From: Tychonema sp. LEGE 06208
Lineage (GTDB): Bacteria > Cyanobacteriota > Cyanobacteriia > Cyanobacteriales > Microcoleaceae
Assembly (NCBI RefSeq): GCF_015207505.1
Contig: NZ_JADEWT010000029.1
Coordinates: 1 to 58,881, forward strand
Reading direction: 5' to 3'
DNA: 58,881 nucleotides
Positions 1 through 58,881 of this stretch are shown here, one piece after another. The stretch's first letter is position 1; every line of letters starts with the position of its first letter. The notes beneath the pieces are model-generated. The model did no database searches, had not been told where the DNA came from, and saw only the letters and a program-made list of their open reading frames with translations. The translations under genes were made by a program, and so were the position numbers.

Positions 1-681
1 TTTAAGCTGGAACTATTAAGGATGGGTGCACCTGCTTCCAGGGCAATTTCTGCTGGCTCCCGCCCCTGCACAGCAGCTATCATGCTTACTGCTTTCCGCA
101 AAGCATGACCCAATAGATTATATGTATCTTCGACTTTCCCGGCTCCCCATAACGGGGAGGAATCTAAAGCCGCTTTAAGTTGAGATGAGCCAAATCCACC
201 TTTTTGTTTGGCAATTTCTACGGTGCGGTCAATTAAACGTTGGTCTAGTTCTTTTTTAATTAAGCGATTTCTGAATCTCACCAAAGTTGCTTTGCTAAAA
301 GGGGGAGTTTCACAATGCCAGACAATCGAGAACTAACTGCCAACGTTGATCCATGAGCATTTCTTCAATTACTTCATCGTCAGAAATGCCTAAGTAGGCT
401 TGCAGAATAATTGCCAGAGCAATTTGTGCAGGAGGAACTGGGCCCTGACCTACTGTGCTGTCTTTAAAAATTGTAGCAAGTTGTTCTTGAAACTCATCAT
501 TAAATATGAATGAACGGTTCAGTCGAAGAAACGTGAATAACTTGGCTCGTTTAATGCGCTTGATAATCAACGCTTCTGTTTCTGAGAGTTCAATTGGAGG
601 ATGCCATAAGGGAGGGCGCATAAGGTTTCTTCCTTCTTCCTGATTGTCAGAATTTAACAGGCTTTTCAATTCACATATCAT
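1..681 (-). pseudogene. IS1182-type transposase, frameshifted and cut by the window edge
   Basis: The N-terminal part (681 down to 310) encodes 123 residues with the helical start typical of IS1182-type DDE transposases, including a QIALAIILQAYLGISDDEV segment and WQLVLDCL. It stops at 310-312. The reading frame then resumes one base off: CETPPFSKATLVRFRNRLI and the following residues continue to base 1 without a stop. A single-base shift near 313-320 therefore separates two halves that would join perfectly. I cannot tell a decayed copy from one using programmed frameshifting, but a simple indel is more likely. The catalytic acidic residues and the other end of the element lie outside the window. 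A possible SD is not evident upstream of 681. Confidence 0.8.
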
Positions 682-947
682 TTTCAGTTTGTTTTGTCAA
701 CTCCTAATACTGAACCGACGCCCTAGGCTCTGTTTCACCGTTGGAACTCCCCATTAACGCCAGTGTCACCTCACATTAGATGTCTGGTTGCGTCCTGTTC
801 CCAGCTTCACTCTCCAAGAATCGAGCTTGGTCGGTGTGGGCAGATAGGGAGTCATACCTGAGTCTGGCAGAAGGGGCTTGCACCCTTATCAGCCCGAGAG
901 TTCAGCCTTATGGCTGGAAACGCTATGTACGGACTGATTACCGTGAT

Positions 948-1289
948 TCACGTTTCAACGAATCGCACAGTCCCCTTCCCTTGACGATCTCCCTTACCAC
1001 CAAGCACTTGATATTTATAGTTGCCATTCTTAAACTTATAAACTTGAGCCGCTCCCGTATCGTCTCTAGTTCCCTTGCCCAAACTCAAATTACCTTGAGG
1101 ACTTGTAGAACGGTAGAGAAGTTCGCCCGAATTATACCTTTTCCAAACATTAACGTTGTATCCACCTTGGCACTTCAAACTGAGTACCAAGTCAGCAGTA
1201 GAATCAGCCGAGGCTGGTAAGACAAGATAAGTTGAAACACCAGTCATCAAACCAAGCAGTAACGCAAATCGCTTCAGTAGTGTTTTCAT
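948..1289 (-). CDS. Small secreted hypothetical protein
   Basis: This 113-residue protein starts with a clear signal peptide: positive KTLLKR, a hydrophobic core to about residue 22 and a likely AxA cleavage near PASADS (about residue 28). The mature part is about 85 residues, rich in Gly, Asn, Tyr and Lys, and has one visible cysteine (LKCQGG). It has no recognisable domain. Its start at 1289 is preceded by purine-rich AAGAGGAAACG, a good ribosome binding site. It stands alone between transposon debris and the NTF2-like gene. It is probably periplasmic or extracellular; function unknown. Confidence 0.7.
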   Translation of the reverse strand: MKTLLKRFALLLGLMTGVSTYLVLPASADSTADLVLSLKCQGGYNVNVWKRYNSGELLYRSTSPQGNLSLGKGTRDDTGAAQVYKFKNGNYKYQVLGGKGDRQGKGTVRFVET

Positions 1290-1352
1290 CGTTTCCTCTT
1301 GTAGTTTTGAGCGTTCGGTTTTCTTCTTAGAATCTACTTCTACCTAGCCAGT

Positions 1353-1757
1353 TCACGACTGGTCATGAACCGGCTCCATGTATAGCCTTGCCCACGCGAT
1401 GATTCCGTTGCGTAGTCCAGCAACGACTACACCACGCATATTCAGTGCCGATCCGGACGTGCGCGTACCTTGCCAGTGCCATTCAGCCCAGGCGAGGTCA
1501 CAGTGGATCGTCGAAGCGACCAAAGTTGCACGTAAATCTGGAACCTGGGCAAAGAGGGCAGTCCAGTTCTCCCGGACTTGGGCTAGTCCGGTGAAGGCAC
1601 TCTCAGGATGCAGCGGTTGTTCGCCCTTGAAATCATTAGCGAAGCAGCTCACGAACGCATCAACGTCGTGTGCGTTGATGGCATCAGACATTCGTTGCAG
1701 CACTGTTGGCGTTTCATGTTGGGTTGGCGCGCTCAAGTTTCCTGTTGTGTTAGGCAT
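1353..1757 (-). CDS. NTF2-like / SnoaL-fold protein
   Basis: The 134-residue product has the size and pattern of the NTF2-like (SnoaL) cone fold: an opening helix with MSDAINAHDVDAFVSCFA, a middle RENWTALFAQVPDLRATLVA segment and closing strands with AWAEWHWQGTR and ARLYMEPV. Members are either small enzymes (isomerases, hydrolases) or ligand-binding proteins, and sequence alone does not separate these. No signal peptide is visible. The start codon lies inside a leftover phosphoglycerate-mutase fragment, so this gene sits at a rearrangement junction directly downstream of the GMC oxidoreductase gene and may be read with it. Confidence 0.7.
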   Translation of the reverse strand: MPNTTGNLSAPTQHETPTVLQRMSDAINAHDVDAFVSCFANDFKGEQPLHPESAFTGLAQVRENWTALFAQVPDLRATLVASTIHCDLAWAEWHWQGTRTSGSALNMRGVVVAGLRNGIIAWARLYMEPVHDQS

Positions 1758-1905
1758 ATTTCAAAGCATTTCGGTACACCCGTTGCCAGTTCTAGTGCTG
1801 TCACTTCATCTGGACTTAATCGATCGAGCATCACGATCGTCGATTCTCCTAAAAACTGATCGATCGCTCTTTTCAGTGTGCGATCATCGCCAAAGGTCTT
1901 TGCTT
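1733..1905 (-). pseudogene. C-terminal fragment of a phosphoglycerate mutase-like gene
   Basis: In the frame not used by the flanking genes, an open stretch ends with LDRLSPDEVTALELATGVP followed by a stop at 1733-1735. This matches the closing segment of 2,3-bisphosphoglycerate-dependent phosphoglycerate mutases (dimer helix and the PTGVP-like end). Nothing of the catalytic His region remains. The fragment overlaps the 3' end of the GMC gene and the 5' end of the NTF2-like gene, which suggests that both were joined across a deleted gene. The identification is from memory of the family and is moderate. Confidence 0.45.
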
Positions 1906-3435
1906 TGAAACGCCACCTGCGACTTTAATTAAATCGGCTGCTTTTTCGCCGATCGCAATTATCGGCCCATTCGTATTTCCTGTAGTGATCGTTGGCATGA
2001 TGGAAGCATCGACGACCCTCAACCCCTCAACCCCATGTACCCTCAGTTCGGGGTCTACCACCGCCATTGAATCAATGCCCATTTTGCAAGTGCCGACAGG
2101 ATGGTACATCGTATCGCAAGCGTCTCGGATGTAAGCGGAGAGCGCTTCATCGCTCTGCATGTCGCTACCAGGAGCCAGTTCCTCCCCTTGAAACTCATCA
2201 AAGGCATGAGTCTCAAAGATTTGGCGGAGTAGTTTAAGTCCTGCGACTAGCGTTTGTACATCGGTTTCACTTTGTAGATAGTTCAGCCGAATCATCGGTG
2301 TATCTTTGGGATCGGACGATCGCAAGCTGACACTCCCAATATTTTGAGCATGGGTCAAAGAGGCGACCCCAAAGAATCCTGGACCAGAGCGGTTAGAGCC
2401 AGGTGGTGCCCACAGAATGGGACCTGCGAAACACTGTAAATCTGGCGCAACATCCAAGTTATGCTCGCTATGCAAGAACAATCCAGCTTCACCAATCCCA
2501 CTGCTGCTGCTGGCAGGGTGGACAGCCTCAGTTGCCTGGTAGGTAATGGGAACGAGAACGTGGTCTTGGAGATTTTGGCCGACCCCAGGCAGATCGGCGA
2601 CAACAGGAATGCCCAAGGCTTGCAGGTGTGCTGCATCCCCAATGCCGGAAAGCATCAGCAGTTTGGGCGAATCGAACGCACCAGCACTTAAAATCACTTC
2701 CTGGTTGACGCTGACTTGGTGCAGCGTGCCCTCGTGAAGATATTCCACCCCAACGGTGCAAGTGCCCTCAAATAACAACCGAGTCACCAACGCGCCTGTT
2801 GTGGTTGTCAAATTCGGACGATCGAGAATGGGAAGCAGAAAAGCCGCAGCCGTACTGTGCCGCTTCCCATCTTTAATCGTAAATTGATAAAAGCCTGCCC
2901 CTTCTTGTTGACTGCCGTTGAAGTCAGGATTATCGTCATAGCCCATTGCCACTGCTGTCTCGACAAAGCGTTGAGACATTACCGCAGTGTCCATGAGATC
3001 GGTGACGCTCAACTCCCCATCAACCCCGTGGTATTCGGAGGCACCTCGTTGCTGGTGCTCGGATTTCTTGAAATAGGGCAACATATCCTGGTAACTCCAA
3101 CCGGGATTACCTAATTGTTGCCAGTGGTCATAATCATGAGGATTGCCTCGAATATAAAGCATGAAATTAATCGCACTGCTGCCACCCAAGACTTTGCCGC
3201 GGGGACAATAGATTTTGCGATTATTTAAGTACGCTTCTGGTTCAGAAAAATATCCCCAGTCCACCTCAGAACCTAATAGTTTTAGGCATTCCGCCGGGAT
3301 TTGAATCTCCGGTTTAGTATCTGGGTTGCCAGCTTCGAGTAATAACACTGTTGTTTTACTGTCTTCTGTCAAACGGTTGGCGACCACGCAGCCTGCCGAA
3401 CCTGCACCGATAATAATGTAGTCATAGTTCGTCAT
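1873..3435 (-). CDS. GMC family oxidoreductase (choline dehydrogenase-like)
   Basis: This 520-residue flavoprotein begins with the Rossmann FAD motif IIGAGSAGCVVANRLTED and then shows the GMC signature region PRGKVLGGSSAINFMLYIRG. The active-site His is in DTMYHPVGTCKMG and the Asn in TGNTNGPIIAIGEKAADLI near the C-terminus. These are the catalytic pair of the glucose-methanol-choline family, which oxidises primary or secondary alcohols. The substrate is not deducible: betaine aldehyde synthesis would need a neighbouring betB, which is absent. No signal peptide is present. The last dozen residues after KVAGG read through a gpm-like remnant and are probably not native. SD-like AAGGAGAATTCC precedes the start. 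Confidence 0.88.
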   Translation of the reverse strand: MTNYDYIIIGAGSAGCVVANRLTEDSKTTVLLLEAGNPDTKPEIQIPAECLKLLGSEVDWGYFSEPEAYLNNRKIYCPRGKVLGGSSAINFMLYIRGNPHDYDHWQQLGNPGWSYQDMLPYFKKSEHQQRGASEYHGVDGELSVTDLMDTAVMSQRFVETAVAMGYDDNPDFNGSQQEGAGFYQFTIKDGKRHSTAAAFLLPILDRPNLTTTTGALVTRLLFEGTCTVGVEYLHEGTLHQVSVNQEVILSAGAFDSPKLLMLSGIGDAAHLQALGIPVVADLPGVGQNLQDHVLVPITYQATEAVHPASSSSGIGEAGLFLHSEHNLDVAPDLQCFAGPILWAPPGSNRSGPGFFGVASLTHAQNIGSVSLRSSDPKDTPMIRLNYLQSETDVQTLVAGLKLLRQIFETHAFDEFQGEELAPGSDMQSDEALSAYIRDACDTMYHPVGTCKMGIDSMAVVDPELRVHGVEGLRVVDASIMPTITTGNTNGPIIAIGEKAADLIKVAGGVSKQRPLAMIAH

Positions 3436-3484
3436 GGAATTCTCCTTGTTTGCTGTATGTCGTGGATTAATCAGACCTTAATGG

Positions 3485-3910
3485 CTAGCGAGAATACGTC
3501 AAGTTTCCATTTTGATTCTCTATTCCCCGAATCAAAATTGATGTTGACTTGGTTGAGCCATTAGCTAGACGACATCTTGCTAATAAAGTCGCTCCGGTAC
3601 GATCGATATTCTTACAAGAAAATTGATAACTGCTAGCGGCTCTTGGATTGCGAGAATACGTCAAGTTTCCATTTTGATTCTCTATTCCCCGAATCAAAAT
3701 TGATGTTGACTTAGTTGAGCCATTAGCTAAACGACATCTTGCTGATAAAGTCGCTCCGGTAATCTTAATATTCTGACAAGAACTTTGATAACTGCTAGGA
3801 GATGTGGGTCTTGCCAAAGCAGGTTCCCTGGGAATTACAGCTAGAATTGCACCACAAGCAACAAAAGCTATTAAACTTGACGCTCGACTGAGTTTCGTAA
3901 GGTAAGACAT
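3485..3910 (-). CDS. Secreted cyanovirin-N homologue (CVNH lectin)
   Basis: I place the start at ATG 3910 (MSYLTKLSRASS), preceded by AAGGAGAATACTC, rather than at the upstream codon at 3973. Residues 1-33 form a signal peptide ending near PALARP. The mature part of about 105 residues is two repeats of 54 residues, each with the cyanovirin-N pattern: SYQ-SCxNI, TGATLxARCRLANGS, then IENQNGNLTY. Each repeat carries two cysteines spaced as in the two CV-N disulfides. This is the full length of a CVNH domain, a fold that binds oligomannose glycans. A surface or extracellular lectin role is inferred. The two repeats are almost identical, unlike those of CV-N itself, which implies a recent internal duplication or conversion. 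Confidence 0.85.
   Translation of the reverse strand: MSYLTKLSRASSLIAFVACGAILAVIPREPALARPTSPSSYQSSCQNIKITGATLSARCRLANGSTKSTSILIRGIENQNGNLTYSRNPRAASSYQFSCKNIDRTGATLLARCRLANGSTKSTSILIRGIENQNGNLTYSR
3488..3811 (-). repeat. Tandem 162-bp repeat inside the CVNH gene
   Basis: Bases from 3488 and from 3650 begin with the same GCGAGAATACG and run in parallel with an offset of 162 bp (54 codons). The first 100 or so bases of each unit differ at only a handful of positions. The unit boundary coincides with the sequence repeat of the CVNH fold. Confidence 0.9.
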
Positions 3911-3930
3911 GAGTATTCTCCTTAAATCAT

Positions 3931-3969
3931 AAATTAAAATCCCCCATTGCCACCACTGGCAACGGGGGG
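3931..3969 (-). terminator. Rho-independent terminator after the crystallin-domain gene
   Basis: On the minus strand CCCCCGTTGCC and GGCAATGGGGG pair around a short loop (3941-3969), followed by ATTTTAATTT. It sits 28 bases past the stop of the gene at 3997-4242 and before the CVNH start, so the two genes probably have separate transcripts. Confidence 0.75.
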
Positions 3970-3996
3970 TCAACGGATGTGATGCTTTCTGGCTCG

Positions 3997-4242
3997 TTAT
4001 CCTACAATCTTGAGTGACGAAATGCTATCGTTATTGATAACACCTGGGCTGATTGCAAGATTAGGATACTCTCCCGGTGGAAGTTTCACATTACTCCCGT
4101 TGAAGTTAGTATCCCCAAAAACTTGCCATGTACCAGAGATTACTTTAACTGCTGTAATTTTGTCGTTCCAAAAATTTCCGACATTAGCTAAGTCTTGGGT
4201 AAAGCTATTGGAAACCACTCGGCAATTGGAATCGCTAAACAC
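3997..4242 (-). CDS. Beta/gamma-crystallin domain protein (possibly 5'-truncated)
   Basis: The 81 residues show two Greek-key motifs: VFSDSNCRVVSNS to NDKITAVKV, then GTWQVFGDTNFNGSNVKL to NDSISSLKIV. NDSISS fits the calcium-binding (N/D)(N/D)xx(S/T)S signature, while NDKITA fits it only partly. Microbial members are small calcium-binding proteins. The only start is GTG at 4242, without a convincing SD. The first Greek key looks several residues short compared with the second, and the open frame extends about ten codons further upstream without ATG. The gene may therefore have lost its proper 5' end. No signal peptide is seen. Confidence 0.65.
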   Translation of the reverse strand: MFSDSNCRVVSNSFTQDLANVGNFWNDKITAVKVISGTWQVFGDTNFNGSNVKLPPGEYPNLAISPGVINNDSISSLKIVG

Positions 4243-4443
4243 AATTCTTTCAGCCCTTATTTTTCTTCTAAATTAGTCTGTGTTATTCAGAAAACTCAGA
4301 AAAATATCAAACATAAGCGGTTGTCAAAAAGAAACTTTTTTATGGAAATTTGTGCGACCAGAAGGTTAGTTTTATTGGCTAACCTCCTGGATGCTTAATA
4401 GCTGCTATTAGAACCAGCTATGTTGACAAGCTTTTCAAACCTG

Positions 4444-4611
4444 TTAAGCAGGAACTTGAAGTGTTTGACCAACTTGTAATTTTCCAGGGCTAACACCAGG
4501 ATTAGCAGCTGCAATTTTCTGCGCGTTCGCATCACTGCCATTACCATAGTGGAACTCTGCAATACTAGAAAATGTTTCTCCAGCGGCTACAGTATGTGTT
4601 TTGTTAGACAT
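4444..4611 (-). CDS. 55-residue stand-alone LysM peptide
   Basis: This short gene reads from ATG 4611 to TAA 4444. Almost the whole peptide is one LysM domain: THTVAAGETFSSIAEFHYG, then ANAQKIAAANPGVSPGKL and VGQTLQVP at the end. LysM modules bind N-acetylglucosamine polymers such as peptidoglycan. A strong SD (AAAGGAAAAAATC) precedes the start. There is no signal peptide or second domain, so it either acts inside the cell, leaves by an unconventional route, or works as a subunit. Its upstream region is shared with the gene at 5774-6022, which points to common regulation. Confidence 0.85.
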   Translation of the reverse strand: MSNKTHTVAAGETFSSIAEFHYGNGSDANAQKIAAANPGVSPGKLQVGQTLQVPA

Positions 4612-4639
4612 GATTTTTTCCTTTGTTATTAAGGTCGTT

Positions 4640-5170
4640 GTCTTTTGTTTCTAAACTCTCTCAGACGATTCCAGCAGTCAAATTCAGATTTTTTCGATTA
4701 AATTAGAGGCTTTTGTTCACCTCGTCGAGTTTCGATTGAATCTCAGATTTGGTTTCTTTCCTCGTAAACCTAACTTAAACCTAATCGTTGAATAAAATAT
4801 CTATCATTGTGAATAGGTTATTAGAAATTTAAAGATTTGTCCGCAAGTTTAATATTGGAAAAACCTCATAATTGCTGTTACTAAAAACTTGTTTTTCTCG
4901 CTGACAGTATAACTTTGACAGCCATATTGAGATAACAAACTTGCAGTTTTAGTGCGTCAGGCTGCTTACTTATGTTGAGTTTATCGGACTTATCAATAGT
5001 GTTATTAAATTACCAGCCCGCCAGAAAAGTCGTTATTGTAAATGACCTCATCTACTGTACGGGTAAAAAACTGAGATTACTTTTTTATGATTTCATGATG
5101 CGGATTGAGGGCGATCAATATTACGTTTAAAATGTGAAGAAAATGTGAGTAACTCGTGAGGTAGATATAT
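4640..5170 (-). promoter_or_regulatory. Conserved upstream region, copy A (of LysM gene)
   Basis: About 530 bp upstream of the LysM gene match the region upstream of the gene at 5774-6022. Blocks include GAGGCTTTTGTT with TTTCGATTGAATCTCAGATT, and a nearly identical stretch of about 185 bp from TTATCAATAGTGTTATTAA to GAGGTAGATATAT. The stretch holds no convincing ORF in either direction. It is far longer than a single promoter and could include a long 5' leader or a small RNA. Copy A is ended by a MITE-like insertion. Confidence 0.7.
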
Positions 5171-5296
5171 AGCAATCCTAAATCATTCAGATAAATTTGT
5201 AGGGGTAGTGCCCCGTGCCTACCCCCTATCTATCGGGGCAACCACGGGGGGATTGCCCCTACAAGAATTACGCAAATCATTTAGGATTGCTATATA
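5166..5296. mobile_element. MITE-like palindromic element A
   Basis: The ends TATATAGCAATCCTAAAT and ATTTAGGATTGCTATATA are perfect inverted copies. Between them lies a second inverted pair (GTAGGGGTAGTGCCCC and GGGGATTGCCCCTAC). The element of about 130 bp has no coding capacity. Its left end abuts the end of conserved region copy A, where copy B continues differently, so it looks inserted at a TA-rich site. Confidence 0.75.
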
Positions 5297-5365
5297 TGGT
5301 GCGTTACACGCACGTTTTCGCACCCTACGAAAGCTACGAAAGCGGCGATCGCACTGGAGTTGGGA

Positions 5366-5638
5366 TCATGTATGACCGCCGATTTGACTCATTTCAACTA
5401 CTTTGGTTTGGTCATGAACAAAAAATGTAGCCCGCGTTCCTTGACTTAAGCGAATCTCAAATTGGTTTTGAGTTCCTTGCAATTGTCTGTAGTTTGTACT
5501 ACCGGCTGTTTGAGCTGCGTCTCTAGGATGAACCCCATCCTTTTCAATCTTATTTTGAAATTTGTCAAATTTTTCCTGTTCGGATTTTGTGAGTTGACCA
5601 ACAAATTCCATATTGCTTTTGTCGTAAGTCCATGCCAT
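5366..5638 (-). CDS. Small protein with RelE/ParE-like C-terminal pattern
   Basis: I place the start at ATG 5638 (MAWTYDKSNMEF), because TTAGGAGGTCATCAAT before it is a strong SD. The product is 90 residues. The first half is polar and helical (SEQEKFDKFQNKIEKDGVHP), the second half is strand-like with FEIRLSQGTRATFFV and VVEMSQIGGHT. This layout resembles the C-terminal half of RelE/ParE-type toxins, but the match is weak, the HPRDAAQTAGSTNY segment is unusual, and no antitoxin gene is adjacent. It may instead belong functionally with the neighbouring small proteins. Function unknown. Confidence 0.6.
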   Translation of the reverse strand: MAWTYDKSNMEFVGQLTKSEQEKFDKFQNKIEKDGVHPRDAAQTAGSTNYRQLQGTQNQFEIRLSQGTRATFFVHDQTKVVEMSQIGGHT

Positions 5639-5773
5639 TATTGATGACCTCCTAAATTGACAGTTTTCGGCGATAACTGAATCCAAAAATACTTGCCCGT
5701 GTCAGAGAATTGTCCGATTACGAAAAGTCATAAAATTTAGATCCAGTTAAAATTTCATTAGGGCGGTTAACTT

Positions 5774-6022
5774 TTATTCTGTCGTCACCGTAATATCCTC
5801 CAGAGTTAAATTTTTAACGGCTAATTGCACACCACCAAATGAACGCTGAAATTCATTTCGACCTACTCTAAGCACATTAACTTCAGTCGAAGAACCACCA
5901 GCAGTCATATCACAATTACCACCGGCTTGACAATCAACGATCACTTTAGTTTGTCTTCCCCCAGCCCAGGTGGGAATTCCACTTTTTATTTCCTGTGGTG
6001 CAACTCGAAATGGACCAGCCAT
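5774..6022 (-). CDS. Small protein of unknown function (82 residues)
   Basis: The start is taken at ATG 6022 (MAGPFRVAPQEIKSG) since the upstream extension reads through the conserved leader. The protein is strand-rich with two close cysteines (VDCQAGGNCDMTAGG), then VNVLRVGRNEFQRSFGG and a Thr-rich end. I recognise no family. There is no signal peptide or membrane segment. The spacing to the conserved upstream region copy B mirrors that of the LysM peptide and copy A, so the two are probably expressed under the same conditions. Confidence 0.6.
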   Translation of the reverse strand: MAGPFRVAPQEIKSGIPTWAGGRQTKVIVDCQAGGNCDMTAGGSSTEVNVLRVGRNEFQRSFGGVQLAVKNLTLEDITVTTE

Positions 6023-6104
6023 AAGTAAAAATCTCCGATAAGTGTTGAACCTTACTAAAATTTCACAAAAAAGCAAAAGTTTTTGAGAAACCATGACGGT
6101 GCGT

Positions 6105-6640
6105 CTTGTTAGACCCCCTCAACTCTGTAAGACGACTCCAGCGATCAATTTCTAATTTTTTTCTCGAACTAGAGGCTTTTGTTTTCACCTCGTCTAGTTT
6201 CGATTGAATCTCAGATTTTGTTTATTTCGTCGTTGGTTTAACCATAATCAGAGTTGCTCAATATAATCTCTACCTTTGGGATGACTTACTATAGTAGAGC
6301 TTATCCAATTCACAGGTTTTTTAAACAGTCGCTCCAACATAATTTCTGTTACCATTAACTTGCTTTTCTCAGTCACAGCCGGACTTTCACTGCTAGATTT
6401 AAGCAACGACATTGCAGTTTCAGTGCCTCAGCCTGCTCACTTCCGTTTAGTTTTTATGACTTATCAATAGTGTTATTAAATTACCAGCCCGCCATAAAAG
6501 TCGTTATTATAAATGACCTCATCTACTGTACTGGTAAAAAACTGAGATTACTCTTTTATGATTTCATGATGCGGAGTTAGGGCGCTCAACATTACGTTTA
6601 AAATGTGAAGAAAATGTGAGGAACTCGTGAGGTAGATATA
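6105..6640 (-). promoter_or_regulatory. Conserved upstream region, copy B
   Basis: This is the second copy of the region at 4640-5170, upstream of the gene at 5774-6022. The final 185 bp (about 6455-6640) differ from copy A at only some ten positions, while the gene-proximal part is more diverged but keeps the blocks GAGGCTTTTGTT and TTTCGATTGAATCTCAGATT in order and spacing. Conservation far upstream of the start is the unusual part. Confidence 0.7.
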
Positions 6641-6813
6641 TCTCTGATTTGTCAATTCCGAAAGGCGGTGTTTCGCAGGACAGACGGCTTAAAGATAGCG
6701 GGTGTAGAGCGATCGCCTTTGCTGAAGCGCTTCCTCTCTGGGTCAGCTCACAATGTGGACTGTGGATTCATTATCTTATACCCTATTTTGGTTCTTAGTC
6801 TTAATGTCCCGAA

Positions 6814-7130
6814 CTAAAAAAGAATCTTTGATAAATTGATAATAAAGCTTGTCCCCTTGCCCTCTGCACTTTCAACCGCAAGTGTCCCTTTATGGGCTTC
6901 AATAATACTCTTCGCTAAAAATAATCCTCATCCCCAGCCAGTTTGCTCCTCGGCACAAAGGGTTCGACGAAATTGTTGAAAGAGGATAGATTGAGCGTCT
7001 AGGGCGATCGGATCGCCTTCATTATGGATAGTAAGGCCGATCTGCGTTTCAGTTTGCTGGAGCGTGAGTGTAATCGGCGTACTAGGCGCACCATATTTCA
7101 ATACGGTTCAGTTAAGGAAAATTGTAGCGA
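6814..7130 (-). pseudogene. Decayed histidine kinase, C-terminal ATPase remnant
   Basis: Read leftwards, the frame gives LKYGAPSTPITLTLQQTET, IGLTIHNEGDPI (the N/G1 boxes), QTGWG-stop-GLFLAKSIIEAHKG (G2 with a TGA where a Gly codon is expected) and GTLAVESAEGKGTSFII, ending at 6814. This is the HATPase domain of a histidine kinase. There is another stop upstream of LKYG, and the homology ends near 7105-7118, where the sequence CAATACGGTTCAGTTAAGG begins. The dimerisation/His region is gone. It is a non-functional relic. Confidence 0.75.
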
Positions 7131-7229
7131 AAATGTTGGGCGGAGTGAAACGGAGGGTTCGTTCCCTCGGGGGCCAACCTACGCACTGATTCGGTCTAGT
7201 TCTTAGACCTCTTTGTCACCCTCCTACCT

Positions 7230-8666
7230 TTAACTGAAAATGCGCTTCACGGCAGGAATACGAGCCAACACGAAATAATCCAACAGCAGAACGGTGACAA
7301 GTGAAAGTCCTACAAGCGGGAAGGCAATCCCTAAAACAGCAACGATTGCAAGTGGCACTTTCCATCCCTGAACATGATTGGGCATTGCAGGCGCACCAAG
7401 CCAACCCGTCCCTTTCGGACGCCGCTGCCACCACATCACCGCACCACTGACTGAAAGCACAATCAAAATTAAGGATGCAAACAACATCAGCAGTTGATTG
7501 CTCAATCCAAAATATTTGCCCATGTGAATGGAAATTCCCATTTCTACGGCTTTGGGTATTAACCCGTAATCCTTCCACCGCACATCTGCTAACACTTTGC
7601 CACTGTATCGATCGATGTGCAGAGTGACTTCTTGCGCCGGATTATTGGGAAATGCCGAAACCGTGTACACACCCGTTTGGGATTCTGGAAAACTAACACT
7701 AAATCCAGGGGGTGCGCCTTTTGCTTGGGCTAAAGTTACAACAGAATCTAGATTTACGGACGTACCAGCAGGAGTTCCCCTGATAATTTCGTTGTGTCCT
7801 GAATGATGCTCCTCTCCAAGCTTACTAGATTTGGGAATTGGTAATTGCTCTACTGCCCAAGGCACAATTAGATTGCCCTGTTGATTGAGTGAGCCTGTGA
7901 GTGTTGTAGATTGAGGCACGTTATCCCACATTTGTGCAGGATAGTGACTCGACAAACGAGCGAAGGTATCTCCCCAAAAACCTGTCCAGGGTAGTCCGCT
8001 AATGATGAGAAAGCCAATTAGCAATACGCCATAAAATCCCGAAACGGCGTGTAAGTCCCGCCAAAATACCCGCTTGTTCTGGCTCCACACACGCGGAATT
8101 AATGTTCCTAAAAAATTTACTTTGCCGCGAGGCAACCATAAATATAATCCGGTAATTAGCAAAATCAGTCCCCAACAGGAAGCAAGCTCTACTAAATAAT
8201 CTCCCAATTTTCCGATCATCAGTTCGCCGTGAATCTTGCGTGCGATCGCTTGGAGATTATTATTTTCATCGCGATCGCCTAAAATCTTAGCCGTATAAGG
8301 ATTCACGAAAACGGCTAGTGTTCTTTCATCTTTAGTCGCGATCGTCACTTCAGCACTACGATTAGACGCAACGCTCGGCGTAAATTTTGTTACTTTGGCA
8401 TCAGGATAAGTTCGTTGAACAACTGCCACCTGTTGAGTATAAGGCATCACCACATCCGCAGGCTGCACAAACATATTCTGGTGATACATCGCAGCATCTA
8501 ATTGCGGTTTAAACAGGTAAATGATGCCTGTGATTGACAAAATCAGCATGAAAGGAATAACAAACAAGCCTGCATAGAAATGCCATCGCCAAACGGTGCG
8601 ATAAAAACGATTACTGGGAGGTTCAGTAACCAGTGAAGGGTTCAAAACGCTGTTCAATTTACTCAT
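7230..8666 (-). CDS. PepSY-associated transmembrane protein
   Basis: This 478-residue membrane protein opens with FYRTVWRWHFYAGLFVIPFM, the typical first helix of the PepSY-TM family. It has helices near 28-50, 155-175, 205-225, 385-410 and 430-470, and two PepSY-like soluble segments (AVVQRTYPDAKVTKF; TLAQAKGAPPGFSVSF). Conserved His residues in WHFYAG, KIHGELMIG and DLHAVSGFYG suggest haem or metal coordination. Relatives often accompany TonB-dependent siderophore receptors and act in iron uptake or reduction. None is adjacent here, although a lone NRPS module follows on the same strand, about 550 bp upstream in transcription terms. Confidence 0.85.
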   Translation of the reverse strand: MSKLNSVLNPSLVTEPPSNRFYRTVWRWHFYAGLFVIPFMLILSITGIIYLFKPQLDAAMYHQNMFVQPADVVMPYTQQVAVVQRTYPDAKVTKFTPSVASNRSAEVTIATKDERTLAVFVNPYTAKILGDRDENNNLQAIARKIHGELMIGKLGDYLVELASCWGLILLITGLYLWLPRGKVNFLGTLIPRVWSQNKRVFWRDLHAVSGFYGVLLIGFLIISGLPWTGFWGDTFARLSSHYPAQMWDNVPQSTTLTGSLNQQGNLIVPWAVEQLPIPKSSKLGEEHHSGHNEIIRGTPAGTSVNLDSVVTLAQAKGAPPGFSVSFPESQTGVYTVSAFPNNPAQEVTLHIDRYSGKVLADVRWKDYGLIPKAVEMGISIHMGKYFGLSNQLLMLFASLILIVLSVSGAVMWWQRRPKGTGWLGAPAMPNHVQGWKVPLAIVAVLGIAFPLVGLSLVTVLLLDYFVLARIPAVKRIFS

Positions 8667-9211
8667 TGTCGTTTGCTAAAATATCGAAAAAAAGCCATTA
8701 TGCTACACAAGTATCAACAATGTCAAAAGACAGGCTGTCAAACAGAGTTGCTGCTTCTGAAGTTTTTAGCCGTCAGTAATCCTAATGAAGATTTATTCAA
8801 CAGGGAAAGTAACTAAAGACCAGTATATTGCAATACCGTTCAGTTAAGGCTGCCTATCTTTTTTTAGCATAAGCGATGCTCAATCTTTACTCCATCAGGG
8901 TTTGAGGAGGGTTGTCATCCGGGAGCATCTCCTATTTGTAAAAACACTTCTTCTGGCTCCTTCCTTCTTCCTCTTTCCTGGCAGCCTCGGGCCTCAAAAC
9001 TCCAATTTATAGCTTGCCTGCAAAAGTGAGATGAACCCCACTTTTGGACGGTCATTCCACAAAACAATCAAAATCATCCCGCAATTACAGCACTTTTCAG
9101 GTTAGTGAGGTACACAACAGAGGTAGGGAGACGGCAGTGCCGTGTCCCTACGGCAATAGAAGAGCAATCTGGGTGTACTTTATAAACGTGGAATCTGCTG
9201 TATGTAAGCCC
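8667..9211. other. Non-coding stretch between NRPS and PepSY genes
   Basis: No ORF here is convincing. It contains CAATACCGTTCAGTTAAGG (8832-8850), which matches with one mismatch a sequence at the broken end of the kinase relic (7099-7117), and one copy of the palindrome GGGAGACGGCAGTGCCGT near 9128. The paired 19-mers flank the PepSY gene. Confidence 0.5.
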
Positions 9212-12200
9212 TTAAAATTCCACATCTTCTCGCTCTTTTTCGTCGGTTCTGGGAGCATCCAAACCTTTCGCGGCCCAGCGCATTGTTTCAATGTATTTTG
9301 CCAGACTCGCCACAGTCGGAGCCTCAAACAAATTGCTGACCGGTAGCTCAACTTGCAAAGCGTCTCGGATGCGAGAAATTAACTGAGTTGCTAGCAGGGA
9401 ATGCCCGCCTAATTCAAAGAAATTATCGTAGATACTAACCTGCTGCTTTCCCAAAATCTTAGCCCAAATTTTTCCCAGCATTTCTTCTATATTAGTCCGA
9501 GGCGCTACATAGTTTTCTGTTAGATCCTCGTTGTCTGTATCTATATTAGGCAAAGCACGACGATCGACTTTGCCATTAGGCGTCAGCGGTAGGGACTCCA
9601 ACACTGCATAAGTTGCAGGAACCATATATCCCGGTAACTTTTCTGTCAAAAATTGGCGCAATTCACTTGATTTTAGATTGTGAATGTCTGATTTTTCCTT
9701 AAGGCCGTCAGTCACAACATAAGCTACCAAATGTTTATCGTCGGGGATGTCTTCTCTCACAATTACTACTGCTTCGCGCACTTGGGGATGCTGGCACAAA
9801 GCCGCTTCAATTTCTCCCAATTCTATGCGGTAGCCGCGAATTTTTACTTGGTCGTCAACGCGGCCTAAAAACTCGATGTTTCCGTCAACCCAATAGCGGC
9901 ATAAATCACCTGTTTTATAAAGGCTAGAACCAGATTTATTGCTAAAAGGGTTAGGAATGAATGCAGCAGCGGTTAAATCTGGGCGGTTGAGGTAGCCTCG
10001 CGCCAGTCCGTCACCGCCGAGGTATAATTGACCTGCAACACCGATCGCCACCGGCTGCAAATCCGCATCGAGGAGATAAATCTGCGTGTTGGCGATCGGG
10101 CGGCCGATGGGGATAGAGGTTGCGGTTTCTGGTACGTCTTGCACGCAATAATAAGCCGAAAATGTGGTATTTTCTGTCGGCCCGTAAACGTGAATTAATT
10201 GAGTGGTTGGATTTTGTTTTAAAACTTTTTTAACCCATCTCATATCGACGGCTTCTCCGCCAAACAGCAAGCAGCGCAGCGAATTAAAAGCTTGCGGTAA
10301 AATTCTAGCAATTTGTTGAAATAAGGCTGTTGTTAAAAACAAAACTGTGATGCCTTCTTGGCGCAGTTCTAAGGCTAAATCGTGAGGCGAAAGGGTAATA
10401 TTGGTGCTAATTACCACGAGTTGAGCGCCGTTAAGCAAGGCTCCCCAAATCTCGAATGTGGCTGCATCGAATGAAGCGTTTGATGCTTGGGCAATTTTAT
10501 CGCCCGGTTCTATTTTTATGTAGTTTGTGTTGATTACCAGCCGATTTACTGCTTTGTGGGTGACAGCAACTCCCTTGGGTTTTCCTGTAGATCCAGATGT
10601 GTAAATAACGTAAGCTAGGTTGTCTGCTGTGACGGTGTTGGCGGGATTTTCGGCGCTTTCTTTGGCTATGTGTTCCCAGTCGCGATCGCACTTAATCACC
10701 AAGTTTGAGAAGTCTCGGAAATTCTCAATCAATTTATCCTGAATTAGCAAGACTTTAACTTGAGCATCTTCCAGCATCAAGTTTAGCCGATCGCGCGGAT
10801 AGCTCGGATCTAAGGGTAAATAAGCGCCTCCAGCCTTCAGTACAGCCAACATCCCGACAATTAGCTCGATCGAGCGATCGGCGCAAAGCCCCACTAAAAC
10901 CTCCGCACCCACGCCCTGTTTTTGTAAATAGCCCGCCAGTTGGTTCGCTTTGCTGTTGAGTTCTCTGTAAGTCCAATGCTGGCCCTCGAAAGTTAGGGCG
11001 ACAGCCTCCGGGTGCTGCAGGGCCCGCTCTTCAAATAACTGATGAATGCACTTATTTTGAGGATAATCCGTGCGAGTTTCGTTCCATTCTATTAATAATT
11101 GATTCACTTCATTCTCGCTCAATAAAGGTAAGTTAGCAATTCTTTGTTCTGGATTGGCGACAATGCTTTCCAGCAGCGTTTTAAAATGCCTCAGCATTCG
11201 GGCGATCGTAACTTCATCAAATAAATCCGTATTGTACACAGCTAAACCTCTGAGGCCTGACGAATGTTCCCACTCTTCCCCGTACCTGCTCCTAAACTTA
11301 TCCGCAGCTTCCCACAAATGCAGCTCTAAATCAAAGCGCGTTGTTTGAGTCTCCAAAGGAAAAGAACTCAACTTTAATTCTGGCAATTCTAACTCGTCCA
11401 CAGGCACATTTTGCAGACCGAATACCACTTGAAATAACGGGTGGCGATTGAGCGATCGCTCCGGGTGCAATTCCTCGACTAGCTTCTCAAAGGGCAAATC
11501 TTGGTGAGCGTAAGCTCCCAGGGTTACTTCCCGCACCCGGCCCAAAAAATCTCGAAACGTCGGGTTTCCCGAGCAGTCTGTTCGCAGCACTAAAGTATTG
11601 ACAAAAAAACCGATTAATGCTTCAATTTCGCTGCGGTTGCGATTGGCGATCGGCGAACCGACAACAATATCTGCTTGCTGCGAGTAGCGGTAAAGCAAAG
11701 TTTGAAATGCTGCGAGCAGTGTCATAAATAAAGTCGCTCCTTCTCGCTGCGAGAGCGCTACAAGTGCATCCTTCAGTTGTTTCGGCAGTTCTAAATATTG
11801 AGTTTTTCCGCGATAATTTTGCCTAGCTGGTGCAGGGCGATCGATCGGCAAATTTAACACAGAAATCCCGTGCAATTGCGGCCGCCAATAAGCAAGCTGA
11901 GTTTCTAATACTTCACCTTGCAGCCATTCTCGCTGCCACTCGGCAAAGTCGGCATATTGCAGTGATAATTCTGGCAGGGGAGATGGCTGTTGATTTATCA
12001 AAGCTGTGTAGATAGCTTCTAGTTCTCGAATTAGCACGCCGATCGACCAATCATCGGAGGCTATGTGGTGCATATTGAGCAATAGAATATGCTCCGTTTC
12101 TGTCAGCCGCAGGATGGTGACTCGCATCAGCGGCCCGGTGGATAAATTGAAAGGGCGCAGAGATTCGGCGGCGGAGAGTTTTTTGGCTTCTGTTTGCCGT

Positions 12201-12547
12201 TGTTCTGGCGGCAAATGTTGCAGTTCTAATATTTGAAAAGTTATCTGAGAGTTCAGAGAAATTATCTGCATTGGTTGACCTGATACCGCTGCAAAAGTGG
12301 TTCGCAAAGTTTCGTGTCGCTGCACTATTTCGTTGAAGGTTTCTTCCAAGGCTGTTAAGTTGAGGGAACCGATTAATCGCAGTGCTGTTACTACGTTGTA
12401 GAAAGGGTTTTCTGGTGAGAATTGGTCGAGGAACCACAGGCGCTGCTGGGCAAATGATGCGGGAAAGACAAAGACTTCGGCTTCTGAGGAAATATTCAGA
12501 GTTTGTCGATCGCCTGTAAAGAAATTGTCATGAATTTCGGATGCCAT
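9212..12547 (-). CDS. Single-module non-ribosomal peptide synthetase (C-A-T)
   Basis: The 1111-residue protein is one complete NRPS elongation module. The condensation domain (about 25-450) has FPASFAQQRLWFLDQF and HHIASDDW, with Asp in place of the usual Gly after the catalytic HHxxxD. The adenylation domain (about 480-980) has IYTSGSTGKPKGV, YGPTEN and KIRGYRIELGEIE. The carrier domain carries DNFFELGGHSLL with the phosphopantetheine serine near 1044. Hand-aligning to GrsA gives specificity residues D-A-F-F-L-G-V-T-F-K, which suggests a branched aliphatic amino acid such as Ile or Val (inference). No thioesterase, starter module or MbtH gene is adjacent, so its partner modules must lie elsewhere or it makes a very small acyl-amino-acid product. 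Confidence 0.92.
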   Translation of the reverse strand: MASEIHDNFFTGDRQTLNISSEAEVFVFPASFAQQRLWFLDQFSPENPFYNVVTALRLIGSLNLTALEETFNEIVQRHETLRTTFAAVSGQPMQIISLNSQITFQILELQHLPPEQRQTEAKKLSAAESLRPFNLSTGPLMRVTILRLTETEHILLLNMHHIASDDWSIGVLIRELEAIYTALINQQPSPLPELSLQYADFAEWQREWLQGEVLETQLAYWRPQLHGISVLNLPIDRPAPARQNYRGKTQYLELPKQLKDALVALSQREGATLFMTLLAAFQTLLYRYSQQADIVVGSPIANRNRSEIEALIGFFVNTLVLRTDCSGNPTFRDFLGRVREVTLGAYAHQDLPFEKLVEELHPERSLNRHPLFQVVFGLQNVPVDELELPELKLSSFPLETQTTRFDLELHLWEAADKFRSRYGEEWEHSSGLRGLAVYNTDLFDEVTIARMLRHFKTLLESIVANPEQRIANLPLLSENEVNQLLIEWNETRTDYPQNKCIHQLFEERALQHPEAVALTFEGQHWTYRELNSKANQLAGYLQKQGVGAEVLVGLCADRSIELIVGMLAVLKAGGAYLPLDPSYPRDRLNLMLEDAQVKVLLIQDKLIENFRDFSNLVIKCDRDWEHIAKESAENPANTVTADNLAYVIYTSGSTGKPKGVAVTHKAVNRLVINTNYIKIEPGDKIAQASNASFDAATFEIWGALLNGAQLVVISTNITLSPHDLALELRQEGITVLFLTTALFQQIARILPQAFNSLRCLLFGGEAVDMRWVKKVLKQNPTTQLIHVYGPTENTTFSAYYCVQDVPETATSIPIGRPIANTQIYLLDADLQPVAIGVAGQLYLGGDGLARGYLNRPDLTAAAFIPNPFSNKSGSSLYKTGDLCRYWVDGNIEFLGRVDDQVKIRGYRIELGEIEAALCQHPQVREAVVIVREDIPDDKHLVAYVVTDGLKEKSDIHNLKSSELRQFLTEKLPGYMVPATYAVLESLPLTPNGKVDRRALPNIDTDNEDLTENYVAPRTNIEEMLGKIWAKILGKQQVSIYDNFFELGGHSLLATQLISRIRDALQVELPVSNLFEAPTVASLAKYIETMRWAAKGLDAPRTDEKEREDVEF

Positions 12548-13318
12548 ATCTGTTGCTCTTGGGGATGAGATGTGTTAATTTTTTGAGGGCGCGGGTGGCT
12601 TTTTTACGGTGCGATCGCCTCTTAAAACTTTGGCGAGTAAAAAAATGACACTTTTAACATCCTCAGAAACCGGGTTTCTCGGAGTTTTGGGTTTATATCG
12701 TTTCCGGTAGCATCGTCAGGTGATTTAACCGGCGCTAGGGCGCAGAGAACACAGAGGAAGACAAGAGAGAGATGAATACAGAACTATGAAGCGCGGATTT
12801 AATCTGACTCGATTTTATAATTCCGATGCTACCGGATTTGATATTAGTGGCGAGAAATTAACCCAGAAACCGGGTTTCTCGGAGTTTTGTGCGAATGCTT
12901 AAAGAGAACTTGGGCTGGGAACTCAGCAGTAGTGTTGTCGAAGGCAGGCAGATTGCGCTGGAACCCTCATTCTACTGTTGGGCGTCAAAAACTGTCGCTG
13001 CCGATTGCGGTCAAAAAATAGAGAAGTGACTGAATCGGGGTTTGGGGCACAACAGCAGCGGCATTCTTTTGGCAAGCTGGTTTCAGATCCGAAAATGACC
13101 CAGAGCAATCGGTGTACAGGTCAAGCTGTAGTATGATTTCTAATTGCACAAAGTGTTTTTGGGGCGATCGCAATTTTCTCACATCTTCAACCCAAGCGAC
13201 TAATATTGATTAAACAGTGTCAGGGATCTTTTACAGAAAATGACTGGAAGTTGGGCTCTACTTTGCAAAAATACTTAAGAACACTGAACGTGCAGTTTAA
13301 ATTAGAGGTTATAGGCTA
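12548..13318. other. Repeat-rich intergenic region between divergent NRPS and permease genes
   Basis: No gene is supported. The region carries element C (12695-12844) and two isolated copies of GAAACCGGGTTTCTCGGAG (near 12667 and 12867), the half-site of the 65-bp element D found elsewhere. Promoters for the divergent genes must lie here, but none stands out. Confidence 0.6.
12695..12844. mobile_element. MITE-like element C, copy 1
   Basis: The left end ATATCGTTTCCGGTAGCATC and the right end GATGCTACCGGATTTGATAT are inverted copies with few mismatches. The interior includes GTCAGGTGATTTAACCGG and GCGCAGAGAACACAGAGG. Related copies occur at 30829-31005 and 50380-50489. It is non-coding and about 150 bp. 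Confidence 0.7.
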
Positions 13319-15088
13319 ATGGCGCAGCGCAACGTATACTCGTCAAAAGACGACCCAGGGGATGCACAGTCAGCAGAGGAAGTCCTCCACTCAGTGATTC
13401 AGGAACTGGACGCTTTGCACCAAAATGTCAAAGGCCAGTTAAATCAGGACATTACTCGGCTCGAAAGTGAAAAAAATAACCTGATTGACGATATTGAAGA
13501 CCTCAGAGAGCAATATCGCAAATTGCAGTCCCAGCAAATGGAATCTCTGTCTGGGCGATACATTCAGCAGCAACAATTGTGGCTGAAGCAGTTGGCTCAA
13601 GTTTTGGCTCACAATTTGCAGGATTTGTTGGTGCAGCGGTTCAGCGAACTCAGTGCTAACTCGGGACATTCTCTCAGCAGCCCGATTCCCAGTGGCGAAT
13701 TCCCGATACCGATGCCGCCGAGCAACTACGACGAACGGGCCTCGGAGTTGCTGGCGGCGCTGGATCAAAGGATCGATCGCAGTTTCCAGATGCTCGAACA
13801 AGATTTGAGCAGCTATGAAAGCGAGCTTTCCATGCGGCTCAATAATATGCAAACCCTAGAGCGGCAAGGGGAAGAGCTGTTACAAAATCTTGTAAACCGC
13901 ATCAGGGAAGAACTCGAACAAGAAGAAGAAGAATATCTTGACAATCCTTTCGACCCTAGAGATTCCTATCCCGAAGTATCAGCTAATTCTGTCCGCCCCC
14001 CAGCTATAGCGCCAGCACCTGTGGATGCGCCGCGGGACTCTGTGTCGCAGCCTTCTTCAGGTTCTGCAGCAATTGCTAAAGCCGGTTCTCAAGTGCAAGC
14101 AGGTTTGATGCTGGCTTTGTCTTCGGCGGTGGTATTGTCGCTGTTTAATGTTTGTTTGAGAATTTTGATTAAAAGCAGAAATCCTCGGATGATTTTTGGC
14201 TTGTTTGAAGTTCCGGGAGTTGTAACTCCTGGTTTTGGCAATTCTTTGTTGATTTTGTTGATGCGGCTGATCGTGGTGATGGCTTTGATGCCAATATTGG
14301 CAACTTTTCTGTATCCTTCTGTGTGGAAAGATATTAGGCGGTTGTTCCAGTCGGGCGATCGCGCTTTGTGGAGCAAGGTTTTAGGAAGCGCATTTTTTCT
14401 GTTTTTGTCTCAGGTTTTGATTTATTTGGCGATCGGCAATATTCCGGCGGGAATTGCGATTACGATTTTCTTTATTTACCCGATCGTCACCGTACTCGGT
14501 TCTTGGATCTTGTTTGGCGCTCGCCCAAGCACGATCGGCTTTTTGGCAATCTGCGGAATTACCGCAGGTTTGATTTTAGCCGGCTGGCCGAGTTTTGCAG
14601 CGCCAGCTCCCGGCGGCGGCAATGTCGGGGTGGGAGTCGCCGCGGCACTCGGTGCTGGCATTACCTTTGCAGGTTACGTATTGCTGACGCAAATGGCCGC
14701 GGGCAAGCTGCACCCGATTCCTTTTAGTTTAGTTAATTTCGCCACGATTTTTGTATTTTCCGCCCTGAGTTTGTGGGTGCCGCTCTCGGAAAATTTAGCT
14801 CCTAAAATCGACCCAAATGTATGGCCCGGTTTGATTTTTGGAGGCGTTATTTTAGGGGTGCTGACGCTGTTTAGCTATCTTTTGAACAATTTTGCTATCC
14901 GGTTTGCCGGGGCGGCCTTAGCCTCCGTAATTGGCACTTTGGGGCCGGCGATGACCGCACTCTTCGGGTTTGTCATTATCAATGAGAAGTTGCAGCCTTT
15001 GGCAATTATTGGCATGGCTGTAGTGACATTGAGCGTGGCTGCTATGAGTGTAGAACGCATGATGGCTCCTCAGAAGAAAGCTAATTAA
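13319..15088 (+). CDS. EamA/DMT-type permease with N-terminal coiled coil
   Basis: The 589-residue protein has two parts. Residues 1-215 are soluble and heptad-rich (LESEKNNLIDDIEDLREQYR; LEQDLSSYESELSMRLNNMQ), followed by a Pro/Ala/Ser linker to about 255. Residues 258-585 form ten hydrophobic helices in two EamA-like halves, as in drug/metabolite exporters, with conserved Gly and Pro such as GNIPAGIAITIFFIYPIV. The family exports small metabolites; the substrate is unknown. The long coiled coil is unusual for the family and suggests a partner protein or membrane scaffold. It is transcribed divergently from the NRPS. Confidence 0.85.
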   Translation: MAQRNVYSSKDDPGDAQSAEEVLHSVIQELDALHQNVKGQLNQDITRLESEKNNLIDDIEDLREQYRKLQSQQMESLSGRYIQQQQLWLKQLAQVLAHNLQDLLVQRFSELSANSGHSLSSPIPSGEFPIPMPPSNYDERASELLAALDQRIDRSFQMLEQDLSSYESELSMRLNNMQTLERQGEELLQNLVNRIREELEQEEEEYLDNPFDPRDSYPEVSANSVRPPAIAPAPVDAPRDSVSQPSSGSAAIAKAGSQVQAGLMLALSSAVVLSLFNVCLRILIKSRNPRMIFGLFEVPGVVTPGFGNSLLILLMRLIVVMALMPILATFLYPSVWKDIRRLFQSGDRALWSKVLGSAFFLFLSQVLIYLAIGNIPAGIAITIFFIYPIVTVLGSWILFGARPSTIGFLAICGITAGLILAGWPSFAAPAPGGGNVGVGVAAALGAGITFAGYVLLTQMAAGKLHPIPFSLVNFATIFVFSALSLWVPLSENLAPKIDPNVWPGLIFGGVILGVLTLFSYLLNNFAIRFAGAALASVIGTLGPAMTALFGFVIINEKLQPLAIIGMAVVTLSVAAMSVERMMAPQKKAN

Positions 15089-15114
15089 GCTAAGGTAGAA
15101 ACTGGTGTTTGTAG

Positions 15115-15155
15115 TTCGGACTTTAGTCCTAGGATTTTAAGGACTAAAATCCGAA
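15115..15155. repeat. Palindrome, family G
   Basis: TTCGGACTTTAGTCC and GGACTAAAATCCGAA form a near-perfect stem just past the permease stop. Related stems occur at 49251-49342. It may act as a terminator, but the copy number suggests a dispersed repeat. Confidence 0.6.
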
Positions 15156-15201
15156 CCATCGAACTTGTTTTAGGGTGTTTAAAATAGAAGCCAACACAAT
15201 A

Positions 15202-17232
15202 TCAAACAACAGAAACAACCACACGAAAACCTACAATACTAGCCTTACAATCCGGCTGATATCTGAGACGGCACGCGCTGCGACAATTCGGAGGGCGATC
15301 GTTCCAAGAACCCCCCCGTAACAACCTCAGCGAATAGTCGCCGCCAGACTCCCAAACACTGCCATCAACAGGCGCACCTTTATAATTACTGTGCCAAGCA
15401 TCCGCGCACCATTCCCATACATTGCCGTGGAAATCGTACAATCCGAAAGCATTTGGTTTAAAACTGCCAACATCTGTAGTTTGAAATCGATAAACTCCCT
15501 TCGGCGCATCAGCATAATTAGCATTTCCGTTGTAATTTGCTAACTCGCTAGTAATCGTTTCCCCAAAGTGAAACGCCGTCATAGTTTGCCCCCGGCAAGC
15601 ATATTCCCACTGCGCCTCGCTAGGCAAGCTATACTTCTTACCAGTTTTGTGAGAAAGTCTAGCGCAAAACTCCACCGCTTCGTACCAAGATACATTTTCA
15701 ATCGGTCGATTTACACCTTTAAAACGGGAAGGCTCAGGATTGAGAAACATTTTAATTTCCGGCAGCGCTGCAACAGCAGTCCATTGCGACTGAGTGACTG
15801 GAAATTTACCAATATAGAAAGCAGCTAAAGTTACTGAATGCTGTGGTTTTTCGTCGCTGTCACCCCGATCTTTTTGGCTGCCCATCAGGAAAGTACCGCC
15901 AGGAACAGATACCATTTCCATGACTGTACCGCTGCCGATATGTTCTTCAAAAAAACGCGCTTTGCGGCTGTTAAGATTAGTTTGCTGCCCGCGATTGTCT
16001 ACTGTAACTACCTGAAATTCAAAGGTACTTTTGACAGTAGCAATACTTTGCGATCCCTTGTTGGGAGGCGGATTGGTGTGGAATTTTCCACTCGGATTAA
16101 CAGAGATATTGCTGTTGATTTGTCGGCTTTGCTGGCTCTGACTATTGAGAGCAAGTTGTTCAATTTCGGTCAAATAAGCATTGAGCGGAGGTAGAGCTGC
16201 CTTGGGCTGAGGATAATTTAAAGTAAGTTGTCCGCCCTTACCACAGTGAGGTGGGGGAGGTAGAGAATAGAGATTTAAAGCTTTGATTACTTCATCAGCC
16301 GATTGATATCTATTTTTGAGATAATCTTGAATTAATTTATCTAAAATTATTGCCAATTCGCTGCTGATTTTTGTGCCGGCTGGTAAGCGTTCTCTCCAAA
16401 TCCAGCCGCCGTTAATCGGATCGTAAAGGTCATCGGAACCGTCAACTTGTGGCAAACATTTAGTTAGCAGTCTGAGACAAGTTATCCCCAAACTATATAA
16501 ATCGCTTCCGGGGAAAACTTGACCCCGCATTTGTTCCATCGGCGAATATCCGGGCGTTCCTACGGTGGTGCCGACTTTGCTCATCAGCGAGCCCGTCACT
16601 TGTTTGGAAACGCCGAAATCAATCAAAACTAATTCTCCCCGCCCTCCTCTGCGGAAAGCAGAATTGCGAAAATTTGCAGCTTTTGGCATGGATGAGCTGG
16701 CTGAGGTGCGGCGGCGGATGATATTCTCAAGTTTGATGTCTCGGTGAATGACATGGCGATCGTGCACAAATTTCAGAATCGGTAAAATATCTGCCAGTAA
16801 CTGCCAAATTTTTTCTTCGTTAAAAGCGCCCTGCTGAGTTAATTCAGCCAGTAAATTTTGCCCCTCAATCAACTCTTGTACTAAATAAAGCCGCTTGTCT
16901 TGTTCAAAATAAGCAATTAATCGAGGGATTTGGGGATGTTCGCCGAGTTCGTAAAGCCGTTTCGCTTCTTGCTTAAACAGTTCTGTAGCCTTTTGAAGTG
17001 CTGATGTTCCCTGAACTTGGGGGGAAAACTGCTTGATGACGCAGGAATCGTCCATGCGATCGGTATCTACCGCTTCATAAGTTCTGCCAAATCCCCCTTC
17101 GCCCAACAGTCGAATCACGCGGTAGCGGTTTCTGAAGAGAGGCGTGAGGTCTGATTCGCCGCAACTTTGACAAAATTTAGAGTTGTCGGGATTGAAAGGA
17201 TTAGAGCACCTTGGATTTGAGCAGTAGAACAT
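15202..17232 (-). CDS. Ser/Thr kinase fused to a formylglycine-generating-enzyme-like domain
   Basis: The 676-residue protein begins with a zinc ribbon (CSNPRCSNPFNPDNSKFCQSCG spacing, first 25 residues). A full Hanks-type kinase follows: LGEGGFGRTYEAVD, catalytic HRDIKLENII near 162, LIDFGVSKQ and GTPGYSPMEQ. Linker residues 330-430 are disordered and Asn/Gln-rich. From about 440 the FGE-sulfatase (SUMF1/C-lectin-like) domain shows VSVPGGTFLMGSQ, FPVTQSQW, LPSEAQWEYACRG, DFHGNVWEWCAD and LLRGGSWNDRPPNCRSA. All kinase catalytic residues appear present. In bacteria this second fold often binds ligands rather than modifying sulfatases, so a kinase with a sensing domain is the likelier reading. 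Confidence 0.92.
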   Translation of the reverse strand: MFYCSNPRCSNPFNPDNSKFCQSCGESDLTPLFRNRYRVIRLLGEGGFGRTYEAVDTDRMDDSCVIKQFSPQVQGTSALQKATELFKQEAKRLYELGEHPQIPRLIAYFEQDKRLYLVQELIEGQNLLAELTQQGAFNEEKIWQLLADILPILKFVHDRHVIHRDIKLENIIRRRTSASSSMPKAANFRNSAFRRGGRGELVLIDFGVSKQVTGSLMSKVGTTVGTPGYSPMEQMRGQVFPGSDLYSLGITCLRLLTKCLPQVDGSDDLYDPINGGWIWRERLPAGTKISSELAIILDKLIQDYLKNRYQSADEVIKALNLYSLPPPPHCGKGGQLTLNYPQPKAALPPLNAYLTEIEQLALNSQSQQSRQINSNISVNPSGKFHTNPPPNKGSQSIATVKSTFEFQVVTVDNRGQQTNLNSRKARFFEEHIGSGTVMEMVSVPGGTFLMGSQKDRGDSDEKPQHSVTLAAFYIGKFPVTQSQWTAVAALPEIKMFLNPEPSRFKGVNRPIENVSWYEAVEFCARLSHKTGKKYSLPSEAQWEYACRGQTMTAFHFGETITSELANYNGNANYADAPKGVYRFQTTDVGSFKPNAFGLYDFHGNVWEWCADAWHSNYKGAPVDGSVWESGGDYSLRLLRGGSWNDRPPNCRSACRLRYQPDCKASIVGFRVVVSVV

Positions 17233-17884
17233 ATCCTTGGGGAAGAAATGATCCGGTTAAGATAATGATATATCTTTTCGGGTTCCTCATGGAGCCGTAA
17301 AAATTTGTAAAAGATTATCATATATCTTTTATGCCTGCTCGGGGAGCGATCGCAATTTGTCAACTGTCCTTTGTCCTTTATTCAAAATTAACGTTTCAGG
17401 CGGGCAGAATGTTAAGCTTTATGGCGGGCAGGATGCCTAACCCCTACTCCCCACAAGAGTTATGAGAAATCGATTTGAAAGTAAAAAATATTAGGTCGAT
17501 CGACCTATTTTCGCAACGCACTCACTGCAATTTGCAACCAACTTGACCCGCAGCTTATAATTTGAGGGATGCCTGACAAAATGTTCGTTGATATTTCGAT
17601 TGCCATCTGGTACATATTCATTACGATCGTTCAGAATCTGTATCGACTCATCTAGAGGCGTACCTTATGTTACTGAGAACTGCTATAGTTTCAGTCTAAT
17701 CATTCTCATCAAACACAAGAAAATTTATTTAACATTCTGCAACGATTTGGCAAAGCCAACGTGTAGCATCTGTTTTGTCTCTCCCTCGGTGCCATGCTGA
17801 CAGAATGATGCGTCCTCCTCCCTCTAATGGCGATCGGTTCTGGGAGGAGATCTTCGATCGCATTTTGAAAAGTTCATTCAGAAG
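17233..17884. other. Intergenic region between kinase and Septu genes
   Basis: No ORF with family features or codon pattern was found on either strand. The segment includes A/T-rich sequence and a stem near 17815-17862 (CCTCCTCCCTCTAA against GGGAGGAG), which could terminate transcription entering from either side. Confidence 0.4.
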
Positions 17885-18523
17885 TTATTTTGATTTCATT
17901 TTCGCAATCTTTTTACGAAGATAATAAACAACAACCTGGCAAAATGGTTCGAGTTCTGCTCCATTATCGCCATTCCACTTGCGTAGTGCTTTTCGTATAT
18001 CTGCATCAGAGGGGTGTTTTTGAATCAATCCTTGGCGAAAGGCTTCTAATACTCCTTTACGATTACGAACCAACGCACCTTCATTCAAATTCAAGACTTC
18101 CTTGATTTCTTTATTAAATTGGAGATCATTTGATTCAACTGTACCGTCTCCCAAGAAACGTATTTTACCTTCGACGTTATGAGATGGATTGGCAGGGTTA
18201 AAAGTTAGATCGAGATTTCCTTTTTTTGTGTCACAGTGCTGTTGATCTTTCTTTTGCCCTTCTCCTCCTCGACAAGCCCCAAGGAGATTATTGTATTCTA
18301 GCTGTCTCTGAGGGTATATATCTTGGCTTTGCCAGTGTTCAATTTTCATGTTTTCTGAGTCAGGACAAATCCGTTGCATACAGTAACAGCAAATTCCTCT
18401 TTGCTCGCTCACCAGACTTGCTCTCAGGTCATCTTTTTCGGCATAGTTATCATAGTCAGTATTTGTATTGCAGCGATGCTGTGTCAACGACGTTGGTTCG
18501 GTCTTTTTCTGGATATTTCTCAT
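17885..18523 (-). CDS. ptuB: PtuB, HNH nuclease of a Septu antiphage system
   Basis: The 212-residue product matches the TIGR02646/PtuB type of HNH nuclease. ICCYCMQRI with the following MKIEHW supplies the first Cys pair and the H of the motif, LEYNNLLGACRGG the central Asn, and QHCDTKKGNLDL the final His and the KKGN signature. The start overlaps the stop of the upstream ATPase gene by four bases (ATGA), so the two are translationally coupled. In Septu, the ATPase forms a complex that controls this nuclease, which cuts nucleic acid on phage infection. All motif residues look intact. No reverse transcriptase lies nearby, so this is not a retron. Confidence 0.88.
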   Translation of the reverse strand: MRNIQKKTEPTSLTQHRCNTNTDYDNYAEKDDLRASLVSEQRGICCYCMQRICPDSENMKIEHWQSQDIYPQRQLEYNNLLGACRGGEGQKKDQQHCDTKKGNLDLTFNPANPSHNVEGKIRFLGDGTVESNDLQFNKEIKEVLNLNEGALVRNRKGVLEAFRQGLIQKHPSDADIRKALRKWNGDNGAELEPFCQVVVYYLRKKIAKMKSK

Positions 18524-19839
18524 TCATTACCTTCTAAGAATTTAATCAGCGATCGAGCTTGAGTAATCTCAGGAGCTTGGTGTCCAATTTTTTCACCAAT
18601 GGGAATCATAGCTTTACGTGCACCATCAAAATTCTCATTATCAATTAGTCTAAAAAGAGCGTGAAGCTTGTCTGCGACCTCTTGATTACGTTCTGACGAT
18701 CCCATCTGCTCCTCTAGTATTCGGTTGGCATCAAGACCATAAGATTCTAAGGGAATTGTAGAAACAACTTTGCCAGTTTCTTCATCACGTTCGAGGTTTC
18801 TAATACAGCTTGCTTCGACTTCACCAATAACAAGCGGCGAATGGGAAGTGCAAACAAACTGGATTGAGGGGAAGGTTTTGGTGAGGTCATTCACAACTTG
18901 ACGTTGCCATTTCGGATGGAGATGTACATCTATTTCATCAATTAAGACTAGCCCTGGTGTTTCTTGCAAAATCAGAGGCAATTCTTGAATAGATATATAT
19001 TCTGATAGGAAAGAGGCATTTTGAGTAACGATTTTGATGGCAATATCGGCAATTAGACCTACCATCATTTTTTGACCTGCACTAAGGTTACTAAAGGGTT
19101 GGGGGTTGCCTTGGATGGAAACAACAATTTCCGATCGCTCTGGATCAAACCATAGGTCATCTGCGTTGGGAATACAATGCAAAATAGCAAACTTTACCAC
19201 GTTGTAACCAGGGCGCATTTGTCCCTGTCGATTGACCGAAGCGATCGCTTCTTTCAGGAACCAAGTATGGAGATCGGCGATTCTAATCCGTTCTTCAAAG
19301 CAGTCATAGAAGGCATCCCAACGGCGGGCGGGGCTGGTATGGGTAGTTGCTTTGGGGTCACGTTGGTTGGAGGGTAGCCAAGCTCGACCTGCTCCGTAGT
19401 AGGCGATGATGGGTAGCCAAATTTTTTCGCCTGCTTCAACCTGTTGAAATAAAGTGGAGATAATTTCTAGAGCTTGTTTGGCTGTGTTGGAGGTTCTAGA
19501 GCCGTTAGTTTTGATTTGTCTGAGCCATTGGACTGGCTGACTGTTAATCGTGCCGATCGCTTTAATCTGGACGGGTTTTCGTTCTATAAATTGGGTGATG
19601 GTGCCGGATTCGATGGCTTCTAAGCGAATTTCTGAGGGAAGAATGTTACGGCGGCTATTGTTGAGGGTTGTGTCGGGGGAGTTGACCAGCCAAATTCCAG
19701 CCGCGATCGCCAAAGCATCGAGGATCGTCGTTTTACCTGTGCCATTGTCCCCAACTAGCAAGGTAAATTGGGGATGCAAGTCAAGAGTATAGTCTGAAAA
19801 TTTCTTGAAGTTTTCGATTTCTAGTCGGTCAATTCTCAT
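18520..19839 (-). CDS. ptuA: PtuA, AAA/ABC-type ATPase of a Septu antiphage system
   Basis: I choose ATG 19839 (MRIDRLEIENFKKFSDY), since the family starts exactly here; an upstream extension to 19911 is unlikely. The 439-residue protein has Walker A GDNGTGKTT near residue 33, an ABC signature NLSAGQKMMVG and Walker B LVLIDEIDVHLHP with the switch His in VCTSHSPLVIGE. This is the AAA_15/OLD-like ATPase architecture of PtuA. Gene order ptuA then ptuB with a 4-base overlap is that of classical Septu. The C-terminal helical tail follows SYGLDANRILEEQMG, a segment typical of the group. The locus has AT-rich flanks and toxin-antitoxin neighbours, consistent with a defence island. Confidence 0.88.
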   Translation of the reverse strand: MRIDRLEIENFKKFSDYTLDLHPQFTLLVGDNGTGKTTILDALAIAAGIWLVNSPDTTLNNSRRNILPSEIRLEAIESGTITQFIERKPVQIKAIGTINSQPVQWLRQIKTNGSRTSNTAKQALEIISTLFQQVEAGEKIWLPIIAYYGAGRAWLPSNQRDPKATTHTSPARRWDAFYDCFEERIRIADLHTWFLKEAIASVNRQGQMRPGYNVVKFAILHCIPNADDLWFDPERSEIVVSIQGNPQPFSNLSAGQKMMVGLIADIAIKIVTQNASFLSEYISIQELPLILQETPGLVLIDEIDVHLHPKWQRQVVNDLTKTFPSIQFVCTSHSPLVIGEVEASCIRNLERDEETGKVVSTIPLESYGLDANRILEEQMGSSERNQEVADKLHALFRLIDNENFDGARKAMIPIGEKIGHQAPEITQARSLIKFLEGNE

Positions 19840-20171
19840 GGTAATGTCCCACTGTCGCTCGGTATTCAGCTTGTAATTTGTAGCATAGAAATCATTGTAG
19901 TACGACACCAACAGCTTTAATTATAGGATATCTATATGTCTCACAAAAAAGAACGATCGGACTAGAAACTAAGAGAGCGATCCTCTTCTGCAAGCTTCGC
20001 TAACGCACGCTCATTGAATGGCGCTTGATTCACTGGTAATTTTGAAGTATTTGGTATTGAGTATTACGATCGCTGGCAACCTCAACTGATTGCCTCAATC
20101 TTTCATCGCTACATCAGATCGAGCTGAGAATTTTCATTTCTAGAAGGAAACACTAGGTATTTGTTTTTTTC
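19840..20171. other. Intergenic region with repeat copy H1 (19962-20060)
   Basis: CTAGAAACTAAGAGAGCGATC and, 50 bp on, TTGAATGGCG then GGTAATTTTGAAGTATT recur in the same order at 24486-24560, and the first part again at 22757. A short segment (CCTCTTCTGCAAGCTTCGCT) interrupts a HIP1-like site in this copy. The stretch separates the divergent ptuA and permease-kinase genes and has no ORF. Confidence 0.5.
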
Positions 20172-22736
20172 TTGATTGTGGAAATTACACTTGTATCACA
20201 ACACGATTACCCCGATTTACTGGTTATGGAAATAGATCGCTTGCCATTTCTGAATCGCCTCCGGCGCACCATGTCCTCTGCGGAAGCTTGGGGGTTTAGT
20301 GTAGTTGGATATCTTATGTGGTTTACCTTAGCGCCGTCGATGCAAGCAGAAATTGGCTCGGCATCGCTGTTGGTCTGGATTCCTGGTGCGATCGTCGGAA
20401 TTCTGTTTAACCTTCAAGTTCAGAGTTTGGGTGAGAAATATCCAGATATATCTGGGGGAACACCCAATTACATTACGCGACTGCTCGATCGTTACCCTGC
20501 CCTTTCCCGCTACTTGGGGATTGCCTACTTCTTGGGGTGGGTTTCCTTTCCGACCATTAATGCGATCGTCATCACAGATTTGATCCAATTCCATTTAGAA
20601 CCGATGGGGCTGAGTATTCCAGAAAAAGTGTTTGAGATCGGTTTTACTGCGATCGCTTACTTTTTAGCATTCAGTGGCACCCGCGCCGTCGCCATTCTGC
20701 ACCTCTTTTTTGTCTTTCCTTCGATCGGCTTTTTACTCCTCTTCTGCGTTCAGGGTTTAGGCTGGCTTGCCTTTGCGCCCCAAAGCCCCGGACTCTTGCC
20801 CAGCAGCATTGATGCCATCAGTGTCCAGGACTGGCTGAAATGGTACTTGTTTGCCGCTTATAGCTTCTATGGCTGTGACACAGCTTCATCCTTTGTAGCA
20901 GACAGTCTCCACCCAAAAGACACCCTCAAGGCCCTGTCTTGGGTTGCCTGGTTCATGCCTCTGGTGTTTGTCGGTGGCACTTTAGTGTTGGTGCAGTTGG
21001 CAACCGCTTCCGGTTTAGAAGGCAATTTGTACGGCAATTTCTTGGTGGCTGCCAAGCCTTTCTGGGGAGACGCTGCCCCTGTCATAGTCACTTTGCTGGT
21101 TGCTGCTAGCTGTTTGTTGGGATCTGCCACTAGCGTTTGCAATACGCCCCGCATCCTTTTCCAACTCGCGCAGGATGGGCTGTTGTCTCCAGTGTTTGGT
21201 GCAGTGTCCCGTCGGGGTTCCCTAGAACCCGCCCTGCTGCTAACCTTTATCTGTAGTTTAGGATTTTTAGTCTGGGGCAACACCACTCGAATTGTCGTGG
21301 TGTCAGGGGTGAGTTTTTTCATTTCTATCATGGGGTTCCACTTGGGGCTGTGGATGCAGCGCAACGATCCAGTCGTGCGTTGGGGGCGACTATCCTTAGC
21401 ATTACTGGTGGTGGAGTTCATTTCCCTGGTGGTGGGTGGTGTTGCCTGGGGATGGATGGATTTTGGTCTCGGATTGCTGTTGCCGTTAGCAGCGATCGCG
21501 ATCGACGCGGCAATTCGGCGGATTCCTTGGGCACCTTTGCACTTACCGTGGTGGGATCGACTCCATACCAAGCCAGTAATTCCTCCTAAAAACGAAGATT
21601 TTATAGTGTTTCAGGTTGCAATGTTGATCGCGCTGATTTGTGGTACAGCGACGATCAGTTGGCTGATCAGATCCTGGCTGCGGGTAGAAGCCGGAACCAA
21701 CAATCCCTATCTGCTGATTATTGTGTTGATGACGCTGGCATTTGTGGGGGTGGCAATTGCTTGCTGGACAAGTCTGCCCCAGGTTGCTGCGATCGAAGAA
21801 CTAGCAATCTCCTCCACTGCACAAGCTAAAGAACTGGAGACGACCCTCAACGAACTGCAAAAAGCTCAGATGCAAGTTATCCAAAGCGAAAAAATGTCTA
21901 GCTTGGGACAGTTGGTTGCGGGAATTGCCCATGAAATCAATAACCCGGTCAACTTCATCCACGGTAATCTCACCTACCTGGACGAATACACCCAAGATCT
22001 GCTGCAGATGATCGAACTCTATCAACAGCGCCATCCCAGCAACGATCCAGACGTGCAAGCAATGGCAGAGGAAATTGATTTGGAATTCCTCACAGAAGAT
22101 ATCCAAAAGATAATTTCATCTATGAAGGTAGGCACCGATCGAATTCGCAGTATTGTTCTCTCGTTGCGAAATTTTTCTCGCATGGATGAAGCAGACTTCA
22201 AAGATGTTGATATTCATGAGGGAATTGAAAGTACATTGCTGATTTTGCAACACCGGCTCAAAGATAAACCAGAGTGTCCAGCCGTGGTAGTAATCAAAGA
22301 CTATGACACATTGCCGAAGGTGGAATGTTTCCCCGGACAACTCAATCAGGTATTCATGAATATTTTGGTGAATGCTTTGGATGCCCTAGATGAGATGAAT
22401 ACCAAACGCTCCTATCAGGAGCTTAAAGATACCCCAAACCAGATTACGATTCGGACTTCTGCGATCGACAATCAATGGGTGGAGGTGGCGATCGCTGATA
22501 ACGGAATCGGTATGCCAGACCCAGTGAAGCAGCGCATTTTTGACCCCTTTTTTACTACTAAAGCGATCGGTAAAGGTACGGGTTTGGGAATGTCGATTAG
22601 TTATCAAATCATTACTGAAAAACATCGCGGTAAAATCAAGTGTTTTTCTACACCTGGCTCAGGCACTGAGTTTGTAATTCAGATCCCCATTCGGCAATCG
22701 ATTATTTCATCATTCCAGATCCCTGCTGAATCTTAA
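20172..22736 (+). CDS. APC-type amino-acid permease fused to a histidine kinase
   Basis: Residues 40-545 form about 12 hydrophobic helices with the amino acid-polyamine-organocation pattern, starting [20 protein letters not shown] and containing [16 protein letters not shown]. After a short coiled coil ([16 protein letters not shown]), the histidine kinase core follows: phospho-accepting His near 587 in [16 protein letters not shown]-box [15 protein letters not shown]1 [12 protein letters not shown], and G2 [14 protein letters not shown]. All key residues are intact. This resembles transporter-kinases such as CbrA (which uses an SSS transporter) but with an APC module. The role is inferred as sensing a solute by binding or transport. 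The frame begins at TTG 20172; ATG 20226 is a possible start. No response regulator is adjacent. Confidence 0.88.
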
Positions 22737-22814
22737 GCAATTTTAGTTCGCCAGACTGGAAACTAAAAGAGCGATCGAGCTTGAAGAGAAGGGCGATCGA
22801 TCTACGGTTAAATA

Positions 22815-23234
22815 TTAGTTTGTAGTTTTGGGCAACAATTGATTTAGCGCACCGCACAAGTATCGCTTCACGGTATCCCTACTTGCGCCCACGCCGCTGG
22901 GAATGGTAAAGATCATCTCGACAGTTAATAGATTTCCGTCGGCTGAGGCAAAAACATCGATCGGCAAAGCACGCTGAAATGCTGTTGCGGGATTTTCAGC
23001 TTTCATTACACCTGCGCTCACATCGGTGCTGATCGTTCTGATGCTCTCGCGGGCCAAAATGGGTCGTAATTGGGAAAATGCTCTTTCTATCGATAATCCC
23101 TCAACCTGAACACGCGCAGAAAAGGCAGCACCATTGAAAAAGTCTCCCTTTTTTTGAAAGCTTTCTTCGCAGGTTGCGGCAACAGCGGGGGTGGCTAAAC
23201 ACATGAGAGCTAGAGTCAAGAGGAGCGATCGCAT
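22815..23234 (-). CDS. Secreted hypothetical protein
   Basis: From ATG 23234 (MRSLLLTLALMCLATPAVA) the protein has a textbook signal peptide with cleavage after AVA-A. The mature part of about 120 residues has two cysteines (ATCEESF and RYLCGAL), one near each end, which may form a disulfide. It has no family I recognise. The frame extends nine codons upstream to 23261, but the signal peptide favours the inner start. It is convergent with the permease-kinase. Probably periplasmic. Confidence 0.7.
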   Translation of the reverse strand: MRSLLLTLALMCLATPAVAATCEESFQKKGDFFNGAAFSARVQVEGLSIERAFSQLRPILARESIRTISTDVSAGVMKAENPATAFQRALPIDVFASADGNLLTVEMIFTIPSGVGASRDTVKRYLCGALNQLLPKTTN

Positions 23235-23395
23235 ATTAATTGAGTTATCAGAATGAAACAATCATCAACATAATGATGAGTCATCAAGGGATGGTTTGGC
23301 AAGTAATGCGGGTACCTTCGATGGTTTTTAGGATGAGTTGCAGTTTGGTTAGTATTCCCTTTAATGTTACCAAGACTCTAAAAACTCTTCAGCGG

Positions 23396-23535
23396 TTAAG
23401 TTAAGTTGTGCGACGGCAAATAACCCTGAACTGCTACATAATTATCTGGATAGCGAATTGCATCTCGAACATCTGTTGATAACTGTCACCACTGATGAAC
23501 CATAAAAAGATGTGCGTATCTAGCAGAATCTTCAT
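23396..23535 (-). pseudogene. Broken VapC-type PIN toxin
   Basis: ATG overlaps the stop of the Phd-type antitoxin (ATGA). It gives MKILLDTHIFLWFISGDS, the PIN-domain start with its first catalytic Asp, then the frame shifts. In the next frame LSTDVRDAIRYPDNYV continues, then stops at 23396. The remaining two thirds of a PIN domain are absent. The toxin is therefore dead through a frameshift and truncation. Confidence 0.8.
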
Positions 23536-23768
23536 TTACCTTCAAATGCACTGAGGATATCTTCCGGCAAAGGATCGTCGAAATCATCTGGAACGGTAAA
23601 CTCGCCTGCACACAAACCGAATGGTCGTAATTGCTTGCTGCTAGAAATAGGTCTTAGTTCGGCGATCGGCTTATCTGCAAGCAGGATAACAAAAGTTGCA
23701 CCTGCTTCCACTTGACGCAGATACTTTGAAGGATCGCGCTGGATTTCATCAACTGTCTCGTTCAACAT
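23532..23768 (-). CDS. Phd/YefM-type antitoxin, partner lost
   Basis: The 78-residue protein begins with NETVDEIQRDPSKYLRQVEAG and continues with FVILLADKPIAELRPI, the Phd/YefM dimerisation and DNA-binding start. The acidic tail (DDFDDPLPEDILSAFEGK) would be the toxin-neutralising part. The cognate VapC-type gene overlaps it downstream but is broken, so this antitoxin is orphaned and may survive as an autorepressor or by protecting against a homologous toxin elsewhere. Confidence 0.82.
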   Translation of the reverse strand: MLNETVDEIQRDPSKYLRQVEAGATFVILLADKPIAELRPISSSKQLRPFGLCAGEFTVPDDFDDPLPEDILSAFEGK

Positions 23769-23869
23769 AAAAATGCCTCAGTATAAAGCTCAAAAGCAGT
23801 TTCATGGTCTTTCTCAACAACCGCAGTGAACGTTCTGATAAAGTTAAACTAAAGTAGATGAAATAACCA

Positions 23870-24139
23870 TTATAAGTGAGATAGCAACCTGTCGTACTCT
23901 GCGTGTGAACCTACCCAAAACCAGATCACGGTATCTCCATCCAACTGACCAACGGCTCGATAGTTGTTGCTAATTCGAGCAGAGTAGATTGGTAACTCTG
24001 GATGCACTTTTTTGAAACGCAGACTTGGATAACTTGGGTTTTCCTTGAATTGGCGATATGCTTCGCGTGTTTGCTCTTGAACTTGTTTTGGCAGTGTGGC
24101 AAAAGATGTACGGAATTCGGTTGTAGTACGAGACTTCAC
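23870..24139 (-). CDS. RelE/ParE-superfamily toxin
   Basis: The 89-residue product shows the RelE-like fold pattern: SFATLPKQVQEQTREAYRQF helix, SLRFKKVHPELPIYSARIS, and NNYRAVGQLDGDTVIWFWVG ending in a His (GSHAEYDRLL). Such toxins cleave mRNA on the ribosome or, in the ParE branch, target gyrase; the HxxYD end favours the mRNA interferase type. It starts with GTG, overlapping the antitoxin stop by four bases (GTGA). Intact. Confidence 0.82.
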   Translation of the reverse strand: MKSRTTTEFRTSFATLPKQVQEQTREAYRQFKENPSYPSLRFKKVHPELPIYSARISNNYRAVGQLDGDTVIWFWVGSHAEYDRLLSHL

Positions 24140-24354
24140 AATGTTTCTGGATCGAGTTCTTGGGTTTTACCTGCGTGATACTCAGCCATTGCGGAGGCTG
24201 CAAGTTTAGCAAGAACATCGGGAGAACTCGCAAATGCTCGATCCCATCTCAGATCGTCTTGAAGTTCTTCCAAAATCATTGAGGCGATCGCATCTTGTTC
24301 ACTTGCAGACAAGGTTTTCAACTTAGCGATCGCACGCTCAAGTAACTCAGTCAT
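24136..24354 (-). CDS. Antitoxin of the RelE-type pair
   Basis: The start is taken at ATG 24354 (MTELLERAIAKLKTLS), giving 72 residues that are almost all helical. SASEQDAIASMILEELQDD is typical of small cyanobacterial antitoxins paired with RelE-type toxins. AMAEYHAGKTQELDPETL is the tail likely to contact the toxin. It is translationally coupled to the downstream toxin. A second, diverged copy lies at 25269-25508 together with its upstream 60 bp. Confidence 0.8.
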   Translation of the reverse strand: MTELLERAIAKLKTLSASEQDAIASMILEELQDDLRWDRAFASSPDVLAKLAASAMAEYHAGKTQELDPETL

Positions 24355-24485
24355 AGTTGGCACACTCTTACAATAAAAATGGCATATTATTTATTATCGC
24401 TTCTTCCTGGCAAGTTGAGCGAATCGAAACTTGCGAGGGTGCGATCGACCTTTCCAAAGCTCGCACTTTCCCTAAAAAAATAATG

Positions 24486-24560
24486 CTAGAAACTAAAAGG
24501 GCGATCGTACCGAATTGAATGGCGATCGACCAAATGGTAATTTTAAAGTATTGGGTTTTG
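24486..24560. repeat. Intergenic repeat copy H2
   Basis: CTAGAAACTAAAAGGGCGAT, then GAATTGAATGGCGATCG and GGTAATTTTAAAGTATTGGG parallel the copy at 19962-20060 and share the first block with 22757-22780. All three copies lie between genes of the defence/TA island. Non-coding. Confidence 0.55.
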
Positions 24561-24577
24561 CGATCGAGCGTTGGAAA

Positions 24578-24943
24578 CTACAACTCATCAATCGTCACTA
24601 ACCCCCCCTCAGTGAACTGAATCACAAGTTCTTGCTCGTCCAGCAAAGCAGTTCCAATCAGAGGCCTTCGCCCTGTAGCAAATACACGAACTTCTCGTTC
24701 TTCCCCGTCCCAAAGGATGATTGCTTCGTGAACTGCTACTAGGACTTCACTGTTATCTGCTAAGTTTACAGGCATATCGTACAGAAACGGCAACCCCAGT
24801 AAGGTAACTGCCTCCGGTGGCAAACATAGGTAGTCAGTGAAGCCCGTATCTATGACAAACTCGATCGGGAAAGTAGAGCCGCTTGGGAGGAGAAACGTCA
24901 ACGCGACGATCGCGTGCCGATCCGTCACAATACCAGAAATCAC
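24578..24943 (-). CDS. Clan AA (retropepsin-like) aspartic protease
   Basis: The 121 residues contain the catalytic FVIDTGFTDYLCLP motif with its Asp near residue 32 and a downstream hydrophobic-Gly pattern RRPLIGTALLDEQEL that matches the end of the single-lobe pepsin fold. One lobe means it should act as a dimer. It starts with GTG overlapping the preceding gene by four bases, so the two are a tightly coupled pair. The pair sits between two copies of an antitoxin gene, a setting that suggests a TA-like or defence-linked module (inference). Confidence 0.75.
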   Translation of the reverse strand: MISGIVTDRHAIVALTFLLPSGSTFPIEFVIDTGFTDYLCLPPEAVTLLGLPFLYDMPVNLADNSEVLVAVHEAIILWDGEEREVRVFATGRRPLIGTALLDEQELVIQFTEGGLVTIDEL

Positions 24944-25212
24944 TTGTTGACACGCTCCATTACACCACCCAACGAAGCAGCCACATTGTAACCAATACGA
25001 ATGCCAAAAAGTCGAGCATACGGATGCTTTGCCATCAGACTACGTGCGGCTTTTAGCCCAGTTTTATCAACTTCGTAGTCACCTGTTTCTATATCAATGA
25101 TGACCATCTTGCCAATATTCTCTTCTAATTCAATTTTTTGGCGGATGGTGCTTTCATACAAATGTTTCGCACGACGAGCGACTTCTTCACGACTCAAAAG
25201 GATTGTTTGCAT
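24940..25212 (-). CDS. Small partner protein of the aspartic protease
   Basis: This 90-residue protein is largely helical at the start (REEVARRAKHLYESTIRQKI) and then has VIIDIETGDYEVDKTG and a positively charged segment before FGIRIGYN. It has no recognised domain; the pattern resembles proteins that accompany clan AA protease genes in cyanobacteria. A good SD (AAAGAGGAAATGT) precedes ATG 25212. It could be the protease substrate, inhibitor or DNA-binding partner; none of these is shown by the sequence. Confidence 0.65.
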   Translation of the reverse strand: MQTILLSREEVARRAKHLYESTIRQKIELEENIGKMVIIDIETGDYEVDKTGLKAARSLMAKHPYARLFGIRIGYNVAASLGGVMERVNK

Positions 25213-25268
25213 ACATTTCCTCTTTTTTATAACTCTTGCTCTTGTTATGGATATGATAGCTCACTACT

Positions 25269-25508
25269 TCACAAGGTTTCTGGATCGAGTTTTTGGGTTT
25301 TACCTGCGTGATACTCAGCCATTGCGGAGGCTGCAAGTTTGGCAAGAGCATCGGGAGAACTCGCAAATGCTCGATCCCATTTTAGATCGTCTTGAAGTTC
25401 TTCCAAAATCATTGAGGCGATCCTCTTCGAGGGCTTCGCTAAAGCATCTTGCTCACTTGCAGACAAGGTTTTCAACTTAGCGATCGCACGCTCCAGTAAC
25501 TCAGTCAT
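25269..25508 (-). CDS. Orphan duplicate of the RelE-type antitoxin
   Basis: From ATG 25508 the 79 residues match the antitoxin at 24136-24354 except for a few substitutions and a net insertion of seven residues (DALAKPSKRIASM instead of DAIASM). The insertion comes from 21 extra bases placed within a GCGATCGC octamer and keeps the frame. The toxin gene that should overlap the stop has GTG AAG followed at once by TAG, and no toxin sequence follows. It may still neutralise the toxin encoded at 23870. Confidence 0.75.
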   Translation of the reverse strand: MTELLERAIAKLKTLSASEQDALAKPSKRIASMILEELQDDLKWDRAFASSPDALAKLAASAMAEYHAGKTQKLDPETL

Positions 25509-25592
25509 GGCTAGCACACTCTTAGAATTAAAATGGCATATTATCTATTATCGCTTCTTCCTGGCAAATCGATATCTAGAAAGCGGAGCTAT

Positions 25593-26174
25593 CTACGCCG
25601 TAAATTCTGGGAAATATTTGTCTACAAAGTCCATAACCTTTTGAAAGTGGAGAATTCCTTCCTCTGCGCTTAGTGTCCCATACTCTTGGTCTCGATATCC
25701 AAGTTTCCAATTATCGGGGTTTTCTAGATAAACCTGTGCATAATCTGTTCCATGCCTGCGATCTAACCACCATAATGCTCCAATAGCCCATTTTTGGTCG
25801 TATTGTCGAGCGCCAACGGGTAAGTATGTGTCTAAATACGATCGCAAAATTCTTACCGACTCAGCATTGTCAAGACGAGCTAACGCAAAACAATGAAATT
25901 GTCCTGCATAACAAGTTCGGCTTGGAATCAGCAAAGTTTCAATTTTCTTGAGATGTTGTGGAAAGCGCCCAATTCCACAAAACCAACTTGCGGTAATTGT
26001 ATGTCTCCAACAACCGTTATACATCTGGATCAGTTCTTTGTCAGTTACTTCATCTAGAGCAACTTTTGTCAAGTCCACAAACGCATCTATATCTTTACCA
26101 ATCCCTAAAAAGTTACCGTGTAAAACCTTGAGATAAAGTGGCTTGACATAATGCTCTTTAATATAGTCTGTCAT
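25593..26174 (-). CDS. DUF6000-like protein
   Basis: The start is taken at ATG 26174 (MTDYIKEHYVKPLYLKVL), giving 193 residues. The central SWFCGIGRFPQHLKKIE, SRTCYAGQFHCFALARL and YDQKWAIGALWWLDRRHG segments match what I remember of the DUF6000 family, helical repeat-like proteins often found near polymorphic-toxin or immunity genes. Function unknown. Its position at the edge of the TA/defence cluster fits an immunity-type role, but this is inference only. Confidence 0.65.
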   Translation of the reverse strand: MTDYIKEHYVKPLYLKVLHGNFLGIGKDIDAFVDLTKVALDEVTDKELIQMYNGCWRHTITASWFCGIGRFPQHLKKIETLLIPSRTCYAGQFHCFALARLDNAESVRILRSYLDTYLPVGARQYDQKWAIGALWWLDRRHGTDYAQVYLENPDNWKLGYRDQEYGTLSAEEGILHFQKVMDFVDKYFPEFTA

Positions 26175-26275
26175 TGTGTTTGAGTATGAAATTGTTAAGA
26201 CTAAACATCTCAAAGATAACATCATCGCAAATTGATGCAAACCTAATAGACAAGTTCCAGCCCAAAACAAAATAG

Positions 26276-26316
26276 AAAACCCCCAAACCCTATCTTTAAA
26301 ATGGTTTGGGGGTTTT
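26276..26316. terminator. Bidirectional Rho-independent terminator
   Basis: AAAACCCCCAAACC (26276-26289) and GGTTTGGGGGTTTT (26303-26316) form a perfect 14-bp stem with A and T runs on both sides. It ends the ndhD transcript 20 bases past its stop. For the opposite strand no gene reads into it. Confidence 0.9.
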
Positions 26317-26336
26317 ATTCCTAAATCCAGTTTAAA

Positions 26337-27920
26337 TCACAACTTGCTCGGCTCGATCGCCGGAGCGCGCAGAGCCACCGTTTTATCAGCAGCCTTAGCC
26401 ACCAGAGACGGTACAGAAGCCCGCAACTTTGCAGTCAACTGTGAAGTAGTCGCATCGTAAACCTGAGTCAGCATCTTTGGATACAAACCAATGCCAATAA
26501 TCGGCACTAACAGAGCCGCAATAATAAACACTTCTCGCGGTTCCGCATCCACCAACTCTTCGTGTTCCACCAATTGCTTGTTTTCCGGGCCGTAGAAGAT
26601 TTCCCGCAGCATCGACAGCAGATAAATCGGAGTCAAAATTACGCCGACAGCAGCTAGAAATACCACACAAACCTTAAATACCGGATTGTAAGCATCACTG
26701 GTTGCAAAGCCCACAAATACCATCAATTCTGCTACAAAACCGCTCATTCCCGGCAAAGCCAAAGAAGCCATAGAACAAGCAGTCCACATTGCAAAAACCT
26801 TACGCATTTTCTGCCCGACACCGCCCATTTCGTCGAGCATGAGGGTGTGGGTGCGATCGTAAGTGCAACCTACCATAAAGAACAAACTCGCCCCGATTAA
26901 ACCGTGGGAAACCATTTGCAGCATTGCACCGCTAATTCCCAAATCGGTAAACGAAGCTATCCCAATCAGCACAAAGCCCATGTGCGAAATCGAAGAATAA
27001 GCAATTTTCCGCTTCAAATTGCGCTGAGCAAAAGAAGTTAAGGCGGCGTAAACAATGTTAACTACGCCCAAAATTACTAACAGCGGTGCGAAGGTAGCGT
27101 GAGCGTCGGGGAGCATTCCCGCATTCATCCGCAGTAAAGCGTAACCGCCCATTTTCAGGAGAATTCCTGCTAGCAACATATGGGCGGGTGCGGTGGCTTC
27201 GCCGTGAGCGTCGGGGAGCCAAGTGTGGAGGGGAAAAATTGGCAGTTTGACGCCGTAGGCTATTAAGAAACCTGCGTACAGAAGCAATTCTATATTGGGG
27301 GCGAAGTCTTTAAGCGCGATCGCCCGCATATCGAAAGTCACGGTATCGCCATAAAACGCCATCGTCAGCGCACCCACCAAAATAAACAGCGAACCGCCTG
27401 CGGTGTACAGGATAAACTTAGTTGCTGCGTAGAGGCGCTTCTTGCCGCCCCAGATGGACAAAATTAGGTAAATAGGGACTAATTCCAGTTCCCAAACTAG
27501 GAAAAACAGCAACATATCCTGTACGGCAAAAACTGCGATTTGTCCGCCGTACATGACCAGCATCAAAAAGTAAAAAAGCTTCGGTTTAAATGTGACTGGC
27601 CAAGCTGCTAAAGTAGCCAGCGTAGTAATAAAACCAGTCAGCAAAATCAGCGGCATCGACAAACCGTCAGCACCCACCGACCAATTTAAATCGAGTTGCT
27701 GTACCCAAGTATAGCTTTCTACCAGTTGCAAATCTGGATTGCTGAAGTCGTAATGAGTGCAAAAAGCGTAAACAAGCAGAGCAAAATCGATCAAACCTAC
27801 AATTAGTGCATACCAGCGCACCGTCTTGCCATCCTTGTCGGGAATCAAAGGAATCAGCAAGGACGCAGCAATGGGAAACAGAATTGTTGTTGTTAACCAG
27901 GGGAAATTAGCTGTATCCAT
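26337..27920 (-). CDS. ndhD: NAD(P)H-quinone oxidoreductase subunit 4 (NdhD1 type)
   Basis: The 527-residue membrane protein starts [17 protein letters not shown], the usual cyanobacterial NdhD1 start. It contains the antiporter-like core (about 14 helices) with the proton-channel Glu in [21 protein letters not shown] and the Lys in [20 protein letters not shown]. It is a proton-pumping subunit of NDH-1 in the thylakoid membrane, which serves respiration and cyclic electron flow. The NdhD1-type start and pairing with NdhF1 indicate the NDH-1L form. It follows ndhF on the same strand, separated by a MITE-bearing spacer. Confidence 0.95.
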
Positions 27921-28399
27921 TGCGTTTTAAAATTAGCCATCAACTATTAGGTTTAAACATATTTTAACCGTTTTCCTATAAATTTTATACTTTCTTTATA
28001 CGAAACATTTGTTTTTGCTATATTTGCGACAATTTGTGCGATCGCACAAATTGAGTTTAATCAAAGATGTACATCTATTGGCTAATTGTCAATTGTGAGT
28101 TATTGAGCTAATAGCATTTCTTAAAATATCTCTTGGTGGGGATACGGCAATCCCTCCGCTTCGCTTCGCCCAAGGCGTCTCAACAATCGCCTGAAAACCT
28201 TTGTATCTCTCGTCGATCTCCGAGGCCAGATCCCCCCTAGCCCCCCTTAAAAAGGGGAGTAGGGGGTGGGACAAGAATCTGCTCAAAGTCCCTCTTCTTA
28301 AGGGGGATTTAGGGGGATCAGACCTCGGCAGTAAAGGAGAAAGACAAAAGGTTTCAGGCGATTGTTGAGACCAATAGGCATTGCCATTTCCCTACAGAT
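27921..28399. other. ndhF-ndhD spacer
   Basis: This spacer of 479 bp holds a 195-bp palindromic element (28177-28371) and AT-rich sequence near ndhD. Short heptad-like and HIP1 sequences occur near 28038. No ORF is supported. Confidence 0.6.
28177..28371. mobile_element. MITE-like palindromic element B
   Basis: The left end GTCTCAACAATCGCCTGAAA is exactly inverted at the right end (TTTCAGGCGATTGTTGAGAC). The interior has a second inverted pair of C- and G-rich tracts (AGATCCCCCCTAGCCCCCC; GGGGGATTTAGGGGGATC). It is non-coding and separates ndhF from ndhD. Confidence 0.78.
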
Positions 28400-30445
28400 T
28401 TAACTGACTCCCGAAACGATCGCAAAACCCAGAACTGCGACAAACACGATCAGGGCGTAAAATTGAGCGCGACCGCTTTCAAAGTATTTCAAACCTTCGC
28501 CCGTAACTAGAGTCAGAAACCCTGTCAAGTTGACAATACCATCGACAACTCGCAAATCCACTTCCATGACTTGTCGCGCTAAACGGCGGCTGCCTTTGAC
28601 AAAGAGAACTTCGTTGATATCGTCGAGATACCACTTGTTGAGAGAGAACTCGTAAAGCGGTTTGATTTTTGCAGCTACCGCACTCGGGTCAATTTTCCGG
28701 CTCAAATACATCAGAGAAGCCAAAGTAATGCCAAGCAAAGCAATACCTACAGAGCTCCCGCCCATGATGAGGAATTCCGTCAAATCAAACTCAGCCGCGT
28801 GTTGCAAAACTTCTTCGAGAGATTCCCCTGGCGCGCGCACAAACTGCTCGAAATAATTAGCAAACGGCGTACCGACAAAACCGATAAATACTGAAGGTAC
28901 AGCCAGCAACACCAACGGCAGAGCCATTGTCAGAGGAGATTCGTGAGGAAAATGGTCGTGTTCGCCGTGACTTTCGCCAGTGGGTGCCAATTCCTTAACA
29001 TTCATCGCTCCGGGGCCGAAAACCAGATTCGGTTGTAGGAGTCGTTGCTTGATGGCGCTGTTATTGCCCCGGAATTCGCCCTCAAAGGTGCTGAAATACA
29101 TCCGAAACATATAAAACGCGGTCATGCCCGCAGTCAGCCAACTCACCGCCCAGAGAGCGGGATTAGCGTGAAAAGCTTGGGCGAGGATTTCGTCTTTTGA
29201 CCAAAAACCTGCAAAGGGCGGAATGCCGCAGATTGCTAAATTACCGATTAAAAAGCAAGAAGCGGTAATTGGCATATATTTACGCAAGCCGCCCATGACT
29301 CTCATGTCTTGAGCCAGAGCTGGGTTGTGGCCGACGACATTTTCCATGCCGTGAATGACTGAACCCGAGCACAGGAACAGCATTGCTTTGAAGTAAGCGT
29401 GGGTCATTAAGTGGAACAGTCCGGCACTGTAGGCGCCGACGCCCATTGCCATGACCATGTAGCCCAATTGGGAGATGGTGGAGTAGGCTAAGCCTTTTTT
29501 GATGTCATTTTGCGTAATTGCGATCGAAGCACCCATGAATGCTGTAAAACAGCCGGTGCAGGCGATCAGATTCATGACTTCAGGCAGACCTTCCAATACT
29601 GGGTACATCCTAGCGATCAGGAAGACTCCGGCGGCTACCATCGTGGCCGCGTGAATCAAGGCTGAAATCGGTGTGGGGCCTTCCATTGCGTCTGGGAGCC
29701 AGACGTGGAGGGGGAATTGAGCGGATTTGGCGACTGGGCCCAAAAAGATCAAAACACCGAAGATTGTCGCTAGAGTCGCCGAAAGGGCCCCGGATTCGAC
29801 TAGGGAGTGCAGGCGTTCGCCCATCACCTCAAATTCAAAGCTGCCGGTGGCCCAGTAAATGCCGAGGATGCCCAGCAGCAGGCCGAAGTCGCCGACGCGG
29901 TTGGTGACGAAGGCTTTTTGGCAAGCGTCTGCTGCGGGTTTGCGATCGTACCAAAATCCGACTAGCAGGTATGAACACATACCTACGAGTTCCCAGAAAA
30001 TGTAAACCTGAATGATGTTCGGGCTGAGGACTAGACCTAACATTGAGGCGCTGAAGATGCTGAGGTAGGCGTAAAATCGCACGTACCCGTCATCGTGAGC
30101 CATGTACCCGTCGGTGTAAATCATCACCAAAAAGGCGACCGTGGTGACGATCGCCAGCATTACCGCCGTCAGGGGGTCGATGATATAGCCCATTTTTAGC
30201 GAGAAGTCGCCAGCAGAGGCCCACTCAATATTGCGGGTGTAGGGTGCGTGGCCCTGTAGTTGACTCCACAGCAATGCGAAAGATAGTACCATTGACCCTC
30301 CCAGCGTGGAGACGATTAAAATCGCATTCGCTTGTCGGAGTTTGTTGGTTGCCTGGTTAAAGGTGATTAAGCCTAAACCTACTAGCATTGCGCCTGCCAG
30401 CGGCAGGACTGGAATCAGCCAAGCGTATAGATAAAGCAGTTCCAT
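28400..30445 (-). CDS. ndhF: NAD(P)H-quinone oxidoreductase subunit 5 (NdhF1 type)
   Basis: The start is set at ATG 30445 (MELLYLYAWLIPVLPLAGAM), the canonical NdhF start; 40 extra upstream codons are not conserved-looking. The 681-residue protein has the core antiporter fold with FWELVGMCSYLLVGFWYDR, KSAQFPLHVWLPDAMEGPTP and HAATMVAAGVFL, and the long lateral helix region near the C-terminus (LNKWYLDDINEVLF). It is the distal proton-pumping subunit of NDH-1, and the NdhD1/NdhF1 pairing marks the respiratory NDH-1L complex rather than the CO2-uptake forms. No SD stands out. Confidence 0.95.
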   Translation of the reverse strand: MELLYLYAWLIPVLPLAGAMLVGLGLITFNQATNKLRQANAILIVSTLGGSMVLSFALLWSQLQGHAPYTRNIEWASAGDFSLKMGYIIDPLTAVMLAIVTTVAFLVMIYTDGYMAHDDGYVRFYAYLSIFSASMLGLVLSPNIIQVYIFWELVGMCSYLLVGFWYDRKPAADACQKAFVTNRVGDFGLLLGILGIYWATGSFEFEVMGERLHSLVESGALSATLATIFGVLIFLGPVAKSAQFPLHVWLPDAMEGPTPISALIHAATMVAAGVFLIARMYPVLEGLPEVMNLIACTGCFTAFMGASIAITQNDIKKGLAYSTISQLGYMVMAMGVGAYSAGLFHLMTHAYFKAMLFLCSGSVIHGMENVVGHNPALAQDMRVMGGLRKYMPITASCFLIGNLAICGIPPFAGFWSKDEILAQAFHANPALWAVSWLTAGMTAFYMFRMYFSTFEGEFRGNNSAIKQRLLQPNLVFGPGAMNVKELAPTGESHGEHDHFPHESPLTMALPLVLLAVPSVFIGFVGTPFANYFEQFVRAPGESLEEVLQHAAEFDLTEFLIMGGSSVGIALLGITLASLMYLSRKIDPSAVAAKIKPLYEFSLNKWYLDDINEVLFVKGSRRLARQVMEVDLRVVDGIVNLTGFLTLVTGEGLKYFESGRAQFYALIVFVAVLGFAIVSGVS

Positions 30446-31004
30446 GACTGATAGGTTGTTTAAAGTTTCTACTAGATATTGCCAAAACTGTAAACAATTG
30501 TGACACACGCCTGCGCCACTGGGCAAAAATACTCGCTCCAATTTTTCAGTATTGCCGATCGACAATGCTTGAGAACTGCTTTGTTTTTTCCCGATCGATC
30601 TTGTTCGCTTTCAATCTATTCCTAAAGATAGATTGACAAATCAATACACTTTTGGAGCCGATCGAGTCAAGAAACCGGGTTTTTATCGATATCAGGCGAT
30701 ATACGCCGTATTTTCGTAAAAAAACTCGGTTTCTGCCTCTACTGAGGTGTCGTCGGATGGTCGATCGAATAAATGGGGAATTCCAAATACTTTCTACCGC
30801 GCGGGCCAAATGTCTTTGTTGACCTGTTATATCAATTCCGGTTGCACCGTCAGGTGATTGTTGACTGTTGACTGTTGACTGTTAAGAGGGCCCGCACTCA
30901 CAGGCACCGCCCCTACTGACTGTTGACGGGCGGGTCGAAAAACTGAATGGTTGAGCGTTAACTGTTGACTCGATTTTATTATTCAGATACAACCGGAAAC
31001 GAGA
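30446..31004. other. ndhF upstream region with elements D and C
   Basis: The 559 bp hold the palindromic element D (30671-30735) and a C-type element (30829-31005) containing TGACTGTTGACTGTTGACTG heptamers. The ndhF promoter should lie in the 30446-30670 part. No ORF is supported. Confidence 0.55.
30671..30735. repeat. Palindromic element D, copy 1
   Basis: GAAACCGGGTTTTTATCG and CGTAAAAAAACTCGGTTTC are inverted ends of a 65-bp unit with an inner palindrome (ATATCAGGCGATATACGCC). Other copies are at 49935-49998 and 55013-55077. Confidence 0.75.
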
Positions 31005-31005
31005 T
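30829..31005. mobile_element. MITE-like element C, copy 2
   Basis: The left end ATATCAATTCCGGTTGCACC is mirrored by ATACAACCGGAAACGAGATT at the right. The interior has been filled with heptamer repeats and a GGGCCCGCACTCACAGGCAC segment, so copies differ inside but keep their ends. Confidence 0.6.
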
Positions 31006-31382
31006 TACCTGTTAACTGCTTGCTGCGGTTGCAGGCGTTGAGTTTGGGGAGAATTCACAGTGGCTAGCATCCAAGAATCGAGAGTCCGCCGCAGTTCCTC
31101 GCGTCCTTGATAGTGTTCAAATCTAAATCGAACTCGATCGCCCTCAAACAAAATCAGAGTCGGCAGACTTGTCAGCCGATAAGTGTTGGCTAACTTCAAA
31201 CTTTGGTCGGCATTCACCCCTAGGAGCTTGACTTTTCCTGCCCACTGTGCATCAAAAGTCGCAAGCGTAGGGTCGATCGCGCGGCACAAACCGCACCAAG
31301 GTGCCCAAAAGTGAACTAAAACGGGGGTAGAGGCTTGAAAAACCTCTTGTGCAAAAGTGCGTTCGCTAACCGACAACACCAT
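31005..31382 (-). CDS. Thioredoxin-like protein with CGLC active site
   Basis: The 125-residue protein has the thioredoxin fold pattern: VLVHFWAPWCGLCRAIDP with both active-site cysteines, LLGVNADQSLKLANTYRLTSLPTLILF including the cis-Pro, then a final helix. The dipeptide between the cysteines is Gly-Leu instead of the standard Gly-Pro, so its redox potential may differ. It is cytoplasmic with no signal peptide. It sits between ndhF and the NnrU-family gene on the same strand. Confidence 0.88.
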   Translation of the reverse strand: MVLSVSERTFAQEVFQASTPVLVHFWAPWCGLCRAIDPTLATFDAQWAGKVKLLGVNADQSLKLANTYRLTSLPTLILFEGDRVRFRFEHYQGREELRRTLDSWMLATVNSPQTQRLQPQQAVNR

Positions 31383-31427
31383 GAGCCCTCAGAATTTAAT
31401 AATTTTTTTTCTATCCTAGGGATCATG

Positions 31428-32141
31428 CTACCAGTATATGTTCCCAGTGACACGCATCAAAAAAGGATGAATTTTCCACAACAGGCCCGTAAAAATAACT
31501 ACACCTAGGTAGGAAGGACGCATAAACTCAAGCAAATCAAGGGTTTGACGCTTTTGCAGGATGGCCAAAAATGGAATAATTGAGGTTTGAGATTTGATGG
31601 TTTCAAAGGATTCCCCAAAACGCGCCCGCAGCCGCTGGTCGCCGTGCCACACTCCGAACAGGTGGTGAAGTACCAAACCGATGGAAGTGACGAGGGTAAA
31701 GCTAGTGCCAATCCACAGGGTGTGGGCCACGCACCAAATCACCTGTCCCACCATTTGCGGGTGACGGGTGATGCGGATGATCCCGGCTTCGTAGAGGTGA
31801 ACTTCCGGCTTTTGGACGGCGGCAATTTCTAGGAGGTTGAAGGTTGCGGGGTACAGAAACAGAAAGGAAATTGCTGAAAGTATCCAAACTGCGGGTTTAA
31901 CTCCGGGCACTCCCTGTACTTGCCAAAGCTGCACGCCGTCGTAGCGGTGGTTGAAAAAATAGACAATCAGAATTACCGCCAGCGGCAAACTGACAAGGGC
32001 AAACAAAACCCGGTAAAGTCTAGCCCCCATCAGCTTTTCACCTGTTGGCCGGAGGGCTGCTAAACCGCTGTGGGCGATCGCAAAACCGAATAAAAGTCCC
32101 AGAATAACTAAGTGGGAGTCAAGCGCTAAGTCGATCGTCAT
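31428..32141 (-). CDS. NnrU/Z-ISO-family membrane protein
   Basis: The 237-residue protein has about six hydrophobic helices and the family pattern GFAIAHSGLAALRP, ARLYRVLFALVSLPLA, GIIRITRHPQMVGQVIWC and GVWHGDQRLRARFG. The conserved His residues (AHSG, RHPQ, HHLFGVWHG) resemble the haem or iron ligands of plant 15-cis-zeta-carotene isomerase, a homologue of NnrU. A carotenoid-isomerase role is possible but not shown. It shares its strand with the thioredoxin-like gene, 45 bases downstream, and the two probably form an operon. Confidence 0.82.
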   Translation of the reverse strand: MTIDLALDSHLVILGLLFGFAIAHSGLAALRPTGEKLMGARLYRVLFALVSLPLAVILIVYFFNHRYDGVQLWQVQGVPGVKPAVWILSAISFLFLYPATFNLLEIAAVQKPEVHLYEAGIIRITRHPQMVGQVIWCVAHTLWIGTSFTLVTSIGLVLHHLFGVWHGDQRLRARFGESFETIKSQTSIIPFLAILQKRQTLDLLEFMRPSYLGVVIFTGLLWKIHPFLMRVTGNIYW

Positions 32142-32212
32142 TGCAAATATTAAGAAAAGTTATTGATTCGTGGCCAAGTTGTGTCACAAAGTATCTATAG
32201 GAGCATTCAGCG

Positions 32213-32485
32213 GTTATCAGTCATCAGTCATTAGTCATTAGTCATCAGTCATTAGTCATTAGCCCTCAGCCAATTCGCAGCTACAGACAACTGACAACTG
32301 CTTTCTTGACAACTGCCCGCTGCCCACTGCTTTCTTGACAACTGACAACTGACAACTGACAACTGACAACTGACAACTGACAACTGACAACTGACAACTG
32401 ACAACTGACAACTGACAACTAAGAGGGCGGGCACGCACCATCCACCGCCCCTACCAACTGACAACTGACAACTGACAACTGACAA
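32213..32485. repeat. Heptanucleotide (STRR) array upstream of rbcR
   Basis: The array consists of tandem GACAACT heptamers (longest run about 32337-32419, repeated at 32457-32482) plus a TAGTCAT series (32218-32260). It ends about ten bases before the rbcR start codon. Short tandemly repeated repetitive sequences of seven bases are known in cyanobacteria. Copy number should vary between strains. Confidence 0.9.
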
Positions 32486-32494
32486 TTTAGATAT

Positions 32495-33499
32495 ATGTCT
32501 GACCTTCCTTTCACTTTAGACCAGTTACGTATTCTCAAGGCGATCGCCTCCGAAGGAAGCTTCAAACGCGCCGCCGACAGCCTCTACGTATCCCAGCCCG
32601 CAGTTAGCTTGCAGGTGCAAAACCTAGAGAGACAGTTGGACGTGCCACTGTTTGACAGGGGGGGGCGCAGGGCTCAACTCACCGAAGCCGGACACCTGCT
32701 GCTGAGTTACGGCGAGAAAATTTTATCGCTTTGTCAAGAAACTTGTCGAGCTCTCGAAGACTTGCAAAATCTCCAAGGCGGTACTTTGATAGTCGGCGCT
32801 TCTCAAACAACCGGGACGTATTTGCTACCCAGGATGATCGGGATGTTCCGGCAAAAGTACCCGGATGTAGCGGTACAGCTTCACGTTCACTCTACCCGCC
32901 GCACCGCGTGGAGTGTGGCCAACGGGCAAATCGATTTAGCAATTGTAGGCGGAGAAATTCCTACCGAACTTGTAGAAGCTTTAGAAATTGTTCCTTACGC
33001 AGAGGACGAACTGGCTCTGATTCTGCCTCCGTCTCACCCGATGGTACAACAAGAAAGTATCCAAAAAGAAGACCTTTATAAATTGCAGTTTATTTCCCTA
33101 GACTCCCAGTCTACTATCCGCAAAGTCATCGATCAGGTACTGACTCGCTGCGGCATTGACACGCGCCGCCTGAAAATCGAGATGGAGCTAAATTCGATCG
33201 AAGCTATTAAAAATGCGGTTCAGTCGGGTCTAGGCGCTGCTTTTGTGTCGGTTTCGGCGATCGAAAAAGAGTTGCTGATGGGCGTTTTGCACAAATCTAA
33301 AATGGACGAAGTGTTAGTAACGCGGATTTTGTCCCTGATTTGCAACCCCAACCGCTACCGTTCTAAAGCAGCAGAGGCTTTCAGCAATGAAATTCTGCCC
33401 CTGTTTACTACTTATTCCACCATTTCAGAAAAAAAAGCAGCTCCGGCGATCGATTTGCCTCTGATAGAAATAGTAACTCCCAACTCGGCGGGAAATTAA
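32495..33499 (+). CDS. rbcR: LysR-family regulator RbcR (Ycf30)
   Basis: The 334 residues begin [20 protein letters not shown], essentially the RbcR/Ycf30 signature, with the winged-helix [20 protein letters not shown]. The periplasmic-binding-like effector domain follows ([20 protein letters not shown] to about 300), in which relatives sense NADPH or Calvin-cycle metabolites and activate Rubisco operon genes. Its divergent position next to ndhF is familiar from other cyanobacteria. An STRR array occupies the sequence directly upstream, and no SD is visible. Confidence 0.9.
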
Positions 33500-33842
33500 T
33501 TTGTGAGGTCGTTGGCAGTTAGTAGTTCGCGGTTAGTTTATAAATAAAAATCCGGTTTGAGAACCCTTGGAAAAATGAATAAATTGGGAATCGAGAATCG
33601 GAAATCGGAAATCGGTAATTGGCTTTTTTGATGCCAAAACCTAATACCAAAACTAGATAAAGAGGGTAAAACAAACTGGGATTAGTCTTAAAAAGTTTGA
33701 CCGCCTAGAATTAGGAATTAAACCAATTACAATTCCCAATTACCAATTCCTAATTCCCCGCGCGGGCATCGGCCCGATGACCAATCCCTCCGCTTCGCTA
33801 GAGCCCGATGACCAATTCCCTAAGACCAATGAGCAAACCACA
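33500..33842. other. Intergenic region between rbcR and kinase gene
   Basis: This region has heptamer-type sequences (GAATCGGAAATCGGAAATCG; CAATTACCAATTCC) and no gene. Near the kinase start lies CAATCCCTCCGCTTCGCTAG, a short repeat also seen at 28149 and, inverted, at 58722. Confidence 0.5.
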
Positions 33843-35303
33843 ATGGAAGTTTACTGCACCCGCCCGGCCTGCCCGCGCCCTCAAAACAATTTTGCAGACC
33901 TCGATGATAGTTCCCTGCTGAAAACTGTGCAGCAAAAGTTTTGCACGACTTGCGGGATGCCCCTAATTTTGAGCGGCCGCTATTTGCCCGCGAGGTTGTT
34001 GGGTCAAGGCGGTTTTGGGGCGGCATTTTTGGCTAGAGACCGCTACACTCCGGCGATGCGGCAGTGCGTGGCTAAACTTTTGCAGCCGTCGGCAAATATG
34101 ACTCCGGCACAGCTAAGAATCGCTCATACTCTGTTTGAACGGGAAGCGGCGGTGCTGGAAGAACTGGGAAACGAACATTCGCAAATTCCGAGTTTGCTGG
34201 CGTTTTTTGAGCTGACTGTTCCGAGTTTGCAAGGGGGGAACAACGATCAGTTTTTCTATTTGGTTCAAGAATTTATTGACGGTGAAAATTTGGAGGAAGA
34301 ACTTGCTGCTAAGGGTAAGTTTTCGGAGGCCCAAACGCTGGAGGTGCTGGGAGAAATTTTGAAGGTTCTCGATTTTGTGCATTCTCGCGGTTCGATTCAC
34401 CGAGATATTAAACCTGCTAATATTATGCGGGCTAAAAATGGTCGGCTTTATTTATTAGATTTTGGGGCTGTCAAACAGGTGACGCAAACTGCGGGCAGTT
34501 CTAAGGCTTCTACTGGTATTTATTCTTTGGGTTACGCTCCGCCAGAACAGATGAGCGGGCAAGAAGTTTATCCGGCAACGGATTTTTATGCTTTGGCTGT
34601 GACTTGCATTACTTTGTTGACCGATTTGCAGCCGACGGAGTTGTTTGATAGTTATCAAAATCAGTGGAATTGGCGTTCTAGGGTGCAGGTAAGCCCGCGT
34701 TTGGCTGAAGTTCTCGATCGAATGTTGTTGCCGGCTCCGAGTCAGCGCTATCAATCTGCTGCGGAGGTGCAAGCGGCTCTGAAATACAATTCTCAACAGC
34801 CTACGGTGGTCGTGCAGCCGCCTGCTGTGCAGACTCCGCCCCCCCTACCTCCTGTGCAGCTACCACCTCCTCTGCCGCCTCCTCTGCCTGTTGCTGTGAC
34901 TCCTCCGGGAAGTCTGCAACCTCGGCCGAGAGGGGCTTTTTCGATTTGGGAGGTTTTGCGTGGGGCTGCGTTTACGGGTTTTGAGGGGGCGTTGCTGGCG
35001 ATCGCCCTGACGAGTTGGCTGCCATCTCCGGGCTTGAGTATCGGGTTGCTGGGTGCGATCGTGGGGGGGCTGATTTACGCTCAGTACCGCAGGGCGATCG
35101 AACAAACTGAGATGCTGATTATTGGTGCTGGTACTCTGGCTGTGCTGTGGTTTTTCCCGGCTTGGCAGAAGGCCGCAACTATGATTTATCCCGGTTCTCC
35201 GATGGTTGGCGTGTTGTTTGTGGGATGTTTGGGGGCTTTGGGGGCGATCGCGGCAACAGCCGTATTTCGCTTGATTTATAAGTTGCTTTCTAATGTTTTT
35301 TAA
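33843..35303 (+). CDS. Membrane Ser/Thr kinase with N-terminal zinc ribbon
   Basis: I prefer ATG 33843 (MEVYCTRPACPRPQ) because the upstream alternative at 33777 would translate a dispersed repeat. The protein has the four-Cys ribbon (CTRPAC and CTTC), kinase motifs LLGQGGFGAAFLARD, catalytic HRDIKPANIMRAKNG and LLDFGAVKQ, and the activation region STGIYSLGYAPPEQ. A proline-rich linker (PPLPPVQLPPPLPPPLPVAV) is followed by four hydrophobic helices to the C-terminus. It should sit in the membrane with the kinase in the cytoplasm. It has no extracytoplasmic sensor domain. Confidence 0.92.
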   Translation: MEVYCTRPACPRPQNNFADLDDSSLLKTVQQKFCTTCGMPLILSGRYLPARLLGQGGFGAAFLARDRYTPAMRQCVAKLLQPSANMTPAQLRIAHTLFEREAAVLEELGNEHSQIPSLLAFFELTVPSLQGGNNDQFFYLVQEFIDGENLEEELAAKGKFSEAQTLEVLGEILKVLDFVHSRGSIHRDIKPANIMRAKNGRLYLLDFGAVKQVTQTAGSSKASTGIYSLGYAPPEQMSGQEVYPATDFYALAVTCITLLTDLQPTELFDSYQNQWNWRSRVQVSPRLAEVLDRMLLPAPSQRYQSAAEVQAALKYNSQQPTVVVQPPAVQTPPPLPPVQLPPPLPPPLPVAVTPPGSLQPRPRGAFSIWEVLRGAAFTGFEGALLAIALTSWLPSPGLSIGLLGAIVGGLIYAQYRRAIEQTEMLIIGAGTLAVLWFFPAWQKAATMIYPGSPMVGVLFVGCLGALGAIAATAVFRLIYKLLSNVF

Positions 35304-35484
35304 TCGGAATTGTATTATATAAAGTTCTGTTATGGAGTAAGATTAAACGAACCGCGAAGACGCGAAGAGCGCGAAGAAAGAACAGCATCTTCTTCTTTCC
35401 CCCCTTGGGGGGGCAGGGGGTACTTCCTTCGAGTCCTTTGCGCCTTCGCGGTTTAATTATTCCGATACAACCGGATATAAATCG

Positions 35485-37158
35485 ATGGAAAATCAGAAGT
35501 CGATTAACCCGAATTGGGCGATCGCTTGGGGGACTGCCACCCGATCGCACCCTGCAACTTGGGAAACCGCCGGTTTTGCCATAATTGGAGCTGAACCCAC
35601 CTTCAGCCCCAATCAGCGATTTGTGCTGGTGGGTGACTGCTGCTTCGATCGCACTTTGCTGCTCAAAAAACAGATTGATACCGATGGATTGAGCGATTTG
35701 GCGATCGTCGGGCAGTTATGGGAAACATCCGGCCCTCAAACTCTTAGCTTGCTAGAAGGACAGTTTGCGCTGGCTGTATGGGATAGAGAAGAGCAAACGC
35801 TTTGTATCGGGCGCGATCGCGTCGGAGCCAAAACGCTGTATTACACCCGTGCGGGAAATACTCGCTGGATTGCGCCTCGACTGCGATCGCTCAATTCGTA
35901 TCACGATCGCACACTCGATTTAGTTGCTTTGCGCGACTATTTGTGCTGTGCCTTTGTACCCGGAGCGCAAACGCTGTGGGAAGGAGTGCGAGAGTTGCGC
36001 CCTGGTAGCTACTTGTATTTACCGGATGTTAAAGCGCAGAGATATTGGGAACCGCAGGAGCAAATTACTAACGCCGATCGCCCTTTGGAATGGCACAGTC
36101 AACAAGTGCGATCGCTCTTGGAACAACTGGTGCAAGAAGGGCTACCAGCCGGGGAACCTGTCGCAGCATACCTTTCGGGTGGCATTGATTCAAGTTGCGT
36201 GACTGCGATCGCAGCCCGGTTGCACGATCGGCCAGTGCACACTTTTTCGATGCACTTTGGCGCCGAATATCCCAGCGAGATTGAATTTGCCAACATCGTC
36301 GCAGCACATTGCGGCACCGAGCACCATATTTTAGAAGTTTCGCCCAAGCAAATTTGGGAGTTGCTACCGGAAACGCTGGCTGCTATGGACGATCCGGTGG
36401 GGGAAGGCTTGACGGTGCCCAATTTGCTGCTGGGGCGATCGGCAAAACAATTCGCAGATGTGGTACTGAATGGGGAAGGTGGCGATCCGTGTTTTGGCGG
36501 GCCCAAAAATAAGCCGATGTTGCTGAATAGTTTGTATGGTTCGATTCAGGGTAAACCCGATCCGATCGCAGCTTACTTGACTTCGTTTCAAAAATGCTAT
36601 GTGGATTTACCGCGCTTGCTGAAACCGGAGGTTTGGAATCAGGTAAAAGATGCGCCTTCGGTGTTTGCACAGGAATTGCAACAGACAGAAACGACTTTTT
36701 TGAATCGGTTGATGCGGCTGAATATTGAGTACAAAGGGGCCGATTACATTTTAACTAAGGTAAACAATCTGACGGCTGCTGCGGGGCTAAAAGCTCGATC
36801 GCCCCTATTCGATCGGCGGATGGTGGCGCTGAGTTTGCAAATTCCGCCAGAGTACAAGCTTTCGGGCGCGCAGGAAAAGGCCGTGCTCAAGGCTGCTGTG
36901 GCCGATTTGCTGCCCGATGTTATTGTGAATCGTCCGAAAAGTGGGATGGTGATGTCGATGCAGCAGTGGTTTTTGAGGGATTGGCAGCGGCAAGCGCGAT
37001 CGTTGCTGTTGAATCGTCGTGCGGCGATCGCACCTTACCTCGATCGGGCATTGATTGAGGAATGGCTAAACTATCGAGGCGAAGTTTTTCCCCGCTACGG
37101 GCTGAAGCTGTGGCTGTTGGTAACACTGGAAATTTGGTTACAGGTGAATCGCCGTTAG
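35485..37158 (+). CDS. Asparagine synthetase-like ligase without glutaminase cysteine
   Basis: The 557-residue protein has the AsnB two-domain layout. The N-terminal Ntn-like domain (1-200) keeps FALAVWDREEQTLCIGRDR but begins MENQKSINPN, so the Cys nucleophile needed for glutamine hydrolysis is missing. The C-terminal ATP pyrophosphatase domain has the PP-loop YLSGGIDSSCVTA (S231 to S237), VLNGEGGDPCFGG and NRPKSGMVMSMQQW. It should adenylate a carboxylate and use ammonia or an amine; beta-lactam synthetase and lasso-peptide cyclases are built this way. It is convergent with a second such gene and a decarboxylase-like gene, which suggests one pathway. Confidence 0.85.
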   Translation: MENQKSINPNWAIAWGTATRSHPATWETAGFAIIGAEPTFSPNQRFVLVGDCCFDRTLLLKKQIDTDGLSDLAIVGQLWETSGPQTLSLLEGQFALAVWDREEQTLCIGRDRVGAKTLYYTRAGNTRWIAPRLRSLNSYHDRTLDLVALRDYLCCAFVPGAQTLWEGVRELRPGSYLYLPDVKAQRYWEPQEQITNADRPLEWHSQQVRSLLEQLVQEGLPAGEPVAAYLSGGIDSSCVTAIAARLHDRPVHTFSMHFGAEYPSEIEFANIVAAHCGTEHHILEVSPKQIWELLPETLAAMDDPVGEGLTVPNLLLGRSAKQFADVVLNGEGGDPCFGGPKNKPMLLNSLYGSIQGKPDPIAAYLTSFQKCYVDLPRLLKPEVWNQVKDAPSVFAQELQQTETTFLNRLMRLNIEYKGADYILTKVNNLTAAAGLKARSPLFDRRMVALSLQIPPEYKLSGAQEKAVLKAAVADLLPDVIVNRPKSGMVMSMQQWFLRDWQRQARSLLLNRRAAIAPYLDRALIEEWLNYRGEVFPRYGLKLWLLVTLEIWLQVNRR

Positions 37159-37191
37159 GGAGTGTTTTTAAATGACGGGCAAGTTACCCGA

Positions 37192-37468
37192 AATCAGGAC
37201 ACGGCAGTGCCGTTTCCCTACCATTAATCGGGCGATGGTTGCATTAAATAAATCAGGACACGGCAGTGCCGTTTCCCTACCATTAATCGGGCGATGGTTG
37301 CATTAAATCCCGGGCAATCAGATTATTTTGAGGTAGGGAAACGGCATTGCCGTCTCCTCTGTTGCTACGATTATTTTGGGGTAGGGAAACGGCATTGCCG
37401 TCTCCTCTGTTGTTTGGCGATCGGATTATTTTGGGGTAGGGAAACGGCATTGCCGTCTCCTCTGTTCC
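37192..37468. repeat. Tandem repeats with palindrome family E
   Basis: Two 59-bp direct repeats (from 37192 and 37251) each contain ACGGCAGTGCCGTTTCCCTA. They are followed by three copies of GATTATTTTG(A/G)GGTAGGGAAACGGCATTGCCGTCTCCT starting near 37321, 37369 and 37424. All cores are imperfect palindromes. The array fills the whole gap between two convergent genes. Confidence 0.85.
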
Positions 37469-38794
37469 TCAACCGAAACTATCAGAAACAAACACATAGC
37501 CGCCGCCATATCCCACAGAATTATCCGCTAATATTAAGCCGTCGTTGCCCTGCGGATCGCCACTCTGAGCAAGTCCATAATTCACCACCCGCAACAACCG
37601 CTGCGGCGTAAAAGATTCTAATTCCACGAAATTACCGGCATCTAACCATGCGAGTTCTTCTGCTGTTAAACCTTGCCTCACAGCATCGGGTAATTGACGA
37701 GCGCTTTGTGCCATTGTTTGAGATTGCTGTACAAACATATCGCGAGTTTCCAAGATTTGACGGGGAGAAATGCCTAAATCAAAAATTGTGACGGCTTGAT
37801 TTGCAAACCAGTTTGGACTGGTTCGTAATTGATGGACTAAACTAACTCCAGCAGGATTCGCATCGTGCAGCGCATACACTTTTAAATCGGCATTGCGTCG
37901 CAGCATTTCGATTACTGTGTCGAAGATGCTTTGGGGATAGCCGCTGATGCTGAGAATGGCGCAGTTGTTTTCAAAATGGACGTTGTTGGCAATCAGGAAT
38001 TGGGCGGTTTCGTCACTGTCACAGATGATTGCGCGATCGAAACTGTAGGCGCTAATTTCTGGATCGATGCTGGCGGATAAAGCTTCTTGGCGAGGTGCTG
38101 GGAGGAGTTTTTCTAGTGTACCGTTTACTCTTTGCCAGTCTAGCAGCCACTCATTACTCTGGGCTTGATTGACTAGAAATATTTCACCAGTTATCTGTGG
38201 ACGATTTTTTTGTGAAATGCCCAGCCAGTAGGAAAATAGTCCTAGGGCGATCGCTGCAATGTATCCTGGGACATAGTTCAGTATCAAGCTTCCTGAAATC
38301 CCTGTTACTAAAATTATTATTCCTAAAGTTTGTAAATTTGTGGCATTAATTCTTCTGTTGCGAGCACTTTGCTCGGTAGATTTGCTTTTGGCAAAAAAGC
38401 CCCCAATCCAAATAATATTTAAAACTGTCCACACTATCAAAAATCCCAGAGTGTCAGAAAAAATAGAGCTCATGAATAAACCGCCAACGATTATAATTAT
38501 CAAGCTCTGGATCAAATATTCTAAAGTCCACTTCCAAAGGTTAGATGACGTGCGATTTTTTAGCCGTTTATCCATCAAATACAAAAACTGTTTGGGCGTA
38601 AAAAATAACATATTTTGGCTGGAGATATCTGCGATCGCATTCTTGAAAAATGGATCGGTGAAGGCGATTTTTTGATCGGTGATAGTAGTGGGATCAAATA
38701 CAAAGGGATGGTTGCAATTCTTACAGTGACCTGAGTGGGTGGTACGATCGCGCAAATTGTTGTCGGTGTTACACTGGACGCATTTCATTCCCAT
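37469..38794 (-). CDS. Zinc-ribbon membrane protein with a Toprim-like C-terminal domain
   Basis: The 441 residues start with a four-Cys ribbon (MKCVQCNTDN and CKNCNHPF), followed by four hydrophobic helices between about 90 and 200. The soluble remainder includes DRAIICDSDETAQFLI and, further on, KVYALHDANPAGVSLVHQLR. The acidic HD-x-x-P-x-G pattern recalls the Toprim fold of topoisomerases and primases. That relation is weak and would not by itself imply DNA cleavage. It is followed by a Leu-rich helix pair and GYGGGYVFV. Function unknown. It sits in the ligase/decarboxylase-like cluster. Confidence 0.6.
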   Translation of the reverse strand: MGMKCVQCNTDNNLRDRTTHSGHCKNCNHPFVFDPTTITDQKIAFTDPFFKNAIADISSQNMLFFTPKQFLYLMDKRLKNRTSSNLWKWTLEYLIQSLIIIIVGGLFMSSIFSDTLGFLIVWTVLNIIWIGGFFAKSKSTEQSARNRRINATNLQTLGIIILVTGISGSLILNYVPGYIAAIALGLFSYWLGISQKNRPQITGEIFLVNQAQSNEWLLDWQRVNGTLEKLLPAPRQEALSASIDPEISAYSFDRAIICDSDETAQFLIANNVHFENNCAILSISGYPQSIFDTVIEMLRRNADLKVYALHDANPAGVSLVHQLRTSPNWFANQAVTIFDLGISPRQILETRDMFVQQSQTMAQSARQLPDAVRQGLTAEELAWLDAGNFVELESFTPQRLLRVVNYGLAQSGDPQGNDGLILADNSVGYGGGYVFVSDSFG

Positions 38795-38912
38795 TTCGGT
38801 TACTCCTGATTGATTTAATGGATTTATATCGTTGGCGGTTGTTTCGGAATGATTTAACCGCAGAGGGCGCAGAGGGCGCAGAGGAAGAGAAGAGAGAGAT
38901 GAATAATTCGGT

Positions 38913-40133
38913 TTAAAAGATTTGCCCGTTTAACAGAATGGAATAGTCTTCTCGCTGTCGAATTAGTCGATCGCCCTTAGCCTCAATCAACACCTCCGCA
39001 GGGCGGGGGCGGTGCAGAAAATGTGACGACATCGCATAACCGTAAGCCCCACTATCCAAAATGGCGAGATTATCTCCAATTTGCAGTTTCGGTAGCCAAC
39101 AGTTGCGCCCTAAATAATCCCGCGAATAAGTTGTGTTGCCACAAATATCGGTTTCGTATCGCGATACATCGCCGGTTTCCCAAGTTGCGATCGCCCGATA
39201 GCCTCCGTGTACCGCAGGCACTGATAGATTTGATACAGTGGTATCGACTCCGACTATTTGCCGCTCGCCCAACCACTTCACAGACACAACTTTTGCTAGC
39301 AAAATACCGCAACCTGCGATCGCGGATCGTCCCGGTTCAATTACTAACTCGATCGGGCGAGATAGGGCACTCAATCGTTCAGTAATCGCTGCCCCAAACT
39401 CCCCCCAGTCAAACACCGCACCGCCTCGATAGGGATAGCCAAAACCACCCCCAAAGTCGAGAATTCGCCAATCGGGTAACTGTTGGGCGATCGCAATTAG
39501 GCGATCGATTACTTGCGTAAAAGCACCAGTGGCATTAGTTCCAGTCCCCCGATAAAAATGCAGTCCAGTGATGCTAAAACTGTGCTGCTGCGCGATTTCG
39601 TTGGCTTTTTCAAATTCAGCGGGATTGAGTCCGATACGGCTGTCTCCCGTCAATTCGGGTAAGTTGAGCCGCAGTCCAATTTCGGGATCGATTAATCGCG
39701 GTTGACTGCGCGAATATTCGCAAAAATCCTGGAGTTGCGACAGGCTATCGAAGTTGAATCGATCGATCTTCCATTCAATCAGTTGCTGAATATCCGCCCG
39801 GTTGAGGTTACTGCCAGTGTAGACAATGCGATCGCCCGTAAAACCCGCTTTCAGTCCTAAAAAAACATCACCGGGCGTATTCGCGTGCAGCCCCCAACCA
39901 GTTGGCTGAATCAGTTGCAACAAAGCAATATTGCCGTTGGTGACGGTGGCAAAATGAAACTGAACGTGCGGATAGTCGATCGATCGGGTAATGTGTTCTA
40001 GGGTTTGACGCAGGCGATCGGCTTGATACACATATAAGGGCGAACCATAGGTTGATAAAAGTCGCTGGGCCATTGCTTCGGAGAATGGTGGCGAATGTAT
40101 TTTCGTTTCATTATTTAGCAAAGATTTAATCAT
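38913..40133 (-). CDS. Type III PLP-decarboxylase-fold protein lacking the catalytic lysine
   Basis: Taken from ATG 40133, the 406 residues match the alanine-racemase-like decarboxylases (DAPDC/ornithine type). LDFGGGFGYPYRGG supplies the phosphate-binding Gly run, IEPGRSAIAGCGI the EPGR motif and AILDSGAYGYAMSSHF with RPRPAEVLI the usual end. The strand that should read YAVKAN is FHFATVTNGNIALLQ: Val stands where the Schiff-base Lys belongs. I checked the codons (GCC ACC GTC ACC AAC). A decarboxylase without it should not work normally. It may be a pseudo-enzyme, a binding protein or use another chemistry. It lies beside two Cys-less AsnB-like ligases. Confidence 0.8.
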   Translation of the reverse strand: MIKSLLNNETKIHSPPFSEAMAQRLLSTYGSPLYVYQADRLRQTLEHITRSIDYPHVQFHFATVTNGNIALLQLIQPTGWGLHANTPGDVFLGLKAGFTGDRIVYTGSNLNRADIQQLIEWKIDRFNFDSLSQLQDFCEYSRSQPRLIDPEIGLRLNLPELTGDSRIGLNPAEFEKANEIAQQHSFSITGLHFYRGTGTNATGAFTQVIDRLIAIAQQLPDWRILDFGGGFGYPYRGGAVFDWGEFGAAITERLSALSRPIELVIEPGRSAIAGCGILLAKVVSVKWLGERQIVGVDTTVSNLSVPAVHGGYRAIATWETGDVSRYETDICGNTTYSRDYLGRNCWLPKLQIGDNLAILDSGAYGYAMSSHFLHRPRPAEVLIEAKGDRLIRQREDYSILLNGQIF

Positions 40134-40234
40134 AAGGAAGAAGTTCGGCAACGGATTTTGTAGCGGATGTAACGGATGTAACGGAGGTTATATCAAGTCC
40201 GATGGATCTGTTCTGATATAATTCCATATCTTGT

Positions 40235-40337
40235 AGGGGCGGGTTCACCAGTATTCTCAAATTCAAAGCCAACAAATTTATAAACCCGCCCCGACCATAT
40301 CAACTGTCAACTGTCAACTGTCAACTGTTAACTGTCT
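40235..40337. repeat. Hairpin and heptamers at the 3' end of the ligase gene
   Basis: AGGGGCGGGTT (40235-40245) and AACCCGCCCC (40283-40292) form a stem, followed by AACTGTC heptamers (40302-40337). The heptamers run into the final codons of the gene at 40314. Confidence 0.75.
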
Positions 40338-42068
40338 TCGATATTTCCAAATGCGTTGTCCGATCGCCGGTGGCAACCAAAAAACATGATCCAGCGATCG
40401 CTTAACTGGAATTTCGCCTAAAACTTCGGTTCGCCATGCTTGCCACATCAGCAGCAACCACAGATTGTTGCCAATGTATCGATCGCGCATGGCAACTCCG
40501 AGTTTTCCCGATAACATCGAGTCGGCTAAATGCGGTTGCCAGGATTTTTGCGATCGCAGTACATTCGGATTCAGCCGAGATCCGATCGCACTCCAAAACT
40601 CCCGGTAATACCACACCTTCAACGGCACACCCATCCCGCGTTTTTCCCGCCAGACAATTTCCGGTGGCAGCCAACGTTCGGAGGCTTTTTTGAGGATGTA
40701 TTTTTCGCACGCACCTTGCAGCAGCAGCTCGCCAGGGAGTTGAAACGTCCACTCCGTGAGGTCGGGGTCGCAGAAGGGCGATCGCACCCACAAACCGCAA
40801 GCAAAGCCCAATGCGGTGGCCCTCGGCTGGATATTTTGGGCGCCTTTGAGCATCAGCGAAGCCCGCCGCAGTTTGGCTAGCAGGGAGGGACAGGTGTCGG
40901 TACCGATCGCATCTTGCAGGTAAATGCTTAAATCGTGGGATTGAGTGCGATCGAGCCTCTTTGATAAAAAACTGGGCGTAAAAATCTGTTTTTCATAACC
41001 ATAAAATCGCTGAAACGTCCGCAAATACTGCTGTTCAAAGGTTTCTTTGCCGGCTGGATGTTCTGCGCTGTAAACTCCGTTAGCAATCAAGGGTTTGTTT
41101 GTCCATCCGGCAAATAGCTGATCGCCGTTTTCGCCATTGAATACAACTCGCACCTCTTGCGCCGCCGCCTGTTTGAGCAAAAACAGCGGGGCTGTTGTGC
41201 CGTCTCCGTAGGGTGAATCTAGGGCTTTGGCGGTTGGCCCGATCGCGCCCAAGATTGTATCGCCCGTCGCCGCCACTCGGATTAGCGGAATCCCGAAAAA
41301 GTCGGCAACCTGTTGCGCGTAGGGCAATTCGGAATAGGCTTCGACACCAAAATCGAGGGCATAGGCGCGGACTTTCAAGCCTGCTTTGACTAGCAGCGCT
41401 GTCACTAGGGAAGAATCAATCCCGCCTGATAGCAAAACGCCGACTGGTTCGTCGATCGGCAAATCAGCCACCTGTCGATCGATCGCCTGTTGTAACAGCG
41501 TTTGCAATTGTGCGATCGCCTCATCTTCACTCCGCAGTAATTGCGGCGCTTCTTGCCAAGCTGATTTGAGCGATCTCACTTTCGGCTGAGACTGAACATC
41601 GGCGATTTCCCAAAGGATTTCGGTTCCGGCTGCTACAGATGCAATTTGCTCGATCGCAGTTAACGGCGTTGGTACATAGGAAAAACAAGCATAACTGTGT
41701 AGGGCGATCGGACTCACTTCAGGAGAATCAATCAGCGGTAGCAGCAATTGCATTTGAGTCGAAAACCAAATCGTTTTTGCCAACTGAATCCAGTAAAGCG
41801 GCACGCGCCCAAACGGATCGCGCCCCAGCCGTAGCTGTCCCGTTTCCACTCCAGCCCAAACATCTCCCGGAAAATCCGTCGGTTGAAATCGCCCGCAAGC
41901 ATTCAGCGTCACTGTGTCAGCCGCGAGGATTGATGCAGAGGCGATCGCCCACTCGGATAATTTGCCCGATCGGATAAAGTAATTAGGCACTAAACGGCTA
42001 AGGGTTTTTGTGAGATCAGTTTGTCCCCAGTAGCCGATGAAATGTGCAGGTTTGCCGATCGCACCCAT
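40314..42068 (-). CDS. Second asparagine synthetase-like ligase without glutaminase cysteine
   Basis: The 584-residue protein starts MGAIGKPAHFIGYWGQ, again with no Cys at position 2. The PP-loop VGVLLSGGIDSSLVTALL and the end motif WREKRGMGVPLKVWYY are present, and the acidic region reads VFNGENGDQLFAGW. It is clearly related to, but diverged from, the ligase at 35485. It should form an amide bond from an adenylated acid. The last residues (QLTVDS) are encoded by an STRR array. Only two bases separate it from the upstream membrane-anchored gene, so they are co-transcribed. Confidence 0.85.
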   Translation of the reverse strand: MGAIGKPAHFIGYWGQTDLTKTLSRLVPNYFIRSGKLSEWAIASASILAADTVTLNACGRFQPTDFPGDVWAGVETGQLRLGRDPFGRVPLYWIQLAKTIWFSTQMQLLLPLIDSPEVSPIALHSYACFSYVPTPLTAIEQIASVAAGTEILWEIADVQSQPKVRSLKSAWQEAPQLLRSEDEAIAQLQTLLQQAIDRQVADLPIDEPVGVLLSGGIDSSLVTALLVKAGLKVRAYALDFGVEAYSELPYAQQVADFFGIPLIRVAATGDTILGAIGPTAKALDSPYGDGTTAPLFLLKQAAAQEVRVVFNGENGDQLFAGWTNKPLIANGVYSAEHPAGKETFEQQYLRTFQRFYGYEKQIFTPSFLSKRLDRTQSHDLSIYLQDAIGTDTCPSLLAKLRRASLMLKGAQNIQPRATALGFACGLWVRSPFCDPDLTEWTFQLPGELLLQGACEKYILKKASERWLPPEIVWREKRGMGVPLKVWYYREFWSAIGSRLNPNVLRSQKSWQPHLADSMLSGKLGVAMRDRYIGNNLWLLLMWQAWRTEVLGEIPVKRSLDHVFWLPPAIGQRIWKYRRQLTVDS

Positions 42069-42070
42069 AT

Positions 42071-42694
42071 CTATTTCACCACGAAAGGTTCACTGCCGAT
42101 CGCGCGCCCATCCAGAGACATCCGAACCTCCCAGTTTCCCTGCAAGGAAGCAGATCCGAGGTCATAAAAACAGTAAGTATTCCAAACTGATGTATCGATC
42201 GTGCGAGTCTGATACTTGTTCTGATGAACAATTTGACCACTCGGATTAGTCCAGTCGCATTGCAGAGACAACCGATTGCCGATCGGAGCATTTTTCAACG
42301 TCACCTGGTAGTAGATGCGGGGATTGATTTGACGATTGACTTGACTGAGGCTATCACCACCCTTTTTCGATAGCGAAATCCTGTCTTCTGTTGACGCAAC
42401 TCCAGCATTTTGCTGCTGTCGATTTTGCCCGAATAGAATGCCGATCGCGATCGCCGAAATCACAACCGCAGTCGAGGCGATCGCAATCCAACGATTCCGT
42501 CGCTGCTGTTTTTCCAAGGCCTCGCGGCGGTGCATTTGGGCGATCGCATCTTCCAGAAGTTCATCAGGCAAATTCAACTCCCGTAAAATTTCTCTTACGC
42601 GATCCGTTCCCAATTCTAACTCACGCTGGTTTGATAACCTATCGATTTCAGCGACAACCTGTGCTAACTGATCTTGAGTAAGTCGAGTTTCCAT
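42071..42694 (-). CDS. Membrane-anchored protein, DUF3859-like C-terminus
   Basis: The 207-residue protein has a helical cytoplasmic part (METRLTQDQLAQVVAEIDRL; REILRELNLPDELLEDAIAQ), one membrane helix near 68-88 (WIAIASTAVVISAIAIGILF) and a beta-rich outer domain with RLSQCDW-like and EVRMSLDGRAIGSEPFVV features. The C-terminal strands resemble what I recall of DUF3859 proteins; not certain. It directly precedes the second AsnB-like gene and probably starts the operon. A cargo-binding or assembly role is possible but unsupported. Confidence 0.65.
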   Translation of the reverse strand: METRLTQDQLAQVVAEIDRLSNQRELELGTDRVREILRELNLPDELLEDAIAQMHRREALEKQQRRNRWIAIASTAVVISAIAIGILFGQNRQQQNAGVASTEDRISLSKKGGDSLSQVNRQINPRIYYQVTLKNAPIGNRLSLQCDWTNPSGQIVHQNKYQTRTIDTSVWNTYCFYDLGSASLQGNWEVRMSLDGRAIGSEPFVVK

Positions 42695-42851
42695 AGAGTT
42701 TTCCAGTAAAAATCAGATATATAAATCACCCCTCTCTTCTCTTCCTCTGCGCCCTCTGCGCCCTCTGCGGTTAAATTATCCATATTATTCAATAAATAAT
42801 TCTCAAAGTCAATTCATAAAAATCATAACCTTAACATCATAAAAATCATAT

Positions 42852-43559
42852 TTAGATCAAATCCAAGCTAGCAAATTCCTCCACCTTCGGAAAATACAAC
42901 TTTCCTAAATCCAGTTTTTCCTGTTGGCGATTCAACCAAATTGCCTTTAACCCAGAATTTTTAGCACCACAATAATCAGCCTTAAAACTATCGCCAATAT
43001 GCAACACATCTTCAGCAATACAGTTGTGCTTTTGTAAAGCTGCCGTGAAAATCTTATAATCTGGTTTAGCAGCACCTACTTCGGTAGAAATTGTCACCGA
43101 TGTGAAATATTCTGCTAAATTTAATGCTTTTAAGACTGCATAAATTCGCGAATCAAAATTCGATACTACTGCTAATTTAATTCCTTGTTGCTGCCACCTA
43201 TTTAAGGCGGGGAATACATCGGGATAGACGAACCAAGGCTCGGCGGTGGCAAAATGAGCGTAGAGTTCGGCAAAGAAATTTGGAAAGTCTGAGAATTGAT
43301 GGAAAACGCCTGCTATTTGAAATGCTTTCGCGGAAACTGTCAGCCACCATTCAAATTCTAGCTGGGGAATTTTTGCTGCTTCTATCCCAGGAAATGCCAT
43401 CGGACTGGCTGTGGCAAAACTTTGGGAAAATGCTGCATTTAACTCTTCGCTTTTAACTGCAACTCCAAATTTTTTGGCTAGTTCTGCGTAGACTTCGCCG
43501 ACGTTGCCGCGAACGTCAAATAATGTACCTGCGGCATCTAAAAATATAATTTTTGTCAT
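42852..43559 (-). CDS. HAD-superfamily hydrolase (subfamily IA)
   Basis: The 235 residues start IIFLDAAGTLFDVRG, motif I with the nucleophilic Asp. The second catalytic residue is unusual: Ala stands at the +2 position where most members have Asp, as in phosphonatase-like HADs. Motif II is KLAVVSNFDSRI, motif III GAAKPDYKIF and motif IV HIGDSFKADYCGAKNSG. The cap inserted after motif I is helical. It likely acts on a small phosphorylated or halogenated metabolite. No neighbour fixes the substrate. Confidence 0.82.
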   Translation of the reverse strand: MTKIIFLDAAGTLFDVRGNVGEVYAELAKKFGVAVKSEELNAAFSQSFATASPMAFPGIEAAKIPQLEFEWWLTVSAKAFQIAGVFHQFSDFPNFFAELYAHFATAEPWFVYPDVFPALNRWQQQGIKLAVVSNFDSRIYAVLKALNLAEYFTSVTISTEVGAAKPDYKIFTAALQKHNCIAEDVLHIGDSFKADYCGAKNSGLKAIWLNRQQEKLDLGKLYFPKVEEFASLDLI

Positions 43560-43598
43560 TAGTTATTGGTTATTTGTTAGTTGTTAATTGTTATTTGT

Positions 43599-43871
43599 CA
43601 TAGAGTTTCCGGTTGCATCGGAATTATTAGAAATTAGGAGACGGCAGTGCCGTTTCCCTACAATTAATCAAGGTAGGGACTAAGGCCAAGCCGTCTCCTC
43701 TATATCATAAGTTAATTGTTAGTCATAGAGTTTCCGGTTGCATCGGAATTATTAGAAATTAGGAGACGGCTTGGCCGTTTCCCTACAATTAATCTGGCGT
43801 AGGGAAACGGCACTGCCGTCTCCTCTATATCATAAATCAACAGTTAACAGTTAACAGTTAACAGTTAACTA
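43599..43871. repeat. Duplicated repeat block with palindrome family E and STRR
   Basis: A block of about 110 bp starting CATAGAGTTTCCGGTTGCAT occurs twice (43599-43711 and 43725-43835). Each contains two E-type palindromes, but their cores are exchanged: the first block has GGCAGTGCC then GGCCAAGCC, the second GGCTTGGCC then GGCACTGCC. AACAGTT heptamers (43838-43870) run up to the dehydrogenase stop. Confidence 0.8.
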
Positions 43872-45065
43872 TTACTTTTTCAACAAGTCCTGAATTGGTT
43901 TGCTAATCCAGTTGAATCCAACTTTTATTTGGTGGTCAAATGTGGGCATCCGATAGAGATAGGCTAGGCGGCGAGCAATGTGTGCTAGTTGTCCGTCGAG
44001 TTTGATTCCTAAACCTGTGAGGGTGGCGTTGTCTATTCCTAATGTCATCATTTCTCCTAGCGGCTGGTAGCGGAAAGGTAGTAATGGACGATCGCTCAGG
44101 GATGCCCAAATGTTCCAGGCGGTGTAGTCGGCTTGCTGGAATGCTGTTTGAGCGGTGGAGGGGACTTTTTGACCGGTTGCATCGTGACATTCTGCTATGT
44201 CTCCCAAGGCAAATATGTCGGGATGGTCGATAATTTGCATCTGCGGATTCACTATTAGTTGACCGCGACGGTTTTGTTTGAGGGGTAGCGATCGCACTGC
44301 TTGACTAACTTTAGTTCCTACTGTCCACAATACTATGTCTACGGGGAGAACGTCTAATTGTCCTTTGTAGACTAAGGATATGGTGTCGGATTCGACCGCC
44401 TCTACTGATGTTTCTAAGTCGATCCACACTTTGCGCTTTTCTAGTGCTTTGTTGGCGGCTTCGCGGTTGAACTCTGGCGATGTCTGCAGAATTGTGTTGC
44501 TTTGTTCGACTAACCGGATGCGGCCTTTGTCTCCGAGTCGATCGGCTAATTTACAAGCTAATTCTACTCCCGAATAACCGGCGCCGACGATCGCCACCCG
44601 AATTTTGTCGGTATTGCTGGATTCGAGAAACCGCAGTCTTTCTTCCAAGCTGTAGGCGTCCTTGAGGGTGCGGAACGAATAAGCGTATTCAACGGCTCCT
44701 CTTACCATATCGAGAGGGGTTTCGCCGCCTAAAGCTAAAACGAGGCGATCGCACGGAATTTCTGGCCCGTCGCGTAACTGCACTCGCTTCTGGTCTAAGT
44801 CGATGCCTGAGACGGTGCCTTGACAAAAGCGCACGCCTGTGTTTTCCAATAGTTCGGCAAACGGCGGGGCGATTTCCCAGGTTTGGAGTTCACCGGTGAG
44901 GAGTTCGTACAGCAGGGGAACGAACAGGAAGCGATCGCGCCGATCGACTAGGACTATTTCGGGTTTTTCGGCTTTGGAGAAGGGTAACTGACTCAAGCGC
45001 AGGGCTGTGTAGAGTCCGCCGAAGCCTCCGCCGAGAATGCAAATCCGGGGTTGTTGTTGAGTCAT
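43872..45065 (-). CDS. ndbB: Type II NAD(P)H dehydrogenase, NdbB/NDC1-like
   Basis: The 397-residue flavoprotein has the FAD Rossmann motif CILGGGFGGLYTALRLSQL, the NADH motif VAIVGAGYSGVELACKLADR and IFALGDIAECHD for FAD. The C-terminus (LAHIARRLAYLYRMPT; VGFNWISKPI) resembles plant NDC1 and Synechocystis NdbB. NDC1 reduces quinone intermediates of phylloquinone and plastoquinone metabolism. Assignment to NdbB rather than NdbA or NdbC rests on length and that tail and is moderate. It has no clear transmembrane helix; NDH-2 enzymes are peripheral. Confidence 0.85.
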   Translation of the reverse strand: MTQQQPRICILGGGFGGLYTALRLSQLPFSKAEKPEIVLVDRRDRFLFVPLLYELLTGELQTWEIAPPFAELLENTGVRFCQGTVSGIDLDQKRVQLRDGPEIPCDRLVLALGGETPLDMVRGAVEYAYSFRTLKDAYSLEERLRFLESSNTDKIRVAIVGAGYSGVELACKLADRLGDKGRIRLVEQSNTILQTSPEFNREAANKALEKRKVWIDLETSVEAVESDTISLVYKGQLDVLPVDIVLWTVGTKVSQAVRSLPLKQNRRGQLIVNPQMQIIDHPDIFALGDIAECHDATGQKVPSTAQTAFQQADYTAWNIWASLSDRPLLPFRYQPLGEMMTLGIDNATLTGLGIKLDGQLAHIARRLAYLYRMPTFDHQIKVGFNWISKPIQDLLKK

Positions 45066-45597
45066 GGTTTTTGTTTGAGGGCGATCGATAGCAAGGCAAC
45101 TTCTCTTATTCTAACGAGAGTGGGGAATTGGGGAAGTGGCAGCGGGGGGAGATAGTCTAATGGTGTAATGGGGAGAGAGCATCTGTAAAGTTTGCCACCA
45201 AGTATTTTTTGTTACACTGCGAGCTTAAGAGTTCGCCAGATCAAAAGTAAAACACAGATGATCCCAATGGAGATCGGGGGAGAGGGGGAGATGGGGAGAA
45301 TAGTCCGATGGGGAAAGAGAAAGATAGTCTCAAGGGGAGAATCGGAAAAATATTTCCCGAACATCCATGGGTTAAATCCCTTAAATCCGTTATCAAATCC
45401 CTTGGCGAACGACCTTCTGCGTTCTACATAATATCTTTGATTAGCTTTACCTATTAACCAGAATAAAATTTTTTGAATGTTAGTCCAAGTAATTTTGTAC
45501 TATATTAGTTGATAGCGGATTATTGTCCCAATTAAATTCATTTTTTATACAGGCATCTACTCTAACACTTGCCCCCACACTCACAAGTGACTAAATT
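45066..45597. other. Intergenic region between dehydrogenase and sensor kinase
   Basis: This 532-bp region between two divergent genes contains a G-rich stretch (GGAGATCGGGGGAGAGGGGG) and AT-rich DNA before 45598. No reliable ORF was seen. It must contain both promoters. Confidence 0.45.
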
Positions 45598-48500
45598 ATG
45601 CAAACTTCCTCGAATTCTTCTAAATTTAATAACGGCGATCGCCATAACGAAGACCACTCAGCTTTGTTAAGCAGCGAAGCACGCTATAAAAACTTAGTAG
45701 CTAATATTCCCGGTGCTGTCTATCGCTGTACCTGCGAGGGTACGGGCGACGGCCGATTCACAACACGGACAATGGGGTTTTTGAGCGAGGCAATTCAAGA
45801 AATATCAGGCTATCCATCTTCTGATTTTATCAACGATCGCGTCCGTTCTTTTGCCAGCATTATCCATCCTCAAGACTGCAAAAATGTGGATGCTGCTGTC
45901 CAAAAAAGTGTAGCAACAAAAACTCCGTACATTCTTGAATACCGTATTGTCCGGGCTGACGGTGAAATTAGCTGGGTTTGCGAAAAAGGCCGATCTGTTG
46001 GCGGCGAGGTAAATGAGGCTAGAGGAAAACAAGAGGGACAAGGGGAAATTGAGGGGTTTTTGTCTGCTGCTGATTCGCCGATTTCGCCCGCAAATTTTCA
46101 GTCGCGGGTTTTTTATATCGACGGAGTGATTTGGGATATTACGGAGCGCAAACAAGCTGAGGAAAAGCTGCGAAATACAGAAGATTTTCTGAATGCGGTA
46201 CTGCAAAATCTGCCGATTAGCGTGTTTATCAAAGATGCTACGGAACAAAAATTTATTTATTGGAATAAAGCCAGCGAAAATTTATTTGGCTATTCCAGCG
46301 ATGAAGTGCTTAATAACAATGCTGCTGATTTGTTGGAAGCAGAGGAGGCAAATTACTTGCAAACCCAAGATTTAGAAGTATTGGCTACGGGAAAATGTGT
46401 GGATTTGCCAGAACAAATTATTCAACTACCGCGCCGGGGAAAGCGGATTTTGCAGGCTAAAAAAGTTCCTTTGTTGGACATTTCCGGCGCGCCTAAGTAC
46501 ATTCTGGGTATTGCTCAAGATATTACGGAAAGTAAAAAAACTGAAACAGAATTGTTGCGGTTGGCGATCGTGGCTCAAAAAACGCAAAATGGTGTGATTA
46601 TTACTGACGATCGAGGCTGTATTGAATGGGTGAATGAAGGGTTTACTCGGATTAGCGGTTACAAGCTAGAAGAAGTGCTGGGAAAAAAACCGGTTGATGT
46701 GCTGCAAGGCCCTCACACTGACCCGTTAACTATTGCTCAAATGCGATCGGCTTTGGCGACAGGTGAACCGTTTAATCAGGAAATTTACAATTACAGCAAG
46801 GATGGAAAAGGTTATTGGGTGGCGATGTCGATCGTGCCGATTTATCAAGAAACTGGGAAACTAGAAGGTTTTATTGCGGTAGAAACTGATATTACCGATC
46901 GCAAGCAAGCAGAGGCAACAGTGAGGGAGAGCGAGAGTTATTACCGCTGCATTGTCGAGACGGCTTCGGAGGGCGTTTGGATGTTTGACGCTGATAGCAC
47001 CACGACTTTTGCTAACTCTCGGATGGCCGAAATGCTGGGGTATACTGTGGAGGAGATGCTGGGGCGATCGCTATTTGAGTTTATCGACGCCGAGGCGAGG
47101 GAAATAGCTGAAGGTTACGTAAAGCGCAGGCGACAAGGTATTCGGGAACGCCACGATTTTAAGTTTACTCGCTCTGATGGATCTCACTTGTGGGCGATCG
47201 TCTCAGCGACACCGATGTTCGATGACAAAGGCGAATTTTCAGGTGTTTTGCGGATGATTACCGATATTAGCGATCGCAAACAAGCCGAAGCCGAACTGCG
47301 ACAAACTCTCCAAGAATTAGAATTTGAAAAATTTGCATTAGATGAATCTGCGATCGTCTCGAATACCGACGAATTCGGTGCCATTACCTATGTCAATAAC
47401 CAATTTTGCGAGCTCTTTAAATACAATCGAGAAGACTTGATCGGCAAAACCCACAGACTTGTCAATTCAGCTTATCATTCACCGGATTTTTTCAAGCATC
47501 TTTGGTCTACCATTCGCCAAGGAAATGTTTGGCGGGGAGAGATGAAAAATCAAGCTAAAGATGGCACATTATTCTGGTTGGATACAACTATTGTACCTTG
47601 CTTAAATTCTAACGGAGAACCCCATCAATATGTAGCAATTCGCAAAGATATTACCGATCGCAAACAAGCAGAAGAAGCAGTGCGCCTTTCGGAAAGTCAA
47701 TTGAGGAATAAAAATGAAGAACTTGCCAAAGCGCTGCGGGACGTGCACAAAACTCAAAGCCTGATGGTTCAAAATGAAAAAATGGTGAGTTTGGGGCAGT
47801 TAGTAGCTGGTGTAGCTCACGAAATCAACAATCCAGTTAGCTTTATTTACGGCAACGTCATGCACGCTGACGATTACTTTAAAGACTTGCTAAAAATGGT
47901 GCAACTTTACCAGCAGGAATATCCTCAACCAACAGCAGTAATTCAACAAGAGATAGAGGATATAGATTTGCATTTTCTGCTCAAAGATTTGCCAAAACTG
48001 TTAACATCAATGAAAATGGGAGCCGAGCGAATTCGTCAAATTGTGCTGTCGCTGAAGAATTTCTCGCGATTGGATGAAGCCGAACAAAAACAGGTTGACA
48101 TTCACGAAGGGATTGACAGCACTTTGTTGATTTTGCAGCACAGGTTAAAAGAAACGGCAGGACATCCGAAAATTACCCTAGTCAAAGAGTTCGGTGATTT
48201 GCCTCGCGTACAGTGTTATGCCGGACAGTTGAATCAGGTTTTTATGAATATTATCGGTAATGCAATAGATGCTTTGGAAGAAGCAATGGACACGGGACAT
48301 TGGGCAGATGGGGAACCTGCGCCTATTCCTTCTTGTCCTTCGCCGACGCTGCGGATTTGTACTGATGTAAAATACGAACGGGATGCTGTTGCGGATGATT
48401 CTATTGGGAATGCTTCTCATATTGTGATTCGGATTGCTGACAACGGGCCGGGGATTCCGCCAGAGGTTCATCAAAGGCTGTTCGATCCGTTTTTTACTAC

Positions 48501-48648
48501 GAAAGAACCCGGTAAAGGTACGGGTTTGGGGTTGTCTATCAGCTATCAAATTGTGGTAGAAAAGCACGGCGGTGAGCTTAAATGTCATTCTGCACCGGGT
48601 CAAGGTACGGAATTTGCGATCGAGATTCCTGTCGCTAGAAGTCAGTAG
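45598..48648 (+). CDS. Five-PAS sensor histidine kinase
   Basis: The 1016-residue soluble kinase has five PAS/PAC units at about 25-180, 195-310, 318-440, 445-560 and 570-690. Each ends with a DITDRKQAE- or DITERKQAE-like PAC signature. The third resembles LOV domains (LGKKPVDVLQGPHTD) but lacks the flavin-binding Cys, so it is not a blue-light LOV. The kinase core has its His near 741 in [16 protein letters not shown]-box QVFMNIIGNAIDAL, G1 RIADNGPGIPPE and G2 GKGTGLGLSISYQI. It is a close relative of the permease-kinase core at 20172. Its stop TAG comes from the heptamer array that follows. No partner response regulator is adjacent. Confidence 0.92.
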   Translation: MQTSSNSSKFNNGDRHNEDHSALLSSEARYKNLVANIPGAVYRCTCEGTGDGRFTTRTMGFLSEAIQEISGYPSSDFINDRVRSFASIIHPQDCKNVDAAVQKSVATKTPYILEYRIVRADGEISWVCEKGRSVGGEVNEARGKQEGQGEIEGFLSAADSPISPANFQSRVFYIDGVIWDITERKQAEEKLRNTEDFLNAVLQNLPISVFIKDATEQKFIYWNKASENLFGYSSDEVLNNNAADLLEAEEANYLQTQDLEVLATGKCVDLPEQIIQLPRRGKRILQAKKVPLLDISGAPKYILGIAQDITESKKTETELLRLAIVAQKTQNGVIITDDRGCIEWVNEGFTRISGYKLEEVLGKKPVDVLQGPHTDPLTIAQMRSALATGEPFNQEIYNYSKDGKGYWVAMSIVPIYQETGKLEGFIAVETDITDRKQAEATVRESESYYRCIVETASEGVWMFDADSTTTFANSRMAEMLGYTVEEMLGRSLFEFIDAEAREIAEGYVKRRRQGIRERHDFKFTRSDGSHLWAIVSATPMFDDKGEFSGVLRMITDISDRKQAEAELRQTLQELEFEKFALDESAIVSNTDEFGAITYVNNQFCELFKYNREDLIGKTHRLVNSAYHSPDFFKHLWSTIRQGNVWRGEMKNQAKDGTLFWLDTTIVPCLNSNGEPHQYVAIRKDITDRKQAEEAVRLSESQLRNKNEELAKALRDVHKTQSLMVQNEKMVSLGQLVAGVAHEINNPVSFIYGNVMHADDYFKDLLKMVQLYQQEYPQPTAVIQQEIEDIDLHFLLKDLPKLLTSMKMGAERIRQIVLSLKNFSRLDEAEQKQVDIHEGIDSTLLILQHRLKETAGHPKITLVKEFGDLPRVQCYAGQLNQVFMNIIGNAIDALEEAMDTGHWADGEPAPIPSCPSPTLRICTDVKYERDAVADDSIGNASHIVIRIADNGPGIPPEVHQRLFDPFFTTKEPGKGTGLGLSISYQIVVEKHGGELKCHSAPGQGTEFAIEIPVARSQ

Positions 48649-48815
48649 TCAGTAGTCAGTAGTCAGTAGTCAGTAGTCAGTAGTCAACAGTTAACAGTTA
48701 ACAGTCATTAGTCATTAGTCATTAGTCATTAGTCATTAGTCATTAGTCATTAGTCATTAGTCATTAGTCATTAGTCAACAGTCAACAGTCAACATTCAAC
48801 AGTCAACAGTTAACC
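48644..48815. repeat. STRR array between sensor kinase and DCC gene
   Basis: Runs of AGTAGTC, AACAGTT, TAGTCAT and AACAGTC heptamers follow each other without a break. They overlap the kinase stop codon and end a few bases before the DCC start, so they replace the SD region. Confidence 0.9.
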
Positions 48816-48816
48816 T

Positions 48817-49254
48817 ATGAATTACAAGGTAATTTACGACGGCAATTGCAATCTCTGCGTCACCTTGGTGCAGTTACTGGAAAACTTAGATGGAGGGCAG
48901 AATTTTGAATATATTTCTATGCAAGATTTAGAGGGATTAGATCGCTTTGGGATCGCTACCGATGACTGCGAAATGGGGATGATTTTGATAGATTCACAGA
49001 ATCTAGAAAAACGCTGGCAAGGTAGCGATGCGGCGGAGGAAATCGGGCGGATATTGCCTGCTGGTGAGGTGTTTGTGGCGGCTTACCGCGCTATGCCGGG
49101 GATGAAGTGGATGGGCGATCGCCTGTACGAACAAGTCCGCGATAACCGCTATACTTTGTTTGGCAAGCGATCGACAACGTACAAATCTGTTTATGCAGTT
49201 GGCTGTAGGGCGATCGAGAATTGCGACAATCCCGACTTAAAATCCGGTTCGTAG
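48817..49254 (+). CDS. DCC-family thiol-disulfide oxidoreductase
   Basis: The 145-residue protein begins VIYDGNCNLCVTLVQLL, the DxxCxxC signature (DCC/DUF393 family). It continues with EYISMQDLEGLDRFGI, GMILIDSQNLEKRWQGSDA and a GDRLYEQVRDNRYTLFGKR C-terminal part. The two cysteines suggest thioredoxin-like redox activity, which is not proven for the family. No SD is possible in the repeat array before ATG 48817. The last residues fall inside the start of a palindromic repeat. Confidence 0.82.
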   Translation: MNYKVIYDGNCNLCVTLVQLLENLDGGQNFEYISMQDLEGLDRFGIATDDCEMGMILIDSQNLEKRWQGSDAAEEIGRILPAGEVFVAAYRAMPGMKWMGDRLYEQVRDNRYTLFGKRSTTYKSVYAVGCRAIENCDNPDLKSGS

Positions 49255-49342
49255 TGAGGACTTTAGTTTTTTCCATCGAGGATAATTTAATTTAATACGG
49301 ACTAAAGTCCTCACTACAAGCCTTAATAAGGACTAAAGTCCT
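49251..49342. repeat. Palindrome family G with extra half-copy
   Basis: GTAGTGAGGACTTTAGT (49251-49267) is inverted at 49301-49317 and a third AAGGACTAAAGTCCTTACTA follows. It overlaps the DCC stop codon. A related stem is at 15115. Confidence 0.75.
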
Positions 49343-49387
49343 TACTATAAGCCTGATTTATGATGTGTAATTAACCAGAAATTAATA

Positions 49388-49807
49388 TTAGCTATTAAAC
49401 AAATTGAATATCTCGCGGCAAAAGTGTTTGAGCTTTTCGGCAGACTCCGCAACAGGTTCAGTTTCACCCACAAAATCCCAATTTTCCACCGTAGAAAAGC
49501 GCCACTGCTGACCGCTATGATCGTAACCGGCTGCCTCAACTCCGATCGCCCGCCGAGATCCTTCGACTGGATCTTGGTAAAATCGGATTTGAATCAGGAT
49601 GCTGCGGCTTTGCAAGTAGCGGCTTCTACCGGGAAAATGGAAGCCAATGTCGATGGAATCTGGATCGACAAGTTCCCTGGTATCCCGATCGTTCATCCAA
49701 GGTTTCAAATCGACTTTCACATCCGGGAATTCCGATTTGAATAAATTAACAACCGCAGCAATTTTGCTAGCTAATTCTATATTTCTGGCTTGTTCGGCAG
49801 CGTTCAC
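49388..49807 (-). CDS. Hypothetical protein of 139 residues
   Basis: The GTG at 49807 has a TAGGAG at a proper distance and is preferred to TTG 49825. Residues 1-60 are helical (AEQARNIELASKIAAVVNLF), then a beta-rich part with SRSILIQIRFYQDPVEGSRR and GYDHSGQQWRFSTVENWDF. I recognise no domain; there is no signal peptide. Base composition looks ordinary for the region, so the gene is probably real. Function unknown. Confidence 0.65.
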   Translation of the reverse strand: MNAAEQARNIELASKIAAVVNLFKSEFPDVKVDLKPWMNDRDTRELVDPDSIDIGFHFPGRSRYLQSRSILIQIRFYQDPVEGSRRAIGVEAAGYDHSGQQWRFSTVENWDFVGETEPVAESAEKLKHFCREIFNLFNS

Positions 49808-49934
49808 TAGAAAAACTCCTATCAAATACAGTTATGACATCATTTAGCTAATAATGTAACTGCATATTGCCTGCTTTAAACGGTAAACTGTGGACTCTTT
49901 GATAGATTACAGTTCGCGATTGCACAGGTGGCCA

Positions 49935-49998
49935 GAAACCGGTTTTTTTTACGAAAAGACGTGTTATAGCCGAGAATTCAGGTAAAAACCCGGTTTCT
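49935..49998. repeat. Palindromic element D, copy 2
   Basis: GAAACCGGTTTTTTTTACG and GGTAAAAACCCGGTTTC form the inverted ends of a 64-bp unit. Confidence 0.7.
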
Positions 49999-50036
49999 TT
50001 TGTATTGATGCGTCCAATCTGCTGTATTTTCCCACG

Positions 50037-50234
50037 CTACATAAATTTTAGTCGATCGACATTTGCGATCGCAAATTGGGTACCTCCACGAAACACAGAT
50101 TTGCAACTGGGTTTACCGCCGCGGGTTTCTTGCACGCTTTGGCCGCTGATAGACAGCCCCAAACCCTTACCCTTTCTGACTCCTTTGGTAGTAAACCAGC
50201 AGTCAAATATTTTCGCCCTCACCTCCGCTGACAT
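50037..50234 (-). pseudogene. Histidine kinase C-terminal fragment
   Basis: About 65 residues read MSAEVRAKIFDCWFTTKG and GKGKGLGLSISGQ, the G1-side and G2 boxes of a HATPase domain, then GGTQFAIA. The usual DPFFTTKPVGKGTGLGLS pattern is altered (DCWFTTKGVRKGKGLGLS). No His box or other domain remains. It is a remnant of a kinase similar to the two large ones in this window. Confidence 0.78.
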
Positions 50235-50676
50235 CCCTTGGTAGGGTTATAGCAGTTCGCTCAAAAAATGAGGTGTTTAGCGATCGATCCTTCAATATAC
50301 TTCTTGCATAAATCATCGATTACATCAACCGCCGATTCAAGGCAGATACCACACAGATGTAACGCAGATTTTTTAGATTATATCGTTTCCGGTTGCATCG
50401 TCAGGTGATTTAACCGGCGCTAGAACACAGAGTACACAGAGTCCGAGAATATAGATCTGAATCATTCCGATGAAGAGAGGATTTGATATTATTTGTAGCT
50501 ATTATAGCAATCCCTCTCTTCATCAGAATAGTAAATTCACTGTTAACTGTTAACCGTTAACTGTTAACAGTTAACATCATGAGGATTGCAACCGCAATTG
50601 ATATTAAAAGAGGTACGCTCAAAATATTTTGCCTGCCCTGCACCAGACGAAAATTAAGATTATTTTCGGGATAATT
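50235..50676. other. Intergenic region with element C and heptamers
   Basis: No gene is supported. It contains element C copy 3 (50380-50489) and an AACTGTT heptamer array (50538-50575). Confidence 0.55.
50380..50489. mobile_element. MITE-like element C, copy 3
   Basis: ATATCGTTTCCGGTTGCATC with GTCAGGTGATTTAACCGGCG starts it, as in copy 1; the right end (CATTCCGATGAAGAGAGGAT) is degenerate. It contains ACACAGAGTACACAGAG. Confidence 0.6.
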
Positions 50677-53064
50677 TTACTCGGTGACTACGGTAACTTC
50701 ACGGTATTCTGCAAGAGATTTGGTATCCGGCAAAATACGCACGCGGGCGAATTTTAAACCGCTGACTCCTTGCAGTGATTCTACCATCCCCGTCTGAACT
50801 TTTGCCTCTACCCAACCTTCCCGTGACAAGTAGCGCAAGTATTGTTGGTATTCTTCCCATTCGTCTTCGGTTGAATAAACTACGGTTAGCATTCCCGATT
50901 GGGTAATGCGCTGTTTTGCATCTTGGTCAACGGCTTTTTCTATCCGCTTTTTGACGAGTTCGTAGCGGATGTCGCGGGTGCCTTTGACATCGAACATTTT
51001 TTCGGTGTTTTCGTTGTGAAAAATGTCGATGGTTGTATTCTGTACTAAGACTAAATGGGCGAGTTCCATGTTAATTTGACACTCGGCCTGCAGGCGAAAA
51101 ACTGTGCGGGCACAGTCACAAATTGCTCGCAGTTGTTCGTAGCGCAAACTGTGCAAATGAAACGGGCTGAATTTGGGATCGATCGACTTTCCGACATAAA
51201 TCATGTGATCGATGCCGTCGGTGCATTCGATGTCGCAGTAGTGGGGGATGATTTGCTGCATTTTTTCTTGCCAGCGGGCCCAGATTTCTTGAAGTTTAGT
51301 GCCGATTAGGTTCAACATTTGATCGTAGCGGGTACGATCGCTATAAACGCAATTGTGTTCGTTGTCGCAGGCGGCTCGGTAAGCTTCAACTGCTACCAGA
51401 ACCGTGGGCCCGCACTGTACAAAGTAGTCAAAATATACTTCTAAACGCTCGTTTAAATACTCGGCTGCTCGCACTTCCATATCGACTGTTACTTTTTCTT
51501 TTAAATGCTCGATGTAGTCGAGCAAGTCGAGCCGCATTTGCTCGCCTAGGTGGGTAGTTTGTGTTTGGCAAACGGCATCGGCTATGGCTAAACCCAAGCG
51601 GAATTGTTCGAGCAAATCTGTTTGAATTGCTCGGTTTCTTTCGTCGCTGGAACCGCGAATGTCGGAAATTCCGTACAGGGGATGAACCTCTGCAAAGACG
51701 ATCGTCTCTGGGGGCAGTCCCCAACTGCGCCTTTCTGCTTCTTGGGCGAACCGCCACTCGACTGCGGGGTGGATGTTGTGAATGTTGGTAAACCGCTGCT
51801 GCATGGCTTGCCGCAGCGCTGCAATGAAGGCGGGAATGAGTTCTTGGGCGTGTTGAGCGTCGATGTTGTTGAACTGGTTGGGCCGATCGCACAGCAGCCC
51901 CACCACGCCCAAAATCCGCAGCCCGCACCCCTCGCGGGTGACAGATTTGACGGCTAGGGGCACGAGGAGCATCGATCGAGTCCCCATTTTTCGCAAAGCT
52001 CGATCGCACTCGGTTTCGCATTCCCGGCGCAAGTCTGGCACGTTCCAAACTTGATTTGCTGCGGTAGCCTTAAAAAAGTGAGAAGCTTCTAGGGATTGCA
52101 TTGAATAAACAATCGGCTGCAAATTTTGGTCATCTTTGGCAACTAATAGCTGTGCCTGTTCGCCGTCGGGGCGCAGCAGCAAAGTGCCGTCAGCATGGAA
52201 GAGCGATCGCAAACACCGATCGATTCTCTCAAATTTATCTGGCCGCAGCATCGAATTGCGATCGATCAATAACTGAGTCAGCCGCCGTATTTGCTCCTGC
52301 ACCGTGACATCAACACCTTCTAGCAGCAACAAACCTTCCACCAGGTAATTATCTAAATTTAGTCGATCGGCTAAATTTGCCAGTTGATTCGGCTGCATCA
52401 GCCAAGCTTCCAATTCTGCAAGAGGCATTAATTTTAAACGAACATCGGCAAATTCATCTATTTTTGAGTCAATTCGAGTAATTTTTAACTGTTCCGAACC
52501 CAACCAAAATTCAATAAATTTAGGTTCGCGGTGTTTGGGATTTTTCATACTCGCCGTGAGAGGTTCATCTAGCAGCCGCAAACTGTCAAGGTCAATTTGA
52601 TAAAATTGCTTAAACACCCAATGCAAAAGGTGACGGCGGTACAATTGCTCTGCCATTTTGACATCCCCATCCTCGAACAGTTCCAGCAAACTGATGCCAG
52701 CTTCTGCAAACCAACCGTTATTAGATTGAGTTACCAAGGGCGTGCCCTCCCAACCCGCCAAGCGGCAAAATGCCGCGTTACCATAACGTATGGCAAAAGT
52801 TCCCGGTTCCATGACTGCGATTAAAACGCGGCGATCGCCGAGAAATTGAAACAGTCGCTCTAAATCTTGTTTCCACGTTTTCAAGCCTTCAATTTCAGCA
52901 GATTTACTGGGTACTTGGGCCGCCAAAGCTTCGAGTAGCTGTTCCATGCTTGGTTCGCTTGACATCTTGTCACTGTCTTGCTCTGTTTGAGCGATACTTG
53001 CGGTTGACCGTGATTTTACGGAGTTATTGTTGTTTTGAGGGGAAGGCGATTTAGGAGTAGACAT
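50677..53064 (-). CDS. Large GAF-domain signalling protein
   Basis: From ATG 53064 (MSTPKSPSPQN) the 795 residues have a Ser/Asn-rich start, a PAS-like segment near 75-200 (RVLIAVMEPGTFAIRYGNAA), and a GAF domain near 270-430 (RIDRCLRSLFHADGTLLLRP; LLVPLAVKSVTREGCGLRIL). A helical region of about 250 residues follows (TVDMEVRAAEYLNERLEVYF; CVYSDRTRYDQMLNLIG), then a CIDHMI-like cysteine-bearing segment and a C-terminal helical tail. There is no kinase, cyclase or DNA-binding domain, so it is either a sensor passing signals by contact or a domain I do not recognise. Confidence 0.75.
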   Translation of the reverse strand: MSTPKSPSPQNNNNSVKSRSTASIAQTEQDSDKMSSEPSMEQLLEALAAQVPSKSAEIEGLKTWKQDLERLFQFLGDRRVLIAVMEPGTFAIRYGNAAFCRLAGWEGTPLVTQSNNGWFAEAGISLLELFEDGDVKMAEQLYRRHLLHWVFKQFYQIDLDSLRLLDEPLTASMKNPKHREPKFIEFWLGSEQLKITRIDSKIDEFADVRLKLMPLAELEAWLMQPNQLANLADRLNLDNYLVEGLLLLEGVDVTVQEQIRRLTQLLIDRNSMLRPDKFERIDRCLRSLFHADGTLLLRPDGEQAQLLVAKDDQNLQPIVYSMQSLEASHFFKATAANQVWNVPDLRRECETECDRALRKMGTRSMLLVPLAVKSVTREGCGLRILGVVGLLCDRPNQFNNIDAQHAQELIPAFIAALRQAMQQRFTNIHNIHPAVEWRFAQEAERRSWGLPPETIVFAEVHPLYGISDIRGSSDERNRAIQTDLLEQFRLGLAIADAVCQTQTTHLGEQMRLDLLDYIEHLKEKVTVDMEVRAAEYLNERLEVYFDYFVQCGPTVLVAVEAYRAACDNEHNCVYSDRTRYDQMLNLIGTKLQEIWARWQEKMQQIIPHYCDIECTDGIDHMIYVGKSIDPKFSPFHLHSLRYEQLRAICDCARTVFRLQAECQINMELAHLVLVQNTTIDIFHNENTEKMFDVKGTRDIRYELVKKRIEKAVDQDAKQRITQSGMLTVVYSTEDEWEEYQQYLRYLSREGWVEAKVQTGMVESLQGVSGLKFARVRILPDTKSLAEYREVTVVTE

Positions 53065-53070
53065 AAGCAA

Positions 53071-53544
53071 AACACCTGAAAGCAGTGGATTTTGTTAAAA
53101 AATGAGCGAACGGCGATTTAGAGCGAATGTAAAGAACTTAGATCTTGTTTGTAAAGTTTGTGTATTGGTCTCGGAAACTGGGTGTATTTTCGGAGGATCG
53201 CTCCAAAAACTTTTACTTTTCTTGACAAACAACCTCTGAGTCTCGACGTTATAGGTGATATTAACGTGTTTGCGGGCTGACGGGTAACACCCATTATAGG
53301 CGGTGAGCCGTAGCGGATCCTGTCAGCGACTAATGCTATTTGACTCCTCGGCGAAATAGCAGCTTTGGGTTGAACGAGGCACAGCCTTGGCAATTTAAAA
53401 TTGTAATTAGTAATTGATGATTTGCCAATTGCCATCAATTATTGAGTCTATTGAAGGAATATAAAATAAAATAGCCTTGCTATTTGTCAATGATTTAATT
53501 AAAATATATAATGTAAATATTAACATTTTGGCAAGGACATACTT
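53071..53544. other. Intergenic region between GAF gene and RTX gene
   Basis: The 474 bp hold no convincing ORF. The AT-rich part from 53440 with TAAAATATATAATGTAAA is a plausible promoter region for the RTX gene. The rest shows nothing I recognise. Confidence 0.5.
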
Positions 53545-54327
53545 ATGGCTTTGACGATTAACAATCTCATCGGTGATTTGACTGGATTTCCTGTATTTGC
53601 TGGTGGCGGCCCGCGTTTTTTGGCATTCGCTACACCAGATGAGATTGACGTAGAAGAGGGAAATTTATCGTCTTTTCCCTGGGGAGTTTGGGGACTAGAC
53701 GGCAACGATACCATAGCAGGTTCGTCGGATTCTAACGAACGGCTGCTAGGAAATAATGGGGATGATATTATCGGCGGTGGCGAGGGAAATGATATCATTT
53801 ACGGCGGCAAAGAGAACGATCGCCTGGATGGAAATGATGGCAACGATTTAGTTAGGGGCGACGCGGGAAACGACATTATTTTTGGAGGGTCTGGAAACGA
53901 TGTCCTGCGGGGAGGGCAAGGAGACGACGATTTAGACGGCAATGATGGCAACGATTTCTTGGTGGGCGATCGGGGAATTGACGTGCTCACGGGAGGCCCC
54001 GGTGCTGATATATTGGTGCTCAGAAGCAACGACGAAGGATTTGGAGTCAATGCAGCCGATGTCATTACAGATTTTAATTTTGAGGAAGGCGATCGCATCG
54101 GTTTGACTGACGGTTTAACAGAACTAGACCTCCTCTTCACTGATGACAATCTGATTGCTTACGATAACGACGGAATTATTGATGATATGGTGATTCGCAA
54201 TCGAAGAGACGGACGGATTTTGGGGGTGGTTTTAAACACGGATAACTTTGAGCTTCTCGGTTCCTTTGAAGAAGCCAGTCCGTTTGCTTTGGCAATTAAC
54301 GGTACTCAGTTCCAGTTTTTGGCTTAG
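53545..54327 (+). CDS. RTX-type calcium-binding protein
   Basis: The 260-residue acidic protein has a run of nonapeptide repeats from about residue 45 to 150. GNNGDDIIGGGEGNDIIYGG, DGNDGNDLVRGDAGNDIIFG and GGQGDDDLDGNDGNDFLVGD are examples. They bind calcium in a beta-roll. The C-terminal part (DVITDFNFEEGDRIGLTDGL) is the usual capping region of cyanobacterial RTX proteins, most of which are exported by type I secretion. A GGCAAGGA ribosome site precedes ATG 53545. It is shorter than typical toxins and has no catalytic domain, so a surface or matrix role is likelier. Confidence 0.88.
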   Translation: MALTINNLIGDLTGFPVFAGGGPRFLAFATPDEIDVEEGNLSSFPWGVWGLDGNDTIAGSSDSNERLLGNNGDDIIGGGEGNDIIYGGKENDRLDGNDGNDLVRGDAGNDIIFGGSGNDVLRGGQGDDDLDGNDGNDFLVGDRGIDVLTGGPGADILVLRSNDEGFGVNAADVITDFNFEEGDRIGLTDGLTELDLLFTDDNLIAYDNDGIIDDMVIRNRRDGRILGVVLNTDNFELLGSFEEASPFALAINGTQFQFLA

Positions 54328-54607
54328 TTTTTGGTAGGCGGATTTGATGGGCGATCGAGCTATTTATTGAGTAGAGCGAAGCTAAGGATCGCTGGCGCTA
54401 ATAAATCTTTTCCGCAGTCCAAAAGTCCGGCAGGGAATTAATTCCCTGTCTCACAGCTTAAGTTCTCTAAAAGAGGAATGAGGATTTGTTTGATTAATAA
54501 TTACTTGTCAAATTAACCATCAATTACTAATAGTTTAATCCTAAATTCAAAATCTAAAATTTGTACCCTCGCGACTTGACTGATGCGGTTATTGTCCTAG
54601 TTGACAA

Positions 54608-54930
54608 ATGTATGTGCTGGGAATATTAGAAATTGACCATATTATTCCCAAAGCAGTGGGTGGCACCGACGCTGAAGAAAACCTCTGGCTGGCCTGCAGT
54701 CTGTGCAATAATTACAAAGGAACCCAAACAGACGCATTAGATTCAGTCACGCAAACGAGCGTTACGTTGTTTAACCCGCGCACTCAGCAATAGTCGGATC
54801 GTTTTGCTTGGAGTGAAGAAGGTACAGAAATTCGAGGAGTTACAGACTGCTGTCGCGCGACAGTCACAGCACTACAACTAAACAATAATATTGCTGTCAC
54901 CGTTAGGCGTCAGTGGGAGTGCTGGCTGGC
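54608..54930 (+). pseudogene. HNH endonuclease, decayed
   Basis: Codons from 54608 give LEIDHIIPKAVGGTDAEENL and LACSLCNNYKGTQTDALD, the H, N and second Cys parts of a small HNH nuclease. A TAG interrupts the frame at 54791 in the place of an expected Trp (RTQQ-stop-SDRFAWSEEGTEIRGV). The frame then goes on to ALQLNNNIAVTVRRQW, followed by a shift before AGWHP. The N-terminal zinc-finger half before LEIDH is missing. Three lesions mark it as a pseudogene. Confidence 0.8.
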
Positions 54931-55012
54931 ACCCGCCAACAGAATAAAACAAAAATTAGTGGAAAATTGCCAGCGGTTAAAAAATACAAACATCAAACTA
55001 CCCATGAGGGCA

Positions 55013-55077
55013 GAAACCGGGTTTTTTACACGATGCTGTGGGTGACAAGAAATATTTTCATAAAAAACCCGGTTTCT
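55013..55077. repeat. Palindromic element D, copy 3
   Basis: GAAACCGGGTTTTTTACACG and TAAAAAACCCGGTTTC are the inverted ends, as in the copies at 30671 and 49935. Confidence 0.75.
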
Positions 55078-55175
55078 TGAGTTGATCGTGCGTTTGGGAC
55101 TCTTTCAGCAAACATCAATCCAAAAACCCCCATTTAGCCCTAAAATAAAAAAGACTGACTAGCCAACAAAGCCCT

Positions 55176-56597
55176 ATGTTTGAAGCCCTTGCCGATCGAC
55201 TCGAATCCACCTGGAAAAAACTGCGCGGACAGAATAAAATCTCCGAGAGCAACATCCAAGAAGCCATCAAAGAAGTCCGCCGCGCCCTCCTGGAAGCCGA
55301 TGTCAACCTCCAAGTCGTCAAAAACTTTGTCGGAGAGGTAACGGCCAAAGCACAAGGGGCAGAAGTCGTTTCAGGCGTCCGTCCCGACCAACAATTCATC
55401 AAAATCGTCCACGACGAACTCGTCCGCGTCATGGGGGAAACCAACGTACCCCTCGCCACCGCCGAATCCGCGCCCACCGTCATCCTGATGGCGGGTTTGC
55501 AAGGAACCGGGAAAACCACGGCCACCGCCAAACTAGCCCTGCACCTCCGCAAGCAAAATCTTACCGCACTGCTAGTCGCCACCGACATTTATCGACCAGC
55601 GGCGATCGACCAATTGCTTACCCTCGGTAAACAAATCGACGTACCAGTATTTGAATTAGGCAAAGATACCGATCCCGTAGAAATCGCCCGCCAAGGGCTC
55701 GAACGCGGCAAAGAACTAGGCGTAGATACCATCATCATCGACACAGCAGGCCGCCTGCAAATCGACCAAGAAATGATGGCAGAATTGGTTCGCATCAAAC
55801 AAACAGTACAACCCCATGAAACGCTGTTAGTTGTTGATGCCATGACCGGCCAAGAAGCCGCAAATTTAACCCGCACCTTTCACGAACAAATCGGGATTAC
55901 CGGTGCAATCCTCACCAAATTAGACGGCGACAGCCGCGGCGGTGCAGCCTTATCCGTGCGCCAAATATCCGGCGCGCCGATTAAATTTGTCGGCGTAGGC
56001 GAAAAAGTGGAAGCCTTGCAACCATTTTATCCCGATCGCATGGCATCGAGAATACTTGGCATGGGCGATGTCTTGACGCTAGTCGAAAAAGCGCAAGAAG
56101 AATTCGACATCGCCGACGCCGAGAAAATGCAAGAGAAAATGCTCACGGCAAAGTTTGACTTTACCGACTTTCTCAAACAAACCAGACTGTTAAAAAATAT
56201 GGGTTCCCTCGGCGGCATCATGAAAATGATTCCGGGGATGAACAAACTCTCAGACGAACAAATGCGGCAGGGAGAAGTGCAGCTAAAACGCACCGAAGCC
56301 ATGATTAATTCAATGACAATTGAAGAACGCCGCAATCCCGAACTTTTAGCAAGTTCTCCATCCCGTCGCCGCCGTATAGGAAAAGGCGCAGGCTACGCCG
56401 AAAATGACGTAACAAAACTCGTCAGCGACTTCCAAAAAATGCGTACCATGATGCAGCAAATGAGTCAAGGCAACTTTGCAGGAATGGGAGGAATGCCGGG
56501 AATGCCAGGAATGGGAGGAATGCCGGGAATGCCGGGAATGGGCGGCCAGAAGAAAAAGAAAAAGAACAAGCCTAAAAAAGGTTTTGGTCAGTTGTAA
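55176..56597 (+). CDS. ffh: Signal recognition particle protein Ffh
   Basis: The 473-residue GTPase starts MFEALADRLESTWKKLRGQ and has the NG domain with VILMAGLQGTGKTTATAKLA (G1), DIYRPAAIDQL, IIDTAGRLQID (G3), TKLDGDSRGGAALS (G4) and GVGEKVEALQPF. The M domain begins near 320 and includes MNKLSDEQMRQGEVQLKRTE and SPSRRRRIGKGAGY, the RNA-binding helix pair. The C-terminus is Met/Gly-rich (GMPGMPGMGG repeats) and lysine-rich. It binds signal sequences at the ribosome and delivers them to FtsY. All motifs are intact. Confidence 0.97.
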   Translation: MFEALADRLESTWKKLRGQNKISESNIQEAIKEVRRALLEADVNLQVVKNFVGEVTAKAQGAEVVSGVRPDQQFIKIVHDELVRVMGETNVPLATAESAPTVILMAGLQGTGKTTATAKLALHLRKQNLTALLVATDIYRPAAIDQLLTLGKQIDVPVFELGKDTDPVEIARQGLERGKELGVDTIIIDTAGRLQIDQEMMAELVRIKQTVQPHETLLVVDAMTGQEAANLTRTFHEQIGITGAILTKLDGDSRGGAALSVRQISGAPIKFVGVGEKVEALQPFYPDRMASRILGMGDVLTLVEKAQEEFDIADAEKMQEKMLTAKFDFTDFLKQTRLLKNMGSLGGIMKMIPGMNKLSDEQMRQGEVQLKRTEAMINSMTIEERRNPELLASSPSRRRRIGKGAGYAENDVTKLVSDFQKMRTMMQQMSQGNFAGMGGMPGMPGMGGMPGMPGMGGQKKKKKNKPKKGFGQL

Positions 56598-56840
56598 TCG
56601 AAGGAAGAGGGAAGAAGCAAGAAGGAAAAAGGAAAAAGTAGAAACCGTAGGGTGCGTCGCTATTGATAATCTGCAAGTCAGCTTAAAAATATGACAGCGA
56701 CGCACCATCCCAAATACCCTAGGGTGCCTCCCTATCAACAATCTATCTTCTTCCTGATTCTTCCTTCGTGTCCTAGCGCTGGCGCGCCGCTTCGCGTACT
56801 GCGTCTTCGCGGTTCAATAATCTACTCTAAAAACAGGCTG

Positions 56841-57428
56841 CTAAACACTTTGAATTGCTTGTCTGATTTCGCGCATGGCTTGAAGGTGATTTTCCATATT
56901 GATACACCGCGCCAATAGTACAATATCTAAGTCTGGGAGAACACAAGAGCGATCGACCTCTGCATATTCATCAGCCCCCAACGAATACATACGAAGTGCG
57001 CCATTTTCCCAAAACCAAACTTCAGGAATTTCCAGGCGTTTGTAAGCCTCTAACTTATTAATCCCACCGCTAGTCACCACCACTTCCACCACCAAATCAG
57101 GATGTTCTCGGTTAGCCCCCAATTCGTAAGACAAATCCGCTTCTCGCTTCACCCTTCCAGTTTCACTTTCTAGTGTCACCGAGCCCGTTGGCGTAAAATC
57201 AATCCCTGTGGATTCTAAATACAGATTCACTAGCGTTGAAATCCGTTCTTTAACAATTTGATGTTTTCTTCCAGAAATACGTCTAATCTCCAATACCCCA
57301 TCTAAAAACGACAATCTCACCCCCGGACGCGAGAGCAACTGTTCAACAGCTTTAAACTCTCTCCAGCTCAGTCCGTCAATTAAGATAGGTTTATCGAGTA
57401 ATTCTAACTTTTCTAAAGTTGTCGTCAT
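56841..57428 (-). CDS. Uma2-family endonuclease (DUF820)
   Basis: The 195-residue protein matches the abundant cyanobacterial Uma2 family: LSWREFKAVEQLLSRPG, GVLEIRRISGRKHQIVKE and the PD-(D/E)XK core READLSYELG with PDLVVEVVVTSGG. Asp and Glu-Val-Val provide the putative nuclease acids. Biological role of the family is unclear. It follows the ffh gene convergently. Confidence 0.9.
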   Translation of the reverse strand: MTTTLEKLELLDKPILIDGLSWREFKAVEQLLSRPGVRLSFLDGVLEIRRISGRKHQIVKERISTLVNLYLESTGIDFTPTGSVTLESETGRVKREADLSYELGANREHPDLVVEVVVTSGGINKLEAYKRLEIPEVWFWENGALRMYSLGADEYAEVDRSCVLPDLDIVLLARCINMENHLQAMREIRQAIQSV

Positions 57429-57509
57429 CCCAACCGCTCCTTACTCAATCCCATCTTAATTATATCTGCGTTCACCTGCGTTCATCTGCCCACATCTGCG
57501 GTTGCAATT

Positions 57510-58709
57510 CTATTTACTTTCCAAAATTCCCTTATTTTCATCCGGCACAAACTCCGTAACAACTTGGCCGCCGCCACCGTCACCCTTAACAATCACAGTT
57601 TGATTTTTAAGCTCTCCCGCCGCCCTCGGCCCAGTCAAATTAAACACCGGATTTAGTTGCTTGTAAACCACATTTCCTTCTGCGTCAAAAGTTTGGTTAG
57701 TTAAATACCACGTTACGCGATCGGTATTTAATTGAGATTGACGTTTTTCCCCAATTCCTACCACATTTCCAGTTAAATAAAAAATCTTTTTCTCTAAATC
57801 TCCCCGCCCCCGATCCCCAGTCATTGTCACCTTTTCCACCCGGTGAAAAACCTTCACAGGCCCGGGCGATACCACAGATTGAGCCGGAAAATTCCAACTC
57901 ATCAAACTACTTTCTATTTGCAGCGGCGGGTCTGATGGCATTAATTGAGCGTTTTTCGTTAAGGTCGCAATCTTGGTTTTTAAGTCTACATCTACCTGGT
58001 CAGCAAAACCGCTGTCTGTTACTTTTTTATCTTTATATCTATCAATTTGAGTCGGTTGGTCGCTGTTGATTTTTTGTTGCTCGACAAACCACACTAAGTG
58101 CTCGGTACGCAGTTGCAAAACCGGATCTTTCACGTTCGCCACCACAGAACCGAATAACTCCATCCTCTTCGCCCTACTGAAAACCCGCGCTTCCTTCGCT
58201 GAAGCTGTCACCTGTTTGTTCTCTCCGGTCAAATTATTGCGAACAACTAAAACATCTTCCTTCGGTCGCCACTCTAGCTCGTTTCCCCGCAATACCAAGC
58301 CATTTTTTAGGTCAGTAGCGACGATGTTACCTTTGATAAAAACCTGATTTCCTTCCTGAAATACCTGCCCGGTATCTCCCTGAATGTCGTATATTTCTTT
58401 GCCATCCTGAAACAATTTTCCCACTGGTTTCTGAACGTCAACTGTCTTTTGGTCTTTGCTGTAAACGGCAGTTTTTGAGTTAACTTTCCAGAAGGTTTCG
58501 CCCTTTTCGTTTGCTTGTTCTAGGGTTACTTTGTTCAATGTTAAACTGCTGTTTGCCTGCTGAGCGGTTTTGAGATCGTCCGCTAATTTGTTATTTTGAG
58601 TTTCTTGGGGAGCAGCACAAGCACTAATCCCCAAAATCAATGCTGCTAAAAATAGCAGCACGAATTTTGGGGATTTGAGATGGGAATTTTGAGATTGGAG
58701 ATTAATCAT
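57510..58709 (-). CDS. lptC: LptC-like periplasmic lipoprotein for LPS export
   Basis: The 399-residue protein begins with a lipoprotein signal (LAALILGISACAAPQ; lipobox ISAC with the lipid Cys near 32). The remainder is strand-repeat rich, as in the LptC/LptA (OstA-like) jellyroll: VNSKTAVYSKDQKTVDVQKP, NIVATDLKNGLVLRGNELEW, KVTMTGDRGRGDLEKKIFYL. Length exceeds E. coli LptC (191 residues) about twofold, as is usual in cyanobacteria. It would bridge the inner-membrane Lpt ABC transporter to the periplasm. Partners lptA and lptFG are not in the window. Confidence 0.85.
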   Translation of the reverse strand: MINLQSQNSHLKSPKFVLLFLAALILGISACAAPQETQNNKLADDLKTAQQANSSLTLNKVTLEQANEKGETFWKVNSKTAVYSKDQKTVDVQKPVGKLFQDGKEIYDIQGDTGQVFQEGNQVFIKGNIVATDLKNGLVLRGNELEWRPKEDVLVVRNNLTGENKQVTASAKEARVFSRAKRMELFGSVVANVKDPVLQLRTEHLVWFVEQQKINSDQPTQIDRYKDKKVTDSGFADQVDVDLKTKIATLTKNAQLMPSDPPLQIESSLMSWNFPAQSVVSPGPVKVFHRVEKVTMTGDRGRGDLEKKIFYLTGNVVGIGEKRQSQLNTDRVTWYLTNQTFDAEGNVVYKQLNPVFNLTGPRAAGELKNQTVIVKGDGGGGQVVTEFVPDENKGILESK

Positions 58710-58881
58710 TGGTAATCGATAATTGGGCGGAGCAAAGCGGAGGGATTGGTAATTGATAATTGGTAATTGGTAATTGGTAGTTGGCTAATTAAAAACACTA
58801 AATCAAAAATTAAAAATGTTTTATACTTTATCTAAATTTTTAACTTCTTATTTTTAATGATTCCACCCCTTACCTATTACC
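58710..58881. other. Window end: heptamer repeats upstream of lptC
   Basis: The last 170 bases hold GGTAATT-type heptamers (about 58735-58790) and AT-rich DNA. The sequence GCAAAGCGGAGGGATTGG is an inverted copy of a short repeat seen near 33783. No gene is visible before the window ends. Confidence 0.5.

Follow-up and report, generated by a model that had tools for sequence, protein, structure and literature searches.

Lasso cyclases and beta-lactam synthetases are AsnB-fold enzymes in which the glutaminase function has been lost, and to our knowledge AsnB-type chemistry has so far been described on metabolites and small peptides. The amino-group carrier LysW, a small soluble zinc-ribbon protein with a conserved C terminus, is charged by an ATP-grasp ligase, and pairings of a PP-loop enzyme with a dedicated protein include QatB-QatC and, reportedly, Cap9 of type IV CBASS. 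TsrC, ScdTA, and PesC are described as AsnB-like enzymes acting on peptide C-terminal carboxylates, and a Glu-Tyr pair near ATP is credited with binding the carboxylate in these three enzymes as well as in E. coli asparagine synthetase (AS) and AsnO (PMC13060819). QatC, a PP-loop protein of the QueC family, pairs with QatB, whose unstructured N terminus and Gly motif are essential (PMC13279940). Here we compare these systems with a cyanobacterial gene cassette that is apparently undescribed; no model in the libraries searched names the combination, and we did not find a description of it in open PMC text.

The cassette lies in Tychonema sp. LEGE 06208, within the 58,881-nt stretch of DNA that was analyzed (the window; Table 1). 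All of the genes reported by the first-pass annotation were confirmed in place, and we refer to them by working names coined in this analysis: LIG1, LIG2, PLP-like, TOPRIM, and DUF207. DUF207, LIG2, PLP-like, and TOPRIM are transcribed in that order from the minus strand, with 2 bases between the end of DUF207 and LIG2, and LIG1 faces them from the plus strand; the two ligases do flank the decarboxylase-fold gene as had been described, with LIG1 on the opposite strand. That gene was correctly recognized together with its fold, but its start was misplaced, as it begins with a TTG codon at 40151 and position 40133 is only its first ATG. The 207-aa protein had been called DUF3859-like, a designation that we withdraw because it does not match Pfam DUF3859, nor does any other Pfam family match it above cut-off; its C-terminal half is modeled as a beta-sandwich resembling Ig-type domains. 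Where LIG1 and TOPRIM converge, the intergenic region contains tandem repeats of 59 and ∼55 bases (window positions 37191 to 37466). A 4-Cys-prefix Ser/Thr kinase gene (33777 to 35303) adjoins LIG1, and still does so in genomes G011 and G018, where LIG1 sits apart from the rest of the cassette.

Table 1. Features of the Tychonema cassette, in window coordinates
Feature	Position	Strand	Remark
LIG1, 557-aa AsnB-like ligase lacking the glutaminase Cys, apparent core partner of TOPRIM	35485..37158	+	
LIG1 PP-loop SGGIDSS, residues 231-237	36175..36195	+	S and D kept in 50/50
TOPRIM, probable membrane protein, 441 aa: zinc ribbon, helices, topoisomerase-VI-A-like Toprim domain, disordered tail	37469..38794	-	
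TOPRIM disordered tail, residues 414-441	37472..37555	-	pLDDT < 50
TOPRIM C-terminal Ser-Phe-Gly	37472..37480	-	F440 and G441 invariant in 40-row alignment
TOPRIM Toprim domain, residues 232-411	37562..38101	-	
TOPRIM long helices 86-196, probably membrane-spanning	38207..38539	-	placement inferred from composition
TOPRIM zinc ribbon CxxC...CxxC (C5, C8, C24, C27)	38714..38782	-	columns invariant; zinc binding inferred
PLP-like, Lys-less and Cys-less diaminopimelate decarboxylase relative, 412 aa	38913..40151	-	TTG start
PLP-like Val70 codon, PLP-lysine position	39942..39944	-	Val in 78/78
PLP-like Thr341 codon, catalytic Cys position	39129..39131	-	Thr in 78/78
LIG2, 584 aa, the other AsnB-like ligase, also lacking the glutaminase Cys	40314..42068	-	
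LIG2 PP-loop SGGIDSS, residues 214-220	41409..41429	-	S and D kept in 70/70
DUF207, 207 aa: N-terminal helices (one probable membrane helix), C-terminal beta-sandwich	42071..42694	-	

One scan of GTDB genomes yielded 162 relatives, and 80 loci, all with cyanobacterial titles, were kept for counts. TOPRIM is present in 78 of the 80 (absent with room in one, contig too short in one), LIG2 in 71 (four absent with room, five too short), DUF207 in 69 (five and six), and LIG1, within the fetched flank, in 53 (11 and 16). The genes that are present follow the order DUF207-LIG2-PLP-TOPRIM on one strand, with TOPRIM, LIG2, and DUF207 always on the PLP strand and LIG1 on the opposite strand in 45/53. 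Per-family alignments, each including the window sequence, were limited by length to 350 to 520 aa for TOPRIM (85 rows), 190 to 260 for DUF207 (67), 370 to 480 for PLP-like (78), 500 to 640 for LIG1 (50), and 500 to 660 for LIG2 (70). Of 39 relatives of the window genome (itself included), 21 encode both the Lys-less PLP-like protein and LIG2; LIG1 is found in all of these and also in G011, which has only a remnant of TOPRIM.

We then profiled 386 genomes across the phylum (E limits of 1e-45 for PLP-like, 1e-10 for TOPRIM, 1e-75 for LIG1, and 1e-65 for LIG2) and found TOPRIM in 38, LIG1 in 39, and LIG2 in 32; PLP-like has 35 matches, from which we subtract G070, a true LysA with its Lys and CESGD, leaving 34 genomes. 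Counting genomes and not independent events, TOPRIM accompanies PLP-like in 34/34, LIG1 in 33 (not G153), and LIG2 in 32 (not G382 or G046). The association extends to dispersed genes, with LIG1 remote in 6 of the 33: G018, G155, G255, and G202 carry it far away in the same contig, and G182 and G352 carry it on a different one, which may reflect an assembly gap. In G202, LIG2, LIG1, and a PLP-TOPRIM pair are all retained although megabases separate them on a single contig, where the parts map near 0.19, 3.49, and 4.44 Mb. TOPRIM occurs without PLP-like in G041, G053, and G073, each with LIG1, and as a fragment with none of the others in G151, and LIG1 lacks a TOPRIM match in 3 of the 386 genomes, being intact in G118 and G146 and split in G047. 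In G407 there are stops in PLP-like, LIG1, LIG2, and TOPRIM, indicating that the cassette decays as a whole. These distributions show, at the level of gene content, that LIG1, LIG2, PLP-like, and TOPRIM are co-inherited, and the earlier inference that the genes belong together is supported by conservation in other genomes beyond what chance would give; very probably the cassette is one functional module. Loci L275 and L279 cover G047 and G407, and the LIG1 of G047 is interrupted by apparent transposase ORFs. We also note a complete five-gene cassette on a plasmid of Gloeothece verrucosa PCC 7822 (L188, 9452 to 16270). The plasmid is linear, 474 kb long, and typed as conjugative, and a gene of the protelomerase family lies near the cassette.

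Both ligases belong to Pfam Asn_synthase (PF00733), scoring 249.8 (LIG1) and 179.5 bits (LIG2) against a cut-off of 21, and the PP-loop and the equivalents of Glu348 and Asp351 are present in 50/50 LIG1 and 70/70 LIG2 sequences, window included. An N-terminal Cys start, sought as (M/V/L)CG(I/V) within the first 120 residues of ORFs of at least 500 aa with the frame extended to the previous stop, was found in 0/49 LIG1 and 0/69 LIG2 ORFs of the 80 loci, so that no Cys is supplied from a missed upstream start. The Asn that we take to be the glutamine-binding residue is replaced in 50/50 LIG1 sequences, and at this position the LIG2 alignment is broken by gaps, so that at least 63/70 sequences show either a different letter or none. 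The description of two Cys-less ligases with intact PP-loops is thus borne out, and with no glutaminase Cys in any frame the residue patterns support the further claim that neither ligase would be able to depend on glutamine. A distant LIG2 (in G078) starts MSGICGWVG, which reads as a canonical MCGI start with Cys changed to Ser and points to an ordinary AsnB as the probable ancestor.

Neither ligase reaches the curated cut-off for glutamine-hydrolyzing asparagine synthetase (TIGR01536; 240.5 and 170.0 bits for LIG1 and LIG2, versus 267.1) or for the XrtA/PEP-CTERM amidotransferase (TIGR03108; 221.4 and 156.7, versus 816.9), and both fall far under that for lasso peptide cyclase (NF033535; 148.8 and 59.1, versus 525). 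Beta-lactam synthetase and CarA are detectable as homologues, the former as a distant match, and the ORFs of at least 70 aa in the 80 loci include no recurrent family of further lasso genes; the likeness to beta-lactam synthetase and lasso cyclases drawn in the first-pass annotation therefore holds in the generic sense of a common AsnB fold, but not more closely. Following the second ATP-site motif are Pro...Pro in 50/50 LIG1 and Gln...Trp in 70/70 LIG2 sequences, residues that differ from those of the three AsnB-type relatives used for comparison, and this family specificity points to a substrate other than that of AsnB. It also weighs against LIG1 and LIG2 being ammonia-dependent, asparagine-synthetase-like amide synthetases in an incidental neighborhood, as does the co-inheritance with TOPRIM and PLP-like, unlinked copies included. 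Even though free ammonia can substitute for glutamine in AsnB, and the PP-loop and the Glu348 and Asp351 equivalents are retained, we regard this explanation as very improbable.

The PLP-like protein falls in the Pfam Orn/DAP/Arg decarboxylase family and scores 237.5 bits with the diaminopimelate decarboxylase model (TIGR01048), under its cut-off of 297.9, with the PLP lysine and catalytic Cys missing. At the PLP-lysine position there is Val in 78/78 cassette proteins (window included) and Lys in 9/9 comparison proteins (seven LysA and two other paralogues), in agreement with the earlier description of a Lys-less PLP-fold protein. The other positions to which we assign roles from the decarboxylase family are also replaced in 78/78, the catalytic Cys by Thr, the stacking His by Tyr, and an Arg/Lys that may bind substrate by Val. 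PLP-like is nonetheless a LysA homologue that differs at the Lys, His, and Cys positions but shares the GGG, EPGR, and GAYG motifs; GGG, EPGR, and the Tyr of GAYG, presumably forming the phosphate-binding cup, are retained in 78/78. The replacements support the view that standard PLP binding would be impossible.

Relatives of PLP-like are encoded on rhizobial plasmids, with 33% identity in two Mesorhizobium records and 32% in Sinorhizobium. The two inspected (L189, 10028 to 11221; L190, 5980 to 7083) are Lys-less, with Met at the Lys position, and in an unrooted FastTree phylogeny the rhizobial relatives group with those of the cassette and separately from LysA and the two paralogues (split support, 0.974); the Lys-less family thus extends beyond the cassette. 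We considered them as members of the same system and rejected this, as neither of the two loci (21 and 13 kb) contains a ligase or a Toprim gene. One Lys-less relative lies in a Mesorhizobium cluster that looks biosynthetic, with radical SAM, aminotransferase, and P450 genes. In L189 the Lys-less gene is adjoined by radical SAM genes, a DUF3050 gene, and a TldD-related gene; one of these radical SAM genes is annotated as B12-binding in a sister M. loti record. The L190 record carries no annotation.

The smallest form of the cassette is seen in G041, G053, and G073, where TOPRIM and LIG1 are same-strand neighbors whose mechanically called ORFs overlap, and where PLP-like and LIG2 were not found in the 12 to 15 kb read or genome-wide above the E limits. 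Other arrangements are PLP-TOPRIM-LIG1 in G046 and PLP-LIG2-TOPRIM-LIG1, on a single strand, in G078. Because the smallest version consists of TOPRIM and LIG1, these two genes look like the core, and TOPRIM, as the most constant partner (34/34 PLP genomes; 78/80 loci), is the center of the cassette.

TOPRIM matches the TOP6A/Spo11 Toprim family at 25.8 bits against a cut-off of 24.1, and family score and fold agree in this assignment. With respect to the catalytic Glu and DxD of such domains, Asp311 is variable, and Cys258, judged by the motif, lies approximately where the Glu would be expected. The first pair of the long helices is absent from some relatives, and the tail is disordered in the predicted model. 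The protein ends in Phe-Gly in 91/105 TOPRIM ORFs (fragments included), usually as -(D/E/Q)-S-F-G, and in exactly SFG in 85 of the 103 ORFs not cut by a contig end. The tail statistics cover only the 91 FG-ending ORFs, so that Phe and Gly are fixed by row selection and the fair figure for the Phe-Gly end is 91/105; similarly, the 40-row TOPRIM alignment consists of hand-picked full-length copies. Within the 74 distinct FG-ending tails, Ser occupies position −3 in 92%, and from −4 to −20 only −7 (66%) and −5 and −20 (51% each) exceed 50%. Both Phe codons, all four Gly codons, and all three stops are used. The 14 ORFs without the FG end are mostly fragments, masked, or cut, with an 836-aa double copy (L086) lacking the tail and a fragment in L123 ending SLG as exceptions. 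The most distant copies keep the motif, as GGDSFG, DSDSDFG, and, in the three TOPRIM-LIG1-only genomes, DFG. This alignment-based evidence shows the TOPRIM Phe-Gly motif to be conserved. Loci L161, L164, L123, and L139 carry from two to several TOPRIM genes in tandem, and some of these copies are broken or masked; all three in L161 have the -SFG end.

We clustered neighboring ORFs of at least 70 aa in the 80 loci (LIG1 and LIG2 merging into one cluster) and found the commonest noncassette family in 18/80 and no recurrent tailoring, transport, or carrier gene. A small precursor peptide was sought among these ORFs, and one of at least 70 aa was discarded, there being no widely recurring small gene in that size range (an 84-aa family is in 14/80); a shorter peptide may still belong to the cassette. 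The low recurrence of kinase-containing (16/80), HAD (7/80), and NDH (6/80) families places them outside the unit. Nor does a known anti-phage system account for the cassette, for PADLOC gives only weak QueC matches (LIG1, 11.3 bits; LIG2, 26.3 bits) and nothing for TOPRIM, PLP-like, or DUF207 at E up to 0.1. These neighborhoods bear on the possibility of a small-molecule pathway, in which the ligases would couple an amine metabolite with a carboxylic acid, an intermediate would be bound by the PLP-fold protein, and TOPRIM and DUF207 would act as regulator, immunity protein, or sensor. The detection of beta-lactam synthetase and CarA as homologues and the Lys-less relative in the biosynthetic-looking Mesorhizobium cluster would fit such a pathway, but it lacks recurrent tailoring, transport, or carrier genes, leaves the conserved TOPRIM C terminus unexplained, and is at odds with a smallest form made of a ligase and a Toprim protein. 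We consider it unlikely, and a reading of the Toprim protein as a bystander to such a pathway gives way to TOPRIM as the partner that LIG1 retains when the others are missing.

An acid-activating ligase without its own nitrogen donor, co-inherited with a protein that has a conserved C-terminal Gly, points to the carboxylate of that end as the acid, and the conserved Phe-Gly end makes the protein tail a better candidate than a free metabolite. We tentatively propose that the TOPRIM C terminus is the chemical substrate of ligation. LIG1 would adenylate the carboxylate of -SFG and link it to an amine, so that TOPRIM would bear a tag or act as a carrier at the membrane; LIG2 would perform a second, related ligation or prepare the amine; PLP-like, through its phosphate-binding cup, could hold a phosphorylated or amine-bearing ligand without an internal aldimine and so supply or present the substrate or amine; and DUF207 may sense or anchor at the membrane. 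In its boldest form, which we think rather doubtful, this would be an unrecognized bacterial protein-conjugation system, in which an AsnB-type PP-loop ligase, acting like an E1, would adenylate the TOPRIM C-terminal glycine and link it to an amine, and a decarboxylase-fold protein devoid of PLP would present that amine.

Several observations argue against tail ligation. The Glu-Tyr pair appears to be replaced, by Pro-Pro in 50/50 LIG1 and Gln-Trp in 70/70 LIG2, so that the known C-terminal amidating geometry would not be conserved, the match to the PesC Glu-Tyr being our own reading of motif spacing from the text of the paper. LIG1 stands without an intact TOPRIM in G118, G146, G047, and G011, a TOPRIM fragment stands alone in G151, and some TOPRIM ORFs (the 14/105, mostly incomplete) have no FG end. 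A short linear motif at a disordered end often serves for recognition, and the Phe-Gly end might stay unmodified and be recognized, by LIG1 or by a different protein, as a signal for docking, targeting, or degradation, with the ligases acting elsewhere on TOPRIM or on another molecule. The replaced PesC-like carboxylate residues in both ligases would fit that case; however, a free carboxylate on a terminal Gly, next to an acid-activating ligase in a two-gene form, exceeds what docking needs, and we judge such a signal unlikely.

Tail ligation by LIG1 would have its nearest parallels in TsrC, ScdTA, and PesC, which are likewise PF00733 PP-loop ligases and activate the C-terminal carboxylate of a gene-encoded peptide. 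The PesC precursor, like TOPRIM, has a conserved end; in contrast, PesC takes nitrogen from glutamine and acts on a small precursor peptide, whereas the cassette ligases have neither the glutaminase Cys nor, as it appears, the Glu-Tyr pair, and their putative target, TOPRIM, is a probable membrane protein of 441 aa. QatB-QatC resembles the cassette in combining a PP-loop enzyme with a dedicated protein that has a disordered end with an essential Gly motif, and differs in the QueC family of its enzyme and in using the QatB N terminus rather than a C terminus as in TOPRIM. LysW and TOPRIM have in common a zinc ribbon, putative in TOPRIM, and a conserved C terminus, and LysW serves as a carrier.

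If tail ligation is correct, AsnB-type chemistry would also tag the C terminus of a membrane protein across cyanobacteria, and PLP-like would provide a defined pseudo-decarboxylase family for studying the function of a PLP fold that lacks its lysine. Whatever the chemistry, a cassette that occurs in 34/386 genomes sampled across the phylum (about 9%) and has no name in the libraries searched is a well-posed target.
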